From positions 3,911,040-3,975,039 of the forward strand of contig SMSO01000035.1 of NCBI GenBank assembly GCA_004764695.1: a stretch of DNA of 64,000 bases, written 5' to 3'. The DNA is from Schizochytrium sp. TIO01. Its lineage: Eukaryota; Sar; Bigyra; Thraustochytrida; Thraustochytriidae. A program made the translations under genes and the position numbers. Numbering within the stretch: the first letter of the stretch is position 1; every line of letters begins with the position of its first letter. The notes beneath the pieces were generated by a model. It had not been told where the DNA came from. It saw only the letters and a list, made by a program, of their open reading frames with translations, and ran no database searches. Shown one piece after another: positions 1 through 64,000 of the stretch.

Positions 1-186
1 ACATGGCACGAGTGTAAATTGAAAATATACCAGTTAAAGTTCTTGTTTCACTTTCAGCCTTGCGAGGTTACATCTGTTTCATCAAAAGCTCATCGACGGG
101 AGGGTGACTCATTTAGTTTGGAAATCAGTGCAACTAACGATAACTTTGATACGAAATTGATGTTCCATGAATAATATTTTCAACAG

Positions 187-1440
187 GTGCAAGAACTGGT
201 AAACGCATGTCCTGAGCAAACTGAGCTCATCACGAAGATACTGCAAAAGATCACCAATCAGAAGGCATCTGCAGAAGTGAAGAAAGAGGCTGGCTCCAAT
301 GCAGCAAGTGCGCATGTTCCTGCTGTAGAACGCACGCAAGGCTGGTGCACGATCACTGGCCAAAGCTTCCAGGTACCTCGTGGAAACCTGGATGTGGAAT
401 TCCACATGGATGGAAGTATAGGCTTACATAGCAAATCAGTCGATCTTCTGATCCCCCCGGAAGGCATCGAATTTGCATATGAGCTTCCCTCGCCAAATGC
501 TAATGTAGGTTCAAGTATTATTCTTCATCTTTATGAAGAGGTTCAGGTAGGCAAGTCCACGACAAAAACGCTTTTGCTTACCCCAAAGACGAGCCCAAAG
601 AGCAAACTCTTGCGTGTTGAGATCCACGCTACACCACCCGGAAACTCTGCTCTGGCAGACTATATTGAAGATGAGCCTGTATACGTATGGCGTACTCTCC
701 TGGAGGCCATGGAACCTTCCATTATCCTTCGCGAGCCTGATCCCTCCGTCTTCCGCAGCAACCAAAACACAAGCTCGCTTAAATGCTACCACAATGTCAA
801 GGATGGGGTTCTCTACCCTCTACCTGATGGAATTGCGTTTATTCGTTCGCCCACACTGTTCTTGACACTTCCAGAAATCTCTCAAGTTGCTCTGCAACGT
901 GAGCTTTCTGGTGGAACTCGTAATTTCGACCTGAATATTATCATGAACGATGGCACTTTTCATGAAATCCGCATGATTGAAAAAGACGAATTTGACGCAA
1001 TTACAGCATATGTCGAGGAAACAAAGATCAATGAGAATCACCTTAAGACTGAAGCAGGTGAAGATGGAAATATTGATAGAGACGGAGAGGGTGGCGCAGG
1101 TAGTGAAGATGAGGATTCGGACTTCAAAGACAGTGACGATGAGGAGGAATCAGGTGAAGGTGCACACGGTGCAAAGATCAAGAAGGAGGCTGGCCAAGGT
1201 GATGACGAAGACGAGAAAGAGGATGACGACGATGACGATGATGACGATGACGGTGACTCGTCTGATGGTGAGGATCATGAAAGCGATATCGACAGTAGTG
1301 ATATAGAACTAGACAAGGAGATCGAACTGGATGAAAGCGACACAATTGCGCTCAATCGGCCCAAGCGAAAGGCAGCTTTGGCAGCTTTCCCATCCTCACA
1401 AAGAGGTAACACTAGTGACAAGCGTTCAAAAAGCACTTAA
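187..1440 (+). CDS. RTT106: Rtt106-type histone chaperone, 5' end uncertain
   Basis: About 417 residues. A short helical N-terminal part (residues 1-27) resembles the Rtt106 dimerisation helices. Two pleckstrin-like folds follow: roughly 50-150, with FQVPRGNL and EGIEFAYELPSP, and roughly 195-285, with GVLYPLPDGIAF and TRNFDLNI. The tail is very acidic, with an Asp run near residue 350, and ends in a basic PKRKAALAAF stretch. Rtt106 and SSRP1/Pob3 share this double-PH middle domain and bind histones H3-H4. The absence of an SSRP1 N-terminal domain and HMG box, plus the VPRGN and FAYELP motifs, favours Rtt106. The frame begins right after an acceptor (TTTTCAACAG ends at 186) at a GTG codon, so this is an internal exon boundary. 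ATG GCA CGA at 3-11 followed by GTGTAA would join in frame as exon 1, but the gene may also start outside the window. Nuclear role is inferred. Confidence 0.72.
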   Translation: MQELVNACPEQTELITKILQKITNQKASAEVKKEAGSNAASAHVPAVERTQGWCTITGQSFQVPRGNLDVEFHMDGSIGLHSKSVDLLIPPEGIEFAYELPSPNANVGSSIILHLYEEVQVGKSTTKTLLLTPKTSPKSKLLRVEIHATPPGNSALADYIEDEPVYVWRTLLEAMEPSIILREPDPSVFRSNQNTSSLKCYHNVKDGVLYPLPDGIAFIRSPTLFLTLPEISQVALQRELSGGTRNFDLNIIMNDGTFHEIRMIEKDEFDAITAYVEETKINENHLKTEAGEDGNIDRDGEGGAGSEDEDSDFKDSDDEEESGEGAHGAKIKKEAGQGDDEDEKEDDDDDDDDDDGDSSDGEDHESDIDSSDIELDKEIELDESDTIALNRPKRKAALAAFPSSQRGNTSDKRSKST

Positions 1441-2215
1441 ATAACGTGTTTCTTCATGCACTCGACCGTTTATTAAGACAGTAAGTTTACTCATTTGAGA
1501 CATGTTCCAAATCAGCAGACAAAAGAAAAAGAAGAGGGGATTGGTATTTTCATGAGTTTATATAAGAAGAATATTTTAGTGATTTGATAGAAGGTTATGT
1601 TTTGAGGAATCATTTCAGGGGTAGGATTATGACGAAATTTATCATGATATAATCTTTGCGAGCAACCACCGTGAGCATTTTTATATACACCCATAGAATC
1701 TGAGTCCTTCCATGCAGAAATGAATGTTACCTGAGGTGCATACTTTCGTGATGTTGTTATTGTGTGAATGTGTGTGAAACCATTGACCAATTGTCTGGGA
1801 GTGTGGAAAGCACGAGGTTATGCGCCCCTTGTTTCACGTTTCGGAAACAACTCGGAAGGTAACTATCCTTTAATCTCAAAGGAAGTGTTGATATCCAAAT
1901 TGTTCAAAGTGAAGATATAGAATGTAGAAAGGTTGAATTCTAGAGTAGACATAGCAAAATCACAAGTTTGTCCATGTTCGCTGACAAATTGTATGTCATA
2001 CCACTCATTATACTGTAACTGACGTGTTTAAACAGCATGACTATTCTCTTGTTGCATATTCTTTTATCAATGTTTTCTGCCAAATCAAGACAGATAATTT
2101 GTTACGGAAACTCGGTTGGTGTTTAGTGTCTTGCTTATAGTTTCTACTGCTGTGACTACTAATGTGTTCTCTCTCTTTGATTTTAAGAACTAATCATATA
2201 TCTCATTTACACCTA
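1441..2215. other. intergenic, convergent 3' ends
   Basis: AT-rich spacer between two genes that end toward each other (Rtt106-like on plus, EF-hand protein on minus). I see only short shadow frames and no RNA gene. It presumably holds both 3' untranslated regions. Confidence 0.5.
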
Positions 2216-3922
2216 TCATTTACGACTTGTATCCCAAGCAAGCATATCCAAAGTAGGCTTAACGTGCACATCACGAACATGGGCCTTGCGCGCTTCCGTA
2301 GGGAAGGGGGGCGCCGTTCGCTCTGTGTCCCATGTCAAGTCTACATGATCCTGACGATGGGCATCGAAAGAGCGTTCATAACGACGACCAGCTCGGGCAT
2401 TAGCAATCTCTGCTCCTTCCAGAGCAGTAGGTGCCTGACTCCAAGCAATAAGGTCGCCATGTGAAGTTTGTGCCCTTGATACTACCGGGGTTGCTTGACC
2501 AGGTACCATCGGAGGGACCTGACCTGCTGGAAATTGCAACTCACCCATTCGTAGGACCTGCGTTGGTGGGGGAGCAATAACTGGAGCGGGAATCGAAGGT
2601 GGCACTGCACCCGCGGGACCTAGCCAAGGACGGAATACGGGCTCGAACGCTAGTGCAAAATCTCGAAAGACAACTGTTCCATCCAGCTTGGCATGATCTA
2701 GGAGGACGCGGACTTCTTCGGGCATTTTAACACCAAGGTCTTTGATGTGTTTTTCAAATGCAGAGGTGGTTAACACTCCCTGGTCAAGCAGCCGAATGCT
2801 ATCATAAATTCTCTTCTTGAGAGCCTCTGTTTCGGGGGGCAGAGTACTCTTGGGCGGTTCCACCTCTTGGAAAGTGATATGGCTTGATAATGCCTCCAGC
2901 GTGTCAGGCTCAAAGCGCCGCCGCGACGCATGGTGATGACCAGGACTTGACACATACACATGTGGCGAGAACGGGTTTGCGTCGTCTAACTTGGTGTGCC
3001 AGGGGGAATTAATACTCTCTTGAGCCCTAGGTGAAACTGGACGACCCGAATCGTTCTTGTCGCTGGGCTGGCGCCACGTAACCACGTCTGTGGAGCGTGG
3101 AGCGTGAGCAAAGCGTCTTCCTGGGACTACTGGTCCTTGCTGCATATACTCAGGTACAGGCTCCACACGTAGCAGGGCTTGGAGGAATTGAGCAAATGTC
3201 ATATCAAAGGTGCCATGGCGTAGCAATGACATATAAGCAGGCGTTTCTTGCAATCCAAGCTTCCGCACTGTGCTTCGAAGTTCTTCCAAAGAGCTATTTC
3301 CGTTGTCATACTTGCGAAAGGCATCGTGAAGGGCATCGGTATACTGTCTGACACGCTCCTTTGGGTCATTAGGGTCCACTGAAGATACCATTGGCGCTGC
3401 AGGACTCAAAACAGCCATTCTTTGTGCCGATGTAGTTGATGGCGCTGGCACTGGTGTCGGGGATGGTGCCGGAGCTGATGCCGTTGCTGGTGCTGGTAGT
3501 GCCGGAGTTGATGCCATTGCTGGTGCTGGTGGTGCCGGAGCTGATGCCATTGCTGGTGCTGGTGGTACCAATGCTGGTACAGTGCTGCTTTGCGAGGGTT
3601 TAGGAGGAGGAGCAGGCATGGGGATTCTAGAAACATGGTTTGGGGGAGGCATTGGGCAGATCTGTCTTGGGGCAGGCGGATGAGGGCGTGAATGTTCTAC
3701 AGGCTTGGTTTTGTTCAATGCTTCTTCAAGGGGTGCAAAGTTGATGAGGCCATCGTTTTCTACTTTGCATTGCAACACAATGTCATCGGCAGATGGTGTG
3801 CCAAGCGGAATACCAGACTGCTCCAGAACTTCCTGAAACGCACCTGCATCTACTCGCTTATCTCCAGAGATGTCAAGGCGGAGAAGTGCCTCAAGCACCT
3901 GCTCATCTTCTCTGCGCCCCAT
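2216..3922 (-). CDS. EF-hand-like, Pro/Ala-rich protein of unknown function
   Basis: 568 residues from a true ATG (3922). Three calmodulin-like helix pairs can be read: residues about 8-70 (loop DISGDKRVDAGA), about 185-255 (loop around KYDNGNSS) and about 355-425. All lack the complete set of calcium ligands, so they are probably structural or weak EF-hands. Between the first two lies a Pro-Ala repeat region (PAPAMASAPAP and variants, residues about 90-165). The C-terminal third carries a short recurring element, Asp-hydrophobic-hydrophobic-x-Trp (DVVTW, DLIAW, DMLAW and the shorter DLTW), ending close to the stop. I do not recognise a named family. A cytoskeletal or flagellar scaffold is possible but not shown. 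It is transcribed away from the coiled-coil gene at 5361. Confidence 0.8.
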   Translation of the reverse strand: MGRREDEQVLEALLRLDISGDKRVDAGAFQEVLEQSGIPLGTPSADDIVLQCKVENDGLINFAPLEEALNKTKPVEHSRPHPPAPRQICPMPPPNHVSRIPMPAPPPKPSQSSTVPALVPPAPAMASAPAPPAPAMASTPALPAPATASAPAPSPTPVPAPSTTSAQRMAVLSPAAPMVSSVDPNDPKERVRQYTDALHDAFRKYDNGNSSLEELRSTVRKLGLQETPAYMSLLRHGTFDMTFAQFLQALLRVEPVPEYMQQGPVVPGRRFAHAPRSTDVVTWRQPSDKNDSGRPVSPRAQESINSPWHTKLDDANPFSPHVYVSSPGHHHASRRRFEPDTLEALSSHITFQEVEPPKSTLPPETEALKKRIYDSIRLLDQGVLTTSAFEKHIKDLGVKMPEEVRVLLDHAKLDGTVVFRDFALAFEPVFRPWLGPAGAVPPSIPAPVIAPPPTQVLRMGELQFPAGQVPPMVPGQATPVVSRAQTSHGDLIAWSQAPTALEGAEIANARAGRRYERSFDAHRQDHVDLTWDTERTAPPFPTEARKAHVRDVHVKPTLDMLAWDTSRK

Positions 3923-5360
3923 TTGATGGAAGGAACTTTTTGAGCTATACCAGCAGGAGCTTCTTTAACGTGCAAATACCACCTCAAGCCCTAGATAGGA
4001 TCACCACCTTTGAATAACAGCAGATGTAGCCGGTTGACTGTATTCACTTTGATACCAGCTCCCTTGGCTGTGGATTTGCAACACGTAGGTAGTGAACGAG
4101 AGAGCTGGTAGAACTGGCCCAGAAAATCCACAAAATTGAAACCTCAGAAGACGAACTCGCCTTGACTTCCAGTAAAGCTTTAAAGCAAGACTCGCACCTT
4201 CGCAAAGCTAGGTAAACGGAGCTTATCAGTCGAGTGGAGTGCACCTCCGCTGCAAACTCCAATCCTCCGAGCGATCGCGAACTGCAGTGGATTCAATGGG
4301 GAAAATCTTGTCGGCGGTTTTCTTCTGCTCGAGCCCAATTCATAGGACCCATTAGACTGCTGTTAGTGCTCTTATCCTCAGCTTAGCAGAGTGTATAGCA
4401 TTGCCTTCTTCCACTTCTTCATACAGAGGTGCTGCTTTCTCAAACAGCCTTCTGTCGCTTATGCCAATGACGCTCATCAACATGTGGGTCCTTATTTTCG
4501 ACGCCTGGTCTATGTTTGATGCATAACTTTACATAGTTTATCATTGCATGTGTGCAGAAGTGATACTTTTTACTAGGTACTAACTGATGACACGGATAGA
4601 TTATAAACAGAATAATAATGAAAATGGTCCCGCTCAGTTAACTGTTCGAGAGTTTCAGGCTGCTGCGTTTCTGTGATGATGAAGCTATCTCGCTGCTTTC
4701 TGCATCCTGTATGTAAAGGCGTGGTTCTCTGCTCAGGAAGTCCTTGTGAGACAATAGTAAGTCAGCAGTAGGTACTGCTATTTAGGACGTGGTAAATTGC
4801 CATCTTTGTTTTGTGTAACGGATCACTAGCATAATCATTGTTTTACATCATTTCGGCAGAAGCTTCAGCATGCTGAGTTAATCGACACTATATCTAGGGT
4901 CTAGGGTGAAAATTGTCATCTAGTGGGCAGGGCGAAAGATATTTGCCTCAAGGGTTTTGCATGCATGTGATATTTATGTAACTCTGGCGTAGTAGAGAAG
5001 GGTGTGGGACTACCCGACTGGTTTGGTGCATTTTATTCAGATGATGCAAAGCATCTTGAGAACGCAGTGCTGGAATACACACTCAGGTACCCAGGTGTTT
5101 ATCAAGTAAACAACGTTTTGCAGGTACTATCGTAGTGCTACTTCTTCTACCAGCTCGTCGTATGCCGTAAGCACCTACGAAGAGCGCGTGCTAACGACCA
5201 CCCTAACTTGGATTTTTTCTTACAGTACTGTCTTCGAAGCCGCATATATGGACATTTTTGCAGGTCGCGCAGTAGCACGTAAACCAAGCTGCAGAGATTG
5301 ATTTCTGTACATCGATCTCACTCTGGTGAGTGTTTCATTACATAACAACGTAGAGTGGCC
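3923..5360. promoter_or_regulatory. divergent intergenic region
   Basis: About 1.4 kb between two divergently transcribed genes, so both promoters and leaders should lie here. I see no TATA box I would defend and no convincing exon. The 120 nt before 5361 contain stretches such as TTTTTTCTTACAG (5213-5225) that could be an acceptor for a leader intron. Confidence 0.45.
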
Positions 5361-7664
5361 ATGCTACCTGATCCAAAGCTCCTCGAAGAAGTTGCTAAAG
5401 AAGAAACCGATGAAGATGAGGCAAAGCAAGAGGATCATGACGATGGCAGCACTGATAACATTGTGAAACTAAAGCAAGAAGATGTTGAGTCAAGTGAAGA
5501 GGGGAGTGAGGAATCAAAGCCTGAAGTGGCGCTGAGAAAACCGCTCGTTCTCGAGAAAATCGATTCGTCACCAGGATTTATCGACCAAGGAACAGCTGCT
5601 TCCACAACAGCTGCTTCGGCAGTTGCTTCTGCAGTCGCTTCTGCTGTGGCATATGTTGCAGATGAGATTGAACATGGAAATGAATTCTCGAATAGCAGAA
5701 TGAACCACAAAAGTCCGTATGCTCCCATACAACAAAATTCGAATGAGAATCTGGCAAATTTCCAAGGTTCACATGAAAATTCCCCTTCTGATTACACACC
5801 AGATGTGGTCTCTCCATTAAGTGAAGTTTCTGATTCAGATCCCTCGCTGCAAGTTGTGCCTCCACCAGCAGTAAATGAAGAGAATCATCCAAGCCCAAAC
5901 GAGGAGCTTTCAACCAATCCAGTATTATCTGCCGATGTAGTTGCTATCGAGGAAAGTGCAAAGAGGCCAACTGCTCAATACGGGGAAGTCAACTCGTCAC
6001 TTTCTGCTGGCGAAGAGCAAGCTTCCACAAATCTTGAAGTGGTGCCACCGCCAAGCCGGAGATCGAGTTTGCCTGCTTCTAAGGAAGGGAAGGTTATTGA
6101 TTTATTAGATTCCAGGAAAAGTTTACCGCCTGCTGTAAAAGAAGCTTTGGAAATTGCACGACGGAAAAGTGCGTCAGAGCATCGGCATACTGTTGCAGAG
6201 GCCAAACCTTCGCATGGAACATCACGCCATCCAGAGCCTCGACGAGCTGCCTCGTTGGCTCAACCAAATCAGTCGATAGCCACAGCTCATAGTCATATTA
6301 ATGATGATCAACAAGTGGGTATCAAAAACCTTCTGATCAACGATTCACACTCTCAGGCTAGTTCACAGAAAGAAAAACTATCTCCAGCTCGCCGTAATCA
6401 TCGTGGGAAAAGCGCGCATAAGAAGAGAGTCAAATCTCGAATCCATGTCGAGCATCCCGCCTATCAAACTGTGGACGAACCATTAACTCGTATGTCTGCT
6501 CTTAATAGTACGAAGCATCCTGGTCCAGCAGCAGGAGGTACCTCGACGCATCAGGAGGACATGCGGCATTCACAACACCGATTAGATTCGAGCAGTCAGC
6601 AATCGTTGCAAACCGCATCGCACAATCATACGTCTAACCGAGCTGGTGGACGCAGTGAGCCAAAGGCTGCTTTACCAGGTATGGCGGGAGCTGCACAAAG
6701 CCACAGCGGTCATCTTATGGAGCACCCAGATAAGTCCCCTCAAAGAAGCCATGCTGATAGAGAATACTCGGATAATCATCACCAATACCCTTCACAAACA
6801 CCTATGATTCACGGCGTCCCGGGCATACGTCCAATCGCTGGCCGCTCAAGCTCTTCACCAAGGAGTCCATTTTCATCTTCGCCGAGATCTGAAGGGGAAA
6901 TACAAAATAAACTCAACACAAAGCCCCTAGAATCTCCACCAGGTCTTGAATCGAATTCAAGTTTGGCTATGCCTAATGGAGATCCAATTTCTCCTGACGC
7001 GCGCGAAATTAAACGTTTAATTGTAGAGGAGGTAAAGAGGACAGTTCGATCGCAAATGAGCCAATACATTGCTCGCGAAACGAAGCGTGACGCTAATGAC
7101 GAAAGGAAAAAAGAAATCGAGGCGAAAAGTCATATTGTCTCAGAGCGTCAAGCATATGATAACCAGAGACTGCGGCAAGAAATAGAGTATCTACGTAAGC
7201 ACAATAAAGATCAAGAAAAAGAAATTCGGCGATTACAAAGTGTAAATACGGGTCTGACACGGGATATTAAAGTTATCGTAGAGGAGGAGAGGCGCATGGC
7301 CGCGATTGCAATTGCTGAGGCTAGAAGCGAATTGAAGCGCCAACTTCACCACGTAATGCACGATCATAAAGTCCAAGTGGAGGCATTGCAGAATCAACTT
7401 CGTATGCTTCAAGACCAACATTCGAATATCGAGATCACTGAGGAGAAAACCAATCAATCTGTAGGCCATACATCGCACCATTCTCAGCAAAATGATATAT
7501 CAAGTTCAGGATTTCGTTCCACAGGTAACGATAAACGCAAAACTCGACTCTTGCACCTCATAGACCGTGCAATTCAAAGTATGGATGATCTTGAGATCGC
7601 AGTACCAGTCGTGCATAACGGATCCTTATCTCCACTTTCACGGAAGCCCAAAAAGTCTCCGTGA
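5361..7664 (+). CDS. Ser-rich protein with C-terminal coiled coil, unknown function
   Basis: 767 residues from ATG 5361; the open frame begins two codons earlier at a GTG. The first ~550 residues are acidic then polar and low in complexity, with an Ala/Val patch near residues 75-90, many SP/TP sites, His-rich patches and basic stretches such as KSAHKKRVKSR. From about residue 560 to 700 the sequence becomes a long charged helix (EIKRLIVEEVKRTV, YDNQRLRQEIEYLRKHN, EEERRMAAIAIAEA) with heptad spacing, which predicts a coiled coil. A second basic tail ends at SRKPKKSP. This layout occurs in centrosomal, nuclear-envelope and scaffold proteins, but no family is recognisable. It converges with the Arg-Asp protein at 7967. 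Confidence 0.78.
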   Translation: MLPDPKLLEEVAKEETDEDEAKQEDHDDGSTDNIVKLKQEDVESSEEGSEESKPEVALRKPLVLEKIDSSPGFIDQGTAASTTAASAVASAVASAVAYVADEIEHGNEFSNSRMNHKSPYAPIQQNSNENLANFQGSHENSPSDYTPDVVSPLSEVSDSDPSLQVVPPPAVNEENHPSPNEELSTNPVLSADVVAIEESAKRPTAQYGEVNSSLSAGEEQASTNLEVVPPPSRRSSLPASKEGKVIDLLDSRKSLPPAVKEALEIARRKSASEHRHTVAEAKPSHGTSRHPEPRRAASLAQPNQSIATAHSHINDDQQVGIKNLLINDSHSQASSQKEKLSPARRNHRGKSAHKKRVKSRIHVEHPAYQTVDEPLTRMSALNSTKHPGPAAGGTSTHQEDMRHSQHRLDSSSQQSLQTASHNHTSNRAGGRSEPKAALPGMAGAAQSHSGHLMEHPDKSPQRSHADREYSDNHHQYPSQTPMIHGVPGIRPIAGRSSSSPRSPFSSSPRSEGEIQNKLNTKPLESPPGLESNSSLAMPNGDPISPDAREIKRLIVEEVKRTVRSQMSQYIARETKRDANDERKKEIEAKSHIVSERQAYDNQRLRQEIEYLRKHNKDQEKEIRRLQSVNTGLTRDIKVIVEEERRMAAIAIAEARSELKRQLHHVMHDHKVQVEALQNQLRMLQDQHSNIEITEEKTNQSVGHTSHHSQQNDISSSGFRSTGNDKRKTRLLHLIDRAIQSMDDLEIAVPVVHNGSLSPLSRKPKKSP

Positions 7665-7966
7665 TACATCAGTGTTGTAGCTGATCAAATGTTCTACTAC
7701 ACTCCACAAATCTCAGCGGTTTATATTGTTCGGTGTTTGGGCACTTCAAGAAAAATCGAGAATACGGTTTTTATCACTATTATTATTATTTGTTTATTTA
7801 ACACTGAAAGTAACGAAAAAGGATCGGCCAAGGTCTCCAGGATACGAAATAGAGTCGCTATCTTCATAAAAATCGGAGTGGAAGGCGCAACACAACGTCA
7901 TTTGTATGACTTTAACGCAGGTTTCTCTAACAAAGATTGTTCTAATTGGTCACATTCTTTGAATGT
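7665..7966. other. short convergent intergenic spacer
   Basis: AT-rich spacer with a small (ATT)n run near 7777-7800. No gene is visible; it should hold two 3' untranslated regions. Confidence 0.5.
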
Positions 7967-9877
7967 TTAAGAGTTCTGCAGTGCCTGGAGCGCTCCAATG
8001 GAGGCACGCGTAAACATACGTTGCATGCGAGATTGGAACATGATGATCTCTTTGCCAACGAATTCCACTCGGCGGTCCACAAGCTCGTGAGCCCGAGCAA
8101 TAAAATTCATATGCTCAGGTGGCAAGCTTAAAAAGTAAGGCCGCTGCCTATAGTCTGGAAACTGTTGTTGTTGCTGCTCAACCGTCAGTGTTTGAATGGG
8201 AGGCTTAGGATGAAAGGCTTGTTGAGAAACCTGGCCATGGTGGTTGTAGACTTGTTGTTGCTGTTGTTGAAAGCCCTGCTGACCTTGCTGGTTGGCGTAC
8301 GGAGATTGTTTCTTATCTCTCCAGGACCCCTGATGGCCGCCACCATACTCCATAGCCCCATTGCTTCCATTGTTGGTAAGTGCAGGGTTCGCATTGATGC
8401 CATTGCTGTTATTGTTGTTGTTCACACCCCACGGGCGTCTCTCTTCGTGTCGCGAGCGCTTGATACGACGTACACTATGGTCTGTGTACTGGGAGTCAGT
8501 GTGGGAAACAACACTAGACTGGCGATGCAGAGATCCTCGTTCTCTTGTGCGAGAGTTTCCGCGATCATCATCGAGGGTACGACTACTGCGGCGATCACGG
8601 CCCCGATCGTGGTCTTTGGAATGATCTCTGTCACGATCACGGTCACGGTCTCTGTCGCGTGATGTGTAATCCCGCTCTCGCTTATGGTCTCGGGAGAGAT
8701 CACGGTCCCGTCGGCGTTCTGAGTCCCTCGAGGAGTAGTGCCGGTCCTTACTGCGATCCCTGCTCGATCCACGAGTTCGGTCTCTATCCCTAGATGAGCG
8801 TCGCCGATGGTGATCTCTATCTCTAGATCTCATGCTGGCATCATCATCCTTTTGTTCACCTGGACTCTTGTTTTCACGCGTAACTAAAGAATCAGTTTTA
8901 ACATCAGCCTTAATGTCAGTGTCGGCATCAGCTTTGGGTTGATCCTTGGAATCGATCTTAGGATCCACCTTTGCGTCAGCATCCTCGGATTCACGAGTTG
9001 GTGATTTCTGGACATCTTCCTTGGGAGATTCGGCTTCGCGGTTTTCTGCAGAAGGTGCTGCATCCGTTTTAGATGACTCAATAACAGCCTTGCTACTGCT
9101 GCTATTACTGTTTTCCTGGCCGCGGTTGCGGTCACGATCCCGGTCTCTATCGCGGTCACGGCGATCTCGATCTCTATCTCTATCGCGGTCCCGGTCGCGA
9201 TTTTTGCTGCCACTGCGTCTGCTGCTGTGTTCACGATCCCGATCTCTTTCACGGTCTTTGTCTCGATCGCGGTCCCGATCCCTGTCACGACGGTCCCTTT
9301 TTGATCTCTCCGAGTTTCGATCTCTACTACGATCGCGAGTTCTGTCGAAACTGTGGTCGCGACTCCGTCTCGAGCTATCACGATCACGCCGTCGGTGTTT
9401 GCGATCGCGGTCGCTGTGTTTTTCGTAGCTACGGTCCCTTTTACGGTCGTCATTGCGGGTCACGCTGCTCTCACGGTTGCGGTCCTCACCCCTGCGACGT
9501 TCCGGGCTTTTCGACTGCGATCTGGGTCGATGGTCCCGTGAGCTTCTTCGGCGACGATCACGGTCTCTGTCCCGATCCCTGTCGCGGTCCCGATCGCTTC
9601 GGTCTCTGTCTCTGTCCCGATCCCTGTCGCGGTCACGACCTCTGTCACTACGATCTCTTTCCCGAGTCCTATCTCGGCGCCTGTCACGATCATAATGTTT
9701 CCTATCGTCGCGTCGACTTGACTTGTAGCCACTGCTGTTGCTCCTGCTCCTGCTACGTCTTCTGCGGCTTGACGATTCAGCCCTCGAAGTTTTCTTTGGA
9801 TCTGACGATCTCTTGCCACCATCATTGTTGTTGGCCGGTGGCGAGTCTAAGATCTCACCTTCCTCTGCCTCGTCCAT
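7967..9877 (-). CDS. Arg-Asp/Arg-Ser repeat protein, likely RNA processing
   Basis: About 636 residues from ATG 9877. The open frame runs to 9919 without an ATG and a stop lies just beyond, so an upstream exon is possible. The N-terminus is acidic with EEGEILDSP, a motif seen in splicing and 3'-end factors. Residues about 30-440 are dominated by alternating RD/RE/RS dipeptides with an acidic-Lys interruption (PKIDSKDQPKADADT). A Gln/Asn/Gly-rich stretch follows (about 480-580). The last ~55 residues look folded: YFLSLPPEHMNFIARAHELV then VEFVGKEIIMFQSRMQRM. I see no RRM. Mixed-charge RD/RS domains usually locate to nuclear speckles and bind RNA or spliceosome parts; that role is inferred. The near-palindromic codons (GATCGCGGTC type) produce long antisense frames that are not genes. 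Confidence 0.75.
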   Translation of the reverse strand: MDEAEEGEILDSPPANNNDGGKRSSDPKKTSRAESSSRRRRSRSRSNSSGYKSSRRDDRKHYDRDRRRDRTRERDRSDRGRDRDRDRDRDRDRSDRDRDRDRDRDRDRRRRSSRDHRPRSQSKSPERRRGEDRNRESSVTRNDDRKRDRSYEKHSDRDRKHRRRDRDSSRRSRDHSFDRTRDRSRDRNSERSKRDRRDRDRDRDRDKDRERDRDREHSSRRSGSKNRDRDRDRDRDRDRRDRDRDRDRDRNRGQENSNSSSSKAVIESSKTDAAPSAENREAESPKEDVQKSPTRESEDADAKVDPKIDSKDQPKADADTDIKADVKTDSLVTRENKSPGEQKDDDASMRSRDRDHHRRRSSRDRDRTRGSSRDRSKDRHYSSRDSERRRDRDLSRDHKRERDYTSRDRDRDRDRDRDHSKDHDRGRDRRSSRTLDDDRGNSRTRERGSLHRQSSVVSHTDSQYTDHSVRRIKRSRHEERRPWGVNNNNNSNGINANPALTNNGSNGAMEYGGGHQGSWRDKKQSPYANQQGQQGFQQQQQQVYNHHGQVSQQAFHPKPPIQTLTVEQQQQQFPDYRQRPYFLSLPPEHMNFIARAHELVDRRVEFVGKEIIMFQSRMQRMFTRASIGALQALQNS

Positions 9878-10119
9878 TGTCACTTCAACTTCTTCACTTC
9901 CACCTCGGGCGTTCTCCAAAGTATCCTACCCGGGGAGATGTAGTATACTAAGTCTGCAGAATCCTGTAAAAGTAGAGTAGACTTAGAAATGACTATAAGC
10001 CGATGCAATCCGCGAAGTGCTGTAGATCTCTCTCAAACGTAGGCCAAATTCGATTCGTGTATCGAAATTTGTGCTCTCGACACGAAGTCTTGAAATGAAA
10101 AGATCACGCGTGACAACGA

Positions 10120-10368
10120 TTACTGCTGCTGCTGCTGCTGGTGGTTGACGCTGTGCTGGGCGAGCTGCTGGTTGATCTGCTTCACGTCGTGGATGAGACC
10201 CTCTTGTTGCGCCTGAAGTTTGCCGACGGCCTCGGCGCGCTCGACGTCGACGTTGAGCGAGAGGTCGGGTCTCAGCAGGGCGTGGACAGTGCTCGCACCT
10301 GCGAAGAGGGAGACCAGACAGCCCGTGCCGACGACAACGTATTGCTTCACGACGTACCCGAGGCCCAT
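10120..10368 (-). CDS. UQCC6: Brawnin/UQCC6-like small mitochondrial membrane protein
   Basis: 82 residues from ATG 10368. One hydrophobic segment covers about residues 4-27, followed at once by AGASTVHALLRPDLSL. Vertebrate Brawnin (C12orf73/UQCC6), needed for assembly of respiratory complex III, has the same order: an N-terminal membrane helix, then a CAGAEVVHRYYRPDLT signature, then a charged helical tail. The shared AGA-x-x-VH-x3-RPDL pattern is the basis for the call. The tail here is helical (VERAEAVGKLQAQQEGL) and ends in six Gln encoded by a CTG/CAG run at 10123-10140. Inner-mitochondrial-membrane location is inferred from the family. The gene sits head-to-tail behind the Arg-Asp gene, with about 240 nt between. 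Confidence 0.7.
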   Translation of the reverse strand: MGLGYVVKQYVVVGTGCLVSLFAGASTVHALLRPDLSLNVDVERAEAVGKLQAQQEGLIHDVKQINQQLAQHSVNHQQQQQQ

Positions 10369-13300
10369 CGGAGGAGCGTATTAACGGAGAGATGCGCCAG
10401 AGCGCTCGAAACGTCGCCAGTGAAGACGCCGATGAGGCGAAAGAAAAATATGAGAGGTTCGAGACGTAGCCAAGGTCGCAAAAGGGCACGCGGTGAAAGC
10501 AACAAGTAGGCACCTGGCAGTAGCCCTCGATGACTTACGTCCGCTGCAGCGTGCGTTAGATTGATCGACCGATCGATCAATTGGCGTCTGTTTCTGATCG
10601 TGGCTTTTCCCAAATCATTCGCTAAATTCATTCATTCATTTATTTACTTTTCCTTTACGGATTTCCTTATTTACGTAAGTATAATTTTCTTTTCTTCATT
10701 GTTTACTGTATATATATATTTCTACAATCGTGTAAAGAAAAACCAACGACGGCATGCCATCGGGGAAATACCACTCAAACTAATAATTAGACTGCCCAAA
10801 CTATTCCCTTATTCGGCCACATCGCTTCTTACAGCATAGTTACCAAATTCAAAGGTGTTCTTTTTTGCAGTAGTGAGGGGCATTGAAGGATAGATAGGTT
10901 ATACCGGAGAAATATAAACTATTAGAGGGACTTAGAGAAACTGTTCCTTAGTGAGCTAGATGTTCTAAGTTGGAAAATAGTTCCGGATGTTCCAGAAGAT
11001 CTATAAGTTATAGGTAATTGAAATTAACTTTTATAGAGATGGCCTAGTTGTAATTTTAATCTTGTGTATGAGGCTGTGAATAGAAATTATAGGCAGAATC
11101 AGAGTTTATGCTGGCGTACGAGTGTCTTTTAAATATAAAATTGAGAGTAAAACTTGCCTCAGTTTTCCGAACATAGGAAGCCTCGTTTGATTTTGCAACT
11201 TGAGCTTGAGCTTTTCCCAATAATAATTTTAGAAAAAAAACACCTCCTTTTAAAGTTGATTTACAACATTCTTGTCCGCTTACAATAAATTAAGATGCCT
11301 CCAATCTCATCGCAGACGATAACTCCAACTGCACAATTAAAGTGAAAGGCGCCGTGAGATGCAGACTATATAGGTTGTGATTTTTCTGGCTTTAAGAAAA
11401 CCATGTAAGCGCCCTCGCCCGAGAAGGAGTCGTTTCTTTGTTTCATGTTACATCCCGATTACACCTCCCTTGGCGGAAAAAAACTTTAAAAAAAAACTCT
11501 TTGTTTTGTTACTGTTACTTTTATAGAGCAATGGGGTCCGTTTCATCGGTGTTTCGGTTTCTTACCTCCCTCCTTCTAGAGAAGTGATTGCACGCGAAGG
11601 TTTCTTCGTTAAGGTTTCTTCGTATTGATGACATTCAAGGTATATACTTGTGGCCGCTTTGGTTTATAATCTTTGAGAAATAAAAAGAGTTTTCCGATAA
11701 TCATGATATCGGATGCAGTTGGCTGTACTTGTCACTGTTCTTCAGAACACATGCGCTTGCTGCGGCACTTTTCATGAGATTGTGATACAAAGGCTGACTT
11801 TAAACAGACTGAGAACTTAAGTGATGTGATTGCACATCTTTAAAAAGCTGGTCCTCGAAGGATGGGACAAAAGTAGAAACACAACAGAGTCAAGGAGCCA
11901 TTGTTGAAAATTAGTTAAACTTAATGTTCTTCTGAAGTGAATTTCAGGGGTAAGGCCTCTGCGCCTCCTAATCAAGTTTCCCTTGCTCCCCAACGTTTTT
12001 TTTCGTAATGTTTGCTTCTTAATTTACTACCTCGTGCAAAGTTCAATCTAGCAGGTTTATTTATATTGTCTGATTGTCTCCATCAACGTTTTGCTCTATT
12101 TTATTTATTTTTATTTTGCAGATTGACGAGTAAATCTGAATTCCCTAGCGCTTCCACCCAGCCTTCAGCTTGAATTCGTAAGTAATAATTCGTTGCCACA
12201 CTTACACCGCTGCACGTGGCCATGTCGTGTCTTTCACAATTCTTCATAAATCCAGTTCTCCAACTTTGGGCCAGCAGTACACCAAAACTCATTTCCCATA
12301 GTTGCTCGAGACAAGATCAAAAACAGTTGCGGGCGAAGCAACACAGGTCTCATTGAATAGTTTTAAAATCGACAAGCCATGAAATATGATGATGGACAAA
12401 TTCGAATGAGCAAACTCCGATTTGTTTATAGGCAAGGACATCCATCTCTTGCAGCACGTGCAGCTTTAGACCAGGAAACAGTTCCATGAGTTTACATCCG
12501 AACAAGTTCATTGTAGCAATTGTCGAAGCATGTCGCTTTCTGATGTGATTTTGACAGCACGAATGACGAAAAACCAAGAAAACACCAAGAAAACACCAAG
12601 CTTCCATAACTTGGAACATTTGGTTTGCACTGACCACCTCTTCAACACGATTATCATCTAAACTCGAATATCCTTCTATCTTTCTTATCTCTTCGGCACA
12701 GCTCTGGGGATTCTCACTGGCAGCTTGTCAATGCTCAGGCCATCGGCGTTGCTGCTGCTGACCCGGAGTTTTACGCAAGCGTGCAGCACAGAGTTCTCTT
12801 CAGTTTTTCGGTTTCTCAAAACTGCCTTAAGCTTAAGTGACAATTTGGTTTATCTTGTGCATGACCAAGTTCCAGCTTGCTTTCAAAGATCCACATTAAC
12901 TCAATACAGCTTCATCAGGCCGCAGAGCACCACTGCGTCGCTATCGATTACAATGTTGATGTACTGTCTCGACAGCCCACCTTATCGAAGCCCCAGGCCC
13001 AAGGTATTGAACCTTGGCCCATTCCAAGTCCCTTTATCCCCTCCACATAAGATTATCCAACTCATGCACAGATGATTTTTTTTGTAGAGATCCTTATTTG
13101 CAGTTCGCTGCGAGGTTCTCACCAAGGTCACATAGTTTGATTGAAAGTTACCTGTTGCTTTGCCAGTGGTTTCAACCACAACTCCTTCAAATTTACTTTT
13201 CAAGAGACAGCAACTCACGTGCACGTTCACATTCACATTCCCATCATTTTTTTATTTTTATTGATTGCAAAATCAGCGCTGTTAGCTCTTAATAGACAGA

Positions 13301-13670
13301 CAGGCACTATCAGTCAGGGTAGGCGCTATTTCGAGGTGAAGTGATTGTTGAGCTACAGCGTGATAGTCCGTAGTGGCGTCGAATGGCGGACGCTCGAAAT
13401 CACTGGGCATCCCTGAGGCGCCACTCCGAGCAGAAATTGAGGACCTCCTCGATGGCAAGGGCAATTAAGAAATGCAAGCTCCAACAAATATGGTGCCAGA
13501 ATAGGCCGCCTTGGAGCGATCATAAGCAAATTGCAATTTCTTTTTTACGATGGAACTAACTAAAAATTCGATGTTCTTTTTATTATCTGCTCTAGCAGTG
13601 TCTATCACTTAAGCTAGGACGAGTCATCATTTAGTGTTTGTTTCGTGAATAAAATACTCTTAACAACGAC

Positions 13671-13695
13671 ATTCATTCATTCATTCATTCATTCC
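13671..13695. repeat. (ATTC)n microsatellite
   Basis: Six tandem ATTC units in non-coding DNA. The same tetramer or its complement recurs at 10620, 33037 and 48367. Confidence 0.9.
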
Positions 13696-13823
13696 TTAAT
13701 TCATTTTACACAACCAATTGCTATGTTCTCTTTCGAAAGACTGCTGCAAAGCAAGGCTTGGGCGTCCAAAGCTAGCATGATAATCGAGCCATATTTCCTC
13801 GCTCTGGACAGCAGATAACGCAG

Positions 13824-14000
13824 TTGTTTGTTTGCTTGTTTGTTTGTTTGTTTGTTTGTTTGTTTGTTTGTTTGTTTGTTTGTTTGTTTGTTTGTTTGTT
13901 TGTTTGTTTGTTTGTTTGTTTGTTTGTTTGTTTGTTTGTTTGTTTGTTTGTTTGTTTGTTTGTTTGTTTGTTTGTTTGTTTGTTTGTTTATTTATTTGTT
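13824..14000. repeat. (TTTG)n tetranucleotide array, about 41 copies
   Basis: An almost perfect TTTG array with one TTGC variant near the left end and TTTA variants at the right end. It yields artificial Leu-Phe-Val-Cys frames. It lies about 220 nt upstream of the start of the WW-domain gene. Confidence 0.97.
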
Positions 14001-14220
14001 GAGAAGTGAAGCGTCGCTGTGAATGCTTTGGGAAGTTCTATGATGATTGATTGTTATGAAGTTGAAAATAATATAAACTACTAAAACAAAATTGCTCTTC
14101 ACTTCATAATAATTTGTTCGACATCGACACCAAAAACACGGAAAGCAGCAAAAACAGACTTCTTGGGCAGACCGCCGTAGCGCAAGGCGAGCGTTGGCAA
14201 TTGACAAACTTGGGACTGCC

Positions 14221-17200
14221 ATGGCTGGCCAAGAGGGAGCCTGGGTGCGGCGCCGTGACCCGCGCTCTGGGCGATTCTTTTACTTTGATCTAGACTCGCA
14301 AGAGGTAAGTCTGAAGATGCTGTGCTCGCCACCGCCGACAGTGACGACGAAGTCGGCACGGAGGCCTGGCTCAACACCTAGGAATCGCGCGTGAACATCG
14401 TGAAATTTACAAGCACGTGGGTTAGCATATATATATATACATTCACCTGTGGTCTATTTATATTTTGTGCAGTTGACAGCATGATTTTCACCATGTTACA
14501 AGCACTTGCGCAGTGTCAAAGTCTCCACATCATCCTCAAAATCAGTAGCATGAAGGTGATTCTGTAGACTCTAAGGATTTACAATATTCTAATTCGCTCG
14601 AGAAGCAGTGTAGAGCGCTGCAATTGTACAATAGTGGGGTGGGGTGGGTGGAGACATGGTTTGCAATTAGGTTGCGCGGCGAAGTAACGGAGGGACATTG
14701 TTGAGACTGACGCAAAACTATGTTTTGGTTAATGCTATAATTTGCGGTCGCTGCTGACATGTATTCTGCTGACGATAATGATGATCTATACACCTTCTTA
14801 CCATTGGCAATTGACTCACACTGGCGACAGTCTACGTATAATGTACCCAAAAAAGTTCTCCATGGAGATTGGGAGGTAGGTTCAGGATATGGAGGTTTCA
14901 TTGGAGGTGAGTCTCGTCGAGAACTTAAAGAAGGGCCCTAACTGTACACTTGAATCATTTTTGCAATCACAGATCATGAAAGACCCAGGGACGGACCGGA
15001 TCTTTTATTTTCATAAAAAGAATGGCACTTCACAGTGGGAACTGCCCTCAGGGGCCTTTGTTCCCCCTTCAGTGGCTTTCGCAGATAGCCAGGATGAAGA
15101 CGAGCATGATGATGCTATGTCGGTACCCTCTGAAGTTGGTTTTGCTTACGATGGTCCACAAATAGTTCGAAGCCAACAACATCATGTGCAAAAGCATGCA
15201 AATCTTTTAGACCACAGGATGGGAAACCGTGGTCATCATATTCATGAAAATATTAACACAGATGAGACTGGAGCTGACGATGATGAGGATTCCTGGGTAG
15301 AAGTATGGGACGAAGAAACAAACAGGAAATTCTGGCATCATGAGATGACAGGGGAGTCCCGATGGGTTCGTCCAGGTAAACCCGAAAGGCGGCAGTCTAA
15401 TGTGATTGCTGCTAGCGAGCTCAACATTTTGCAGCGCCCTAGACAGTCCTCCATTGGCAGCGTTCTAGATGAAGAAGGGGATTGGCGCATGATGAAAGAT
15501 AATGTTACTGGTCGTGTTTTCTTCTATAATGTAAGCTCGGGACATAGCCAGTGGGAACGCCCAGAAGAGTTTGATGGACCTAATCTTTTGGCTGGAAAAT
15601 TATATACCCCTGCAGAGAAGTGGGAAAAGCTTCACGACCCAGCAACTGGTCGTGTATTCTTTTTTAATCGTGAGGAGGGTATTACTCAATGGGAGCGCCC
15701 GCGAGAGCTCGACTTCTTCCCTCGTGAAGGAAGTCCTCGCATTTCTGTAATTCCTCATGGCTTACATCCAACCGATGATGGAGAGGAGGAACAGGAGGGC
15801 GATTGGGAAGAAATATATGATCCTGACTCGAAAAGGGTCTTCTATTTTAATCGAAGAACCGGGCGTTCGTCTTGGGACCGTCCTTCGCTGAAGGGAAATT
15901 CGCCCAGCGGGCACCATGCACAAGATTCCACTTCACAGTCTCCTGTCACGCCACCTGTGGCAAATGGAAACGGGGAAGAATGGAAGGGTGATACAGAAGA
16001 TGCACCAGCTTCGTCCACTGATGACATCGTTCAAGCCACTTATATTCGTGCTCCTCGAAGGGCATCGGGAGCCCCTGCTAAGTTATCAGATGTCTCTAAA
16101 CGAACAAGGGAAGAGTCTGGCCAGGGCATGAGTACTCTCACTAGTCCTCCTAAGAACCTTGATAAGGCCACAGAGACCGAAAACGACCCTCACATATTTT
16201 CTCCTGCGCCACCCTCATTTGATGATGCAAGTCACAACGAGGCTTTTAATCCTGCCATCTCTTCCAAGCCGGATGTTATAGAGAAGGAGGATGGCACACC
16301 TAATCAATCTCTGGGAGAGGCGGCAGAGAGCAAATCTTCACGTCTTGCGAAAAGAGACACTGAAGAAAGTTTGAACAGTGAAATCCAGGACAAGAAATCA
16401 AACGCTCGCCAGCAAGACCCAGAATCCACTGATTCATTAAATGCGCAAACGGATTGGCGCGAACTTATCGACGAATCAACTGGACGAACATATTTTTTTA
16501 ACCAAGTCACAGGTGAGTCGCAGTGGATTGATCCGCGTAAGGCTACTCTTGTCGATGAAGATTGGTGCCAGCTTGTTGATGCCGAAACACAACGGAAGTA
16601 CTTCTACAATAAGCGCACTGGCGAATCCCGATGGCATTTGGACGAAAAACTTAATGCAGACACAAGTGCTCCTTTGACTGATGATGGCGATCAAGCTGTT
16701 GCAGAGGAGGACCAAACTGAGAATGTAAAACCACAAAGTCATACTTTTGAGAGTTCAGGGCGTCGTCTGGATCGTAGCGAAACAGATCCAGAGACCGAAA
16801 GTGTTCAGAAGGACGCTGGTCGAAGATCAAGCGCAATGCCATCATTGGCAAGTCCAACAGGATCTCAACAGCATAACGAGCAGTCATCTTCCCTCCTCAG
16901 CTTCTTCACCTACCGCCGCCGCATTATCCCCGCAAGATTCCAATGCTGACCCAGCCATATTTGTATCAGCAGACCACCCTGCACAGCGGGAATCGGCTCC
17001 TGGCTCGCCCCCCTCTGCTGAACCGACGCCTAGCCAGGGCAGCTCAAACTCAAGGCGCGCATCGACTTCACCAGGATTCTCGCCTTCGAGTTCATCGAGT
17101 TTGCAAAGCCAAACTGATGGTTTGAATGACCCGCGGTTTCAATCAGAACGCAAGCTTGATCGTGCCGAAACATTCGATCACTCCTCAAAACTCGGTGATG

Positions 17201-20200
17201 AAGGCCAACAAGGTATCAGCGCCCAGCGCCGTACAAGTGCAATGCCCAACCTTGGTGGAGGCTATTTTGGATCGTACGGGGCAGACTCAGATGATCATTC
17301 ATTCCCAGGTGAAGTCAGCATTGAGGGACATGCACAAAAGCTTCGTGAAGTAGACCCTGAAATGTTTACATCCTCTGGAAGACGGTTAGACCGCAGCGAG
17401 ACCTTGGAGGCTAGGTCGTCAGGATATACCTCCGACTCTGGCGAGGTAGGCCCACGCCGCGCAAGTGCAATGCCCACGGCTCCGTTCTACCACCAAGGCG
17501 AGCAAGTCTTAGAGGACTGTCAAGATGCTTCGGAAGAATTTAACTCTTCCACTAGTCTGACGAATGATCAGTTGCGGCAGATAGATGGTGATATGTTTGA
17601 CAAGCAGGGTCGTCGATTGGATCGTAGCGAAACTTTCGACAATACGTCACCGCGAAACCAACAATTAGAAGGTAGTCGTCGCTTGAGTGCAATGCCTCGC
17701 TTGGCGGGCGCCAAAAATTCTTCCTCTGTGCACGATGAAATTCCAGAGGACCAGCGCTCACTACAATCTCAGTCGTCTTTTAGGCAAGGCTCCCTGGAGA
17801 AGGAGCTCCAAAGCGTGGATTTACAAGATCGACGCGATTTTGATCAGAGTATGTTTGATTCTGGGCGACGTCTTGACCGGAGTGAGAGTGCTGATCCTCA
17901 TACACAGCATGGCTCCGAAAGTGTAAATCGTCGAACAAGTGCGATGGCTTCTCTCGCAGGCGGCTATCTGCAGCACGAAGGTGAATTCGCAGATGAGGAT
18001 GCAAGTCGTCAAGGCTCTTCAGAAACAGCCTCTCAGTATAGCATTTACTCGAATGCAGATAGAGTAGCTCATGGCACCACACCCTCTTGTTCAAAGTCAC
18101 AAGATGGAAGTCCTAGCATGGCAGGTTCTATGAAGACTCGACGCGCATCTGCGATGCCAGACCTCAATGTAGGATCAATGCGTTCTGGCTCAATCAGTAG
18201 TGATGGGGACAGCCAAGCCGACTCGAATTCCGAACGTCGTGCTAGCGCGGTTCCAGGCCTTATGGCCAACTATCTAAGTGGATTTCGCAATAATGATAAG
18301 GGTACTTTAAATAATGGTGTTCAAAGTAGTCAGAACGGAGTTTCGACCCAGCAAAGCACTCAGCCATCACGCCGCCGAAGCTCGTTAATGTCATTTTCCC
18401 CTTTTATTGGCAGCATTGCTGAGGCCAGCAATGAGGAGGACGACTATGATGAGGACGATGCTGTAGCTGAGAAGGGATCTATGTCGCCTCCTTCATACCC
18501 TCCTCCACATGGTACTAGCAAGTCACGAGTGTCAACTATTCCTGATGAATTTCGTCCTGAAAATGTGTTCTCCGGAGCTAACTTATTATTTGGTCGTCAC
18601 CCTGCGTCGACCTCGCCAACATCGAAAGATGAAGGACAAGAGCATGAAATTAAGCAAGGTCAGCATGGCCATCTTCCAGGGCCAATTTCTATTCCGTCAG
18701 ATGGACCAAATGCAGACGCCAATGGTTTCCAAATTCCAGCTCTTCGCAGCGCGTCATCCCCACAGCAACATCCTATGCAGCAAAAACTCAATCATAACGA
18801 TGGCAGTGACCCAATGGCAAATGCATCTGTCCGTGCACTTGCGCCTCTGCGTGGGTATTTAGAGAAGCGAGCCCGTCATGGCCGCCAGCAATGGCAAAAA
18901 CGCTACTTTACATTGGATGACCGCAATCTTAGGTATTTTGAATCTGAGCGTCAAGCAACGAACAAATCGCGCGACTCAGGACAGCTGGCTCTCGCGCGTA
19001 TTGATTTGAACAAAGTCAGCCACGTTGAGTCTGAGGATGGCGATGATGGATTTCAATTTGGTGTTTATGGTCGAGGTGCTCTTGGAGTTCTTGTTCTTCT
19101 TCGCTCCGAAACAGCTCACGAACGCGAGCTATGGCTTGCTGCTCTCCGCGCTCGTATTGTTAAAGATCCAACTCCTGCACTTAAGACACAGCACGCACAA
19201 AATGGGGGCGAACAAATTTTTGCGCGTTGCATAGAAACTGTTTCGAGCTCTGAACCAGGTATGCTACGCATTTCACGCGGGGATACAATTCGTGTCCTGC
19301 AGAAATCTGATGGTGATCGTTGGTGGATCGGAGAAGTGAAGGGTCGCATTGGCAATTTCCTCCCTGAAAAAGTTGTACTCATATCTTCTCAAGAGGCAAT
19401 GAATGGCGGCGCGGGATCCGCACAACGCCCGTCTTATGAGTCTTCACCAGAGTTTGGATCGATTTCTTCCCGAATGAGTGCCCGAATGTCATCCACGTCT
19501 GATAACGAGGGTCTCCGGACAGAATTAAACCGTGTGGAGCGTCGAATCGAAGCCCGTCAAAAGAGGGATGACCTGGAAGCACTTTTAAACTCTCTGGGCG
19601 TAGAGCCTATGAAGTCCCCGGAGGAGTACCCTACAGAAAGCTATATCCGGTATATGCAAGAACGTCTCAAAGACCTAAACGTTCGCAACCACAAGTTGTT
19701 GGCCGAGGTACGGAGTTTAGAGTGGAAACTTGATCATCAAGATCCCGGACCTGCTGCCCCGAACGCATATCTTCTTGTTAGCTACAGCAAGCTTCTCACT
19801 TACATGCGTTCTAACCCTCGTCTTCTGGTCCAAGTTGGGGCAAGTCTTGAAAAGCATGAGCAATCTAGTTTTTCAGGTATTGTAGCAGATGCCCTGTTTG
19901 ACGAGTATTCTGTCGACGAACAAGCGTTTGAAGATCTCGTAGAATTGGCGGTTGATATGTTGTGGGACCAAGGGCTCCCTACTTTGGATAATATGCGCCG
20001 TCGGGATGCTAATCTTGATACAGAAGATGAGTTCCTTCCGAGCTTACTCGCATCCTTCGTACGTCGTACTGAACCTCGCCGTTATCTCGACAAGATCCTT
20101 GGATCTATCAAGGAGGATTTTGTAAGCACGCTAACCAACATGGGAGAAACACGAGTCAAGGTGATGGAACTTGCTTGCTTATTCATGGATGTTATCGCAA

Positions 20201-21456
20201 GTGATGCAGGCCTTGATATGATTCCCCAATGTATTTGCAACGTAGGTGCTATGCTTTTTGATATCGGAGGCGTCTCAATCCTTCACAGATTTCTCTTTGA
20301 GACCATCTTTGTACCTCCATTGTTTTGGCCTGGATTTCTTCCTGATAAAGAATCACTTGGAGATCCAGCCCTTTTTCGGCGTATGCGTATGCGCCTAGAC
20401 GGCCTAGTTGAGTTTTTATGTGAGGAGCTTAGCCAAGATCAGTCCGGATCTACACAACCCAGCAATGCACGCCGTTTGCTGACGCGCTTGACATCTAAGC
20501 TGGTCCGCAAGATTGTAGATGGCGCAGGTCCATCTGCTACACATAAGCCGGTTGAGCTCTGCGACCTTGTTGTTGTCTCTTGTGAGGATCTCTATGTCCT
20601 TCAGGCTTCCATCAATCACTGGGCACGTAAATTTCGTGCGCCAGAACCTTTGCTGGAGATCCTTTCTCAAATAGGAGACTCATCCAGTGTAACCCCTGCT
20701 TCTGCGAATGCACAACCTTATTTGGTATTGCGGCTTTCACCAGTTGGGCCTGAAACATCAATGACTGCTGCAACTCCGCTAGAGAAAGAGACTTTGCGTC
20801 TTTTGATTAAGGCACGTAGTAAGATTGATTCGTCACGAGACTCGTGGAACGCTCAACGTGACGGGGAACTTTTGGATCAGCTTGAGTCTAAACTAGAAGG
20901 GGCGAAACAAGCAATGGCTGGTCAACGGCGAATCCAATTTGGGGCAGACGTAGCAGAACGGTATACAAGTAAGTTAGAGCAAGAACGCGAGCACCTTCTC
21001 TATAAACTAGAATCCCGGCGTGCTTTGACCTCTGGAAATACCCGCCCAGGGCTACCAATGCACACAAACAATTACCCAAAATCCTATCGGGCTGCCGGGC
21101 TCGTTCCATCCCTGATGGATCAGTCTTACATTTCAGATGGGAAACAGTCTTCAATACTCTCAATTACAGACGATGATGATGTCCCAGCACGTCCTCTGCG
21201 CCAAGCACCTCCGAGTCATTATTCAAATTTTACACTGGACGAAGTTGATGAAGTTGAAGGCTTTGGGTTTAACAACAACTATGATCTTCAAGAATCTGAA
21301 AAACGTGAAGATGACGATGTTGATGATGAATGGATTACCGACTCGATGTATGGTCATAAGGAGTTTACATCTTCACCAACAAAGAATAGAAATGATTCTC
21401 ACAGCGAACACTTGGGGGACCTTTTGTCAACAGTATTTAGCCCCTTTGATTTATAA
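14221..21456 (+). CDS. multi-WW, PH, SH3 and IQGAP/RasGAP-like signalling scaffold
   Basis: Model: exon 1 14221-14304 (ATG; donor GTAAGT), exon 2 14831-14875 (45 nt; donor GTAGGT), exon 3 14973-21456, all phase 0. The joins complete two WW domains: exon 1 WVRRRDPRSGRFFYFDLDSQE with exon 2 STYNVP (Tyr in place of the second Trp), and exon 2 GDWE with exon 3 IMKD...SQWELP. Six more WW domains follow near 15293, 15479, 15629, 15803, 16453 and 16558. Next come five GRRLDRSET-like and eight RRxSAMP-like motifs (16758-18393), a PH domain (about 18845-19165, LRGYLEKR, WLAALRARI), an SH3 domain (about 19210-19385, DRWWIGEVKGRIGNFLP), a coiled stretch, and a RasGAP-related domain like that of IQGAP (about 19790-20400, MRSNPRLL, FVRRTEPRRYLDKI). 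The frame shifts by one base between about 16862 and 16946. Total is about 2,200 residues. A cortical or small-GTPase signalling role is inferred. Confidence 0.82.
16846..16949 (+). other. apparent +1 frameshift inside the WW/PH/SH3 gene
   Basis: Upstream frame 0 carries the WW array and the first GRRLDRSET...RRSSAMP module, then stops at 16947-16949. Downstream frame 1 is open from about 16747 and carries all later copies of the same module. No GT-AG intron of suitable length lies between. The switch must occur in the Ser/Pro-rich segment after RRSSAMPSLASP. It could be a one-base assembly error, a natural mutation or programmed slippage. Confidence 0.75.
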
Positions 21457-21788
21457 ATTTCATAGTTTATTTTGTGTTGATGCTCAATTCTAGCTTGGTA
21501 CTGCTACAATACCTCATTGTAGTGTAATAAACACATCTATTACCCCCCACACTCCATCCTTTCTTAAAAGGACGTGATCTATTTCAAGTATTTCTGGATT
21601 CGAGACAACAAAGTGTAGGAATGCCGATGTTAAAGCCCATCCACAATTTATTAAAGTACAGAAGCGGAAAGAGTATGGTAAATGGGAGAATGCCACAGCA
21701 ACAAGCCTAGACTCCTAAAAATGAAGCATAACAACCTTAACCTGCTTATCGTTTATGTTACGTCCTACTAAACGACAAGATTCGTGCT
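21457..21788. other. convergent intergenic spacer
   Basis: 332 nt between the stop of the WW/PH/SH3 gene and the stop of the minus-strand leucine-rich-repeat gene. No gene is seen. Confidence 0.5.
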
Positions 21789-23308
21789 TTATCTTCTTGC
21801 AGCACACTTGAATTCAATTGAACTTGATACAAGAAAAGGGGAAATAAGTGGTGTATGCTTCAGAATAGATATTACCCTATTTTCAAGCATAATTCGCTGA
21901 CGGAGATACTTGTGATGTAGAGCCACCCGTTCAGCAGGCCACTCCTGCAATGACGAGGTGAGATCAGTTTTTATGATCAAACTGTTCAAATCTTCGATAC
22001 AAAAGCGGCCAAGAGGAGAGACTGGTAGGCCTTGCTTATGGCATATAGCGCGGAGTGTTTGGAGTTGTTTAGACATTTTTTCTAGCTCTTGGGTTTTAAG
22101 ACGCATTTCTCCGAGAATAATGTTCATATTAAGAAAATTATAGTTTGTTGAAGAAAGGTATAGAGGTGATGTCGTGGATCTTCATTTTGTAAAGATTTTG
22201 GTAGTTAGTGCATATGCTTTATAGTATACGGCCTTATTAAACTTACGCCCAGGCTGTCAAATCTTGCAGGGTGCAATTCTCTGTGATAGCATCCTGAATC
22301 AACCGGAAATCATGTTTATGTACAGCAGAAAAGCATATTGTTTGAAGACTTCTATTTTTGGATAAACCATCCTTCACCCAGGCTACCTGATCCGACGACA
22401 GTCCTAGAAGATCCAGGCAAAGATATGAGATTCGCTGCGTTGTACAAAGCAAATGGCGTAATGCCAACACAGAGTTGTCGCTAACAATATCTGGATTTTC
22501 TTGTAGGCTCAGTGAGCAAAGAGACGAAGTTTGAATACTTGTTGCAGCAAACAAATCCGCACAGTGTTCAGACAAGATTGCACAGCTAGATACACTGAGC
22601 TCTCTAAATACTGATGATGCATTTTTTGCGCTTTCTCGAATGAGTGCGCCGAGACTCGGACCGATGTTTGTGTTACCATCCAATGTTAAACTTTGTAAAG
22701 TCTGATTCATAGCTAACGCTTGACCAAAACGAGGCAATGTATCAGCAGTAAGACCGCAGCTTGTAAGTCTGCGTTTTATGTCCTTGTGTCTTTGCGTTAA
22801 TGGCACCATTCACGTATATAAGGAGACGATATACTCACCTTAAAACCTGAAGCGTCGAGTTAATGCGCAAGGCTTCTGCAACAATAATACCTCCCTGAGA
22901 ACCTAATAAATTGTTTGAAAGACTTTTTAAAGCACGTTGTCAGAGTCACAGGAGCTTGTTCAATATACACGACTATTCTTTCCATGTGAGATCGATCCAC
23001 TTACTCAAGGATTCTTATAGAATTGTTATGCGCAAGTTCGTTTGCAAATTCTGTAACACATGGCCGACACATTGATGCATTAAATAAACTAAACAATACA
23101 GTTTGTGAGCGAAAATTGAAACAATTACAATCTGCATGCACAGATGCGTAGAGCGATCTTACCTGAGTTCAACAATCTGGGCGAACCTGGTTGGATCAAA
23201 ACAGGAAGGCATGCCAGATTCCTGGACTGATTTTCGACAGCAACAACGGACAAACTTGCTGCAGTCAGAAGTCCCTTCATGTTCAGCTTCATCTTTTATA
23301 TTTTCCAT
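21789..23308 (-). CDS. leucine-rich-repeat (ribonuclease-inhibitor type) protein, five exons
   Basis: Exons on the minus strand: 23308-23163, 23088-23005, 22922-22839, 22768-22247 and 22179-21789. Total 1,227 nt, an exact 408-codon frame plus stop. Donors are GTAAGA, GTAAGT, GTGAGT and GTAAGT; introns are 74, 82, 70 and 67 nt; every junction is phase 2. The joined protein reads through LRR units such as RILDLSNNLLGSQGGIIVAE, EALRINSTLQVLRLTSCGLT and QALAMNQTLQSLTLDGN. The spacing of about 28 residues (LxLxxNxLGxxG...AEALxxNxTL) is that of ribonuclease-inhibitor/NLR-type LRRs. The N-terminal 40 residues are Cys-rich; the last ~100 include a helix (EMRLKTQELEKMSKQL) that may form a coiled coil. 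Binding partner is unknown. The ATG at 23308 is the best start, but the frame stays open upstream. Confidence 0.8.
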
Positions 23309-24717
23309 GGAATTTGCAATTGTCTTCAGCCTCAACGATGGGTGGGTCAGAGCTTGAAGCTAGCGATGGGATAGAGCTTGAAGCTGTCTTCTCCCAGCGA
23401 AACCGATCTCTACTATCACTCTCTCCAAGTCAACAACAAACTCGACTAAACTAAGGTAGTCAACCACAAGTAAGCATGCTGCATATGCGCAGGAGCATAT
23501 ACGATCTACAGCGGCCTTTATCCTGTCATCAGAAGCTTTTTGATGTGACCAAAACAAGATTGTATGAATTTTTATTTTTATTTTTCCTCAACGATGTTAA
23601 CTACTAGGCAAGTACGTAGGTAGTTAGGTAGTACCTACACTGTATGGGTCTCTTCTTCAATAGGAAGGGTTGACTTACTCATGAAGTTATGTTTTCACCA
23701 TTATACTAGATTCCACATTGTACATACCCAGATAGAGCCACCTTCGGAGTGACGACAACACCTAGCATTTCTGTCTAAATCTCTGAATTAATGACAGAAA
23801 TTAACAGCTTAAGACGTCGGATGTACAGTTGTAAGGATTTCACTGGTGATTGCACAATTTGCGGCCTACTTTCTTGCAACTTGTCTTATCGAGAATATGG
23901 TGTAACAATGTCCAACTGTCAATACTCCATGACCCGACACAGTGTTATATGCTACTCTTGACAATTAATATGGATCTACTTCCAAATCAAGTACACATGG
24001 CATAAGACCCACACAAATGAAACTACAGTTAATCTCTATAAAAACGTGGTTTCGTTAGTAAAAATGTCGTAAATCTAGTTTTGAAACAAATCCCCTGACA
24101 ACGAGATTCACATTTACAGAGATAATATGCTAGTCCGTACTTTTATTCTTTTTCCCTAGATTTAAAATGACTAAAATGAGGAGAGAATAAGGAAAAGCTT
24201 CTCTTATCTTTAAATTCTATCTACGGTAAATTACCGAAGAAAACGATGAATAAGTACCTCGTAGGGTAAGCAAGAGACTCAGTAGGACTTGTCGTTTGGG
24301 AAGAGTCATGATTGTAAATGATTAATTGCAAACGAAGAGAGGGTACCAAAGGTATGTATGACATTGCCGTGTTGCTCTACCTTATTTTGCCTTGTCGTTT
24401 TGTAGCGCTAAATTGACTCTCCCCCAAGTTAAAGCATTTCTGAAACCTAAATGTAGAAACTAGTTGAGTAAATCCCTTCTCAGCTGCCCTCTTCTGCGAG
24501 ATAAATATTTTATATATATATTTGCTCAAAAGTGAATACTCTTTCAAATAATAAACTAAGAACTTGAGATCATTTGAATTTTGATTTTTTTTTTTTTAAA
24601 TCAAATAAGAAAGCGAGATAATTTGATCTTTTCAGATTGATGAAATCCGAAACAGTATTGCGAGGTCACATTTCTCTCAGGATTTAATAATAGAGTTTGT
24701 GGAATGCTGCTTTTTGC
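23309..24717. other. intergenic, AT-rich
   Basis: About 1.4 kb between the 5' end of the LRR gene and the 3' end of the epoxide hydrolase gene. It contains a GTAGGTAG/GTACCTAC patch near 23608-23640 and a T/A run near 24583-24600. No gene is supported. Confidence 0.45.
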
Positions 24718-25872
24718 TTACATGCGACTGGCAGGTGATTGAGGAGTTGACGTTTGCTTCAGGAGCCAAGTTGCAAGAATACGATTGATATCTGCTTCAA
24801 CTTCTCGCTGTACCCAATGACCAGCAACGACATGTTCACGGTCGAGATGTTCAAAGAGCGCCTCCATACCACGTGAGGCCTCCGGGGTGAGAACTGCATC
24901 GTGTTCTGCAGTCACCATGAGACAAGGCACCTTGACCTTGCGTTGATACACGCCCCTTTCATGGTCCCAGGCCACGTTTTTGTCAATATTACGATACCAA
25001 TTCAAAGGAGGGGTGAACCCTGTCCTTGAAAAAGCATTGATGTACTCATCCATCTCTTCTTCAGACCATAGAGGATCCCGTTGAATGTCTGATGGAGCGT
25101 AGTATAGAACACCACGATTGTTGTCTTTGCGTACCTTACCAGTGCGCATCCCAACACGCATATTATCTTGATCCTTGCGACGGTCGCCTGACACCTGTGA
25201 GCGAAAGAATGCGTAAATAGTTCTCCGGATGTCAGTCTCAAGCTCTTGCTCAGGAATGTTGGGTTGATTAAAGTACACAGAGTAGTCTAGCTGGCCACAA
25301 GACTCAGAAGGCTGAGTAAGCATGTATTCCATGGGTCCTTTGCAGCCTGCAGCCTCCCAAGCAGGTCGTAATTGTTCATAAAGAGACACGGGTGTATTAA
25401 GAGAGATCACGCCAAGACAGCGATCGGGGTGATGAAAGACTTGAGCCCAAACTACCATGCCACCCCAATCATGTCCCACAAAATAGGCCTTCTTGACACC
25501 GAAGTGGTCCAGAAGCCCATTGAGATCTCCGGTGAGCTGCTCGAGGCCATATGCAGTAGTTTCCCGTGGCGTAGAGCTCTTTCCGTAGCCTCGCATGTCT
25601 GGAGCCACGGTTCGAAATCCTGCTTGCGCCACAGCTCTCATTTGCGCTCTCCAGCTGATATGAAGTTCAGGAAAACCGTGCACAAAGACTACAAGATCAT
25701 TGCGGCATTTATCTTCCGGGCACCCTACATCCAAGGGCTCAAGTGCTGCATAGTAGAGGTCCACTTCAGGCGCCACACGCGCAATACCTTCCCGCATTCC
25801 TTGCATCTTGGCCTTTGCCTTGACTCTTGCGTCAACTGGTGAAACAGGGTCAACAGGGTCCCAGTGAACCAA
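24718..25872 (-). CDS. soluble epoxide hydrolase (alpha/beta hydrolase fold)
   Basis: Up to 384 residues. The frame opens without an ATG; the first in-frame ATG is at 25806 (MQGMREGIARVAPEVDLYY), so a 362-residue protein or an upstream exon is possible. The fold signature is clear: oxyanion-hole motif HGFPE (residues about 69-73 of the open frame), APDMRGYGKSS, nucleophile elbow GHDWGG with Asp as nucleophile, lid region with tyrosines (YAFFRSQ, NWYRN), late acid in TAEHDAVLTPEAS and catalytic His in VAGHWVQRE. An Asp nucleophile within HDWGG separates epoxide hydrolases from Ser esterases. It should hydrolyse an epoxide to a vicinal diol through an ester intermediate; the substrate (lipid epoxide or xenobiotic) is not determinable. 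No targeting signal is obvious. Confidence 0.9.
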   Translation of the reverse strand: MVHWDPVDPVSPVDARVKAKAKMQGMREGIARVAPEVDLYYAALEPLDVGCPEDKCRNDLVVFVHGFPELHISWRAQMRAVAQAGFRTVAPDMRGYGKSSTPRETTAYGLEQLTGDLNGLLDHFGVKKAYFVGHDWGGMVVWAQVFHHPDRCLGVISLNTPVSLYEQLRPAWEAAGCKGPMEYMLTQPSESCGQLDYSVYFNQPNIPEQELETDIRRTIYAFFRSQVSGDRRKDQDNMRVGMRTGKVRKDNNRGVLYYAPSDIQRDPLWSEEEMDEYINAFSRTGFTPPLNWYRNIDKNVAWDHERGVYQRKVKVPCLMVTAEHDAVLTPEASRGMEALFEHLDREHVVAGHWVQREVEADINRILATWLLKQTSTPQSPASRM

Positions 25873-27032
25873 GTGGACTAGAGTTATTAATGGTTCTAGA
25901 ACTGCAACGACAATGGTGAGTTCAAGTCAAACCTCCTGCTGAAGTCCATTCAGGTTTGGTGTCTTATTATGACAAAACTTTGACATACGTAGTAACTTCT
26001 TTTGAGTAAAATATTGGACCGCATTGAAGGTCTTTACTTCTTTCTATCTTTTGTTTCTTTTTTGTTTCTTTTTTCAAGAAAACTTTTAAACTTTTTATTA
26101 TTATTAAATTTTCTGTATTTCATGTAAAGATCGATTTTGCAGGAAAAGTTGCAAAATCTTGATTCGAGAGAGACCAGTGATACGGAAATCGATCGTTGAG
26201 TAAATAAGAACCTGTAGGACCCATGATTCTAATCCACTGGGCTTGTGGTATCAACCTTGTCGATATTTTCAGTCCTTTTCTTTTGTTTTTGTTGGGGCGG
26301 ACTGAAAAATGGAGAAGTACAACAGGGCTATTAAGACCCGAAAGCATAGTGTTTCTACAGAACCCACAAACATTATGAAAAGAGGAGATCAAAAACTCGC
26401 AGCCGTCAAAGGCCAGCAATGACTCACATGGCAGCGAATGCTCAACATCGTGGACGCATTATTCCCCGTACTTTCCTCGCAGCTTTTACCCGCTTCGTTG
26501 ATTCGTGTTACACCGAGACGTGCGTTTCATTAACGATGATGTTGGCCCATTTCATCAGCAAAGCCGATTGTACCAACAAAACTTTTTCGGAACTACCATA
26601 GTAGCTCCAAATTAATACAATCACTCATAAGTATTAGCCCCGTCTAACTAATCCCATGACGATCTGGGTAACAAACACTCCATACCTCTCGAGATCAAAA
26701 GCTTGCAGAAGTAGGTGGGCAGGTACCAAACACGACACGTACCTGCAAACAACATACAAATGAAATTCTAAATTTGCATAATTGAATGAATTGTGTTAAA
26801 ATAAATAATCACAAGGCAAAGGATAAAACCTGTAGGACAGAGGAGATAAACAAAACAAACAAAATAGATTCAATGGTTTTTTTTTTTAATGAATGTAGGT
26901 AGAGCAAGCCACGGAAGCTTCTCCATGAAGTAGGTGACAAGGAATTGCCTGACCGCCTCAAACAGCAGTACTACCTGTAGGGCCCTTCCAAAATTTTGGA
27001 AGAAAGTAACAAACAAGGTAATGCAACAGAAT
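25873..27032. other. intergenic
   Basis: About 1.2 kb between the 5' end of the hydrolase gene and the 3' end of the myosin gene, AT-rich with T-rich runs near 26040-26110 and 26876. A short acceptor-like sequence (GTCGTTGCAG on the minus strand, near 25900) could belong to a missing first intron of the hydrolase. Nothing else is supported. Confidence 0.4.
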
Positions 27033-30000
27033 TTATTTGGCGCGGTCGGAGGCAAGAACTGCATAATCAAGAATGAGACTCGAAATATCGCGAGCCTGCT
27101 GCGTCACATATTGAAGCTTGGACTTCTTATTGGTGTTGCGGTCGTACACCAGCAGCCAGAACTGAGTGGATGATCCACCCCAGCGGTGAATGTCAGCAAA
27201 GCTCCAGCTGTTGATGATGACACGTGCCAGTGAGAGGTGATGCACTCCCTCGTAAGACACGGACAGAATCTCGTCAGCAGCCTCTTCGTGCGTACGTACG
27301 TAGAAGAAGGCGTGGCCCCAGAGCGGCATTTTAGAGACTCGTCCAAGGTAATCAGCCTGAAGATCCTCAAGCGTGCGCTTTGCAACCTTGCCACGGGCAG
27401 CGAGAATGATCTTGGCCCAAGCACTATCGGGCTTACGCATACGCCACGGCGCCGGCAAGTATTCCATAAGAGACTCGTCAAGAAGTTCTTGCTCTGTAGC
27501 AGGGAACTCTTCACAGTCCGCAGCGATGGCCATGGCAGTCAACGTAACAACGTCGGGTTCCTTTGTCACTGGAATAGAGCCGTCAATGATCATATCTGCA
27601 GCTTGCAAGTACATGAGACGCGAAAAGACCATGTCTGTAGAAGGTCGTTCGTTTCCACCGAAAAAGAGTTTCCTCTTGTACACAAAGCGGAACGAACGCC
27701 GCGAACGAGTTAGTGCCACAACAATGTCTCCCATGTAATCCTTGTTCCGAAGAGGCCGAGGAGTTCGCGGAGGCATGGGAGATGTCACAGCAGATGGCAA
27801 TGGAGGCGGGGGAGGCTCATCAGACGGAGGGCCAGGCTCATCGGGGTGCGGGGCTCTCGCGGCCGAGTATCCAGAGTTGTACACAGGGCTTGCGTCTTCT
27901 TCATCGTCCTCTCCGTCAACAACCCAAATACCAAAGAACTTTTCGCGTTCATCAGTGAGCGAGAGGAAGTGGCCACAGATCTCAAGAACCTTCTCGACGT
28001 TGAGATCAGGAGTAATTGGTAAGTCGCTTGTTAGTTCAGTACCGTCAACAAGCTCGATTGTAGCAAGGATGGGAGGACGCTCCTTGTATGCGAGGATTTC
28101 GTCAATGTTGGGAACGAAGCCAGAAGCTCCGCGAATGAGCATACCATCGAGACGACGAAGAGCGTAGCGAGAGTAGGAACCCACAAGGCCACCCACATGA
28201 ACGTGCTCGAGTAGAAAGTTCAAGAGGTACATCTTAAAGTCGTCAGACGGAGGAAAGGTACCGACGGCCATACACATGAGCTGCCAGGCACGTCCAACAG
28301 ACTCGGGCTTGGGGTTGTTGGTGAGATGCTTACAAAGCTGGATGTAAATCTCATCAACCAGATCTGGTAGCTCGAGACCCTTGATAAGAACGTCCTGAGC
28401 CAGAGTAGCAGGGAAACTCATTAACTGCTCCCCGCAATATCCAAGAATTGAGCGGTGGATGTTGATGGCGGTCTTGTTGAGCTCCTTATCAAGCTCGAGA
28501 ATAGAACGAGGGATCACCGTCTTTTGGTACTGCAACTTCAACTCAGCCACACGCTTCTTGTTAAAGTAAAGCCCCTTGACGTAATCACCATCAGTGCGAA
28601 TACGGTAGAACTTCCTGAATTGATAGCGTTCATGTTGAGCCTGCTTGACATTCTTAGCACGATGTTCTTCGAATTCTTCCTCATCCATATCCTGATTAAC
28701 ATCGCGCTCGGGAATGCGTTCTGAACGGGGCCTGGAGTTCTCGATATCATTAATCATCTTTTTCACGCGAGTAACCATCTCGATGGTCATATCAAGGTCG
28801 TTAGCGTGGTCCAAAGCACGTTTAAGAGCATCGAGCTTGTTAGATGCAATAGCCTCAGTAAGCTCCTTTTGCACAACAATCTGCTCCATGCACTTTTGCT
28901 CAAGGTTGATGGCAGATTGGAGAACGGGGGTATCTTCGTGCATGCCCATCTTTGTAGCCTTCTTGATTGCGCGGGTAAGGTGACGAATGTCCTCGAGCTG
29001 AATACCCTTTTGGCTTTCGGTAATCGTGGCCAGGGTGTTCATGTTTGCCTCAAGCTCCTTCGTAATCTCATCCATGTCTTCGAGCTGGTTAGCCTCGCTG
29101 AGCAGATCATTGATCTCATTGCTGGCAACGCCGAGCTCAAGCACACGGGTCTTAAGGTCTGCAATGCGATCGAGATCCTTCTCTTGGGCAGCCTCACGAA
29201 GCTCATCTTTAATCTTGTCAACACGTTCCTCACGATCACGCTGCTGCTTAGCCTTTTCAGCACGAATTTGCTCCTGCTCTTCGGCCGAAGCTTCCTCAAG
29301 TGACTTGTCAATCATGTCTTGGCCCTCCTGAATCTCGGGATGTTTGATACCCATATCGTCGGCCTCATCCATAGCCTCCTTGAGTGCATCCATATCGTGA
29401 GCGTCGATAGCAGAGCGAACAGCAGCGATAATGCGTTCTTCTTCTTCAAGACGATCCTTCAGAGCCAGAGCCTGACGAGCAACCTTGCTATCCTCAAGGC
29501 CAAGATCCTTTGCCTTTTCTAGGGCTGCCGTGATGGAAGCGAGGTCACGTTCATCGATGGCATCCTTAAGACCTTCCATGCAACGTTTCTCTTCCTCGAT
29601 GACTTTGATGAGGGATCGAGCCTCGTCAAGCTCCGGGGGGGAGTAATCAATCTGCTCCGAAGCACTAACAGCCGTTCGAAGGGCGTTAATGTCTCGTTTG
29701 CCCAAGGCTTCATTGAGAAGCTTGAGAACACGACGTTCCTCCTCGAGTGTTTCCTTAAGATCCCACGCCTCTTGCACAACCGAAATTGTAGAGCCTTGGT
29801 TCGGAAGGTCAGCCGCTTGTTCAAGACCATCCTTAAGCAGGTCATAATCGCGACGCTTAATACCAGCGCGGAGCTGGTCCAGGGTAGCAATGTACTTGAC
29901 ATACTGACAACGAGCGATGAAACGGCGAGCGACAGCCTGTAAGAGCACAGCATGCTGGCGAAGAGCAATCTCACGGGCGGCCTCAAGATCGTTGTAAGGT

Positions 30001-32219
30001 GCGTTACGCATGAACACCTTGGTCTTACCAAGCTGGTATTCCCCCTTGGGAAGAAGGCCCTTCTCCTGCAAGGCTGAGGCAAGAGATTTTGCATCTTTAG
30101 CGCGACCAGAAGATACCAAGCAGCTGTAAAGGCGAAAGAACTCCTTAAAAGGCTTGCGGATCGGGTAGCCAATCTTACGGATACGGCAAACTTCGAGCAG
30201 ACCGGCATAACGCAGCTGATCGAGCACAAGAGCACTGGTAAACTCATCACCGACTTTGGCGTCATTGGGTTTGACACAGCGAACAAAGTGCGGCTCGGTG
30301 GCGTTTAGAACCTTCATGAGGTCCGACAGCTGAGACTTGAACTTGGTACCAAGGGAAGCTGCCTTCTTTGAAGAGGTCTTCTTGGAAGAAGATACAAGCT
30401 TGGTGACAAACTTGATTTTGGAACTAGAGAGAAGGTCAGTAATATCTTCAGAAAGCTTGTCACGGTTCTTCTCAAGAAAAGCAGTCACATTGTACATGAC
30501 ATCACCGGCATAGTGAACAACAGTGAAGGACTCACGCTCGTGAGTGGTCTTCACACCGGGTCCTTGGAAGTTCGGGTGCTTGCTGTGCTCCTTGGTAAGC
30601 TTGGTGAGGAATCCTGTATCAGATCCACGAGGCACATTCATTTCTTCATCTAGAATTGCAAAGATACCAGTGCGTTTAGCCTCAAAAAGATCGAGTGTGG
30701 GCTGGTTATCTGCAAAGTCAATAGCGCTGACATCAATGCCTTCCATGCGGTATTCGTTTTGCTCAAGCTGGAAGATGTGCTCATTGAAGTGGAACTGAAG
30801 CTTCTCGTTACAGTAGTTGATGCATAGCTGCTCAAAAGAGTTGTATTGAAAAGACTCAAAACCGAAGATATCCAAAACGCCAATCAGGGACTTGCTGCCT
30901 TCGGGAACGTCCTCAAGTGTCTTGGTCTTTTTGGCAAGACTTTTGTTAATTCGCTTAATGAGCCATTCAAAGAGCTTTTGGTAAACTTCCTTGGCAAGGA
31001 CATCACGTGTATCAGTGGCCTTTTCAGGGTTGTTTGCTTTACTCATCACCTCACGGTTTGTGCGAATGTTTGTACAGCAGAGTGCGCGCTCGAGTGCTTC
31101 GGGCTCAACACCGAATTGGGCTGAGCAAAGCTCCAGGATATCGCGGTTTGACACCTTGGAGCCCTCTTCGAAAGAGGAGCCTCCAGGTACTAGCTCAATG
31201 TTACCAAGGTGAAGAATTGCAGCGAGTGTACGAAAGACATCATCTTGCTCACGGAGATCGATACCGATAGTTTCCATACTGTTGAGGACAGTTTCGAAGT
31301 CAGCCTCGTCAGAAATGCCGTCGGCTTCAATGACACCACTCTGGTTCAAATAATGGTATTCCTCAGGGTCCGAAAGACGGAACTTCTCACGGAACTCTGA
31401 GTCCATGGAGGCGCCAGCACAAATTTGGTAAAACACATGATAGTTGCGCTCGCCCTCAGCCTGAGCCACAACGCGAGACTTTTCCAGAAGATATTCTGTG
31501 ATGCTTCCGCCAACAACGCTACCCTTTCGATTATTGAGCGTAACGGCGATCCACTTGCCAAAACGTGAGGAGTTGTTGTTGCGGACAGTTTTGGCGTTAC
31601 CAAAGGCCTCCATCAACGGGTTACTCTGTAGGAGCTGAGCCTGGAGCGAGGCCTCTCCAACAGCTGCGTTGGTAGTCTTGGAGCTGGCGCCGCTGAGCTC
31701 GGCAAGCATTTGAAGGAAGATCTTGGTACACTCAGTCTTACCGGCACCACTTTCACCGGAGACAATGCACGATTGATCCTTGTTGCTTGCAATCATATTG
31801 CGAAACGCGTCACTAGCCACGGCGTACACATGTGGCGGGAGTTCGCGAACGTCTCCAGTTTTGTACTCCTCGAGAACCTCGGCAGTGTACAATGGAAGAA
31901 GTTTAAACGGGTTGACAGCAACTAGAATGGATCCTACCTGTGTATAAATTTCATCTCTAGAAAACCTGAGTCGTAAGTTGTGCAGAATGGACATTTCGTT
32001 GAGATCCTTAATTCCAACCATGTTATCAATACTTTCCAGAGACTGTTCATCCATACGCTGCAGCGCCTTGGTTTCCTTGGCTGTCAGCTTGATTGTATAT
32101 CCCTCGCGGTCTACCTTGCCTGCCTCTCCAGACTTGAAGCCCTCGATGACTTTCGCCGGCACGAACATGTCATCGGGATCGGGCAGCCACACCCACGTGC
32201 CGGGACCAAAGGACGTCAT
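27033..32219 (-). CDS. unconventional myosin with MyTH4-FERM tail
   Basis: 1,728 residues in one exon from ATG 32219. The motor domain (about 65-770) has P-loop GESGAGKTE (155-163), switch I NNNSSRFGK (214-222) and switch II DIFGFESF (450-457). One degenerate IQ-type site follows (LLQAVARRFIARCQYVKY). Residues about 790-1170 form helical repeats of about 45 residues containing EE-R...L..AI..RD...L..A...A..LG. A MyTH4 domain lies at about 1215-1370 (ILELDKELNKTA, FPATLAQDVLIKGL) and a FERM-like region at about 1380-1728, split by a Pro-rich insert (PPSDEPPPPPLPS). MyTH4-FERM myosins move on actin and link membranes or microtubules at protrusions and adhesions. All nucleotide-site residues I can check are intact, so an active motor is likely. 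Class assignment needs a tree. Confidence 0.95.
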   Translation of the reverse strand: MTSFGPGTWVWLPDPDDMFVPAKVIEGFKSGEAGKVDREGYTIKLTAKETKALQRMDEQSLESIDNMVGIKDLNEMSILHNLRLRFSRDEIYTQVGSILVAVNPFKLLPLYTAEVLEEYKTGDVRELPPHVYAVASDAFRNMIASNKDQSCIVSGESGAGKTECTKIFLQMLAELSGASSKTTNAAVGEASLQAQLLQSNPLMEAFGNAKTVRNNNSSRFGKWIAVTLNNRKGSVVGGSITEYLLEKSRVVAQAEGERNYHVFYQICAGASMDSEFREKFRLSDPEEYHYLNQSGVIEADGISDEADFETVLNSMETIGIDLREQDDVFRTLAAILHLGNIELVPGGSSFEEGSKVSNRDILELCSAQFGVEPEALERALCCTNIRTNREVMSKANNPEKATDTRDVLAKEVYQKLFEWLIKRINKSLAKKTKTLEDVPEGSKSLIGVLDIFGFESFQYNSFEQLCINYCNEKLQFHFNEHIFQLEQNEYRMEGIDVSAIDFADNQPTLDLFEAKRTGIFAILDEEMNVPRGSDTGFLTKLTKEHSKHPNFQGPGVKTTHERESFTVVHYAGDVMYNVTAFLEKNRDKLSEDITDLLSSSKIKFVTKLVSSSKKTSSKKAASLGTKFKSQLSDLMKVLNATEPHFVRCVKPNDAKVGDEFTSALVLDQLRYAGLLEVCRIRKIGYPIRKPFKEFFRLYSCLVSSGRAKDAKSLASALQEKGLLPKGEYQLGKTKVFMRNAPYNDLEAAREIALRQHAVLLQAVARRFIARCQYVKYIATLDQLRAGIKRRDYDLLKDGLEQAADLPNQGSTISVVQEAWDLKETLEEERRVLKLLNEALGKRDINALRTAVSASEQIDYSPPELDEARSLIKVIEEEKRCMEGLKDAIDERDLASITAALEKAKDLGLEDSKVARQALALKDRLEEEERIIAAVRSAIDAHDMDALKEAMDEADDMGIKHPEIQEGQDMIDKSLEEASAEEQEQIRAEKAKQQRDREERVDKIKDELREAAQEKDLDRIADLKTRVLELGVASNEINDLLSEANQLEDMDEITKELEANMNTLATITESQKGIQLEDIRHLTRAIKKATKMGMHEDTPVLQSAINLEQKCMEQIVVQKELTEAIASNKLDALKRALDHANDLDMTIEMVTRVKKMINDIENSRPRSERIPERDVNQDMDEEEFEEHRAKNVKQAQHERYQFRKFYRIRTDGDYVKGLYFNKKRVAELKLQYQKTVIPRSILELDKELNKTAINIHRSILGYCGEQLMSFPATLAQDVLIKGLELPDLVDEIYIQLCKHLTNNPKPESVGRAWQLMCMAVGTFPPSDDFKMYLLNFLLEHVHVGGLVGSYSRYALRRLDGMLIRGASGFVPNIDEILAYKERPPILATIELVDGTELTSDLPITPDLNVEKVLEICGHFLSLTDEREKFFGIWVVDGEDDEEDASPVYNSGYSAARAPHPDEPGPPSDEPPPPPLPSAVTSPMPPRTPRPLRNKDYMGDIVVALTRSRRSFRFVYKRKLFFGGNERPSTDMVFSRLMYLQAADMIIDGSIPVTKEPDVVTLTAMAIAADCEEFPATEQELLDESLMEYLPAPWRMRKPDSAWAKIILAARGKVAKRTLEDLQADYLGRVSKMPLWGHAFFYVRTHEEAADEILSVSYEGVHHLSLARVIINSWSFADIHRWGGSSTQFWLLVYDRNTNKKSKLQYVTQQARDISSLILDYAVLASDRAK

Positions 32220-32600
32220 CTTTCAATGAAATATCCCTCGCGAATTCTGCGCGTTTGCACAAACCTCAAGCCCACTGCGCTGCGATCTGTTGTTGCCACG
32301 GTTTCCTTCGCTCTTGTCTCTTCACTCCTTTGTCTTCAGCACGTGAAGAAAGTCAGCGAAGCACTACAAGTTTAGCCAATGAGGCGACGGATCAAACGTG
32401 CAAGTAGGCAGCAGGCGAGCAGGCCCACGTAGCCGGGTGACCGTGCGAGGATATCCCACGGCCCTCGCCGACCCTGAGAGCACCCGTCGAAGTCAACCAC
32501 CTCCTCCCGCGGACCGGACCGTCGGGCACGCGATGAGGGATCTGCAAACTGGGCGGTGTTCAATTCAGGCAATCAATCGATCACTCCACAAAGAAAAGAA

Positions 32601-32636
32601 ATAAACAAACAAACAAACAAACAAACAAACAAACAA
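32601..32636. repeat. (AAAC)n microsatellite
   Basis: Nine tandem AAAC units about 380 nt upstream of the myosin start, followed by AAAG/AAAGAA purine-rich DNA. Confidence 0.9.
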
Positions 32637-33036
32637 AAGAAAGAAAAGAAAGAAAGCAAAGAAAGAAAGAAACAACAAAAGCAAAGAAAACGAGACAACA
32701 AACGGAATCGATTGAACCGACCCAGGAGGGAGCGAGTCCCTTTCGGACCGCGTTAAAGCCCGGTGTTGCCTGCCTGCCTGCCTGGGGCCCAGAGGCGGCC
32801 TCGCCACGACGCACAGAGATAAGAGGAGGAGGAGGAGGAGGCGGCGAAGGAAGAGCGGTCTCGTTCTTGTACTGGACTTCCTTCCTTCCTGCGCAAGCAA
32901 GGAAGACACACAAAGACAAAGAACTTTAACAGCGAAGAAAGAGCTTTTCACTTTCCACTTTCCACTTTCCTTTCACGCGGCGATTCTTTTGTTCCTCATA
33001 GTTTTCCACAAAACTTGAAAGAGCCTGAAGAGTTTA

Positions 33037-33077
33037 GAATGAATGAATGAATGAATGAATGAGTGAATGAATGAATG
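33037..33077. repeat. (GAAT)n microsatellite
   Basis: Ten GAAT-like units with one GAGT variant. It is followed by a degenerating AATGAAAA / GAGAAT purine-rich stretch to about 33200. Confidence 0.9.
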
Positions 33078-36000
33078 GAAGTACAATGAAAATAAAGTGA
33101 AAATGAAAATGAAATAAAAATGAAAACGAAAATAAAAATGAAATGAGAATGACAATGAGAATGACAATGAGAATGGGAATGAGAATGAGAATGAAATCAT
33201 GCCTGATTGCTGATCCGTCAATGAGTTTTAGGAATCGAGTTAGAAACCTGCTTGAGACTCGCTGGAATGCCATGGGCCTCCACAAACAGGCCCTTAAGGC
33301 GGCCTGCGATTGTCTCGACTCATCAGACCGCCTGCGAGGAATCAGCCAATTCAAGTATCCAGTATCCTAAACTTTCTCGCACCTGCAACAATTCTTTGAC
33401 ACTGAGCGGGAGTTTTTAATTTCCATTTCCTCTCTTTCTTTCAATCATCAATCTCTAAGTTTTTTATTCAACATTTGTCGTCATAAAAAGTTGATTTTTC
33501 GGCTCCCTCTTATGCGCCTTCTATCCGTAACTCTAGGAGGTGCAAAAACGGGATAAACCTGCGAAGAATCGACTGCGAAGGCAGCTACAAGAGAACTCGC
33601 GGAAGCATGCGCTGAGAACGCTCTTGTATCATGCCAAAACCACCGCAGACCCTCCGGCTTCTTCGTGCTGCCTATCTGCATCTATAGTCGCTCTATAAAA
33701 GCTAGCAGCATCGCAGATTACACTCCTCGAAGAAGACCTCATGCACAACATAGCACACGTAGGTACTTACTTACATACATACACACCCATCGAAAACCCT
33801 CCATCGCTACCATTTCCTAAGTACCTCCTAAGAAGCGGTGTTCCATAAAATAAATACGCACGTACACCTTTCCACAGAACAGAAAGATGAAAATGATAAA
33901 AAATTATGCTTTTCATACATACTGCCTACGATTAGAAGTAGTTTCTTACTCTTTAATGTAAAGTTTAAAACGTTTTATATTAGATAAATTAAATAATTTA
34001 AATAATTAAGTACAAAAATTAAGAAATATCAGTACTATCGCCATATAAAAAACCGAAAGACTCCTTCTGCTAAGGAAAAGTAAAAGGGGGAAAAGAAAGA
34101 TTGTCACGTGCACGCGCTCGCGCCCTCGCTCACGCGCCCGGCCTTCGGTTTCCTCGAGGCTGGGGCCCAGGCTGGGCTTTACAACTGCCCCTGCACCGAT
34201 TGCCGAAAGCGCCGATACTGAAATGCAGGCATTCCTCGGGACCCAGCCGCGGGTCTCGGCCTGAGCCACCAACGTCTTGGACTTCGCTGCGGAGGAAATT
34301 ATGGCAGGAGCCCAGCCGCTTTGGGGCACTGGCGATGTGTCCAGTGTGCCGCATAGACGACGGACAGCCAGGAGCGAAGTTTCATACTACACCTCTGCGT
34401 GCACACGTAATACGCATCAGTTGTTTGAGATGGTGTGCACACTGGGTATCATAGGGGGTCCGTGTGGAAGTCGGGGCTCAGTTTCTGTACCTTTGAGCAC
34501 TTTTTTTTTTAAAGGGACACTTTGAAAGCTTTCTTTTGATCAATTTTATTTATAATTGAATGACTGACTCAAATGAATAACAGTGAATAGTATAGTTCTG
34601 AGTAATAAATAATGAATAATGATGAACAATAAGGGGCTTGAAAGAAGGAAACTTCAAGTTTGCACGTGCCGAGGATGAACTATAAAAGCGTCTGTCTTTA
34701 GGTTGGAGCCAAGGTTTTCGTCGAGCTTAAGGTTGAGATTGAAGCTCCTCTTCGTCTTCGTCGCTCTCAGGTCATGTTAGGGTCTCGATGTCGAGGGTGG
34801 AAAGAAGCGATGGCGGCAAGAGCCTGTAGGTAGGTAGGTAAGGTAATCACGGTGGAGACCTCGAAGCTGCAACACGTGAATTGTGTTATTTGCTACCATG
34901 ATGCGCGGCAAATGTGACTTTGGCTTGCTGCTGTCAGCTCAAGTTTCTCGCGTTCGTCGATGACTCAGCAGATTTCCGGATTGCTCATGAAAATCATGCA
35001 AATGATGAGTGCAACTTTAAGGACAACAGGATGACGCCCCCCTCGCGTCGTGCGATTTTGAAGACTTGCGGAAAGCGAGTGAATTTTCATTCGCGGCGGT
35101 GGAATCTCTACCCAAGTTCGTGCCTGTTGTCTTATTTTGGTGCCTAGGAACTATCAAATCAAAATAGTCTTGAGATTTCTCCCAACTACACTAGTACTGG
35201 CTAGAAGAATACTCCGTTCGGCTCGATCGAACTTAAAGTCCCAGTAAAGTCCAGCTTCGCGCGTGCGGCGTGGTCTCACGAGGCTGCTAGTTGGTGAAGG
35301 CTTGGAAATGAGTAGAAGTCACAGGTTACAGCTCGCTTTGTTCTCGTTTGCAAGTTTCATGAAAAGGCTAAATTATATTGACAATTTTTTTAAATATTAT
35401 TGTTGCTGTTGCGGGGAGATTGAATAATGGCAACCTTCATAGTCCTCGCATTTCGAGTTGGCAAGTGATGGGCGTTACTTTCACATTGGCTTATAATCAA
35501 TCAATAGCATGTAGCACCGTGACGTGGTAAACTTTGGTTACTGTCCATGCCATCAGTAAAATAAGAATAAGAGAAGAGACGCGTGTTCCTTTCTTGTCGT
35601 ACCTACCTACCAAGCGATGGATGATTGTTTGCTGAGGAGTCCGACTGGCCAAAATCATACTTAATCATACAGAGATAAGTGCGGAATAATCAAAGAACGC
35701 TTGGTTTTCCTCAAGCTAGTATGTTGATGATCAGTTTAAGAGAGTGTCTGTTGCCTTTCCAGCACGCAAAATTAGACCAGAGTGCTACTGCACGTGCCAA
35801 TACATTTCTAAGGCGCTCTAGTTCGCATTCGAGCGCGCCACTGCTTGTGAGACTGTTGCTCTAAGACCACAGCATATAATTTGAGGTCTAGATGTTGAAA
35901 AGGTTCTTTACATCTTGCTTTTTGCTTGGGAACATGTTGAATAGAACTTGCACTATCATGCAAAGCTTACTAGAATAACTGAGTCTCGACGACGTCGCAG

Positions 36001-37646
36001 GTAGTTACTTCTTGCATTGAATATGCATCACAACACAGCTGAAGAGGCCAACAAGGTTCCGAACTTGGACAGAATGTTGAACCTTGCTTTTTTCATCATC
36101 CTGAAGGAACCCGAATGGTATGGACGATCGCTCGCCTCTATTGAAGGAACGATATTGCCAAGTAAAAGAATGCGTAGAGAGAGATAGTAGGTATCCTTTT
36201 AAAATTTCGAAAGAATGCAGGCTCCGGATTACATACTCCGGGCCAAGATTAATAAGAACACAATGAAGAGAGTAAAAGAGACGTTGCACTGACACGCGGC
36301 GCTACAAAACAATTCGCAATCGCGCCGACCTGTTGGAATTATGGGAGAGTTATTGGGAAATCAGTAACTCAATGTAGCAATTAGCACAAGTAGTACCATA
36401 GTAAGAACATCAATACACAGAGGTTTGCGTATGCCACATTGTTTTTTCGGTTCTATTCAAATTTAGAAGTGTTAGGTAGGTACCTATCATTTACACATCA
36501 TATGACATTACACGTAGACTAGCGCTCCCAAACCTTTTAGTCAAAATTTTATCCTACTCAAATCTTTCGTGAAATGGTTATATCCGCACGATAGTCTTAG
36601 TCAACACTTTAAAATGAGCATCCTGCCTCTCTTTGCCAGTTCTGTGTCCAATATAATTGCTGCACCCCACAAAAAGAAAGAGCGATCACTATCTTGTCAT
36701 AAGTAGATATTTGCGTCTCAACATGCTCTACCATTGCTATGTAAAACAAAACCACTCGCTTCGATGCAACCGTCTGCTTCTTGCTTGCCAAAAGCGCGTT
36801 GCATAAAGGATGCGATCTCGTCAACTAACTTGACAGCCGGCAGCTAAGAGAGTAACAATTGATGCTCCAATGAGTCTGTATAGCAAGGTGACAAAATCGG
36901 AATTAGGTGATTAGATTTTCCAAATGTAATTTCTAGACATAACTGGGAGCTGCAAAATCTAGTCGAACATTTTACGATGAAGACAATTCATGCACAGAAC
37001 CATGTTACTCTACAATTCAAGTCGTACATGACCGGGGTACAAGCCTATTCAAAGCTGGGCAAACCTCGCCCTCGCCGAATGAGATTGTGAGATGTATATA
37101 ATGCTTGAACAATGGGTCGGGCTGCAGATGCGACTAGTGCTTCAGCGCGCACCATGGAAACTTACACGTATATCACTCCTCCAAGTTTTCTAGCGGAAAT
37201 CGGCCTGAACGATTGTCCAAAGTCTGAGATTGCCCAAAGCAACAGCCAGATCCTTCTACCAACATACTCCCCAAGGCTTGTTACAAGTTCTATAGACATC
37301 TTGCCGCTGCACTAGACGGTGTGCAACACAACACTAAGGCGTTTTTATTGCAACCACTACGTATAGGCGTTCGACAACGCACAGTCTAATAATTCAAAGA
37401 CCAAAACAAGTATCTGCACAATTAAAGAGACGCTTCATCTGCTTTAGAACAGCTGGGCAAAGCAAGCGTGACGCTACTGACTGATTACGCACGCTGAACT
37501 AGGAAAAATATGTGCTCGTTGAATACACAACTTGACCGAAAAAATGAACGAACCGTGTCTGGTCATACAGTGTTGCCACTCCCCCCCCCCACCCCCCGGG
37601 TCTATGAATTTAGAGATAACATAGCAAGGACTATCTATGCCTGACT

Positions 37647-38957
37647 TTATTGGATTTTTGGTTTTGCATTAGACTTTGCGAAAGACAGTGGAGGCTGATC
37701 TGGAGGTCGCTTGCCGGAAGCTTTATTCATTAAAAGCCTTTTGGGGGGTTTCTCTTGAAGTTTGACAATCAAAACAATACGGCCCTGTTCATGATGGACT
37801 TCGTTTGCAAAGTCGTCAATAATTTTCTGAACTCGCTTCCAGTCTCCGCCTGCCAAACCACAGCCTATCAAATATGGAAATGCAATTACCTTCTGAGTTG
37901 TCTCTATTTTGACCCGCTTCAGACAATCCTCCAGCCATTTGTAACGCATCTCCTTTGTTTCAGATGTAGAGTTGCCCTGTCCTGGCCGATGTTGCGAATA
38001 TAGGTTGCAAACTGGCGGGCATACCTCAATCGTTCCGAGTTGATTCCATCCCTGTTCTTTAAATTTGTTCTTGCGCCGAGCATAAACATTGGAATGAGGA
38101 TATTTCCTAAAAATCAATTGAGCGATTCCACGTGCTCCTGTTGTCATTGTGTTGCACTGGTGGCAAATAAGACAATCCTTGTACTGATTGGGGATATCAA
38201 GTAAATCGCCAATGATTAGCTCAGCGTTGTAGCGTTTCTTAGCAACTGGCGGGGCATTCGCCTCTGCAGGTTCCGCACTGCTGTTCTTTACATCTTGGTT
38301 GCTTCTATCATCAGCAATCACTCCCGTTTCACCCAACGTAGGCTTTTCTTCCGTAGCTTCCGTAAGTTTTTCACTCCTTACCTCAACGGGTTGACCTCCA
38401 TCTGAATCATCATTTGAAGAAGGGGCTTGCGCAGTCTTGTCTTCTACGGTCTCATCAGATCTTACTTCATTTTGCATATTCTCAGCTGCACCGCCTTCGG
38501 GAGATATATGAGTCGGGTGAGAGCAGTCCGGCTGAAGTATTACAGGAGAGTCTTTGCTCTGAGATGGCCCATGGTGCGTATCTTCAGGTAAGTCTTTTCC
38601 CGAAACCTCAACTACGTCTCCGCTCTTCGAGTCTTCAGAATTTGGCAATACTTTCTGGAAACCCGTTCCTTCAGTATTGCCATTTGAAGGGTCAAGCTTT
38701 CTCAACGAAGAGGAAGACGGTGACGACGACGGTAACGACGACGGTAACGACGACGACGACGACGACGAAGATGAAGAAGTCTTCGGAATCATTTCGGTTC
38801 CGTTGTTCTCCTTATCAAACTTCGGATTGTCAGAGTCCCGTGTTCTCGTCAAACCCACGAGCTCATCGTGCTCGTGAGCACGATTTTTGCCGGGTTCCTG
38901 CGCCAGTACTGGAGCTTCTCGGACTTGGTCGACTCCAGCAGCCAAATCCCTGGGCAT
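37647..38957 (-). CDS. macro-domain (ADP-ribose-binding) protein
   Basis: 436 residues from ATG 38957. The open frame extends to 39134 without an ATG, and a strong acceptor (TTTCTTCTTCTCTGCAG on the minus strand, near 39040) suggests an upstream exon. The N-terminal ~260 residues are disordered, with a Ser run interrupted by Pro (about 38707-38780) and an acidic/Ser-rich stretch. The C-terminal ~170 residues form a macro domain: ELIIGDLLDIP (strand and adenine-binding Asp region), CHQCNTMTTGARGIAQLIF, LGTIEVC, and FPYLIGCGLAGGDWKRV, the typical second phosphate/ribose loop. Such domains bind or hydrolyse ADP-ribose derivatives; the GCGLAGGDW loop is like that of Appr-1''-p phosphatases and PAR/MAR hydrolases. 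Enzymatic activity is inferred only. Confidence 0.85.
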   Translation of the reverse strand: MPRDLAAGVDQVREAPVLAQEPGKNRAHEHDELVGLTRTRDSDNPKFDKENNGTEMIPKTSSSSSSSSSSLPSSLPSSSPSSSSLRKLDPSNGNTEGTGFQKVLPNSEDSKSGDVVEVSGKDLPEDTHHGPSQSKDSPVILQPDCSHPTHISPEGGAAENMQNEVRSDETVEDKTAQAPSSNDDSDGGQPVEVRSEKLTEATEEKPTLGETGVIADDRSNQDVKNSSAEPAEANAPPVAKKRYNAELIIGDLLDIPNQYKDCLICHQCNTMTTGARGIAQLIFRKYPHSNVYARRKNKFKEQGWNQLGTIEVCPPVCNLYSQHRPGQGNSTSETKEMRYKWLEDCLKRVKIETTQKVIAFPYLIGCGLAGGDWKRVQKIIDDFANEVHHEQGRIVLIVKLQEKPPKRLLMNKASGKRPPDQPPLSFAKSNAKPKIQ

Positions 38958-40209
38958 CTTCCCTCGTGGATTACAACGCTGCTCACGTGGCGACGTCGAG
39001 GGGACGCGAAGCCTCGAGGATTCTGTGTTTGTTTGGGATTGCTGCAGAGAAGAAGAAAGGTAGTTATACAAAGCCTTAGGACTGTCATAAGAGCCCACAA
39101 TGTACCTAATAAAATGATAAAGAGGAGGATCCAATAAAAGGATTTTTATTTATGTTATTTATCTATTTATTTATTTCATAAAAATTAGAAAGAATGATAT
39201 ACCTGAGATTGACTCAAGAAAAAAACAACAGCAAGATTGCATGATAAATTGCTGGATGGCATTATTTAAAAAAAGTAATGATTTCACACGAGTCGCTTTA
39301 TCAATGCTGGATTTTGTTATTCAGATTGCGCTTTTGCAAGCACCGACGACAAAACATTTGAAATCACTCAAATATACAAAGAAAGGTATGTGCAATCTCA
39401 GATGTAAAAAACCGCAAACGTGCCTGTTCGAAGAAAAGGACCGCAAAACTTCTCACATGGTCCACCATTTAGTGAAGCTGATACTCCTTTTGATTAAAAA
39501 CACAAACCAAGTGATCGTTGGAGCTCAACCTATCAGCACTATTCGCAAAGATATCAAACAACTTCTCCCAATTAATAAAAAAAAGCAAAGATTTGGAGAG
39601 AGATAATGATCAGCTTTCGTCCGTTTGATCCCATTGCGCTCTATGCATGTACATTTTAAAATGTCAATCGAAAGTTGAGAGGTTCATACAAGTCGTGAAA
39701 TAACCTCCAAACTTTTGCATGAATACCTAGCAATTAAGTAGATCCTAAGATTAATCACTGAGTCGTCACTTTTCTGGAGAATGGCCGTTCGCCGCTTTAA
39801 ATGATTCGTTTACTGAAACTACTTAATCTACGTTTTGGGGTCTACAACAAATAACAGCGATTCTAGGAAATTTTAGTTAAGTTGTTTCAAAGCTGCTATG
39901 GTTAATACAGTGGACCGTGTTTTGCTTGGTTAAAACAAGTTTGGCTGAGTGGAGACGAACAACTCGGAATGAAATCATATATGCAGGTAGCTTGGAGAGA
40001 AAACTGATGGGAGGTATAAAAAGTATAAACCCGTATATATTCAAGTTTGTAAAACCCACAACAGCAACCTCAAATGCGGAAGTTCCCTAAACCCGAAGGA
40101 GCATGTAAAGAGATATGGAAAAGGGATAAAATAGGAATTGTTTCATGGATGCTTACATAGGGGAGATGTGATACAAGGTTCAGCAGATTGAAGGATATTA
40201 GAGCTTCAT
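38958..40209. other. intergenic, 5' side of the macro-domain gene
   Basis: Up to about 39134 the minus-strand frame of the macro gene stays open and may be coding. The rest is AT-rich with TATTTATTTATTT near 39145-39175. A 121-codon Lys-rich frame at 39241-39606 (plus) has an ATG but no recognisable features, and I do not annotate it. Confidence 0.35.
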
Positions 40210-41034
40210 TTAGGCTACAAGTGATGGGCATTCCCAGCACAAGTGTCCTGTAAGACCACATTCGCGGCACATTTTCTCAGGCGATTTACTCGTATCCTTT
40301 GGCGAGAGAAGACCTTGCTCATAAGCTGACACAAGACGCTCTTCGAAGCAAAGCCCGCTCCTTGGGCCATATTTAAGGCTCCGATCAAAGTCCTTGGGAA
40401 GTACATAGCTGTCAAGCACATATTGCGTGACTTTGCAGTTGTTTGGGTTCTCGTTGAAAATCTCTCTTGGGCTCCGTCCGTATTCCTTTTGTAAAGTATC
40501 CTCCGAAACACCCTGAGGCTCATAATGTACGGTCAGAAACGTAGCATAAGGTAGCGAGCCCCGCTTCAATTCAGTCTCCTCCACAGTTTTGAGTGTCTTG
40601 CGATACGGAAATGATTCCACAGCCTTTTTTATTTCCTCTGGGCTCTTATTCTCCCTCCTTGAGTCAGCCCCAGGCCACACTTGATTCACGCTACTGTCCG
40701 TTCCAGATTCTGCAAGGTCTACGATATCATCTTCATCGTCACTGCGTACCTTCTGGTTCTGCTCCAGCTTCAGTTTCTTGTCCTTCTGTTGTTGCTGTTG
40801 TTGCTGCTGCTTAAAATGACTTTCAATATCATCTCGCGCCTCCTTGTAGTCCTCCAAAGGCTTACGCAGAAGCGGAATGCTCTGCTGCTCTGCGTCCACA
40901 CCGTGCGCTGGTTTGACCTGTTCCGCGCGTCGCTTCTTGCGAGCTTGGAACATGTCCATTATATTGCCGGAGCCGCTTGAGTTCGAGGCCATCTTGCCGC
41001 TAGCGGCCTTGCCACGAGCTTGAGTCTTCGCCAT
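40210..41034 (-). CDS. CCHC zinc-knuckle protein, unknown function
   Basis: 274 residues from ATG 41034. The N-terminus is basic and Ser/Gly-rich, then GNIMDMFQARKKRRAEQ, which resembles a PCNA-interacting or related short motif followed by a nuclear-localisation-like basic cluster. A Gln run (encoded by CTG/TTG, 40786-40812) and an acidic patch (DDEDDIVDLAES) follow. Residues about 150-250 look folded: FPYRKTLKTVEETELKRGSL, YATFLTVHYEPQG, DSYVLPKDFDRSLKYG. The extreme C-terminus is one zinc knuckle, CRECGLTGHLCWEC (C-x2-C-x4-H-x4-C). CCHC knuckles bind single-stranded nucleic acid or proteins. I do not recognise the family; a nuclear nucleic-acid role is inferred. It is downstream of, and on the same strand as, UPF2. 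Confidence 0.8.
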   Translation of the reverse strand: MAKTQARGKAASGKMASNSSGSGNIMDMFQARKKRRAEQVKPAHGVDAEQQSIPLLRKPLEDYKEARDDIESHFKQQQQQQQQKDKKLKLEQNQKVRSDDEDDIVDLAESGTDSSVNQVWPGADSRRENKSPEEIKKAVESFPYRKTLKTVEETELKRGSLPYATFLTVHYEPQGVSEDTLQKEYGRSPREIFNENPNNCKVTQYVLDSYVLPKDFDRSLKYGPRSGLCFEERLVSAYEQGLLSPKDTSKSPEKMCRECGLTGHLCWECPSLVA

Positions 41035-41815
41035 CCCCACCACAGGTATGGCCCGCTTGGGGGCGGCTGCTCGCTTTGAAGCACAACGGAAAGTCCACGC
41101 GATCCGGGTTTGCCTAGGTCGATTGTGCTTTCCATTCTATCTCGCATCATCTCCATAGATAACTCGTATGAGGTTCATAATTGCACCTCTGCCCTTTAGG
41201 TCCATTAAGAGTGTCATAGGGAACAACTAGGAGCAGTAATCCTAAGAATAGTATGTATGCCCCTCTCGCTGCGGTTTCACGTTTTCTTCATTGTTTGGGG
41301 ATCTTGGACCATGGTGAGAAATTGCAGAAGAGGCCTCAGCGAGAATGAAAATTTATGGAAATGAATTGGTTTGAAGATGATCATACAATATGACGATGTT
41401 AGGGTTTGCGAAATGGAGATGTTGCAGAAATAAACTGAGAGTAGGTTTTTGAGGCTTTGGGAAGACACAAACTGAACGGAACTCCGAGATGTTTGGCACA
41501 AAAGGCATATCTTTACCTTCAGAAAAAATCCTTAGCTGGATGCGTTGCAAGATGGAACATTGTGGGCTAAAGAAAGATTATTACCACCGAAGCCATGAGC
41601 ATAGTGCTTTGTGACTGGGCAGATGTAAAAGTAAATGTGAGAGTCACTTGAAAGTAAAGTTATGACTTTGAAGGTCTACTTGACACTCGTCAACTAGAGA
41701 CTATTCGTAGTAAAAGCTCAAGCAAAAATATATAAGATCTCTTTGATTATATGGGACAATTGGGATCTGGGACCTAGACATTAAAACGCAGATCATAGGT
41801 GAGGAGTGGGTGACA
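41035..41815. other. intergenic between UPF2 and the zinc-knuckle gene
   Basis: About 780 nt between two minus-strand genes. It should hold the UPF2 3' untranslated region and the zinc-knuckle promoter. No other gene is seen. Confidence 0.45.
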
Positions 41816-42542
41816 TCAGTCGCCGAACACACGCTGGTAAGCGTTGCTGCTGCTATTATCTCCACGATCCCGGTTGCGTGGAGGCCGAGGCTGGGCACTT
41901 GAACGAGATGTTCGTGTGCTCTGAGAATTTCGGAGGCTTGCGCCTGCGCCACCAAATGGATCGTGTTCAGACGTATTATTACTCTCCGACTCGCGAGTTT
42001 CAAACTCGACAAGCCTTTGCTTCAAAATTTGTCGTTCTTCTTCTTTTGCCTGCTTTTCCTTTTCCACAGATCGTGCGAGAGCTGTTTTACTTGGTATAGC
42101 AATAGTCTTTGTACCCACCTTTCCTTTGGGCCCACGACTCAACAATTGTAAGGATGACACACCAGGTGGGAGCATTATACCAGGTCCTGCTCGCTGCTTG
42201 TCAGCATCTGAGGAAGAGCTTATCATACCAGTTGGTATGAGCATGCGGTCAGAGTCAATTTTGCGATTAGCAGGTTTGCTGTTGGAGCGGGCAGTTTCCT
42301 GCATGAGAAGAGCAAATTCTTGCTCGAATGCCTCGTCCTCTGCAGTCTTGAAATGTACACTTTCTTCTTCATCGTCAAAATCTGAGTCTTCAGAGTCATC
42401 AGAGTCATCATCAGAGTCATCTTCATCAGAGTCGTCATCGGAGCTGTCATCTGAACCTTCCTCGGAATCATCTTCAGAATCATCTGAGACATCAGAAACC
42501 ATTTCGTCATCGTCGTCATCGTCATCATCATCGTCGTCGTCG

Positions 42543-42583
<41 letters not shown>

Positions 42584-42802
42584 GTCGTCGTCGTCGTCGG
42601 AATCCGAGTCGTCCTCTGACTCTTCGTCGCTTTCGCGAACATAGACTCCCGAATTATCATTCGTATCGCTCATGGCGTATTCCTCATCTGCTGACGCATC
42701 TTCATCTTGAGAGTCATCTTCGCCATCGTCCTCCTCGTCGTCATCTTCTTCAGATTCGCCTGAATCCTCTTCTTCTTCGTCATCCTCCTCGTCCTCGTCC
42801 TC

Positions 42803-42838
<36 letters not shown>

Positions 42839-45800
42839 AGCTTCTTCCTTGAACTCATATGCATCCTCTACAGGTGCTAAAGCCTCGCGTTTTGCAAGGT
42901 CCTCCTTCGCAGCTAATTGCATTGGTGCCAAGCGCTGCTCTACTTCAGCCAGAGTCAGTGGACGCTGTGCAACAGGACCTTTCAGCGCCTCGAACACATC
43001 ATCGATGGCAAAATCAACTTCCATGGGGAGGTATTCCTTAGATAAGCGATAGCGCTCAAGGTAAAGCCAGAATAGACTAAGGCGACCTGCGAATTCAGGA
43101 AGTGTAATGAAATCTCGGGCAAACATGAGCAGGTGACCCACAAGACGCAAGCGGAAACCTTCAAAGGGGGGATCTGCTGAATAGGGAACACGTGGGTGGA
43201 ATTGAGCTGCATCGTTTTCTACACAACCACCTGGCCAAGGTCCACGCGGACGCCGTTCTCGAATTTCTACGGAGTCCTCACCATATTCGGCAGGCCATGG
43301 CAATGCATGCCCATGATGCAAGACCAAATAAAGCACATCAAACAGTGAATTAATATCCACAATGCGGTAATTGAAAAGTTCGGCCAATAGGCGAGCACAA
43401 CCAAGTGTTTTTTGATACAAGGTTCGATCGTTGGTCTCCAAAGTTCTTTCGATCCTTTCCAGAGCAAAATCAGCGATGCAGATACCAATCTCAGGATATG
43501 AAGAAGACAGAAGAGCGAGGCAGTCACATACCTGATCAAGGGCAGACGCACGCTTTTTGCTTACGGCCAAAACGCATCGCGCGATAAGATTGATTGTATG
43601 TGGACGTGACTCCATGTCCCATCGCAGTTTCTTTAGCATCTTAACAACAAAAGAAATCTGCTCCCGCTGACGCGTCTTACGGCTTCGCCGGACAGAGCGA
43701 CTGCGGCGCCCGCCTACTTCGCCATTTGCATTGGCAAGGCGCTCCAGCTCCACAAAATGATTGCGATCTAGATCACTACCAAGATATTCAAACAATAAAT
43801 ATCGGATGAAGCGTTCCTCATCACTGCGCTCACGAGCTTTCGGAAGCTGCGATTTTGCAGGCGGTACGATGTAATAAAATGCGTTTTCAATCAATGATTT
43901 TTCTGCCGCAGTCATTAGTTGAGACTTTGAGAGCTCCACGAGTTGTTGTAGATACTTGGTCGTTTCTTTATGCGTTGCTTCATTGCGAAACAAGTAGCGA
44001 CCAGCACATTCAAAAAGGGCACAAGCGGTGTTCACATTTTGCCCACGGAAGTCCTTGAAGCAATTGGTCCACACAAAGTATGCCTTTTCTGGGCCTGCAC
44101 AAAGTTCTTGTACATGACCAAATTTGACAAGCTCGCCAATGTATCGGGCATTGCGAATGCGTGACTCAAGGCGTCTAGGATCATCTTGGCGACAAAAATA
44201 CTTGAACTCCCTTTCAAGGCTGCTCATAAGCTCTTGGCCAATCCGCGGGAAAATGGGCGATAAAATTGCTGCAATACGAGCATAATAGGGCAATAGTTCC
44301 AGACGACTCCAGGGAGCCCGAGTGAGCTCGTAAATTAGACGTTTGATCAAACTCTTAGTATGAGTGTGGCAAAAATCTATCGCAAAACTTTCCGTGGCGC
44401 TTCGACTCAAGCAGGACTGAAGTCGGCTACGAAGAGCTTCACTTTGAAGAGATGTTTGAGAGCCTTCCCTAGGATCACCCTCACCTTCATCCCCAAAATT
44501 GTCTTGCAAGACAAATTCCTCGTTGTCATCGTCATCGTCATCATCGTCATCCTCAGCAGGCGGCCCAGCTTGAGCTTGGGCAGACACTGGAACAGATTCT
44601 GTTGTCATTCCCCGGGGCGGTTGCGTTGAAGGGTTAGACGAAGTCGGTCTTGAGGAAATACTAAGTTGACTCAAAGCACCATCAAGTGTTCCCTTGCCTG
44701 AGGAAGAGGAAGTAGATTGAGCGACAGCCTCTCTTGCGGCTGCAGCTCGAGCAGATGCTTTCGCCGCGGCGTTTGCAGCATTTTGCATGGCTTCACGGTG
44801 GCTTGCTACCAACGCATTCGCTGATTTAGAGAGAAAGACACTACTTGTAGAGGCAAACAAAGCACCGGGTAGAGTATCAATCAAATCCGGAAGATCTTGA
44901 TAAAACGCGCGGGCTCCCTCGTCGCCGTAGGCAACTGCATCTGGAGAAAGATCACCTTCGTCACCAGAAAGGCCTCGCTTTCGGTCCCAAACTGCAACCT
45001 CGGTGGCTTTTTCAGGCTCCTCATTGTCTTCAGGAGGCGGGGGCTCCGGGGCAGCAACATCTGTAAGGTCACAAAGAACTTGGGCATTTTCCTGCATACG
45101 CTCAATACTTGCTTCGCGTTCTTCAAAGCTCTTTGCAACTCGTTCATCGAGCGTACCGTGATTTAGAATACGGTCCTTATTGGATTTCCTTCGTTTCTGC
45201 AAAGCCACTTGCTCGTTGTATAAACGAACTAGTAGACTAGACCGGTAGACAATAACCATTTGCTGGCAGCGCAACCTTGCTTCTGAGGGAATGCAGTCAG
45301 TATGCTCAGCTAAGAGCGGACCTTTTTGATCCTCCAGGCTGCGAGGCACAAACCCAGTTAGTTCTAGGCCTGCAGCTCGTAGAAGGCCATTGATACCAAG
45401 CAAGTTACTAAGGGCAAGATCTCCAAGCGGACGCTTAGCAAGTTCTGAGGACTCATCCTTTGCCCTCACAGGCACCTGGGTCATGCGTCTGAAAATCTTC
45501 ATTAGAAATGCCACAGAGTCTACAACGCCACATAGCACCAGCTCACCAGCCAATCTAAGAAGTACTCGGCGCCTGGCAATATCCTTGCCCTCCAAAGAGT
45601 TTTCAATTTTGTCAAACTCTTCGTTGATGGCCTGGCAAAGTGGCTCGGTAAATTCATCATAACGCTGGTGCATGACGCAAATAAGGCGCATCGTGCCAAT
45701 AACATCCTTAGTTTTGATAGGTGCATCCATCAAATTTGAAACAATTTCGCTCACGTAGCGACGCAAATTTAGTTTGGCTGCATCACTCGCGAGTTGCGTG

Positions 45801-46003
45801 CCGTTATCCTCAGAGACGGTTTTCACTTTCTTCACGAACCCAGTGGTTTTCTTGACGTCCGAAACGAGCTTTTTCTTATTCACTTCAACGTCATTGCGGG
45901 TTGAAAGGACTTTGTCCTGGGCATTTTCAGCCACGCGTTCTGCTCTAAAGGCCCTTAATTTCTCTCCGCTTTGTGCAAGCTTTCGTGCCGCGTCAGGATC
46001 CAT
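41816..46003 (-). CDS. UPF2: UPF2, nonsense-mediated mRNA decay factor
   Basis: 1,395 residues in one exon. The frame opens at 46069, but ATG 46003 in good context (GGCCATGG) starts MDPDAARKLAQSGEKLRAF. Three MIF4G (HEAT-like) domains can be followed: about residues 40-270 (LRRYVSEIVSNLMDAPIKTK, RRRVLLRLAGELVLCGVV), about 530-710 (FGHVQELCAGPEKAY, FECAGRYLFRNE) and about 740-985 (LRWDMESRPHTINLIARCV, GLRLRLVGHLLMFARDF-like region). UPF2 bridges UPF1 and UPF3 in the decay complex. A highly acidic region (about 1040-1290) includes some 25 consecutive Asp. The C-terminal part (FEQEFALLMQETARSN) matches the UPF1-binding helix/hairpin region, and the end is Arg-rich. Length is close to that of animal UPF2. 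Confidence 0.95.
42507..42600. repeat. (GAT/GAC)n trinucleotide tract encoding poly-Asp in UPF2
   Basis: An interrupted CAT/CGT/GTC trinucleotide repeat on the plus strand that encodes a long Asp run in UPF2 on the minus strand. It gives a spurious poly-Ser frame on the opposite strand. Flanking Ser/Asp/Glu codons extend the low-complexity region to about 42350-42850. Confidence 0.9.
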
Positions 46004-47160
46004 GGCCACTCGTGGCACGCCCAAAACCGTAGACGATCTGGCCAAGCTAGGCCAGAAAGCTTGCAACAAAGATTTCTATCGGCGTCAGCACTGGAGGGAC
46101 TCGCCTTTTCCAGACTCTGACGTCCTTGAACAACTTTCAGGGGACTCAGCGGCCTCCCCAACGCACGGCCGCACGCCAATTTATGATACTGATCTTCTCC
46201 TCTGGCCTCACTGCTATGCCCACCTTCATAATACTATCACTTACCATCAACTAGCGCCTCTATCGTTAATGAATCTAAAAACAAGAAAATCCTGCGGCTA
46301 TTCGAGCGAGTCAGCAAAACTTTGAGGCAACCCCCAAATATTCCAACAGTCTGTGCACCGCTTTGCGGTCGCTCTCACACCAAAGATCCACGCAGCTTAA
46401 CTCTGAAGAGGTCGCTTCTGATCGATTGATTACCCTACTTCATTGATTCACCTTGCAAACTAGGTACAAACGAGCATCATAAAGCTAATAGAAAAATAAA
46501 TCATAACCTAACCCTGGAACCGCGAAGGAACCACTGCGGCACGCCAAACCTAACCAAAGACCACTGAGTTGCTTGATTGGCGAAAACTCTCTGCTTATAA
46601 GAGACCACGTGGCGGTGTAAACCTGAATATTTACTATCGCTCATCATTCATAACTCACACCAAATTACCTCAACCCGAGTGAATTTGTGTGGAGATCCCT
46701 CTTGAAACTGCTCTTGAAGAGCCACGCAGCTATTACCATGTTTCGCTCAACCCTCGCAAACTAGCTGGCCAGTGCTATATCTATCAATCCCGATCTCGAG
46801 TCGGAGTTGGTGCACACATTTACTTCATTCACTCTGTAAGCCGAAGCAAAAGTACCAGGGGACCTACCTAGGTATCGCTCTCGCTGCCTCGACAGATGTT
46901 GCTGTAGCTTTAGTTCTCTTGGGGCAGCGGGCTTTCAAAGAGAATATTCATTGCGACGCGAGCACTACAGAGGTCACCGTTGTGCACAGCATCTTCTTGA
47001 CATTAGAATGGTATTTGCCATCAACGTTCAGAGCTCGGACTTCCCTTGGTTCAAGACAAAACCTAGATACCCATCTAGCGGCATGGTCAAGCCGTGCCGA
47101 CTTGTGAGCAGTTTGTTTCAAGGTTTATAGACTGCGATGAGTGATTGATTGATTATGGCT

Positions 47161-47236
47161 TTGATGTTGATGTTGATGTTAATGTTGATGTTGATGTTGA
47201 TGTTGATGTTGATGTTGATGTTGATGTTGATGTTGA
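47161..47236. repeat. (TTGATG)n hexanucleotide array, about 12 copies
   Basis: Tandem TTGATG with one TTAATG variant. It produces an artificial Leu-Met repeat frame on the plus strand. Non-coding context. Confidence 0.95.
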
Positions 47237-48427
47237 GCATATACGGGAACGGATGCGGGGGCAAGTTCTTCGCCAGCGTGGACCGCAGAGCAGTAATTTG
47301 CAGTGTGGAAACTTATAAAGCATGGAGAACAGACAACCTGGTATCTCCAGGATTGGTATGCACCTGTAGCAATTGCATTTGGAAATAAGTAAAGTTGTCA
47401 AGACTCCAAATGCGTCATAACATGTCTTTTCTAGGTGGAAGGTAGTTTATGTTAAAGTTTATTATAATACTGCTCGGCGCTAGCTCTGGCGCGGGTTGAA
47501 TTGCAATACCCATGGTGGCGTGTTGTGTTGAGCTCAACGAGAGCAGAGGTTAAAGTACTAAGTACTTGGTTTCACAACACCGTTTTCCATTTTACATCTT
47601 CAATTCTGTGCGTGCTGCTTTGACTTCGAACCTAGTACTAAGTAGTACCTAGGTACTGGCAACGGGAAGACATTACAAAGAGATTTTCATTGATTTTCTG
47701 TGCTTTTTTCTTCTTTTTTAATTTATTTTATTTTTAAAACGTTTTAAATTTTTAATCAAACAAATAAATTTAAATAAACTTGAACTAAAGAAATAGGAAG
47801 AAGACAATTGGCGTGCTCCAAATAAGATGAGTTAGCTTTGGACTGACAGTCAGTGCCGTCGAGCTCATGGCAATACACAGACAGGCCTCTTGGTTTATTC
47901 CTTGCACTGTTGGTGCCTTAGACCCGTTGACTCGCTCTCTGCGATCATAACTTCAGCATTGGGCACAAACTAAGAATATATATATGTATTTAACAACAAC
48001 ACAGAAATAATACCTTGAAACAGGGACAAAGTCGAACAAAAATGGCAAACTTCGCAAGGATTCCCCCATGTATGTGTAATAAGCTCAGTGGGGCGTGAAA
48101 ACGGAGTTTCGTTTCGTTTGGTTTATTAAAACCATAAAAATGAAAGGAACACAAGAGAAGACAAACCCAGCTTCACAGATTTCTCAGCGCAGTAGGTACA
48201 GACTGTGAACAATAAACAATGGATAAACAAATAAACAACCGATTGGCCCGTTTAGATTGAAGCAATCTACTGTTGTTATGACCCATTCGGAATGCTGGAA
48301 GTGGGTTTTCCTTCAATTATCGTTTTCACTGCCTCGCCCTTCAAGCTCGAGGAGGTCGAGTTTGTGAATGAATGAATGAATGAATGAATATCTTCGCCTA
48401 ACTGTGCTTATTAGTCGTATCACCTAG

Positions 48428-48451
48428 TAGGTAGGTAGGTAGGTAGGTACC
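48428..48451. repeat. (GGTA)n microsatellite
   Basis: Five to six GGTA units ending in GGTACC. Similar patches recur in other intergenic regions of the window. Confidence 0.85.
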
Positions 48452-48851
48452 TTCGTACATCGTTCTTTGTTCAATACTGATTCACCTGTTTTTTAATGTT
48501 TCAAAGTTGTTTTTTGTTTTTTTCCTGAAACAAAAGAGAAACAACTGAAGGGGAGTTTTTTGATGTATTGAACAGTTGAGTTTATTTGTTGTACAGAGGT
48601 TTCATAATTGGTCGACCTTGAACTATCTCTCGGCTCGCAACGTTCCTTCTGCATCTTGCTGACCCATCGATCTCACAGCTCAAGAAGCCCGAGGCAGTAC
48701 CGACGTTTGCCAGCAACATAGGTATGTATGCATTTTTGCGTGCTCAGCGAGCTTGCTGACCAGTAAATGATTGATTCAATCTTTCATTGCTCAGAGATTT
48801 ATGATAAATTTATGGATGTACGTAGTATCTACTCATTCATAAATGCATAAG

Positions 48852-48929
48852 TAAACAAACAAACAAACAAACAAACAGACAAACAAATTAATTAATTAAT
48901 TAATTAATTAATTAATTAATTAATTAAAT
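48852..48929. repeat. compound (AAAC)n-(TTAA)n microsatellite
   Basis: About nine AAAC units with one AGAC variant run directly into about ten TTAA/ATTA units. Confidence 0.92.
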
Positions 48930-49150
48930 TTATTTATTTCAAGTTATTTGTTTATTTGTTATTGCATTTATGTTGCAAACCTGGCGCTTACAACCTGCCC
49001 CAATAGACACCTGCTGGTCTCGATGTGCCTCTGTTCCCCGTCGATCAGGTTGCCTTCAAGTTCTCTCGCCTCCACCAAGGAAGACCAATGACACACCTAA
49101 AGAGAAAAGAAACAACAAAACAGTCCTTTCACACAATACATACATAGTTA

Positions 49151-49220
49151 GTCTCACTCACTCACTCACTCACTAAGTAGGTGTATACGCTATGTAGACT
49201 ATGTACCTACCTACCTACCT
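49151..49220. repeat. (CACT)n and (TACC)n tetranucleotide patches
   Basis: Six CACT units at 49153-49175, then TACC units at about 49203-49220. Non-coding. Confidence 0.75.
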
Positions 49221-50142
49221 GACTTCTATATATCTATCTACATAGCTGTTCAATCTTCTTTCCAAGGAAAGAAAACAACTCGCCTGCATAATTAATTAAT
49301 TAAAAAGCACCTTGAGGTACCTCGCCATCTGGCATTGCAGCTCAGGAGCTCTGAGCATCGCAGAGATTGCGAAGCATAGGCAGAGGGGCGGCATTCGAGT
49401 GCTGCGACTAAGTCCCCATCGATCGGAGCAGAGCAGAGCAGGTCATCGAAGAAAGCATGAGGTCAAAATCCTCATCTTGATCCCTCATTGCTTTCTTTGC
49501 CTTCTCATCTCTTATTTACTTACTTACTTATTTACTTTTTTACTTACTTACTTACTTAGTTACAGTCGTACCTACTACTTCGCTGCCTAAGTGGCACCTA
49601 AGGCACTCCTACGAGCATGTATCAGTGAGTAGTCGTCATATGAGTGTGGATAAGGGGGGGGTCCTAGGAGAAAGCGCTATGAGGGGCAGTAAGAGTGGTA
49701 GATAAAGCGAAGAAGGAGAAAGAGAAGAAGAAGAAGAAGAAGAAGAAGGAGAAAGAGGAGGAAGACAAGAGCAGCAAATGCAAACAGCAGACGGCTGTAC
49801 ACCCGGCGGATTGCTGCTCCTCTGCTCTGGCGTGCGCGACGTTGCTTTCACTCTCCGCTGAGCTCTCTGCACCTGTGCGCGACGCCCCTGCGAGGAGTAG
49901 TCGGCTCGTGACCAGCGCCCAGGTCCTGCCTGCTGCGAGGGACTGACTGCCAGCTCGAGAGTAGCGGCATCAGTGCACCTTGCGGTGTCCTTCATCTTCT
50001 TTCGTTGCTCTTGTGCACTTTAACCTCCTCTGCTCTGGAGACCAAAGCTTTGCGAAGGTCGGTCTTGTACTGTGCTGGAGAAGAACAAAGTAAGCAGAGG
50101 TCGAGGGCCGACTGATCATACTTGTGTGCAAAAACTACCAGG

Positions 50143-50909
50143 ATGTTTAGGAGCCTCTCTTGGAGCGCGCCGCCCAACGAGGATGATCACTACATCAACA
50201 AGAACGTGAATTGGGTTGGCAAACGGTTTTACGTCTTTTACATTTTCGTAATCTTTGTGGGGGCCTACATGGCGGAGGTAATCTTGGGTGGTACGGTGTT
50301 GAATTCTTTTCAGGTATGGACTTTGGTCAACGTCGTCCATGGCATCATTAATTTCACGGTCATGCACTATGTCACCGGCGTGCCCGCTGATCTCGACAAT
50401 GATGAGTTCTACGAGCTCTCATGGTGGGAACAGCTTGATGACGGCGTCTCTTGGACGCCCATGAAGCGTAACCTCATGCTTATTCCCGTCGTACTGTAAG
50501 TTTCGAATTTTGGTCTTTTCTTGCGATGATTGTGATCATAATTCCAGGTGCGCTGGTCAACTTGTCGTTGTTTTCTGAACTATGGTTAAATTTGCCTTTT
50601 CTTTTAATTTAGAAGCAAAAGATCCACGCTCTCTCATTTTCGAGGATGGCCAATGGACATATTTCTTTTCTTACGGATGACTAACTTTGGATGGATGACG
50701 TGATGATATTTATCTTCGTGTTTGCGACGGAAAACAGATTTCTTGTTGTTTCGCACTTTACGGAGTACGACCCCATGTACCTTGCTCTCAATTTGTGTGT
50801 CCTGGCGCTTGTGCTTTTGCCGAAGATGCCCCAATTCTACCGTGTGCGGTTGAACAGCTCCGCTGCTCTCGACGAGAGCGATGATGCTTCACACCCGCAC
50901 TCTTCATGA
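50143..50909 (+). CDS. ORMDL: ORMDL-family regulator of sphingolipid synthesis, two exons
   Basis: Exon 1 is 50143-50495 (ATG in AGGATGTTT), donor GTAAGT. The intron is 242 nt with acceptor GAAAACAG. Exon 2 is 50738-50909. The join is phase 2 (CT+A) and gives 174 residues, close to the ~153 of animal ORMDLs. Family features in order: NVNWVGKRFYVFYIF (first membrane helix region), QVWTLVNVVHGIINFTVMHY (WTL-N-HN-like motif), TGVP, WWEQLDDGVSWTPMKR (HWEQMDYG in animals), LIPVVLFLVVSHFTEYD across the splice site, and LLPKMPQFYRVRL at the end. ORMDL proteins sit in the ER membrane and bind and restrain serine palmitoyltransferase, the first enzyme of sphingolipid synthesis. The N-terminal Ser residues (RSLSWS) could be phosphorylated as in yeast Orm proteins; that is inference. 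Confidence 0.94.
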
Positions 50910-51228
50910 TTGAATAACTACTACACATCTTATCACACACATCTCTACACACAGTATGCTTTTACACAATTCCAATTTCAAACAAAGCAAAAAAGTTTCA
51001 ACAGTCTCGACAATCACAATTTCAGCTATACGTATAACCAGTAAATACTCAAGTCGTTTGGATCATCTCCCATCTCTATCAGAAAATAAAACAAAACAAC
51101 AAACATATTTTCTTAAAGGTGTTGATTTACAAAAAAAAATAACAATAATAAAGAAGAAAGCGCGCTAGTGTTTCGTCTTCTTTTCTTTTTCTAAGTTTAC
51201 CCCGCCTTTCCTTTTTTAAGAGGTTAAT
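50910..51228. other. convergent intergenic spacer
   Basis: 319 nt between ORMDL (plus) and SNAPC3 (minus), AT-rich. AATAAA-like and A-rich motifs near 51085-51155 may serve as polyadenylation signals. No gene is seen. Confidence 0.45.
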
Positions 51229-52501
51229 TTAAATCCCAAAATATAGAGGTACGACACGCATATCATGAAAGCGCCCTTGGAGGTTGTCCTCTTCATCATA
51301 AAATACTAATTTGAAACACGACGAGCAGTACTTACTTGGATCCTCACCAGAGACCCCATCATCAAAGCACATGTAGCGAGCCCAAAATTTACCACACAAA
51401 ACGCACATTGCCCGCCGGACATTCTCTGCGAAGCGGAGAATAGGGTAAACGCAAGCTTGGCTCGGGTAGTCGCTTGGACGAATTCTCACACGCAGAACCT
51501 CAATAAGATGTTCACATTTCCCCTGATGCAGGAGAGTCATGCATGCGCCTAGCGAAAGAGTGTTTTGGATATGTAAATCCCAAAACGTCACATCTGCTAT
51601 GTCATGCTGTGATATTGTTGTGACACCATGATTCTCTAGGCTTGCGCACACAGAGTCTGCCAAGTTCGTTGTTTCGCAAGAAACATAGAACTTCCCTGGT
51701 GAAACAAAGAAACAGTAGTTATTGTATAGGTCTGGACCGCATACAATATGATCAAATGTACAAAAAATTGCTTTGCGAAGCGATTCAAGGGTCGTATTGC
51801 CGAGAACATCGAATTCTTGCTCAAGCGAGCCACCTGTAACTCGAATCCTGAAGGCAATATTTGCAGCCTCGCTCTCGTCGACCTGACCTTCTTTTTGCTC
51901 TTTCAGGGCAATTTGCTGAATTGACGCGGGGGAGAATGTGCTCGCAGCGCTGCTTACCTCCGCGGTATTTTCTGCCAGAACCTCGTCGCTAAGAAATCAT
52001 TTTAATTTTCTATCGTATACATTAGTTTTCTGTCGCATTCTTATTTTTCTGGTTGAACCTGCAGGTGCCATCTTTTCCTATCACTTACGCATTCCAACGT
52101 TGCCGCATCGCAGAGACGAGTTGAGTGTATTGAGGCATTTTCGATACTTCGACATTGTCAAGAAGGGCGTCCTCGACTTGTTCTTCGGGAGATCGTGCCC
52201 TGAGAGACCTTGCCTCCAGAAGCATCTTTTGCACTCGGTCTTTATCTCCAGAGGCTACTACTCGAGCAGCTTCAAGGCTATTTTGAAGGTCTTCAGCGGC
52301 AACGAGGGTCTTCTTACCCTTTGCCAGTGGCAATAGGTTGGCCTGGTCGTCGTCTTCCTCTTCCTCCTGTGCTTTCGAGCTTGTCTCAACTATGTGGACA
52401 TCCTCATCATCAAGTACGCCTAGGTTGCGGCTCTTATCATCTCTGGTGCTGGTGCTGGTGCTACTGGCCTTATCATCGAGCAGCTCCCATGGAAGATCCA
52501 T
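51229..52501 (-). CDS. SNAPC3: SNAPC3-like subunit of the snRNA-activating complex, two exons
   Basis: Exon 1 is 52501-52089 (ATG, MDLPWELLDDK), donor GTAAGT. The intron is 100 nt with acceptor TTTCTTAG. Exon 2 is 51988-51229. The phase-2 join (GC+C) gives 390 residues; human SNAPC3 has about 411. The N-terminal ~140 residues are acidic and helical. Exon 2 contains FRIRVTGG, FDVLGNTTLESLRKAIFC (the family's ubiquitin-like-fold motif), FYVSC, then the C-terminal signature: DLHIQNTLSLGACMTLLHQG, KCEHLIEV, YPILRFAENVRRAMCVLCGK, EDPSKYCSSCFKLVFYDEE. The two C-x2-C pairs and HQGKCEH are the conserved zinc-finger-like set. SNAPc binds the proximal sequence element of snRNA promoters for RNA polymerases II and III, in the nucleus. 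Confidence 0.9.
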
Positions 52502-53200
52502 CGCCAAAGTTCTGGAGTCAACGTGAGTAACGAAGCTCCTTTATTTTAAAGAGCATTTTAAAATTAAATTGATTGTTAATTGGTTTCCTTGTTCTTGGGG
52601 TCACTGATGACTTGAACTTCTCAGGAACGGCAAACAAAAGATGGTTTGAAAGACAACTCAGAAACTATCATGAACAAGTTGTTGGAATACACTGCCTCTT
52701 AAAGACGTCAGTGATGAGGAGTCCTTACAGAACTTGTCTAATAACTTGAAGATACATCTTTCCTTTATATCAAGATGAAGTAATACGAATGAATAATCTT
52801 AAATAATTATAAGCCGGTCTTACTCTTTGTTTTAGAGGATTAATGCAAACGAGAAAGCATAGAGAAGAGAGCCCTTATAACGACGTTAATTATTGCGAGC
52901 CTACTACGGAATGACACGTATATAGATAGAATTACACACAGAAAGATTACTATTTAGTAGAAGGAATATGCAAGTAATGAAGGACTCAACTTGGCCCAAC
53001 TAGCTGATGTACGAGCGCAAGTACTGAACGAATTTCCTAATGAGCCTTTCGCGAGTGGTCATGCAAAGCAGGATCAAGATATTACGCAGAGACCTTGCTT
53101 ACTTCGCATACTGTACTCCTCCTCCTCCTCCTCCTCTTAATTATAGAAATTGATTGATCATCATAACAAAACAAAACATGAGCAATGAGCAATAGAAATT
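52502..53200. other. intergenic
   Basis: About 700 nt upstream of SNAPC3 and downstream of the dynein light chain, AT-rich, with a (TCC)n run at 53115-53136. No gene is seen. Confidence 0.45.
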
Positions 53201-53723
53201 TCAAAAGTGCAGACCATAAACACTGACAATGCAGTAGAGTGTCTTGTTTTGATCCTTGCTCTTATCACCAGGCCATTTCACGGTAACGCATCCATCAGAA
53301 ACTGTATCCCAGTATGAAGAGTTCGAGGTGTGCAACCCAGCGCCATTCCGCTGCATGATCGCGCATGTAATTACATATTTGAAGGGTTTGCCAAGGTCAG
53401 CTAGGTCTTGCATACATGTTTCACAAATGCTATCGATCCACCTTGCAACTTTGTCCTCGTCATGTGCTTCATCCTTAAGATGCGCCTCGATAGAGTTCTC
53501 CACAATTCGTTCAACTTCTTCAGCGATGAACGCCGACTATTTATTGACAATCCGAGCGAGATATACATGTTAGTCTCAACATCATCCTTATCATTACATT
53601 CGCCTGAGCACCGTTGTTGCAGTACCTCTTGCCTGTGTCAAAACCGTATAGTACGTGCGACGGGCACCACTTCTCCATATGTCCTTCAGGACGTACCTCT
53701 TCTGAGCTTTGCAAGTCGTCCAT
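53201..53723 (-). CDS. DYNLT1: Tctex-type dynein light chain, two exons
   Basis: Exon 1 is 53723-53697 (27 nt, MDDLQSSEE), donor GTACGT. The intron is 160 nt with acceptor AATAAATAG. Exon 2 is 53536-53201. The phase-0 join gives 120 residues. The N-terminus MDDLQSSEESAFIAEEVERI aligns with animal DYNLT1 MEDYQAAEETAFVVDEV, which supports the tiny first exon. The core has LGKPFKYVITCAIMQRNGAG, LHTSNSSYWD, DGCVTVKW and the C-terminal TLYCIVSVYGLHF. A small insertion (PGDKSKDQ) lies in the strand3-strand4 loop where animal proteins are shorter. DYNLT dimers bind the dynein intermediate chain in cytoplasmic and/or axonemal dynein and can carry cargo. Confidence 0.93.
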
Positions 53724-54512
53724 GGCAGAGCTGTGTCCTGCGATGTGGCTGCTCTTTCACCAAGCTCTGTACGATTTCGTGTCGATTTTTTTCAAGGCTA
53801 TGGCGTCCTTGCCTCAATTTGGTCTTTGCATTCTTCTGCTGATCTCTATTCAAGCACCTCAAAACAAACCTCTTTGCGACCGTTGAGTAAAAGACCTAAT
53901 TTGTATTAGGGCATTTACTTTCTTTTCTTTCACTTTTTTCTTTCTTTGCCTCACTTCTCAAAATTAACAAATATGTCCACTGCAAAAGGGTATGAAGTCC
54001 TGTTTATACCTATTTCAATTCCGTGGGCGCGTGTAGTGATTAAAATCTCATAGAGCAGCATGAGAATGCATATTTTCCAGGTAAAGTTTGGTATTGAGAA
54101 GAAGAAGTGAATCAGGTGCCCAGAAACGTGCGAAGAACTCTTCGAACGAGGTTTTGCATCGTTTCACGCAAGGCTCTTGATGTATAATGATTTCCTCTGT
54201 TGAGATTATATACTAAAACTTATAAAATGCTCCCATAAATTAAATGAACAGGTTGTAAATACGCCATGATAGGGGCACATTGCAATTCTTTGTCAATAGG
54301 AACTCGCGGAATCGTGCGTCGTGCATACTTTCATTAATATCATAGACTTGTTCTGTGCCAAGTTCTAAGCTAGTCCATCAATGACAAGCTTGTATTTGGA
54401 GTGGAGGTGAAGCTGCTGCAAGGTACCGGGGCCAAAGTGGCCATCGCGGCAGTTTCAAAGCAGTAGCTTATCAGCTTGGGTGGGCGGTGCAAGTACACCA
54501 CAGTCCCTGCAA
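53724..54512. promoter_or_regulatory. divergent intergenic region
   Basis: About 790 nt between the dynein light chain (minus) and the first GH114-like gene (plus). Both promoters should be here. No element can be named with confidence. Confidence 0.4.
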
Positions 54513-56717
54513 ATGACATCATCATCAGTTCTCATGACCACACCAATTGGCAAAGGCTCTGTGCTAGCCTCCTTTAAAGCTACTGTGTTAGCTTCGTTGC
54601 TTGTTGTGTCTCTTGCAGGAGCTCTTGCGAATGGTCAAAACGATGTTCCGTCACGCGTAGCAATTCCGATAGACATGCCATGGGCCAACCTTGCTTGGGG
54701 TTTCGAAAGTGGTGGCCAAGACAATGTTACGGGCACAAGGCTTGTGCTCGTGGACCTTTTCGACGAAGCAAATGAGACGATTCAAGAGTATCGCAATATG
54801 GGCAAAATCGTTGCATGTTACTTCAGCGGCGGCACCTTGGAGGACTGGAGACCTGACGTCTTGGCGAACTTGTCGGCGTGGACTGCAGTTGTGGCAGGAT
54901 CTATGGCAGACTGGGAAGATGAAGCCTGGCTTGACATTACCAAACTTGACGAGTTGAAAGAACTCATGACACCACGATTTGAGCTTGCTGTATCAAAAGG
55001 TTGTCAAGCTATTGAGGTAGATAATGTGGACTGCTATGACAACGAGGATTGCTACTCGGGGACTTCTCTTGCTAACTCCAATCTCCGTACTCGACGAACG
55101 GCACAGATCGCATATAACGAATGGCAAACTAACATCAGCCATACTCTCGGATTGAGTATTGGCTTAAAAAACGCTCTAGACCTCATCTCTTATATTGGTT
55201 CTGAATATGACTTTGCGATCAACGAGCAGTGTGCAGAGTACGATGAGTGCGACACCTTAAGCGATTTCATCAATGACGGCAAGGCTGTTTTGAATGTTGA
55301 ATATAATACTGAGTCTGCAACTACGCAATGTTCTGACGCCCAGTCCTTGAACATCATGAGGAAAATGTGTGATCACATGACTGATGACGATGGCCTATGC
55401 AAATCGAATCAGACATGGATCGATTGCTTTGCGCTAAATTATACCAATGCTCCCACGCAATCTCCAACACTATTGCCGACCCTTGCTCCTTCAACTGCTC
55501 CAACCAACGCACCATCCAGCTCTCCTACAGTATCTCCTACCTCATACTCGGAAAGTTCTGCATTTGTAGATAAGTACGTGGATTGGGCATTACTTCTTGA
55601 CGACTCCAGAGGAAACGAGGATGATCTGAATCAGCTTAGCTATGTAGTTGGAAGTTTACGCAATGAGGATCTTGAGAGTCTCATTGCCCAAGGTCATAAG
55701 GTGATTTGCTCTTTTTCGGCAGGCACCTATGATGGCAGCAACGCCGATGAGACTTCGTTTGTTGTAGAAGATGTATTCCTTGCTGACGCAAGTGAATCTG
55801 CCTCTGTTCAGTGGCTGGACATTTCTCAACTCGCAGCACTGAAAATTCTCATGAATACGCGACTCCAAAGTGCTGCTGACAAAGGTTGCTATGCTGTTCT
55901 CTTTGAAGATCTAAACTGCATCGATAATGACGCATGCTTGAATGCCCTAGATGATGCACTTTCAAAGAGTGAGAGTTGTGCACGGCGACAGCTTCAGGCA
56001 TCATCGGCGAGCTCTGATGCCAGAAACGCTCAGGTACAGTACGCACAATGGCTTGCTGTACGTAGTAATCAGCTTGGTATGCCTGCTGGCATTAGCCAAG
56101 GCGCGAGCATCATTGACGATCTCGAAGATTACATCGCGTTTGCATTTACTGTCAATTGCGAATCAGACAACGACTGTTCTGCGTATACCAACTTTACGGA
56201 CAGTGGAAAACCTATCTTAAACCTGGAAATTTATGATACGGCAACAAGTATACCAAATTGTACAAGTGCAACATCTTCTGAGGACATTTTTACAAAGCGC
56301 TGTGTGGGAAATGTTACAACTGAAGAATGTAATGTTGGATCATCCTTTAGCAACTGTTTCATCGGATCTGATGATTTTTCAACACCTGCGCCAACTGTAC
56401 CAACGCGTGCCCCGACTGCAGGCCAGACACCCCAGGGCCCAGATGGTTCTCCTAGTACTCCTGAAGACGACGATGGAAATGAAACAGTGCCCTCGGGTTA
56501 CTTTGTGGCAACTTGGGTTCTTTTTGCTATTGTGATTATTCTCTTGACCATTATTGCACTTCTGCTTTATCGTATGTTCTGCAAAAAGGAGTTCATTAGT
56601 GAAAGTCACTACATCCCAACTCGCCGACCATCCTCTACGCAGCAAGCAAAACCTGAATCGGCGAGTGATGCACCAGAGTACCCTTCTCAAAAGTGCACTG
56701 TTGTTGAGCAAACCTAA
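54513..56717 (+). CDS. GH114-like cell-surface protein with two glycosidase-type domains and a membrane anchor
   Basis: 734 residues from ATG 54513 (MTSSSVLMTTPIGKGS); the frame opens at a GTG 11 codons earlier. A signal peptide is likely (FKATVLASLLVVSLAGALA). Domain 1 (about residues 45-310) has WANLAWGFESGG, GKIVACYFSGGTLEDWRPD, EAWLDI, AIEVDNVDCYDN, SIGLKNALDLI and INEQCAEYDECD, the order typical of GH114 (endo-alpha-1,4-polygalactosaminidase-like) barrels. After a PT-rich linker (NAPTQSPTLLPTLAPS), domain 2 (about 345-625) repeats the order but reads AVLFEDLNCIDN and FTVNCESDND, losing both acidic signature sites. A second PT/Pro linker, one transmembrane helix (VATWVLFAIVIILLTIIAL) and a basic cytoplasmic tail follow. 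Polysaccharide binding or cleavage at the surface is inferred. Confidence 0.87.
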   Translation: MTSSSVLMTTPIGKGSVLASFKATVLASLLVVSLAGALANGQNDVPSRVAIPIDMPWANLAWGFESGGQDNVTGTRLVLVDLFDEANETIQEYRNMGKIVACYFSGGTLEDWRPDVLANLSAWTAVVAGSMADWEDEAWLDITKLDELKELMTPRFELAVSKGCQAIEVDNVDCYDNEDCYSGTSLANSNLRTRRTAQIAYNEWQTNISHTLGLSIGLKNALDLISYIGSEYDFAINEQCAEYDECDTLSDFINDGKAVLNVEYNTESATTQCSDAQSLNIMRKMCDHMTDDDGLCKSNQTWIDCFALNYTNAPTQSPTLLPTLAPSTAPTNAPSSSPTVSPTSYSESSAFVDKYVDWALLLDDSRGNEDDLNQLSYVVGSLRNEDLESLIAQGHKVICSFSAGTYDGSNADETSFVVEDVFLADASESASVQWLDISQLAALKILMNTRLQSAADKGCYAVLFEDLNCIDNDACLNALDDALSKSESCARRQLQASSASSDARNAQVQYAQWLAVRSNQLGMPAGISQGASIIDDLEDYIAFAFTVNCESDNDCSAYTNFTDSGKPILNLEIYDTATSIPNCTSATSSEDIFTKRCVGNVTTEECNVGSSFSNCFIGSDDFSTPAPTVPTRAPTAGQTPQGPDGSPSTPEDDDGNETVPSGYFVATWVLFAIVIILLTIIALLLYRMFCKKEFISESHYIPTRRPSSTQQAKPESASDAPEYPSQKCTVVEQT

Positions 56718-57491
56718 ACTACCGTCTTTCCATTTTCAAAGTGTTCTGGGGTTACGCATTTGCCAATTTCAGCACATGCATCCTATTTTAATATCCTTTC
56801 AATTGTTGTACGACTTAAGATTTCTGTTTTGTAAAGCCATGTTGATCATCAGCAAAGCTTTTTCTTTTGGTTCTTTCCTTTCATGCCTTTATATAATATA
56901 GGATATATATTATATTAAATTAAATTAAATAAATATTCTGTTTTGGGTGCAACTGGCACTATGCAAACCAATCCTAGGCTATTTGGGGTCCGTGTTATTT
57001 GAAAAAAGAAACATGGCAGAACGCGGAGGTCTCACATACTTCAATCTTATAAGAATAAGAACATAGATTAAGGTACTCGCATCGCATTAGCCTAGACATA
57101 CTGACCATAACCATTACTTTTGAGAGTTAGTCCGCATCTTTGCTCATCAATGTATATCATATGCTCAAGTTTGCAGAGTTCAACCATTCTTGCCTTCTCC
57201 CTTTGCACACAACCCCCACTAATTCTCGCCGCCGAATTTGTGTTCATGATGTTCATTTTTTCTTTTTCAGTCACGTACACTTCAACTAGGTACTAGTGCA
57301 ATTACTAGATAGTCTTATGTAGAAAGTTCACTTTCATATGTGGGTTCCCATACCACAGATGTGGTCCTTTTCTCGACGCACCTCCAAATGCCAGTTCTTC
57401 GAACAAACAAACATATACCTCTTTGGTTAGAGCAAACCACTTTCCTATAACGCGCAACCGCACGAGGATACGGCCTCGCGACCTTGCCAGG
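56718..57491. other. intergenic between tandem GH114-like genes
   Basis: About 770 nt, AT-rich, with a TATATTATATTAAATTAAAT run near 56900-56935. It holds the 3' end of the first gene and the promoter of the second. Confidence 0.4.
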
Positions 57492-59798
57492 ATGTTTCGG
57501 CGACACAATCCATTTTGCAGGCCTTCGCAAGTTCTGCGGCCACGCGAGGCCTGCAGCAGTTTAGAAGGAAGATTGCAATCCGGAGCAGCGCGTGCCGGTG
57601 CAGCCCTTCCTCTGCCAAGCGTGTCTCCAAAAACACGATCAACAACGCCACTCAAACTGCAACCGCAGAGAGATGAAGTGACCAAGAGGAACGAAGTTCA
57701 CGAGTTGCTCGAGGTTGAGCAAAGGTTAAATCACGTGCTCGCGAGAACAGTACTAGGAATGAAGTCCCAACGACAGGAGAAGCGTCACGGGCAAAGGGCA
57801 GCTTGCTTCTACTGTTATAAGTATGCAGATTACAAGAGACATAGAAAGGTTTCCTTATCAGGGTTGGTGACCCTGATGGCCTTGGCGTGGGCCTCATGTT
57901 CTAGAGTGACCCTGACAGATTCCACGAGCTGCGAAAAGTGGCAGACCTTTCCAGTGGACTCTTTCGCGAATGCAGACTGGGCACAGTTAGCTTGGGGTTT
58001 TGTAGATGGAGGCCATGATACCATAACAACCAAAACGAGAATGGTATTTGTCGACCTCGACGACACAAGTACACGCGAAGAACATCTTGCTACGGGTAAG
58101 ATCATCATTTGTTCATTTAGTGCCGGCTCAGTAGAGACGTGGCGAGAAGATGTACAAGCGAACGCAACTGCGTGGGCAAATGCAGTAGTAGGAGATCTTG
58201 AGTACTGGGATGAAAGCTGGCTCGACATTGGCAAGCTCGAAGAGTTGCAAAACCTCATGCTTCCGCGCTTGCAGAAGGCAGCGCTTGCAGGCTGCCATGC
58301 AATTGAGCCAGATAACCTTGATTGCTTTGGAAATTCAGACTGCTGGAGTGCTTGTACTGGAATTAATAACGCTAACGAAGCATACAAGCGCCAGCTTGAA
58401 TATAATCAATGGCTTGTATCTGCTGCGCACTCTGTTGGAGTTGGTATTGGCCTGAAAAATGCGCTCACTATGATTGATGATGTCGCGGCTGACTTTGACT
58501 TCGCTATTAATGAACAATGCCATGAATATGACGAATGTGATAAAGTAGAGCCATTTCTTAATCTTGGAAAAATTGTATTTAATGTTGAGTACATCAACGA
58601 CCTTACCATATGCGAAGTTCAGACTAAGGGTCTCCTCTCCAAATACTGTGAGGGCTCTGCTGATTACGATGGGTTATGTGGTACAGATTGGACCTCCTGC
58701 GAAACACTCACAACCTTGGAAAAAGTGGCTGAACCTACGGTTTGCGGATCCTCTATTGAAGAGATTGTTACAACTACAGCATTGCCAACTTCAAAACCAA
58801 CTCTAGCACCAACCCGTACCCCAACTGTCAGACCAAGCACTTATATTCAACCTACACAGAAACCCAGCTTAAGCCCTACGCCTGAACCGTCAAAGAGACC
58901 TACCAAAATGCCGACAGCATACCCAACACTTCGCCCAACAAAATTCCCAACAGCGCAACCAACACTTCGCCCAACCAAATCGCCAACAACAGAGCCGACA
59001 CTTCGCCCATCAAAAGCGCCAACAGCAGAACCATCACCTCGACCATCAAAAGTACCAACCAATCTCCCAACAATACTATTTACAATTAGCCCATCTGCAG
59101 CAGAAGCTACTCCTAGCCCTACAACAAAAATAGGTTCATCAACGGAAACGCCAACACGAGCACCTACCCCAGAGCCTACTACAAAGTATCCAACCCCCCG
59201 CCCTACACAGGGACCAACACCAACTCCTACTACTAGACCTACGAAGTTAAAAACATCCCGACCAACAAAATCCCCAACAGGTCGTCCAACTAAAATTCCA
59301 ACACCTTACCCAACCGCAGTTCAGTCGCCTACGACCTTCCCTACACTAAACCCAAGCATTACATCGACTAGCTACCCAACAAAATCTCCAAGCTTGAATC
59401 CGACACCATATCCAACCCCCTTTCCAACAACGAAATTACCAACTCCAAGACCGAGCAAGGCGCCGACAATCAAGCCAACACCCCGTCCTACGTCTGCACC
59501 AACCGTTCGGCCAACAAAGTCTCCAACAATAGTGACTACAACTTCTCCAACAGCTACTGAGACCCTGCGCCCTACTAAAGCACCAACTACGGCAGTTGTT
59601 ACTGAGCAAATTACACAGTCTCCTACACGTAAGCCCACAAAATCTCCGAGTCGAACACCGGTCCCAACTTCAGCTCCAACATCTAATAACGCTTCTACGG
59701 ATCGTGACCTCAACAGGATCGAGACAGTGCTTGTCTCGTCTGAGAGTTTATCAGCATTCACCTGGCTTGCGATTGCTGGAGCTCGCATGTTCCGCTGA
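57492..59798 (+). CDS. GH114-like protein with long Pro-Thr repeat stalk
   Basis: 768 residues if it starts at ATG 57492 (MFRRHNPFCRPS); the frame opens at 57423 with TTG. ATG 57756 would instead place the hydrophobic segment SLSGLVTLMALAWASCS about 32 residues from the start, a better signal peptide or anchor. One GH114-like domain follows (WAQLAWGFVDGG, GKIIICSFSAGSVETWRED, ESWLDI, AIEPDNLDCFGN, GIGLKNALTMI, FAINEQCHEYDECD); all acidic signature sites are present. From about 58788 to 59700 the protein is a Pro-Thr repeat (PTLRPTKFPTAQPTLRPTK and similar, xxPT units), a presumably O-glycosylated stalk as in many stramenopile surface proteins. It ends in a short hydrophobic stretch (LSAFTWLAIAGA), too weak to call a GPI signal. 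Paralogue of the gene immediately upstream. Confidence 0.85.
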   Translation: MFRRHNPFCRPSQVLRPREACSSLEGRLQSGAARAGAALPLPSVSPKTRSTTPLKLQPQRDEVTKRNEVHELLEVEQRLNHVLARTVLGMKSQRQEKRHGQRAACFYCYKYADYKRHRKVSLSGLVTLMALAWASCSRVTLTDSTSCEKWQTFPVDSFANADWAQLAWGFVDGGHDTITTKTRMVFVDLDDTSTREEHLATGKIIICSFSAGSVETWREDVQANATAWANAVVGDLEYWDESWLDIGKLEELQNLMLPRLQKAALAGCHAIEPDNLDCFGNSDCWSACTGINNANEAYKRQLEYNQWLVSAAHSVGVGIGLKNALTMIDDVAADFDFAINEQCHEYDECDKVEPFLNLGKIVFNVEYINDLTICEVQTKGLLSKYCEGSADYDGLCGTDWTSCETLTTLEKVAEPTVCGSSIEEIVTTTALPTSKPTLAPTRTPTVRPSTYIQPTQKPSLSPTPEPSKRPTKMPTAYPTLRPTKFPTAQPTLRPTKSPTTEPTLRPSKAPTAEPSPRPSKVPTNLPTILFTISPSAAEATPSPTTKIGSSTETPTRAPTPEPTTKYPTPRPTQGPTPTPTTRPTKLKTSRPTKSPTGRPTKIPTPYPTAVQSPTTFPTLNPSITSTSYPTKSPSLNPTPYPTPFPTTKLPTPRPSKAPTIKPTPRPTSAPTVRPTKSPTIVTTTSPTATETLRPTKAPTTAVVTEQITQSPTRKPTKSPSRTPVPTSAPTSNNASTDRDLNRIETVLVSSESLSAFTWLAIAGARMFR
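58788..59700 (+). repeat. coding repeat: Pro-Thr (xxPT) units
   Basis: Degenerate 12- to 24-nt units encoding xxPT and PTLRPTKxPTxx. The best-preserved copies are at about 58905-59050, where PTLRPTK-type units recur three to four times. Confidence 0.85.
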
Positions 59799-60030
59799 AA
59801 GAAAATTACATCTATGCAAGAATTCGTAATATTTAAAGGGGGGGTGTACTTATGATCAAATCAATTCTGTAATGACAAACCCATTCTAACAACTGAAATC
59901 CATGACTCAATCTCAGCAATATGTTACTTTTGCCCTTACTTACTTGCTTGCTTTGTCTAGCCTCATTGATATTGTTATTAGCATCTTCTTTCGAACGTAA
60001 GAGGTATAATAGAGAAAAATTGATCTTTCA

Positions 60031-62544
60031 TCACATATTTCTATTCAAGAAATCTTGATATAGTGCAAGAACCTCGGCAGGGTCTTTGGTAGTCTTTACT
60101 CGGATGGATTTTGTTTTAGCATCGAATAACCATAGTATGTTACAGACTTCAGACAAAAAGGCTCGGTCATGGGAAACTATGATGACAGCGCCATCATACT
60201 TTTCGATACCTTCTTGAAGGCGCTCAATAGAAGACAAGTCAAGATGAGACTCAATCTCATCCATGATCCACAGACGATTACGTTGATAAGCCTCTCGAGC
60301 AATACATAGACGACTCTTTTGTCCTCCAGAAAGAGTACGGACTGGCTGCAAAGCAAGGTTGCCTGTTAAGCCAAAGCCACCCAGATAGACACGCGCTTGC
60401 TCGACTGTTTGACAATCAACAGTCCCTGGCCCACGAGGAAGGCTCAATATTAAGTCTGCCGGCGTTAAATCGTTATCTTCTGGCAAATCATTAATCATAT
60501 TTTGCTCAAAGACACTGATTCGGTCGGCCGGGACCCCAAGCGAGATTGAGCTTGGTCCACTCCGCAACTGTACTGACCCAGGTTGTTGAAGCATGAGCTT
60601 CACGAGAGAACTCTTTCCAACACCGTTCTGGCCTAAGATACCAATTCGGGCATTTCCAGGTACCTGAGCAGTAAAATTTTGAATCAAATCTGGTTGCTCC
60701 GGCCAGCCATATCTGATCTCATCAAGCTGTACCAGAATGTCTTCAGGACGACCAGGACCAGCTGCGCAGGTGGGAAAATTAAAATTCAAAGGTCTCTCAT
60801 CAAAGTCAAGAGCGGACGGCAAGCCTTCACAGTCATAAGAAATTCTCCATTTCTTACCATCAGCACGCCCAAGCCCCATCTGGTCGATTTTTTCGATTTG
60901 CTTTTTCTTTGAAGCAATTTGTTTCTGTTTTTTGGTATCACCACCTTTGCTTTTGCGATCTCGCGCAGATCGTTGTTGTGTGGCAATGTACTCCTGCAAA
61001 TGGTCCTTTTTCTTTTGTTGGGCTTGCAGCTTGTTTGCTTGCATGGCGCGCTTTTGCTCGAGCATTTCTCGGTACTCATTATAAGTGCCATCAAAATAGG
61101 TGAATTGCTTATTCCGGAGAACAATCAGTTGATCTGCAACAGCATTCATGAAAGCTCGATCATGAGAAACAAAAAGAAGGGTTCCTTCGAACTTTGACCT
61201 GTCATTTAAATAACACATAAGCCACTCAACACCCAGAGCGTCCAAGTGATTTGTGGGCTCATCAAGTAAGAGCACATCCGGCTTCATAAAGAGGGTGCCA
61301 CATAAGGCAACTCGCATTCTCCAACCACCAGAAAGCTCTTGGGTTGTCTTTTCAAGCAAATCGTTTGTGAAGCCAACGGAACGAAGAGCTGCCTCAGCTC
61401 GTGCGTCGGCGTCCCACGCGCTTATTTGCTCAAGACGCTCATAAACTTCCTGGAGACGAAGTTGAGATTCATGAACTTGATCTGGAGATCGTTCTTCGTC
61501 CTCCATCCCAGCAAGCAAATCCTCCTCTTCCTTCATAAGACGGGTTCTCTCAAAGTCATACTTGACAACATAATCAACAGGCTTCATATTAGAACCCTTC
61601 AGCTCTTGTTCAACATATTGCACACGAAGGTAGGGAGGGAAGCCAGGTAACGCGCCCGTCGCAATACGACGAAACAGCGTAGTTTTACCAGAGCCGTTTG
61701 ATCCTGTAAGCGCATAACGACGACCATAGGTAAGCTTCAGAGTTGCATTGTATAGCAGTCGCTGGCCATCACGCGCCATTGTGACATTGGGCAAGTGAAT
61801 ATCTCTCGACTCGCCTGTCATACGCATGACACCACGGCCACCTGCACCTCGACCACCCCAAGGAATACCAAGTCTTAGGCATTCAAGCCATGCGGAGCTG
61901 TAATCATCGTCTTCCAATTCTTCAACTACGTTAGCCATAGCGTGTTCATGAACCTTCCAGTGGTCCCATCCCATCCACGTTTTGTGGAAACGCTCGAAGC
62001 GTTTAGTTTGGAATTCGCCCTCTTTTGCTCTAAGCTCATCCGCCCGCTCGGCAGTTGCACGAGCTCTCTCTTCAGCATTACGCTGGGCGCGACTTTTCCT
62101 GGCAGAAGATGCACCATCCTCCGCGGAGGCATTCTTGCTCTTCTGCTTTCCCTTTTTGCCCTTTTTGCTTTCCTTAGGCGTTGCCTCACCCACTTTTGCA
62201 AGAATCTCGTCGTCCACTTCGGGTGACCCAGAAAAGTCTTGCGTGACTGACTCTTCCAGTGTGTTGAGCTTCTTCAGTTGCTCTTTGGTGAGTTCTTTGG
62301 GGCCTTCATCCTCTTCGTTGTTGTTCTCATTTTCATCACCAAGCTTGAGCAGTTTTTCGAGAGCTGATGAAAGTTTTTCAAACTCAGCATCTACAAGTTC
62401 GCGCTCGACGAGTCCTTCGAGCATCTCTCGGCGATCATCCTCCCCAAGATCACCTGCTTTGAGCACCTCTTCCAGGTACTCGGCGCCGCTTTCGTCTACC
62501 TCAGCGTTCCATTTCTTGAGTTCATCCAAAATGATCACGGTCAT
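60031..62544 (-). CDS. ABCF3: ABCF-family ATPase, GCN20/ABCF3 type
   Basis: 837 residues from ATG 62544 (MTVIILDELKKWNAEVD). The ~200-residue N-terminal domain (AEYLEEVLKAGD, then acidic, then a KGKKGKQKSK basic segment and an ARATAERADELRAKE helix) matches the GCN20/ABCF3 extension that contacts GCN1. The first ABC domain has Walker A GSNGSGKTT, signature LSGGWRMRVAL and Walker B/D-loop LLLDEPTNHLD. The linker has the charged helices typical of ABCF proteins (NEYREMLEQKRAMQANKL). The second ABC domain has Walker A GQNGVGKSS and signature LSGGQKSRLCIA, but Walker B/D-loop LWIMDEIESHLD instead of the usual LDEPTNHLD; the catalytic Glu is kept and the H-loop SHDRAFL is intact. There is no membrane domain. 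Likely role: ribosome-linked activation of the eIF2-alpha kinase GCN2. Confidence 0.93.
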   Translation of the reverse strand: MTVIILDELKKWNAEVDESGAEYLEEVLKAGDLGEDDRREMLEGLVERELVDAEFEKLSSALEKLLKLGDENENNNEEDEGPKELTKEQLKKLNTLEESVTQDFSGSPEVDDEILAKVGEATPKESKKGKKGKQKSKNASAEDGASSARKSRAQRNAEERARATAERADELRAKEGEFQTKRFERFHKTWMGWDHWKVHEHAMANVVEELEDDDYSSAWLECLRLGIPWGGRGAGGRGVMRMTGESRDIHLPNVTMARDGQRLLYNATLKLTYGRRYALTGSNGSGKTTLFRRIATGALPGFPPYLRVQYVEQELKGSNMKPVDYVVKYDFERTRLMKEEEDLLAGMEDEERSPDQVHESQLRLQEVYERLEQISAWDADARAEAALRSVGFTNDLLEKTTQELSGGWRMRVALCGTLFMKPDVLLLDEPTNHLDALGVEWLMCYLNDRSKFEGTLLFVSHDRAFMNAVADQLIVLRNKQFTYFDGTYNEYREMLEQKRAMQANKLQAQQKKKDHLQEYIATQQRSARDRKSKGGDTKKQKQIASKKKQIEKIDQMGLGRADGKKWRISYDCEGLPSALDFDERPLNFNFPTCAAGPGRPEDILVQLDEIRYGWPEQPDLIQNFTAQVPGNARIGILGQNGVGKSSLVKLMLQQPGSVQLRSGPSSISLGVPADRISVFEQNMINDLPEDNDLTPADLILSLPRGPGTVDCQTVEQARVYLGGFGLTGNLALQPVRTLSGGQKSRLCIAREAYQRNRLWIMDEIESHLDLSSIERLQEGIEKYDGAVIIVSHDRAFLSEVCNILWLFDAKTKSIRVKTTKDPAEVLALYQDFLNRNM

Positions 62545-62570
62545 GGTCTTTCCTGTTCCTCGCCCAAGTC

Positions 62571-62622
62571 TCAAATCAGAAGCTCAAATCAGAAGCTCAA
62601 ATCAGAAGCTCAAATCAGAAGC
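62571..62622. repeat. 4 x 13-nt perfect tandem repeat in the ABCF leader
   Basis: Four identical TCAAATCAGAAGC units, starting 26 nt upstream of the ABCF start codon on its 5' side. The position implies it is transcribed in the 5' untranslated region or forms part of the core promoter. Confidence 0.92.
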
Positions 62623-63117
62623 TTCTAAGCCGGAATCGTAGCCTCTTGGGCAACTTCTTGGGGCGTTTTTTGGTTAGTTCTCAGGTCAGGTCCCCTGGCC
62701 TCTCAAGCAATCGTCAGCCCCCTCCAAGTTTCGCAGAACTCCGACCCAACACGTATTCGACTCAGCGCGCAACCTGAGGCCCCTCGAATCGACGGCCTCC
62801 AGCGAGGTATCCCAGCCCAGCAGCGAGCGTCAGCGCAGGTCTTGCGAGTATTCACGATTTGCTCTCGCCTGGAGCCCAATCCCGCTCGCTCAAAGCACGG
62901 GTCCGGAACGATATTTTAGTACACAGCCTTTGATTTTCGGACACGCACGGATACAGATCTTTTCGGACAGTGAGTACCAGTTCTGGAGACCTATGCACCT
63001 ATGGCTACGTTTTTCAGTATGCTTTCAGAGTGTCAAGTTCCAAACAAGGGTGTTCTGTTTCCAGAAGCGGCGCGGAACGCTCGTGCCTCGCAAACCCTAA
63101 CAGGTATTTATTTATTA
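62623..63117. promoter_or_regulatory. divergent region upstream of the ABCF gene
   Basis: About 500 nt, GC-richer than most spacers here, between the ABCF gene (minus) and the TPR remnant (plus). No exon is supported. Confidence 0.4.
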
Positions 63118-63738
63118 TTTACAGTGGAGCAAGTATAGAGGTCTACGAATTACTCACAGAGACACACGGAGAAAACCACTCGCTTTCAATCGAAGCACGT
63201 TGTGCGCTGGGCCGATCAAAACACCACATGGGACATTTTGATGAAGCAATACTCACTCGCCTTGTGGGCTGCAGAGAACTTACTTAAAGAGCTCCAGGTC
63301 GAGGAAGCTCCGCTGCAAATACGCTTGACAGAACTTGCTGAGATCTACCTTTTTTATCGCAGGATTTGAGGATGTAGATTTGCTGGTGGGCCAGGCGATG
63401 GAAATCTTGAGCCAAATTGAACAGGAGAACGAGCTAGGTAAGGCAAGATGTGTCTTAATCTCGTCCAATCTTCTTAGAGACCGAGGTTGACATGAAGAAT
63501 CTCCCACCGCCTGGCTCAAGGGGTTCTGGAACTTGTTAGTCTGTATACGTCTCCGACTTCGGCTTTGCGTTTGGAGCCTATGGTGCAGATAGCAACTGCA
63601 AAACGCGGCCTCTTTAAGCATGGAGCTGCATTAAAGGTTTCCGAAAGTGCCCAAGAAATCGTGAATTCTTCGATAGGAGAAACACACCCAGACTCATTTA
63701 GGAATTTGGATGCATTTAGGCCAAGTACTCAGCCGGAG
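63118..63738 (+). pseudogene. fragmented TPR (kinesin-light-chain-like) gene
   Basis: Translated pieces look like TPR units: SIEVYELLTETHGENHSLSI with GRSKHHMGHFDEA in one frame (63121-63283), then YSLALWAAENLLKELQ and RLTELAEIYLFYRR in another (about 63250-63370), then FEDVDLLVGQAMEILSQIEQ (about 63366-63440), then ALKVSESAQEIVNSSIGETH in a further frame (about 63625-63690). GENHxxS and GETHPDS are typical of TPR_10/12 units. The frames change every 100-150 nt. One break has a plausible donor (GTAAGG at 63436), but others have no convincing GT-AG pair, so decay is more likely than a clean multi-exon gene. The right end may run past the window. Confidence 0.45.
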
Positions 63739-64000
63739 AGAATTTAACTCAAAGTTAAAAGCTATGCAAATACTTCGGGACCTTCGGCAGAACAGTCTTA
63801 TCACCTTTTCTACCTTGCACCCGCGGTTTCAATTGGCCGCTGCGTGCTTAGCATAAAGCACGAAGGGTTTGGCAGAACTTCTTGGCATAATTCATTACTT
63901 TGAGGAACTTCTTGGCGCAAACCACTATCGCGTTACCCATTTTCGTTCATTATATGCCAACATGCTACCAGACCCAAGATCTTCCATTGGAGAGAATTTT
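63739..64000. other. right edge of the window
   Basis: No confident coding sequence in the last 260 nt. Possible continuation of the TPR remnant. Confidence 0.3.

Follow-up and report, generated by a model that had tools for sequence, protein, structure and literature searches.

We found that the window, i.e., the whole stretch of 64,000 nucleotides that was analysed, contains a member of a real, conserved scaffold family in which PH and SH3 domains and then a conserved C-terminal region follow an array of WW domains, and which is misnamed in Hondaea. Three homologues were identified: P0001 (2188 aa), which is near-identical to the window protein and comes from another source; P0002 (1605 aa), which comes from a JGI metagenome; and P0003 (2783 aa) of Hondaea fermentalgiana, which has the NCBI name "Prp40-like B" and is the only one of the three with an organism name attached. 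The family carries a conserved domain without a Pfam match and provides a test case for the wiring of multivalent WW scaffolds beyond animals and fungi.

Gene Model and Domain Composition

The gene lies on the forward strand, to which all coordinates given here refer, and runs from an ATG at 14221 to a TAA stop at 21456 in three exons, with GT..AG boundaries at both introns. Exon 1 (14221–14304) provides the start codon and the first two thirds of WW1 and is followed by a GT donor at 14305. Intron 1 (14305–14830) interrupts WW1, the 45-nt exon 2 (14831–14875) encodes the end of WW1 and the start of WW2, intron 2 (14876–14972) interrupts WW2, and exon 3 (14973–21456) runs to the stop codon. The joined product of exons 1-2-3 starts MAGQEGAWVRRRDPRSGRFFYFDLDSQE-STYNVPKKVLHGDWE-IMKDPGTDRIFYFHKKNGTSQWELP. 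At the protein level, the N-terminus of P0002, MSGAWVERRDPQSGRKFFYDLDSGRSSYELP..., has the layout of the joined exons, and both splices are thus supported independently of the present assembly. In P0001, positions 14889–14972 of intron 2 are taken as coding, and their translation corresponds to residues 1–28 of that protein. The N-terminus of P0003 differs, and its WW part is entered via ...PTPLQ-VMQDPG, which resembles the end of intron 2.

Pfam searches identified seven WW stretches in the exon-3 open reading frame (ORF; E 4.1e-68) and two in the joined N-terminus (E 1.1e-17). Given that one of the two N-terminal WW domains is the same as one of the seven in exon 3 and that the other is new, the total is eight. 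WW1 (14242–14848, composed of 14242–14304 and 14831–14848) is split by intron 1 and is the second WW stretch that Pfam found in the joined N-terminus. The matches to PF00397 in exon 3 are the exon-3 part of WW2 (14979–15047), WW3 (15288–15374), WW4 (15477–15563), WW5 (15615–15701), WW6 (15798–15884), WW7 (16449–16535) and WW8 (16557–16637). The seven domains of the exon-3 ORF together with WW1 across intron 1 bear out the original prediction of eight WW domains, two of them rebuilt over introns. Matches to Glyco_hyd_101C were judged to be spurious, as their best stretches fall on the WW domains.

The PH and SH3 domains that had been proposed downstream of the WW array were both recovered above the Pfam cut-offs in a profile search run on the window and the homologues. 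The PH domain (PF00169, 18850–19155) matched with an E-value of 2.5e-10 and 41.2 bits (cut-off 25.1) in the window and with 40.9, 50.4, and 39.2 bits in P0001, P0002, and P0003, respectively, and its stretch LEKRARHGRQxWQKR is identical in the three homologues except at x. The SH3 domain (SH3_2, PF07653, 19219–19359) matched with an E-value of 1.1e-6 and 28.6 bits in the window and with 28.3, 25.1, and 22.0 bits in P0001, P0002, and P0003, respectively (cut-off 21.8). Judged by eye, this SH3 domain is without the ALYDY start and the final tyrosine that are usual in the consensus, and its ligand binding may therefore be altered.

The linker between the WW array and the PH domain (16760–18265, with approximate bounds) contains the repeated motifs R[RK]LDR[SA]E[TS] and RRxSA[MV]P. 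In P0001, where the linker from WW8 to the PH domain comprises 720 residues, the two motifs were counted 5 and 6 times, respectively, and 0 times in each of 2000 shuffles. A similar repeat array is found in P0003. P0002 contains a single RRxSAMP and no GRRLDRSET; thus, the array is not required in every lineage. The proline motif PPSYPPP (18487–18507) precedes the PH domain, and each of the three homologues has a single PP[SD][YH]PPP. Among them, only P0001 has a PPxY-type ligand (PPSY), as P0002 and P0003 have H for Y, and a pattern search for PPLP found it in none of the three. The conserved C-terminal tail HLGDLLSTVFSPFDL (21409–21453), for which related ends are found in P0001, P0002, and P0003, is likely a further putative binding site.

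Frame Break near Position 16890

In the window, the WW part (14880–16949) and the PH/SH3 part (16729–21456) are in different frames. Hand reading of the window sequence against P0001, which is continuous across the junction as NEQSSFSSASSP, placed the frame break at 16890–16893. As an explanation of this break, two genes are less likely than either an error in the assembly at the base level or a frameshift allele of very recent origin. Two separate genes are ruled out by P0001 and P0002, in each of which the WW and PH/SH3 domains are found within one protein. An intron spliced at the frame break was also rejected: many in-frame pairs are possible, but none is required by P0001.

With the frame break near 16890 in this assembly, the TIO01 strain might produce only the WW part, i.e., the gene would be broken in the sequenced strain and its product, at about 701 residues, would contain only the eight WW domains. 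We regard this reading as improbable, as P0001 is uninterrupted across the break, about 1,520 open codons are still present downstream of it, and the mismatch rate between the window and P0001 is equal on both sides, with 4 of 666 residues before the break (28 of these 666 are of translated intron) and 9 of 1520 after it. The equal rate shows that the 3′ part is without sign of decay. As judged from these sequence comparisons, the WW, PH, SH3, and C-terminal parts are one conserved gene.

Homologues and the Name of the Hondaea Protein

Pfam searches identified eight WW, PH, and SH3_2 domains in the 1605 residues of P0002, and seven WW, PH, and SH3_2 domains in P0003. The order of WW domains, PH domain, SH3 domain, and C-terminal region is kept in both, and the C-terminal regions align with 64% (P0003) and 43% (P0002) identity. 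No homologue beyond P0001, P0002, and P0003 was found among the approximately 7,990 candidates scored in each of the protein searches, which were word-based, with words from the C-terminal part, and length-limited. Scans of genome contigs and viral contigs with the C-terminal alignment yielded 33 and 51 stretches that matched the patterns, of which none was confirmed, and the genome search with the C-terminal domain of P0002 returned the present locus only. The proposal of a lineage-specific scaffold holds as far as the searches reach, with one gene, a conserved order, and only P0001–P0003 found. No description of the protein was found in the literature searched, i.e., that on WW domains in labyrinthulids/thraustochytrids and on IQGAP in thraustochytrids.

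The entry of the Hondaea relative as a splicing factor has kept the family hidden under a wrong name. That name and sub-threshold WW_TCERG1 matches would be in line with a splicing factor of the Prp40 kind, a reading that we consider extremely improbable, given that PH and SH3 domains are present and that Pfam found no FF match in P0001, P0002, or P0003; on the latter ground, membership in Prp40 was rejected. In PRPF40A, two WW domains are accompanied by six FF domains (PMC11079029). The present protein is similar to PRPF40/Prp40 in having WW domains and an intramolecular proline motif as a possible self-ligand, but differs in its lack of FF domains and in its PH and SH3 domains.

The C-Terminal Region

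The conserved C-terminal region (19489–21036) consists of a long helix, a helical core (19744–20688), a strand, and another long helix in low-confidence models. The original prediction of an IQGAP/RasGAP-like domain in this part of the protein did not find support in a Pfam RasGAP match, in the FLR/arginine-finger patterns, or in a significant PDB-sequence or structure match. Pfam found no RasGAP match at E ≤ 10 in the cut-out pieces of the domain or in any of P0001–P0003, in searches where the HMMER filters discard most matches above about E 0.1. The genome-wide search (64 Mb, 37 contigs) with PF00616 at E ≤ 1 returned three places, none of them at the present locus, and that with PF03836 (RasGAP_C) returned two, neither of which is the present locus; P0001–P0003 also gave no match to PF03836. 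Membership of the region in the Pfam families RasGAP or RasGAP_C was rejected on the lack of a profile match. Neither CH nor IQ was matched by Pfam in P0001–P0003, and the patterns of the FLR-type motif and arginine-finger loop are absent from the C-terminal domains of the three homologues, which are also without an IQ pattern. Other weak Pfam lines on the C-terminal pieces, i.e., PspA_IM30 (E 0.32), DUF5375 (E 0.11), and Histone_HNS (E 0.2), were taken as chance.

The region may nevertheless be a true but diverged GRD of the IQGAP type, in which case the protein would be a membrane-tethered GTPase effector whose WW, PH, and SH3 domains replace the CH/IQ half of IQGAP. This is a tentative possibility to which a weak profile match between the C-terminal region and an ORF in the same genome that resembles a RasGAP contributes, as do motifs that occur in the same order in IQGAP1, which we take as a weak hint. 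Apart from the missing RasGAP match and the missing FLR/arginine-finger patterns, the hhalign probabilities argue against it, as they were 1.0 for IQGAP1 and IQGAP2, 0.1–0.2 for these two with L014, 0.7 for L024 and L025, 0.2 for L014, and 0.3 for all five. The two AlphaFold models were poor (mean pLDDT 47.5 and 47.1, pTM 0.29 and 0.33), and a Foldseek search with the second of them (mean pLDDT 47.1) returned 0 matches at E ≤ 0.001; no RasGAP row stood out in the Foldseek and VIA lists for this model. The positive controls of the alignment z-scores were mixed (IQGAP1-L014, 9.0/4.9; IQGAP1-L024, 4.9/4.9; IQGAP1-L025, 2.0/1.6; L014-L024, 0.6/0.3), so that a low alignment z-score is compatible with relatedness. 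L024 alone had no match in PDB at E ≤ 10.

The other reading, to which we give an even chance, takes the C-terminal region to be an unrelated helical domain for protein binding, e.g., ARM/HEAT-like or new, found so far in the present family only. Consistent with it, both AlphaFold predictions are all-helical, helical-repeat proteins are frequent in the Foldseek and VIA lists, and the protein searches recovered the region in only three proteins. Its profile is also without a significant match in Pfam or in PDB, where the single match (E 0.85) is irrelevant. The RasGAP-side hints from the IQGAP1 motifs, the alignment z-scores, and the profile match, weak as they are, stand against this reading, and models with a mean pLDDT of 47 do not decide the fold.

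Comparison with Known Architectures

It was too strong to claim that none of the described families combines such parts. ArhGAP9/12 contain SH3, WW, PH, and RhoGAP domains (PMC1805438), and PLEKHA5/6/7 contain tandem WW and PH domains, plus C-terminal and coiled-coil parts (PMC8458771). The present layout is therefore a variant on known combinations rather than a new kind. Like ARHGAP9/ARHGAP12, the present protein has WW, PH, and SH3 domains together in one signalling protein; unlike it, these proteins have one or two WW domains, an SH3 domain that is named first, and a RhoGAP domain. No RhoGAP match was found by Pfam in the window protein or P0001–P0003.

Among the PH matches listed from PDB, that to PLEKHA6 was the best. 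In the WW-PLEKHA family, the tandem WW domains bind PDZD11 and precede the PH domain, and Pfam places the WW and PH domains in this order in the window protein and P0001–P0003. PLEKHA5/6/7 differ in having two WW domains, compared with the eight found here, and are not known to have an SH3 domain or a helical region of the present kind.

Like the IQGAP family, including DGAP1, GAPA, IqgC, and IqgD of Dictyostelium, the present protein may have a helical core like that of a GRD, flanked by long helices, as suggested by the models. It differs in lacking CH, IQ, RasGAP, and RasGAP_C matches and in having PH, SH3, and eight WW domains. IQGAPs carry a WW domain (PMC3296274, PMC13299636), and three Dictyostelium members are likewise without the N-terminal CH/IQ domains. 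IQGAPs are effectors that do not stimulate hydrolysis (PMC3296274). If the present C-terminal region has a RasGAP fold at all, it is probably without catalytic activity and, like the IQGAP GRDs, would act as an effector that binds a small GTPase. If the region is a GRD, the known range of IQGAP-like architectures would be widened.

A recognizable RasGAP domain is found in an RCC1-RasGAP ORF of the same genome on contig C32 (PF00616, E 3.9e-21; PF03836 sub-threshold), which differs from the window protein in its RCC1 repeats and for which WW, PH, and SH3 domains are not listed. In none of the comparators considered were eight WW domains found in this order.

Proposed Role

We propose, with moderate confidence, that the protein is a large multivalent membrane adaptor of thraustochytrid-type protists that combines the WW array, phospho-motif linker, PH domain, SH3 domain, and C-terminal platform. 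The PH domain would tether the protein to a phosphoinositide membrane, and the WW array would engage proline-rich partners with avidity. WW and PH domains are reported to cooperate in localisation of PLEKHA5/6/7 (PMC8458771). The linker repeats and PP[SD][YH]PPP suggest phospho-regulated self-inhibition, in which the proline motif before the PH domain may bind to WW domains within its own molecule and be displaced by a competing partner. Such self-inhibition is suggested by the conservation of the motif together with the precedent of PRPF40A, where an intramolecular proline motif is reported to inhibit the WW tandem and to sharpen its selectivity (PMC11079029). RRxSAMP and GRRLDRSET may be targets of arginine-directed (PKA-type) kinases, by which the self-inhibition could be tuned, and the C-terminal helical region may serve as a platform for protein partners, possibly for a small GTPase that it would bind without acting as a GAP.

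A more specific version would be a Labyrinthulomycete GTPase-effector scaffold, in which a dead, strongly diverged IQGAP-type domain lies behind the eight WW domains, phospho-motif linker, PH domain, and SH3 domain. It would have been invented by this lineage in parallel to the layout of animal ARHGAP9/12, with the effector domain replacing RhoGAP and with an internal proline-motif gate. We consider this version unlikely.

WW Proteins across the Genome

Elsewhere in the genome, neither the order of eight WW, PH, and SH3 domains nor the C-terminal domain was found. The combination of WW and PH domains recurs, given that at least three other ORFs (L019, L020, and L021) carry matches to both; the PF00169 matches of L020 and L021 were below the cut-off in one search and just above it in another. 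Additional domains are a sub-threshold SAM in L019, ARM repeats in L020, and RhoGEF and FYVE in L021. When 150 of 219 candidates were scored, at least 150 WW matches were found in the genome, and the window ORF with seven WW domains was second to an ORF with ten on contig C3. Two adjoining ORFs on contig C13 have three and five WW domains and could equal the window ORF if they are one gene.

ORFs with RasGAP or WW matches elsewhere in the genome

Elsewhere in the Schizochytrium sp. TIO01 genome, a 2099-aa ORF on the minus strand (L023, G000:C32:2799000-2807000) was found to contain 13 RCC1 repeat stretches and a RasGAP domain (E 3.9e-21); its RasGAP_C match was below threshold, and a PDB search with the GAP-related domain (GRD) part of this ORF returned matches to IQGAP2 and IQGAP1. 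Two other ORFs, L024 and L025, are related to each other, with 37% identity across 157 residues, and their RasGAP matches are weak and confined to the second half of each ORF. They perhaps represent a diverged thraustochytrid RasGAP group.

The highest number of WW rows of any ORF among the matches listed in the genome-wide WW search (150 of the 219 candidates scored) was that of a ~1500-aa ORF (G000:C3:1494500-1500500, minus strand), which carries ankyrin repeats and an IQ motif in addition to its ten WW stretches. RhoGEF, PH (weak), FYVE and WW domains were found in a single ORF at G000:C31:1553500-1558500 (minus strand).

Hondaea homologue and surroundings of the scaffold gene

A Pfam search of P0003, the Hondaea fermentalgiana homologue of the scaffold, identified no FF domains, despite its Prp40-derived name. 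N-terminal to its WW domains is a low-complexity region rich in glycine, cysteine, histidine and arginine, which appears to be non-coding sequence translated in the gene model.

An almost unbroken GTTT repeat of ~170 bases (window 13826-13997) lies ~220 bases upstream of the scaffold gene's start codon. Downstream, the ORF at 22243-22809 on the opposite (minus) strand appears, as judged by eye, to encode leucine-rich repeats.
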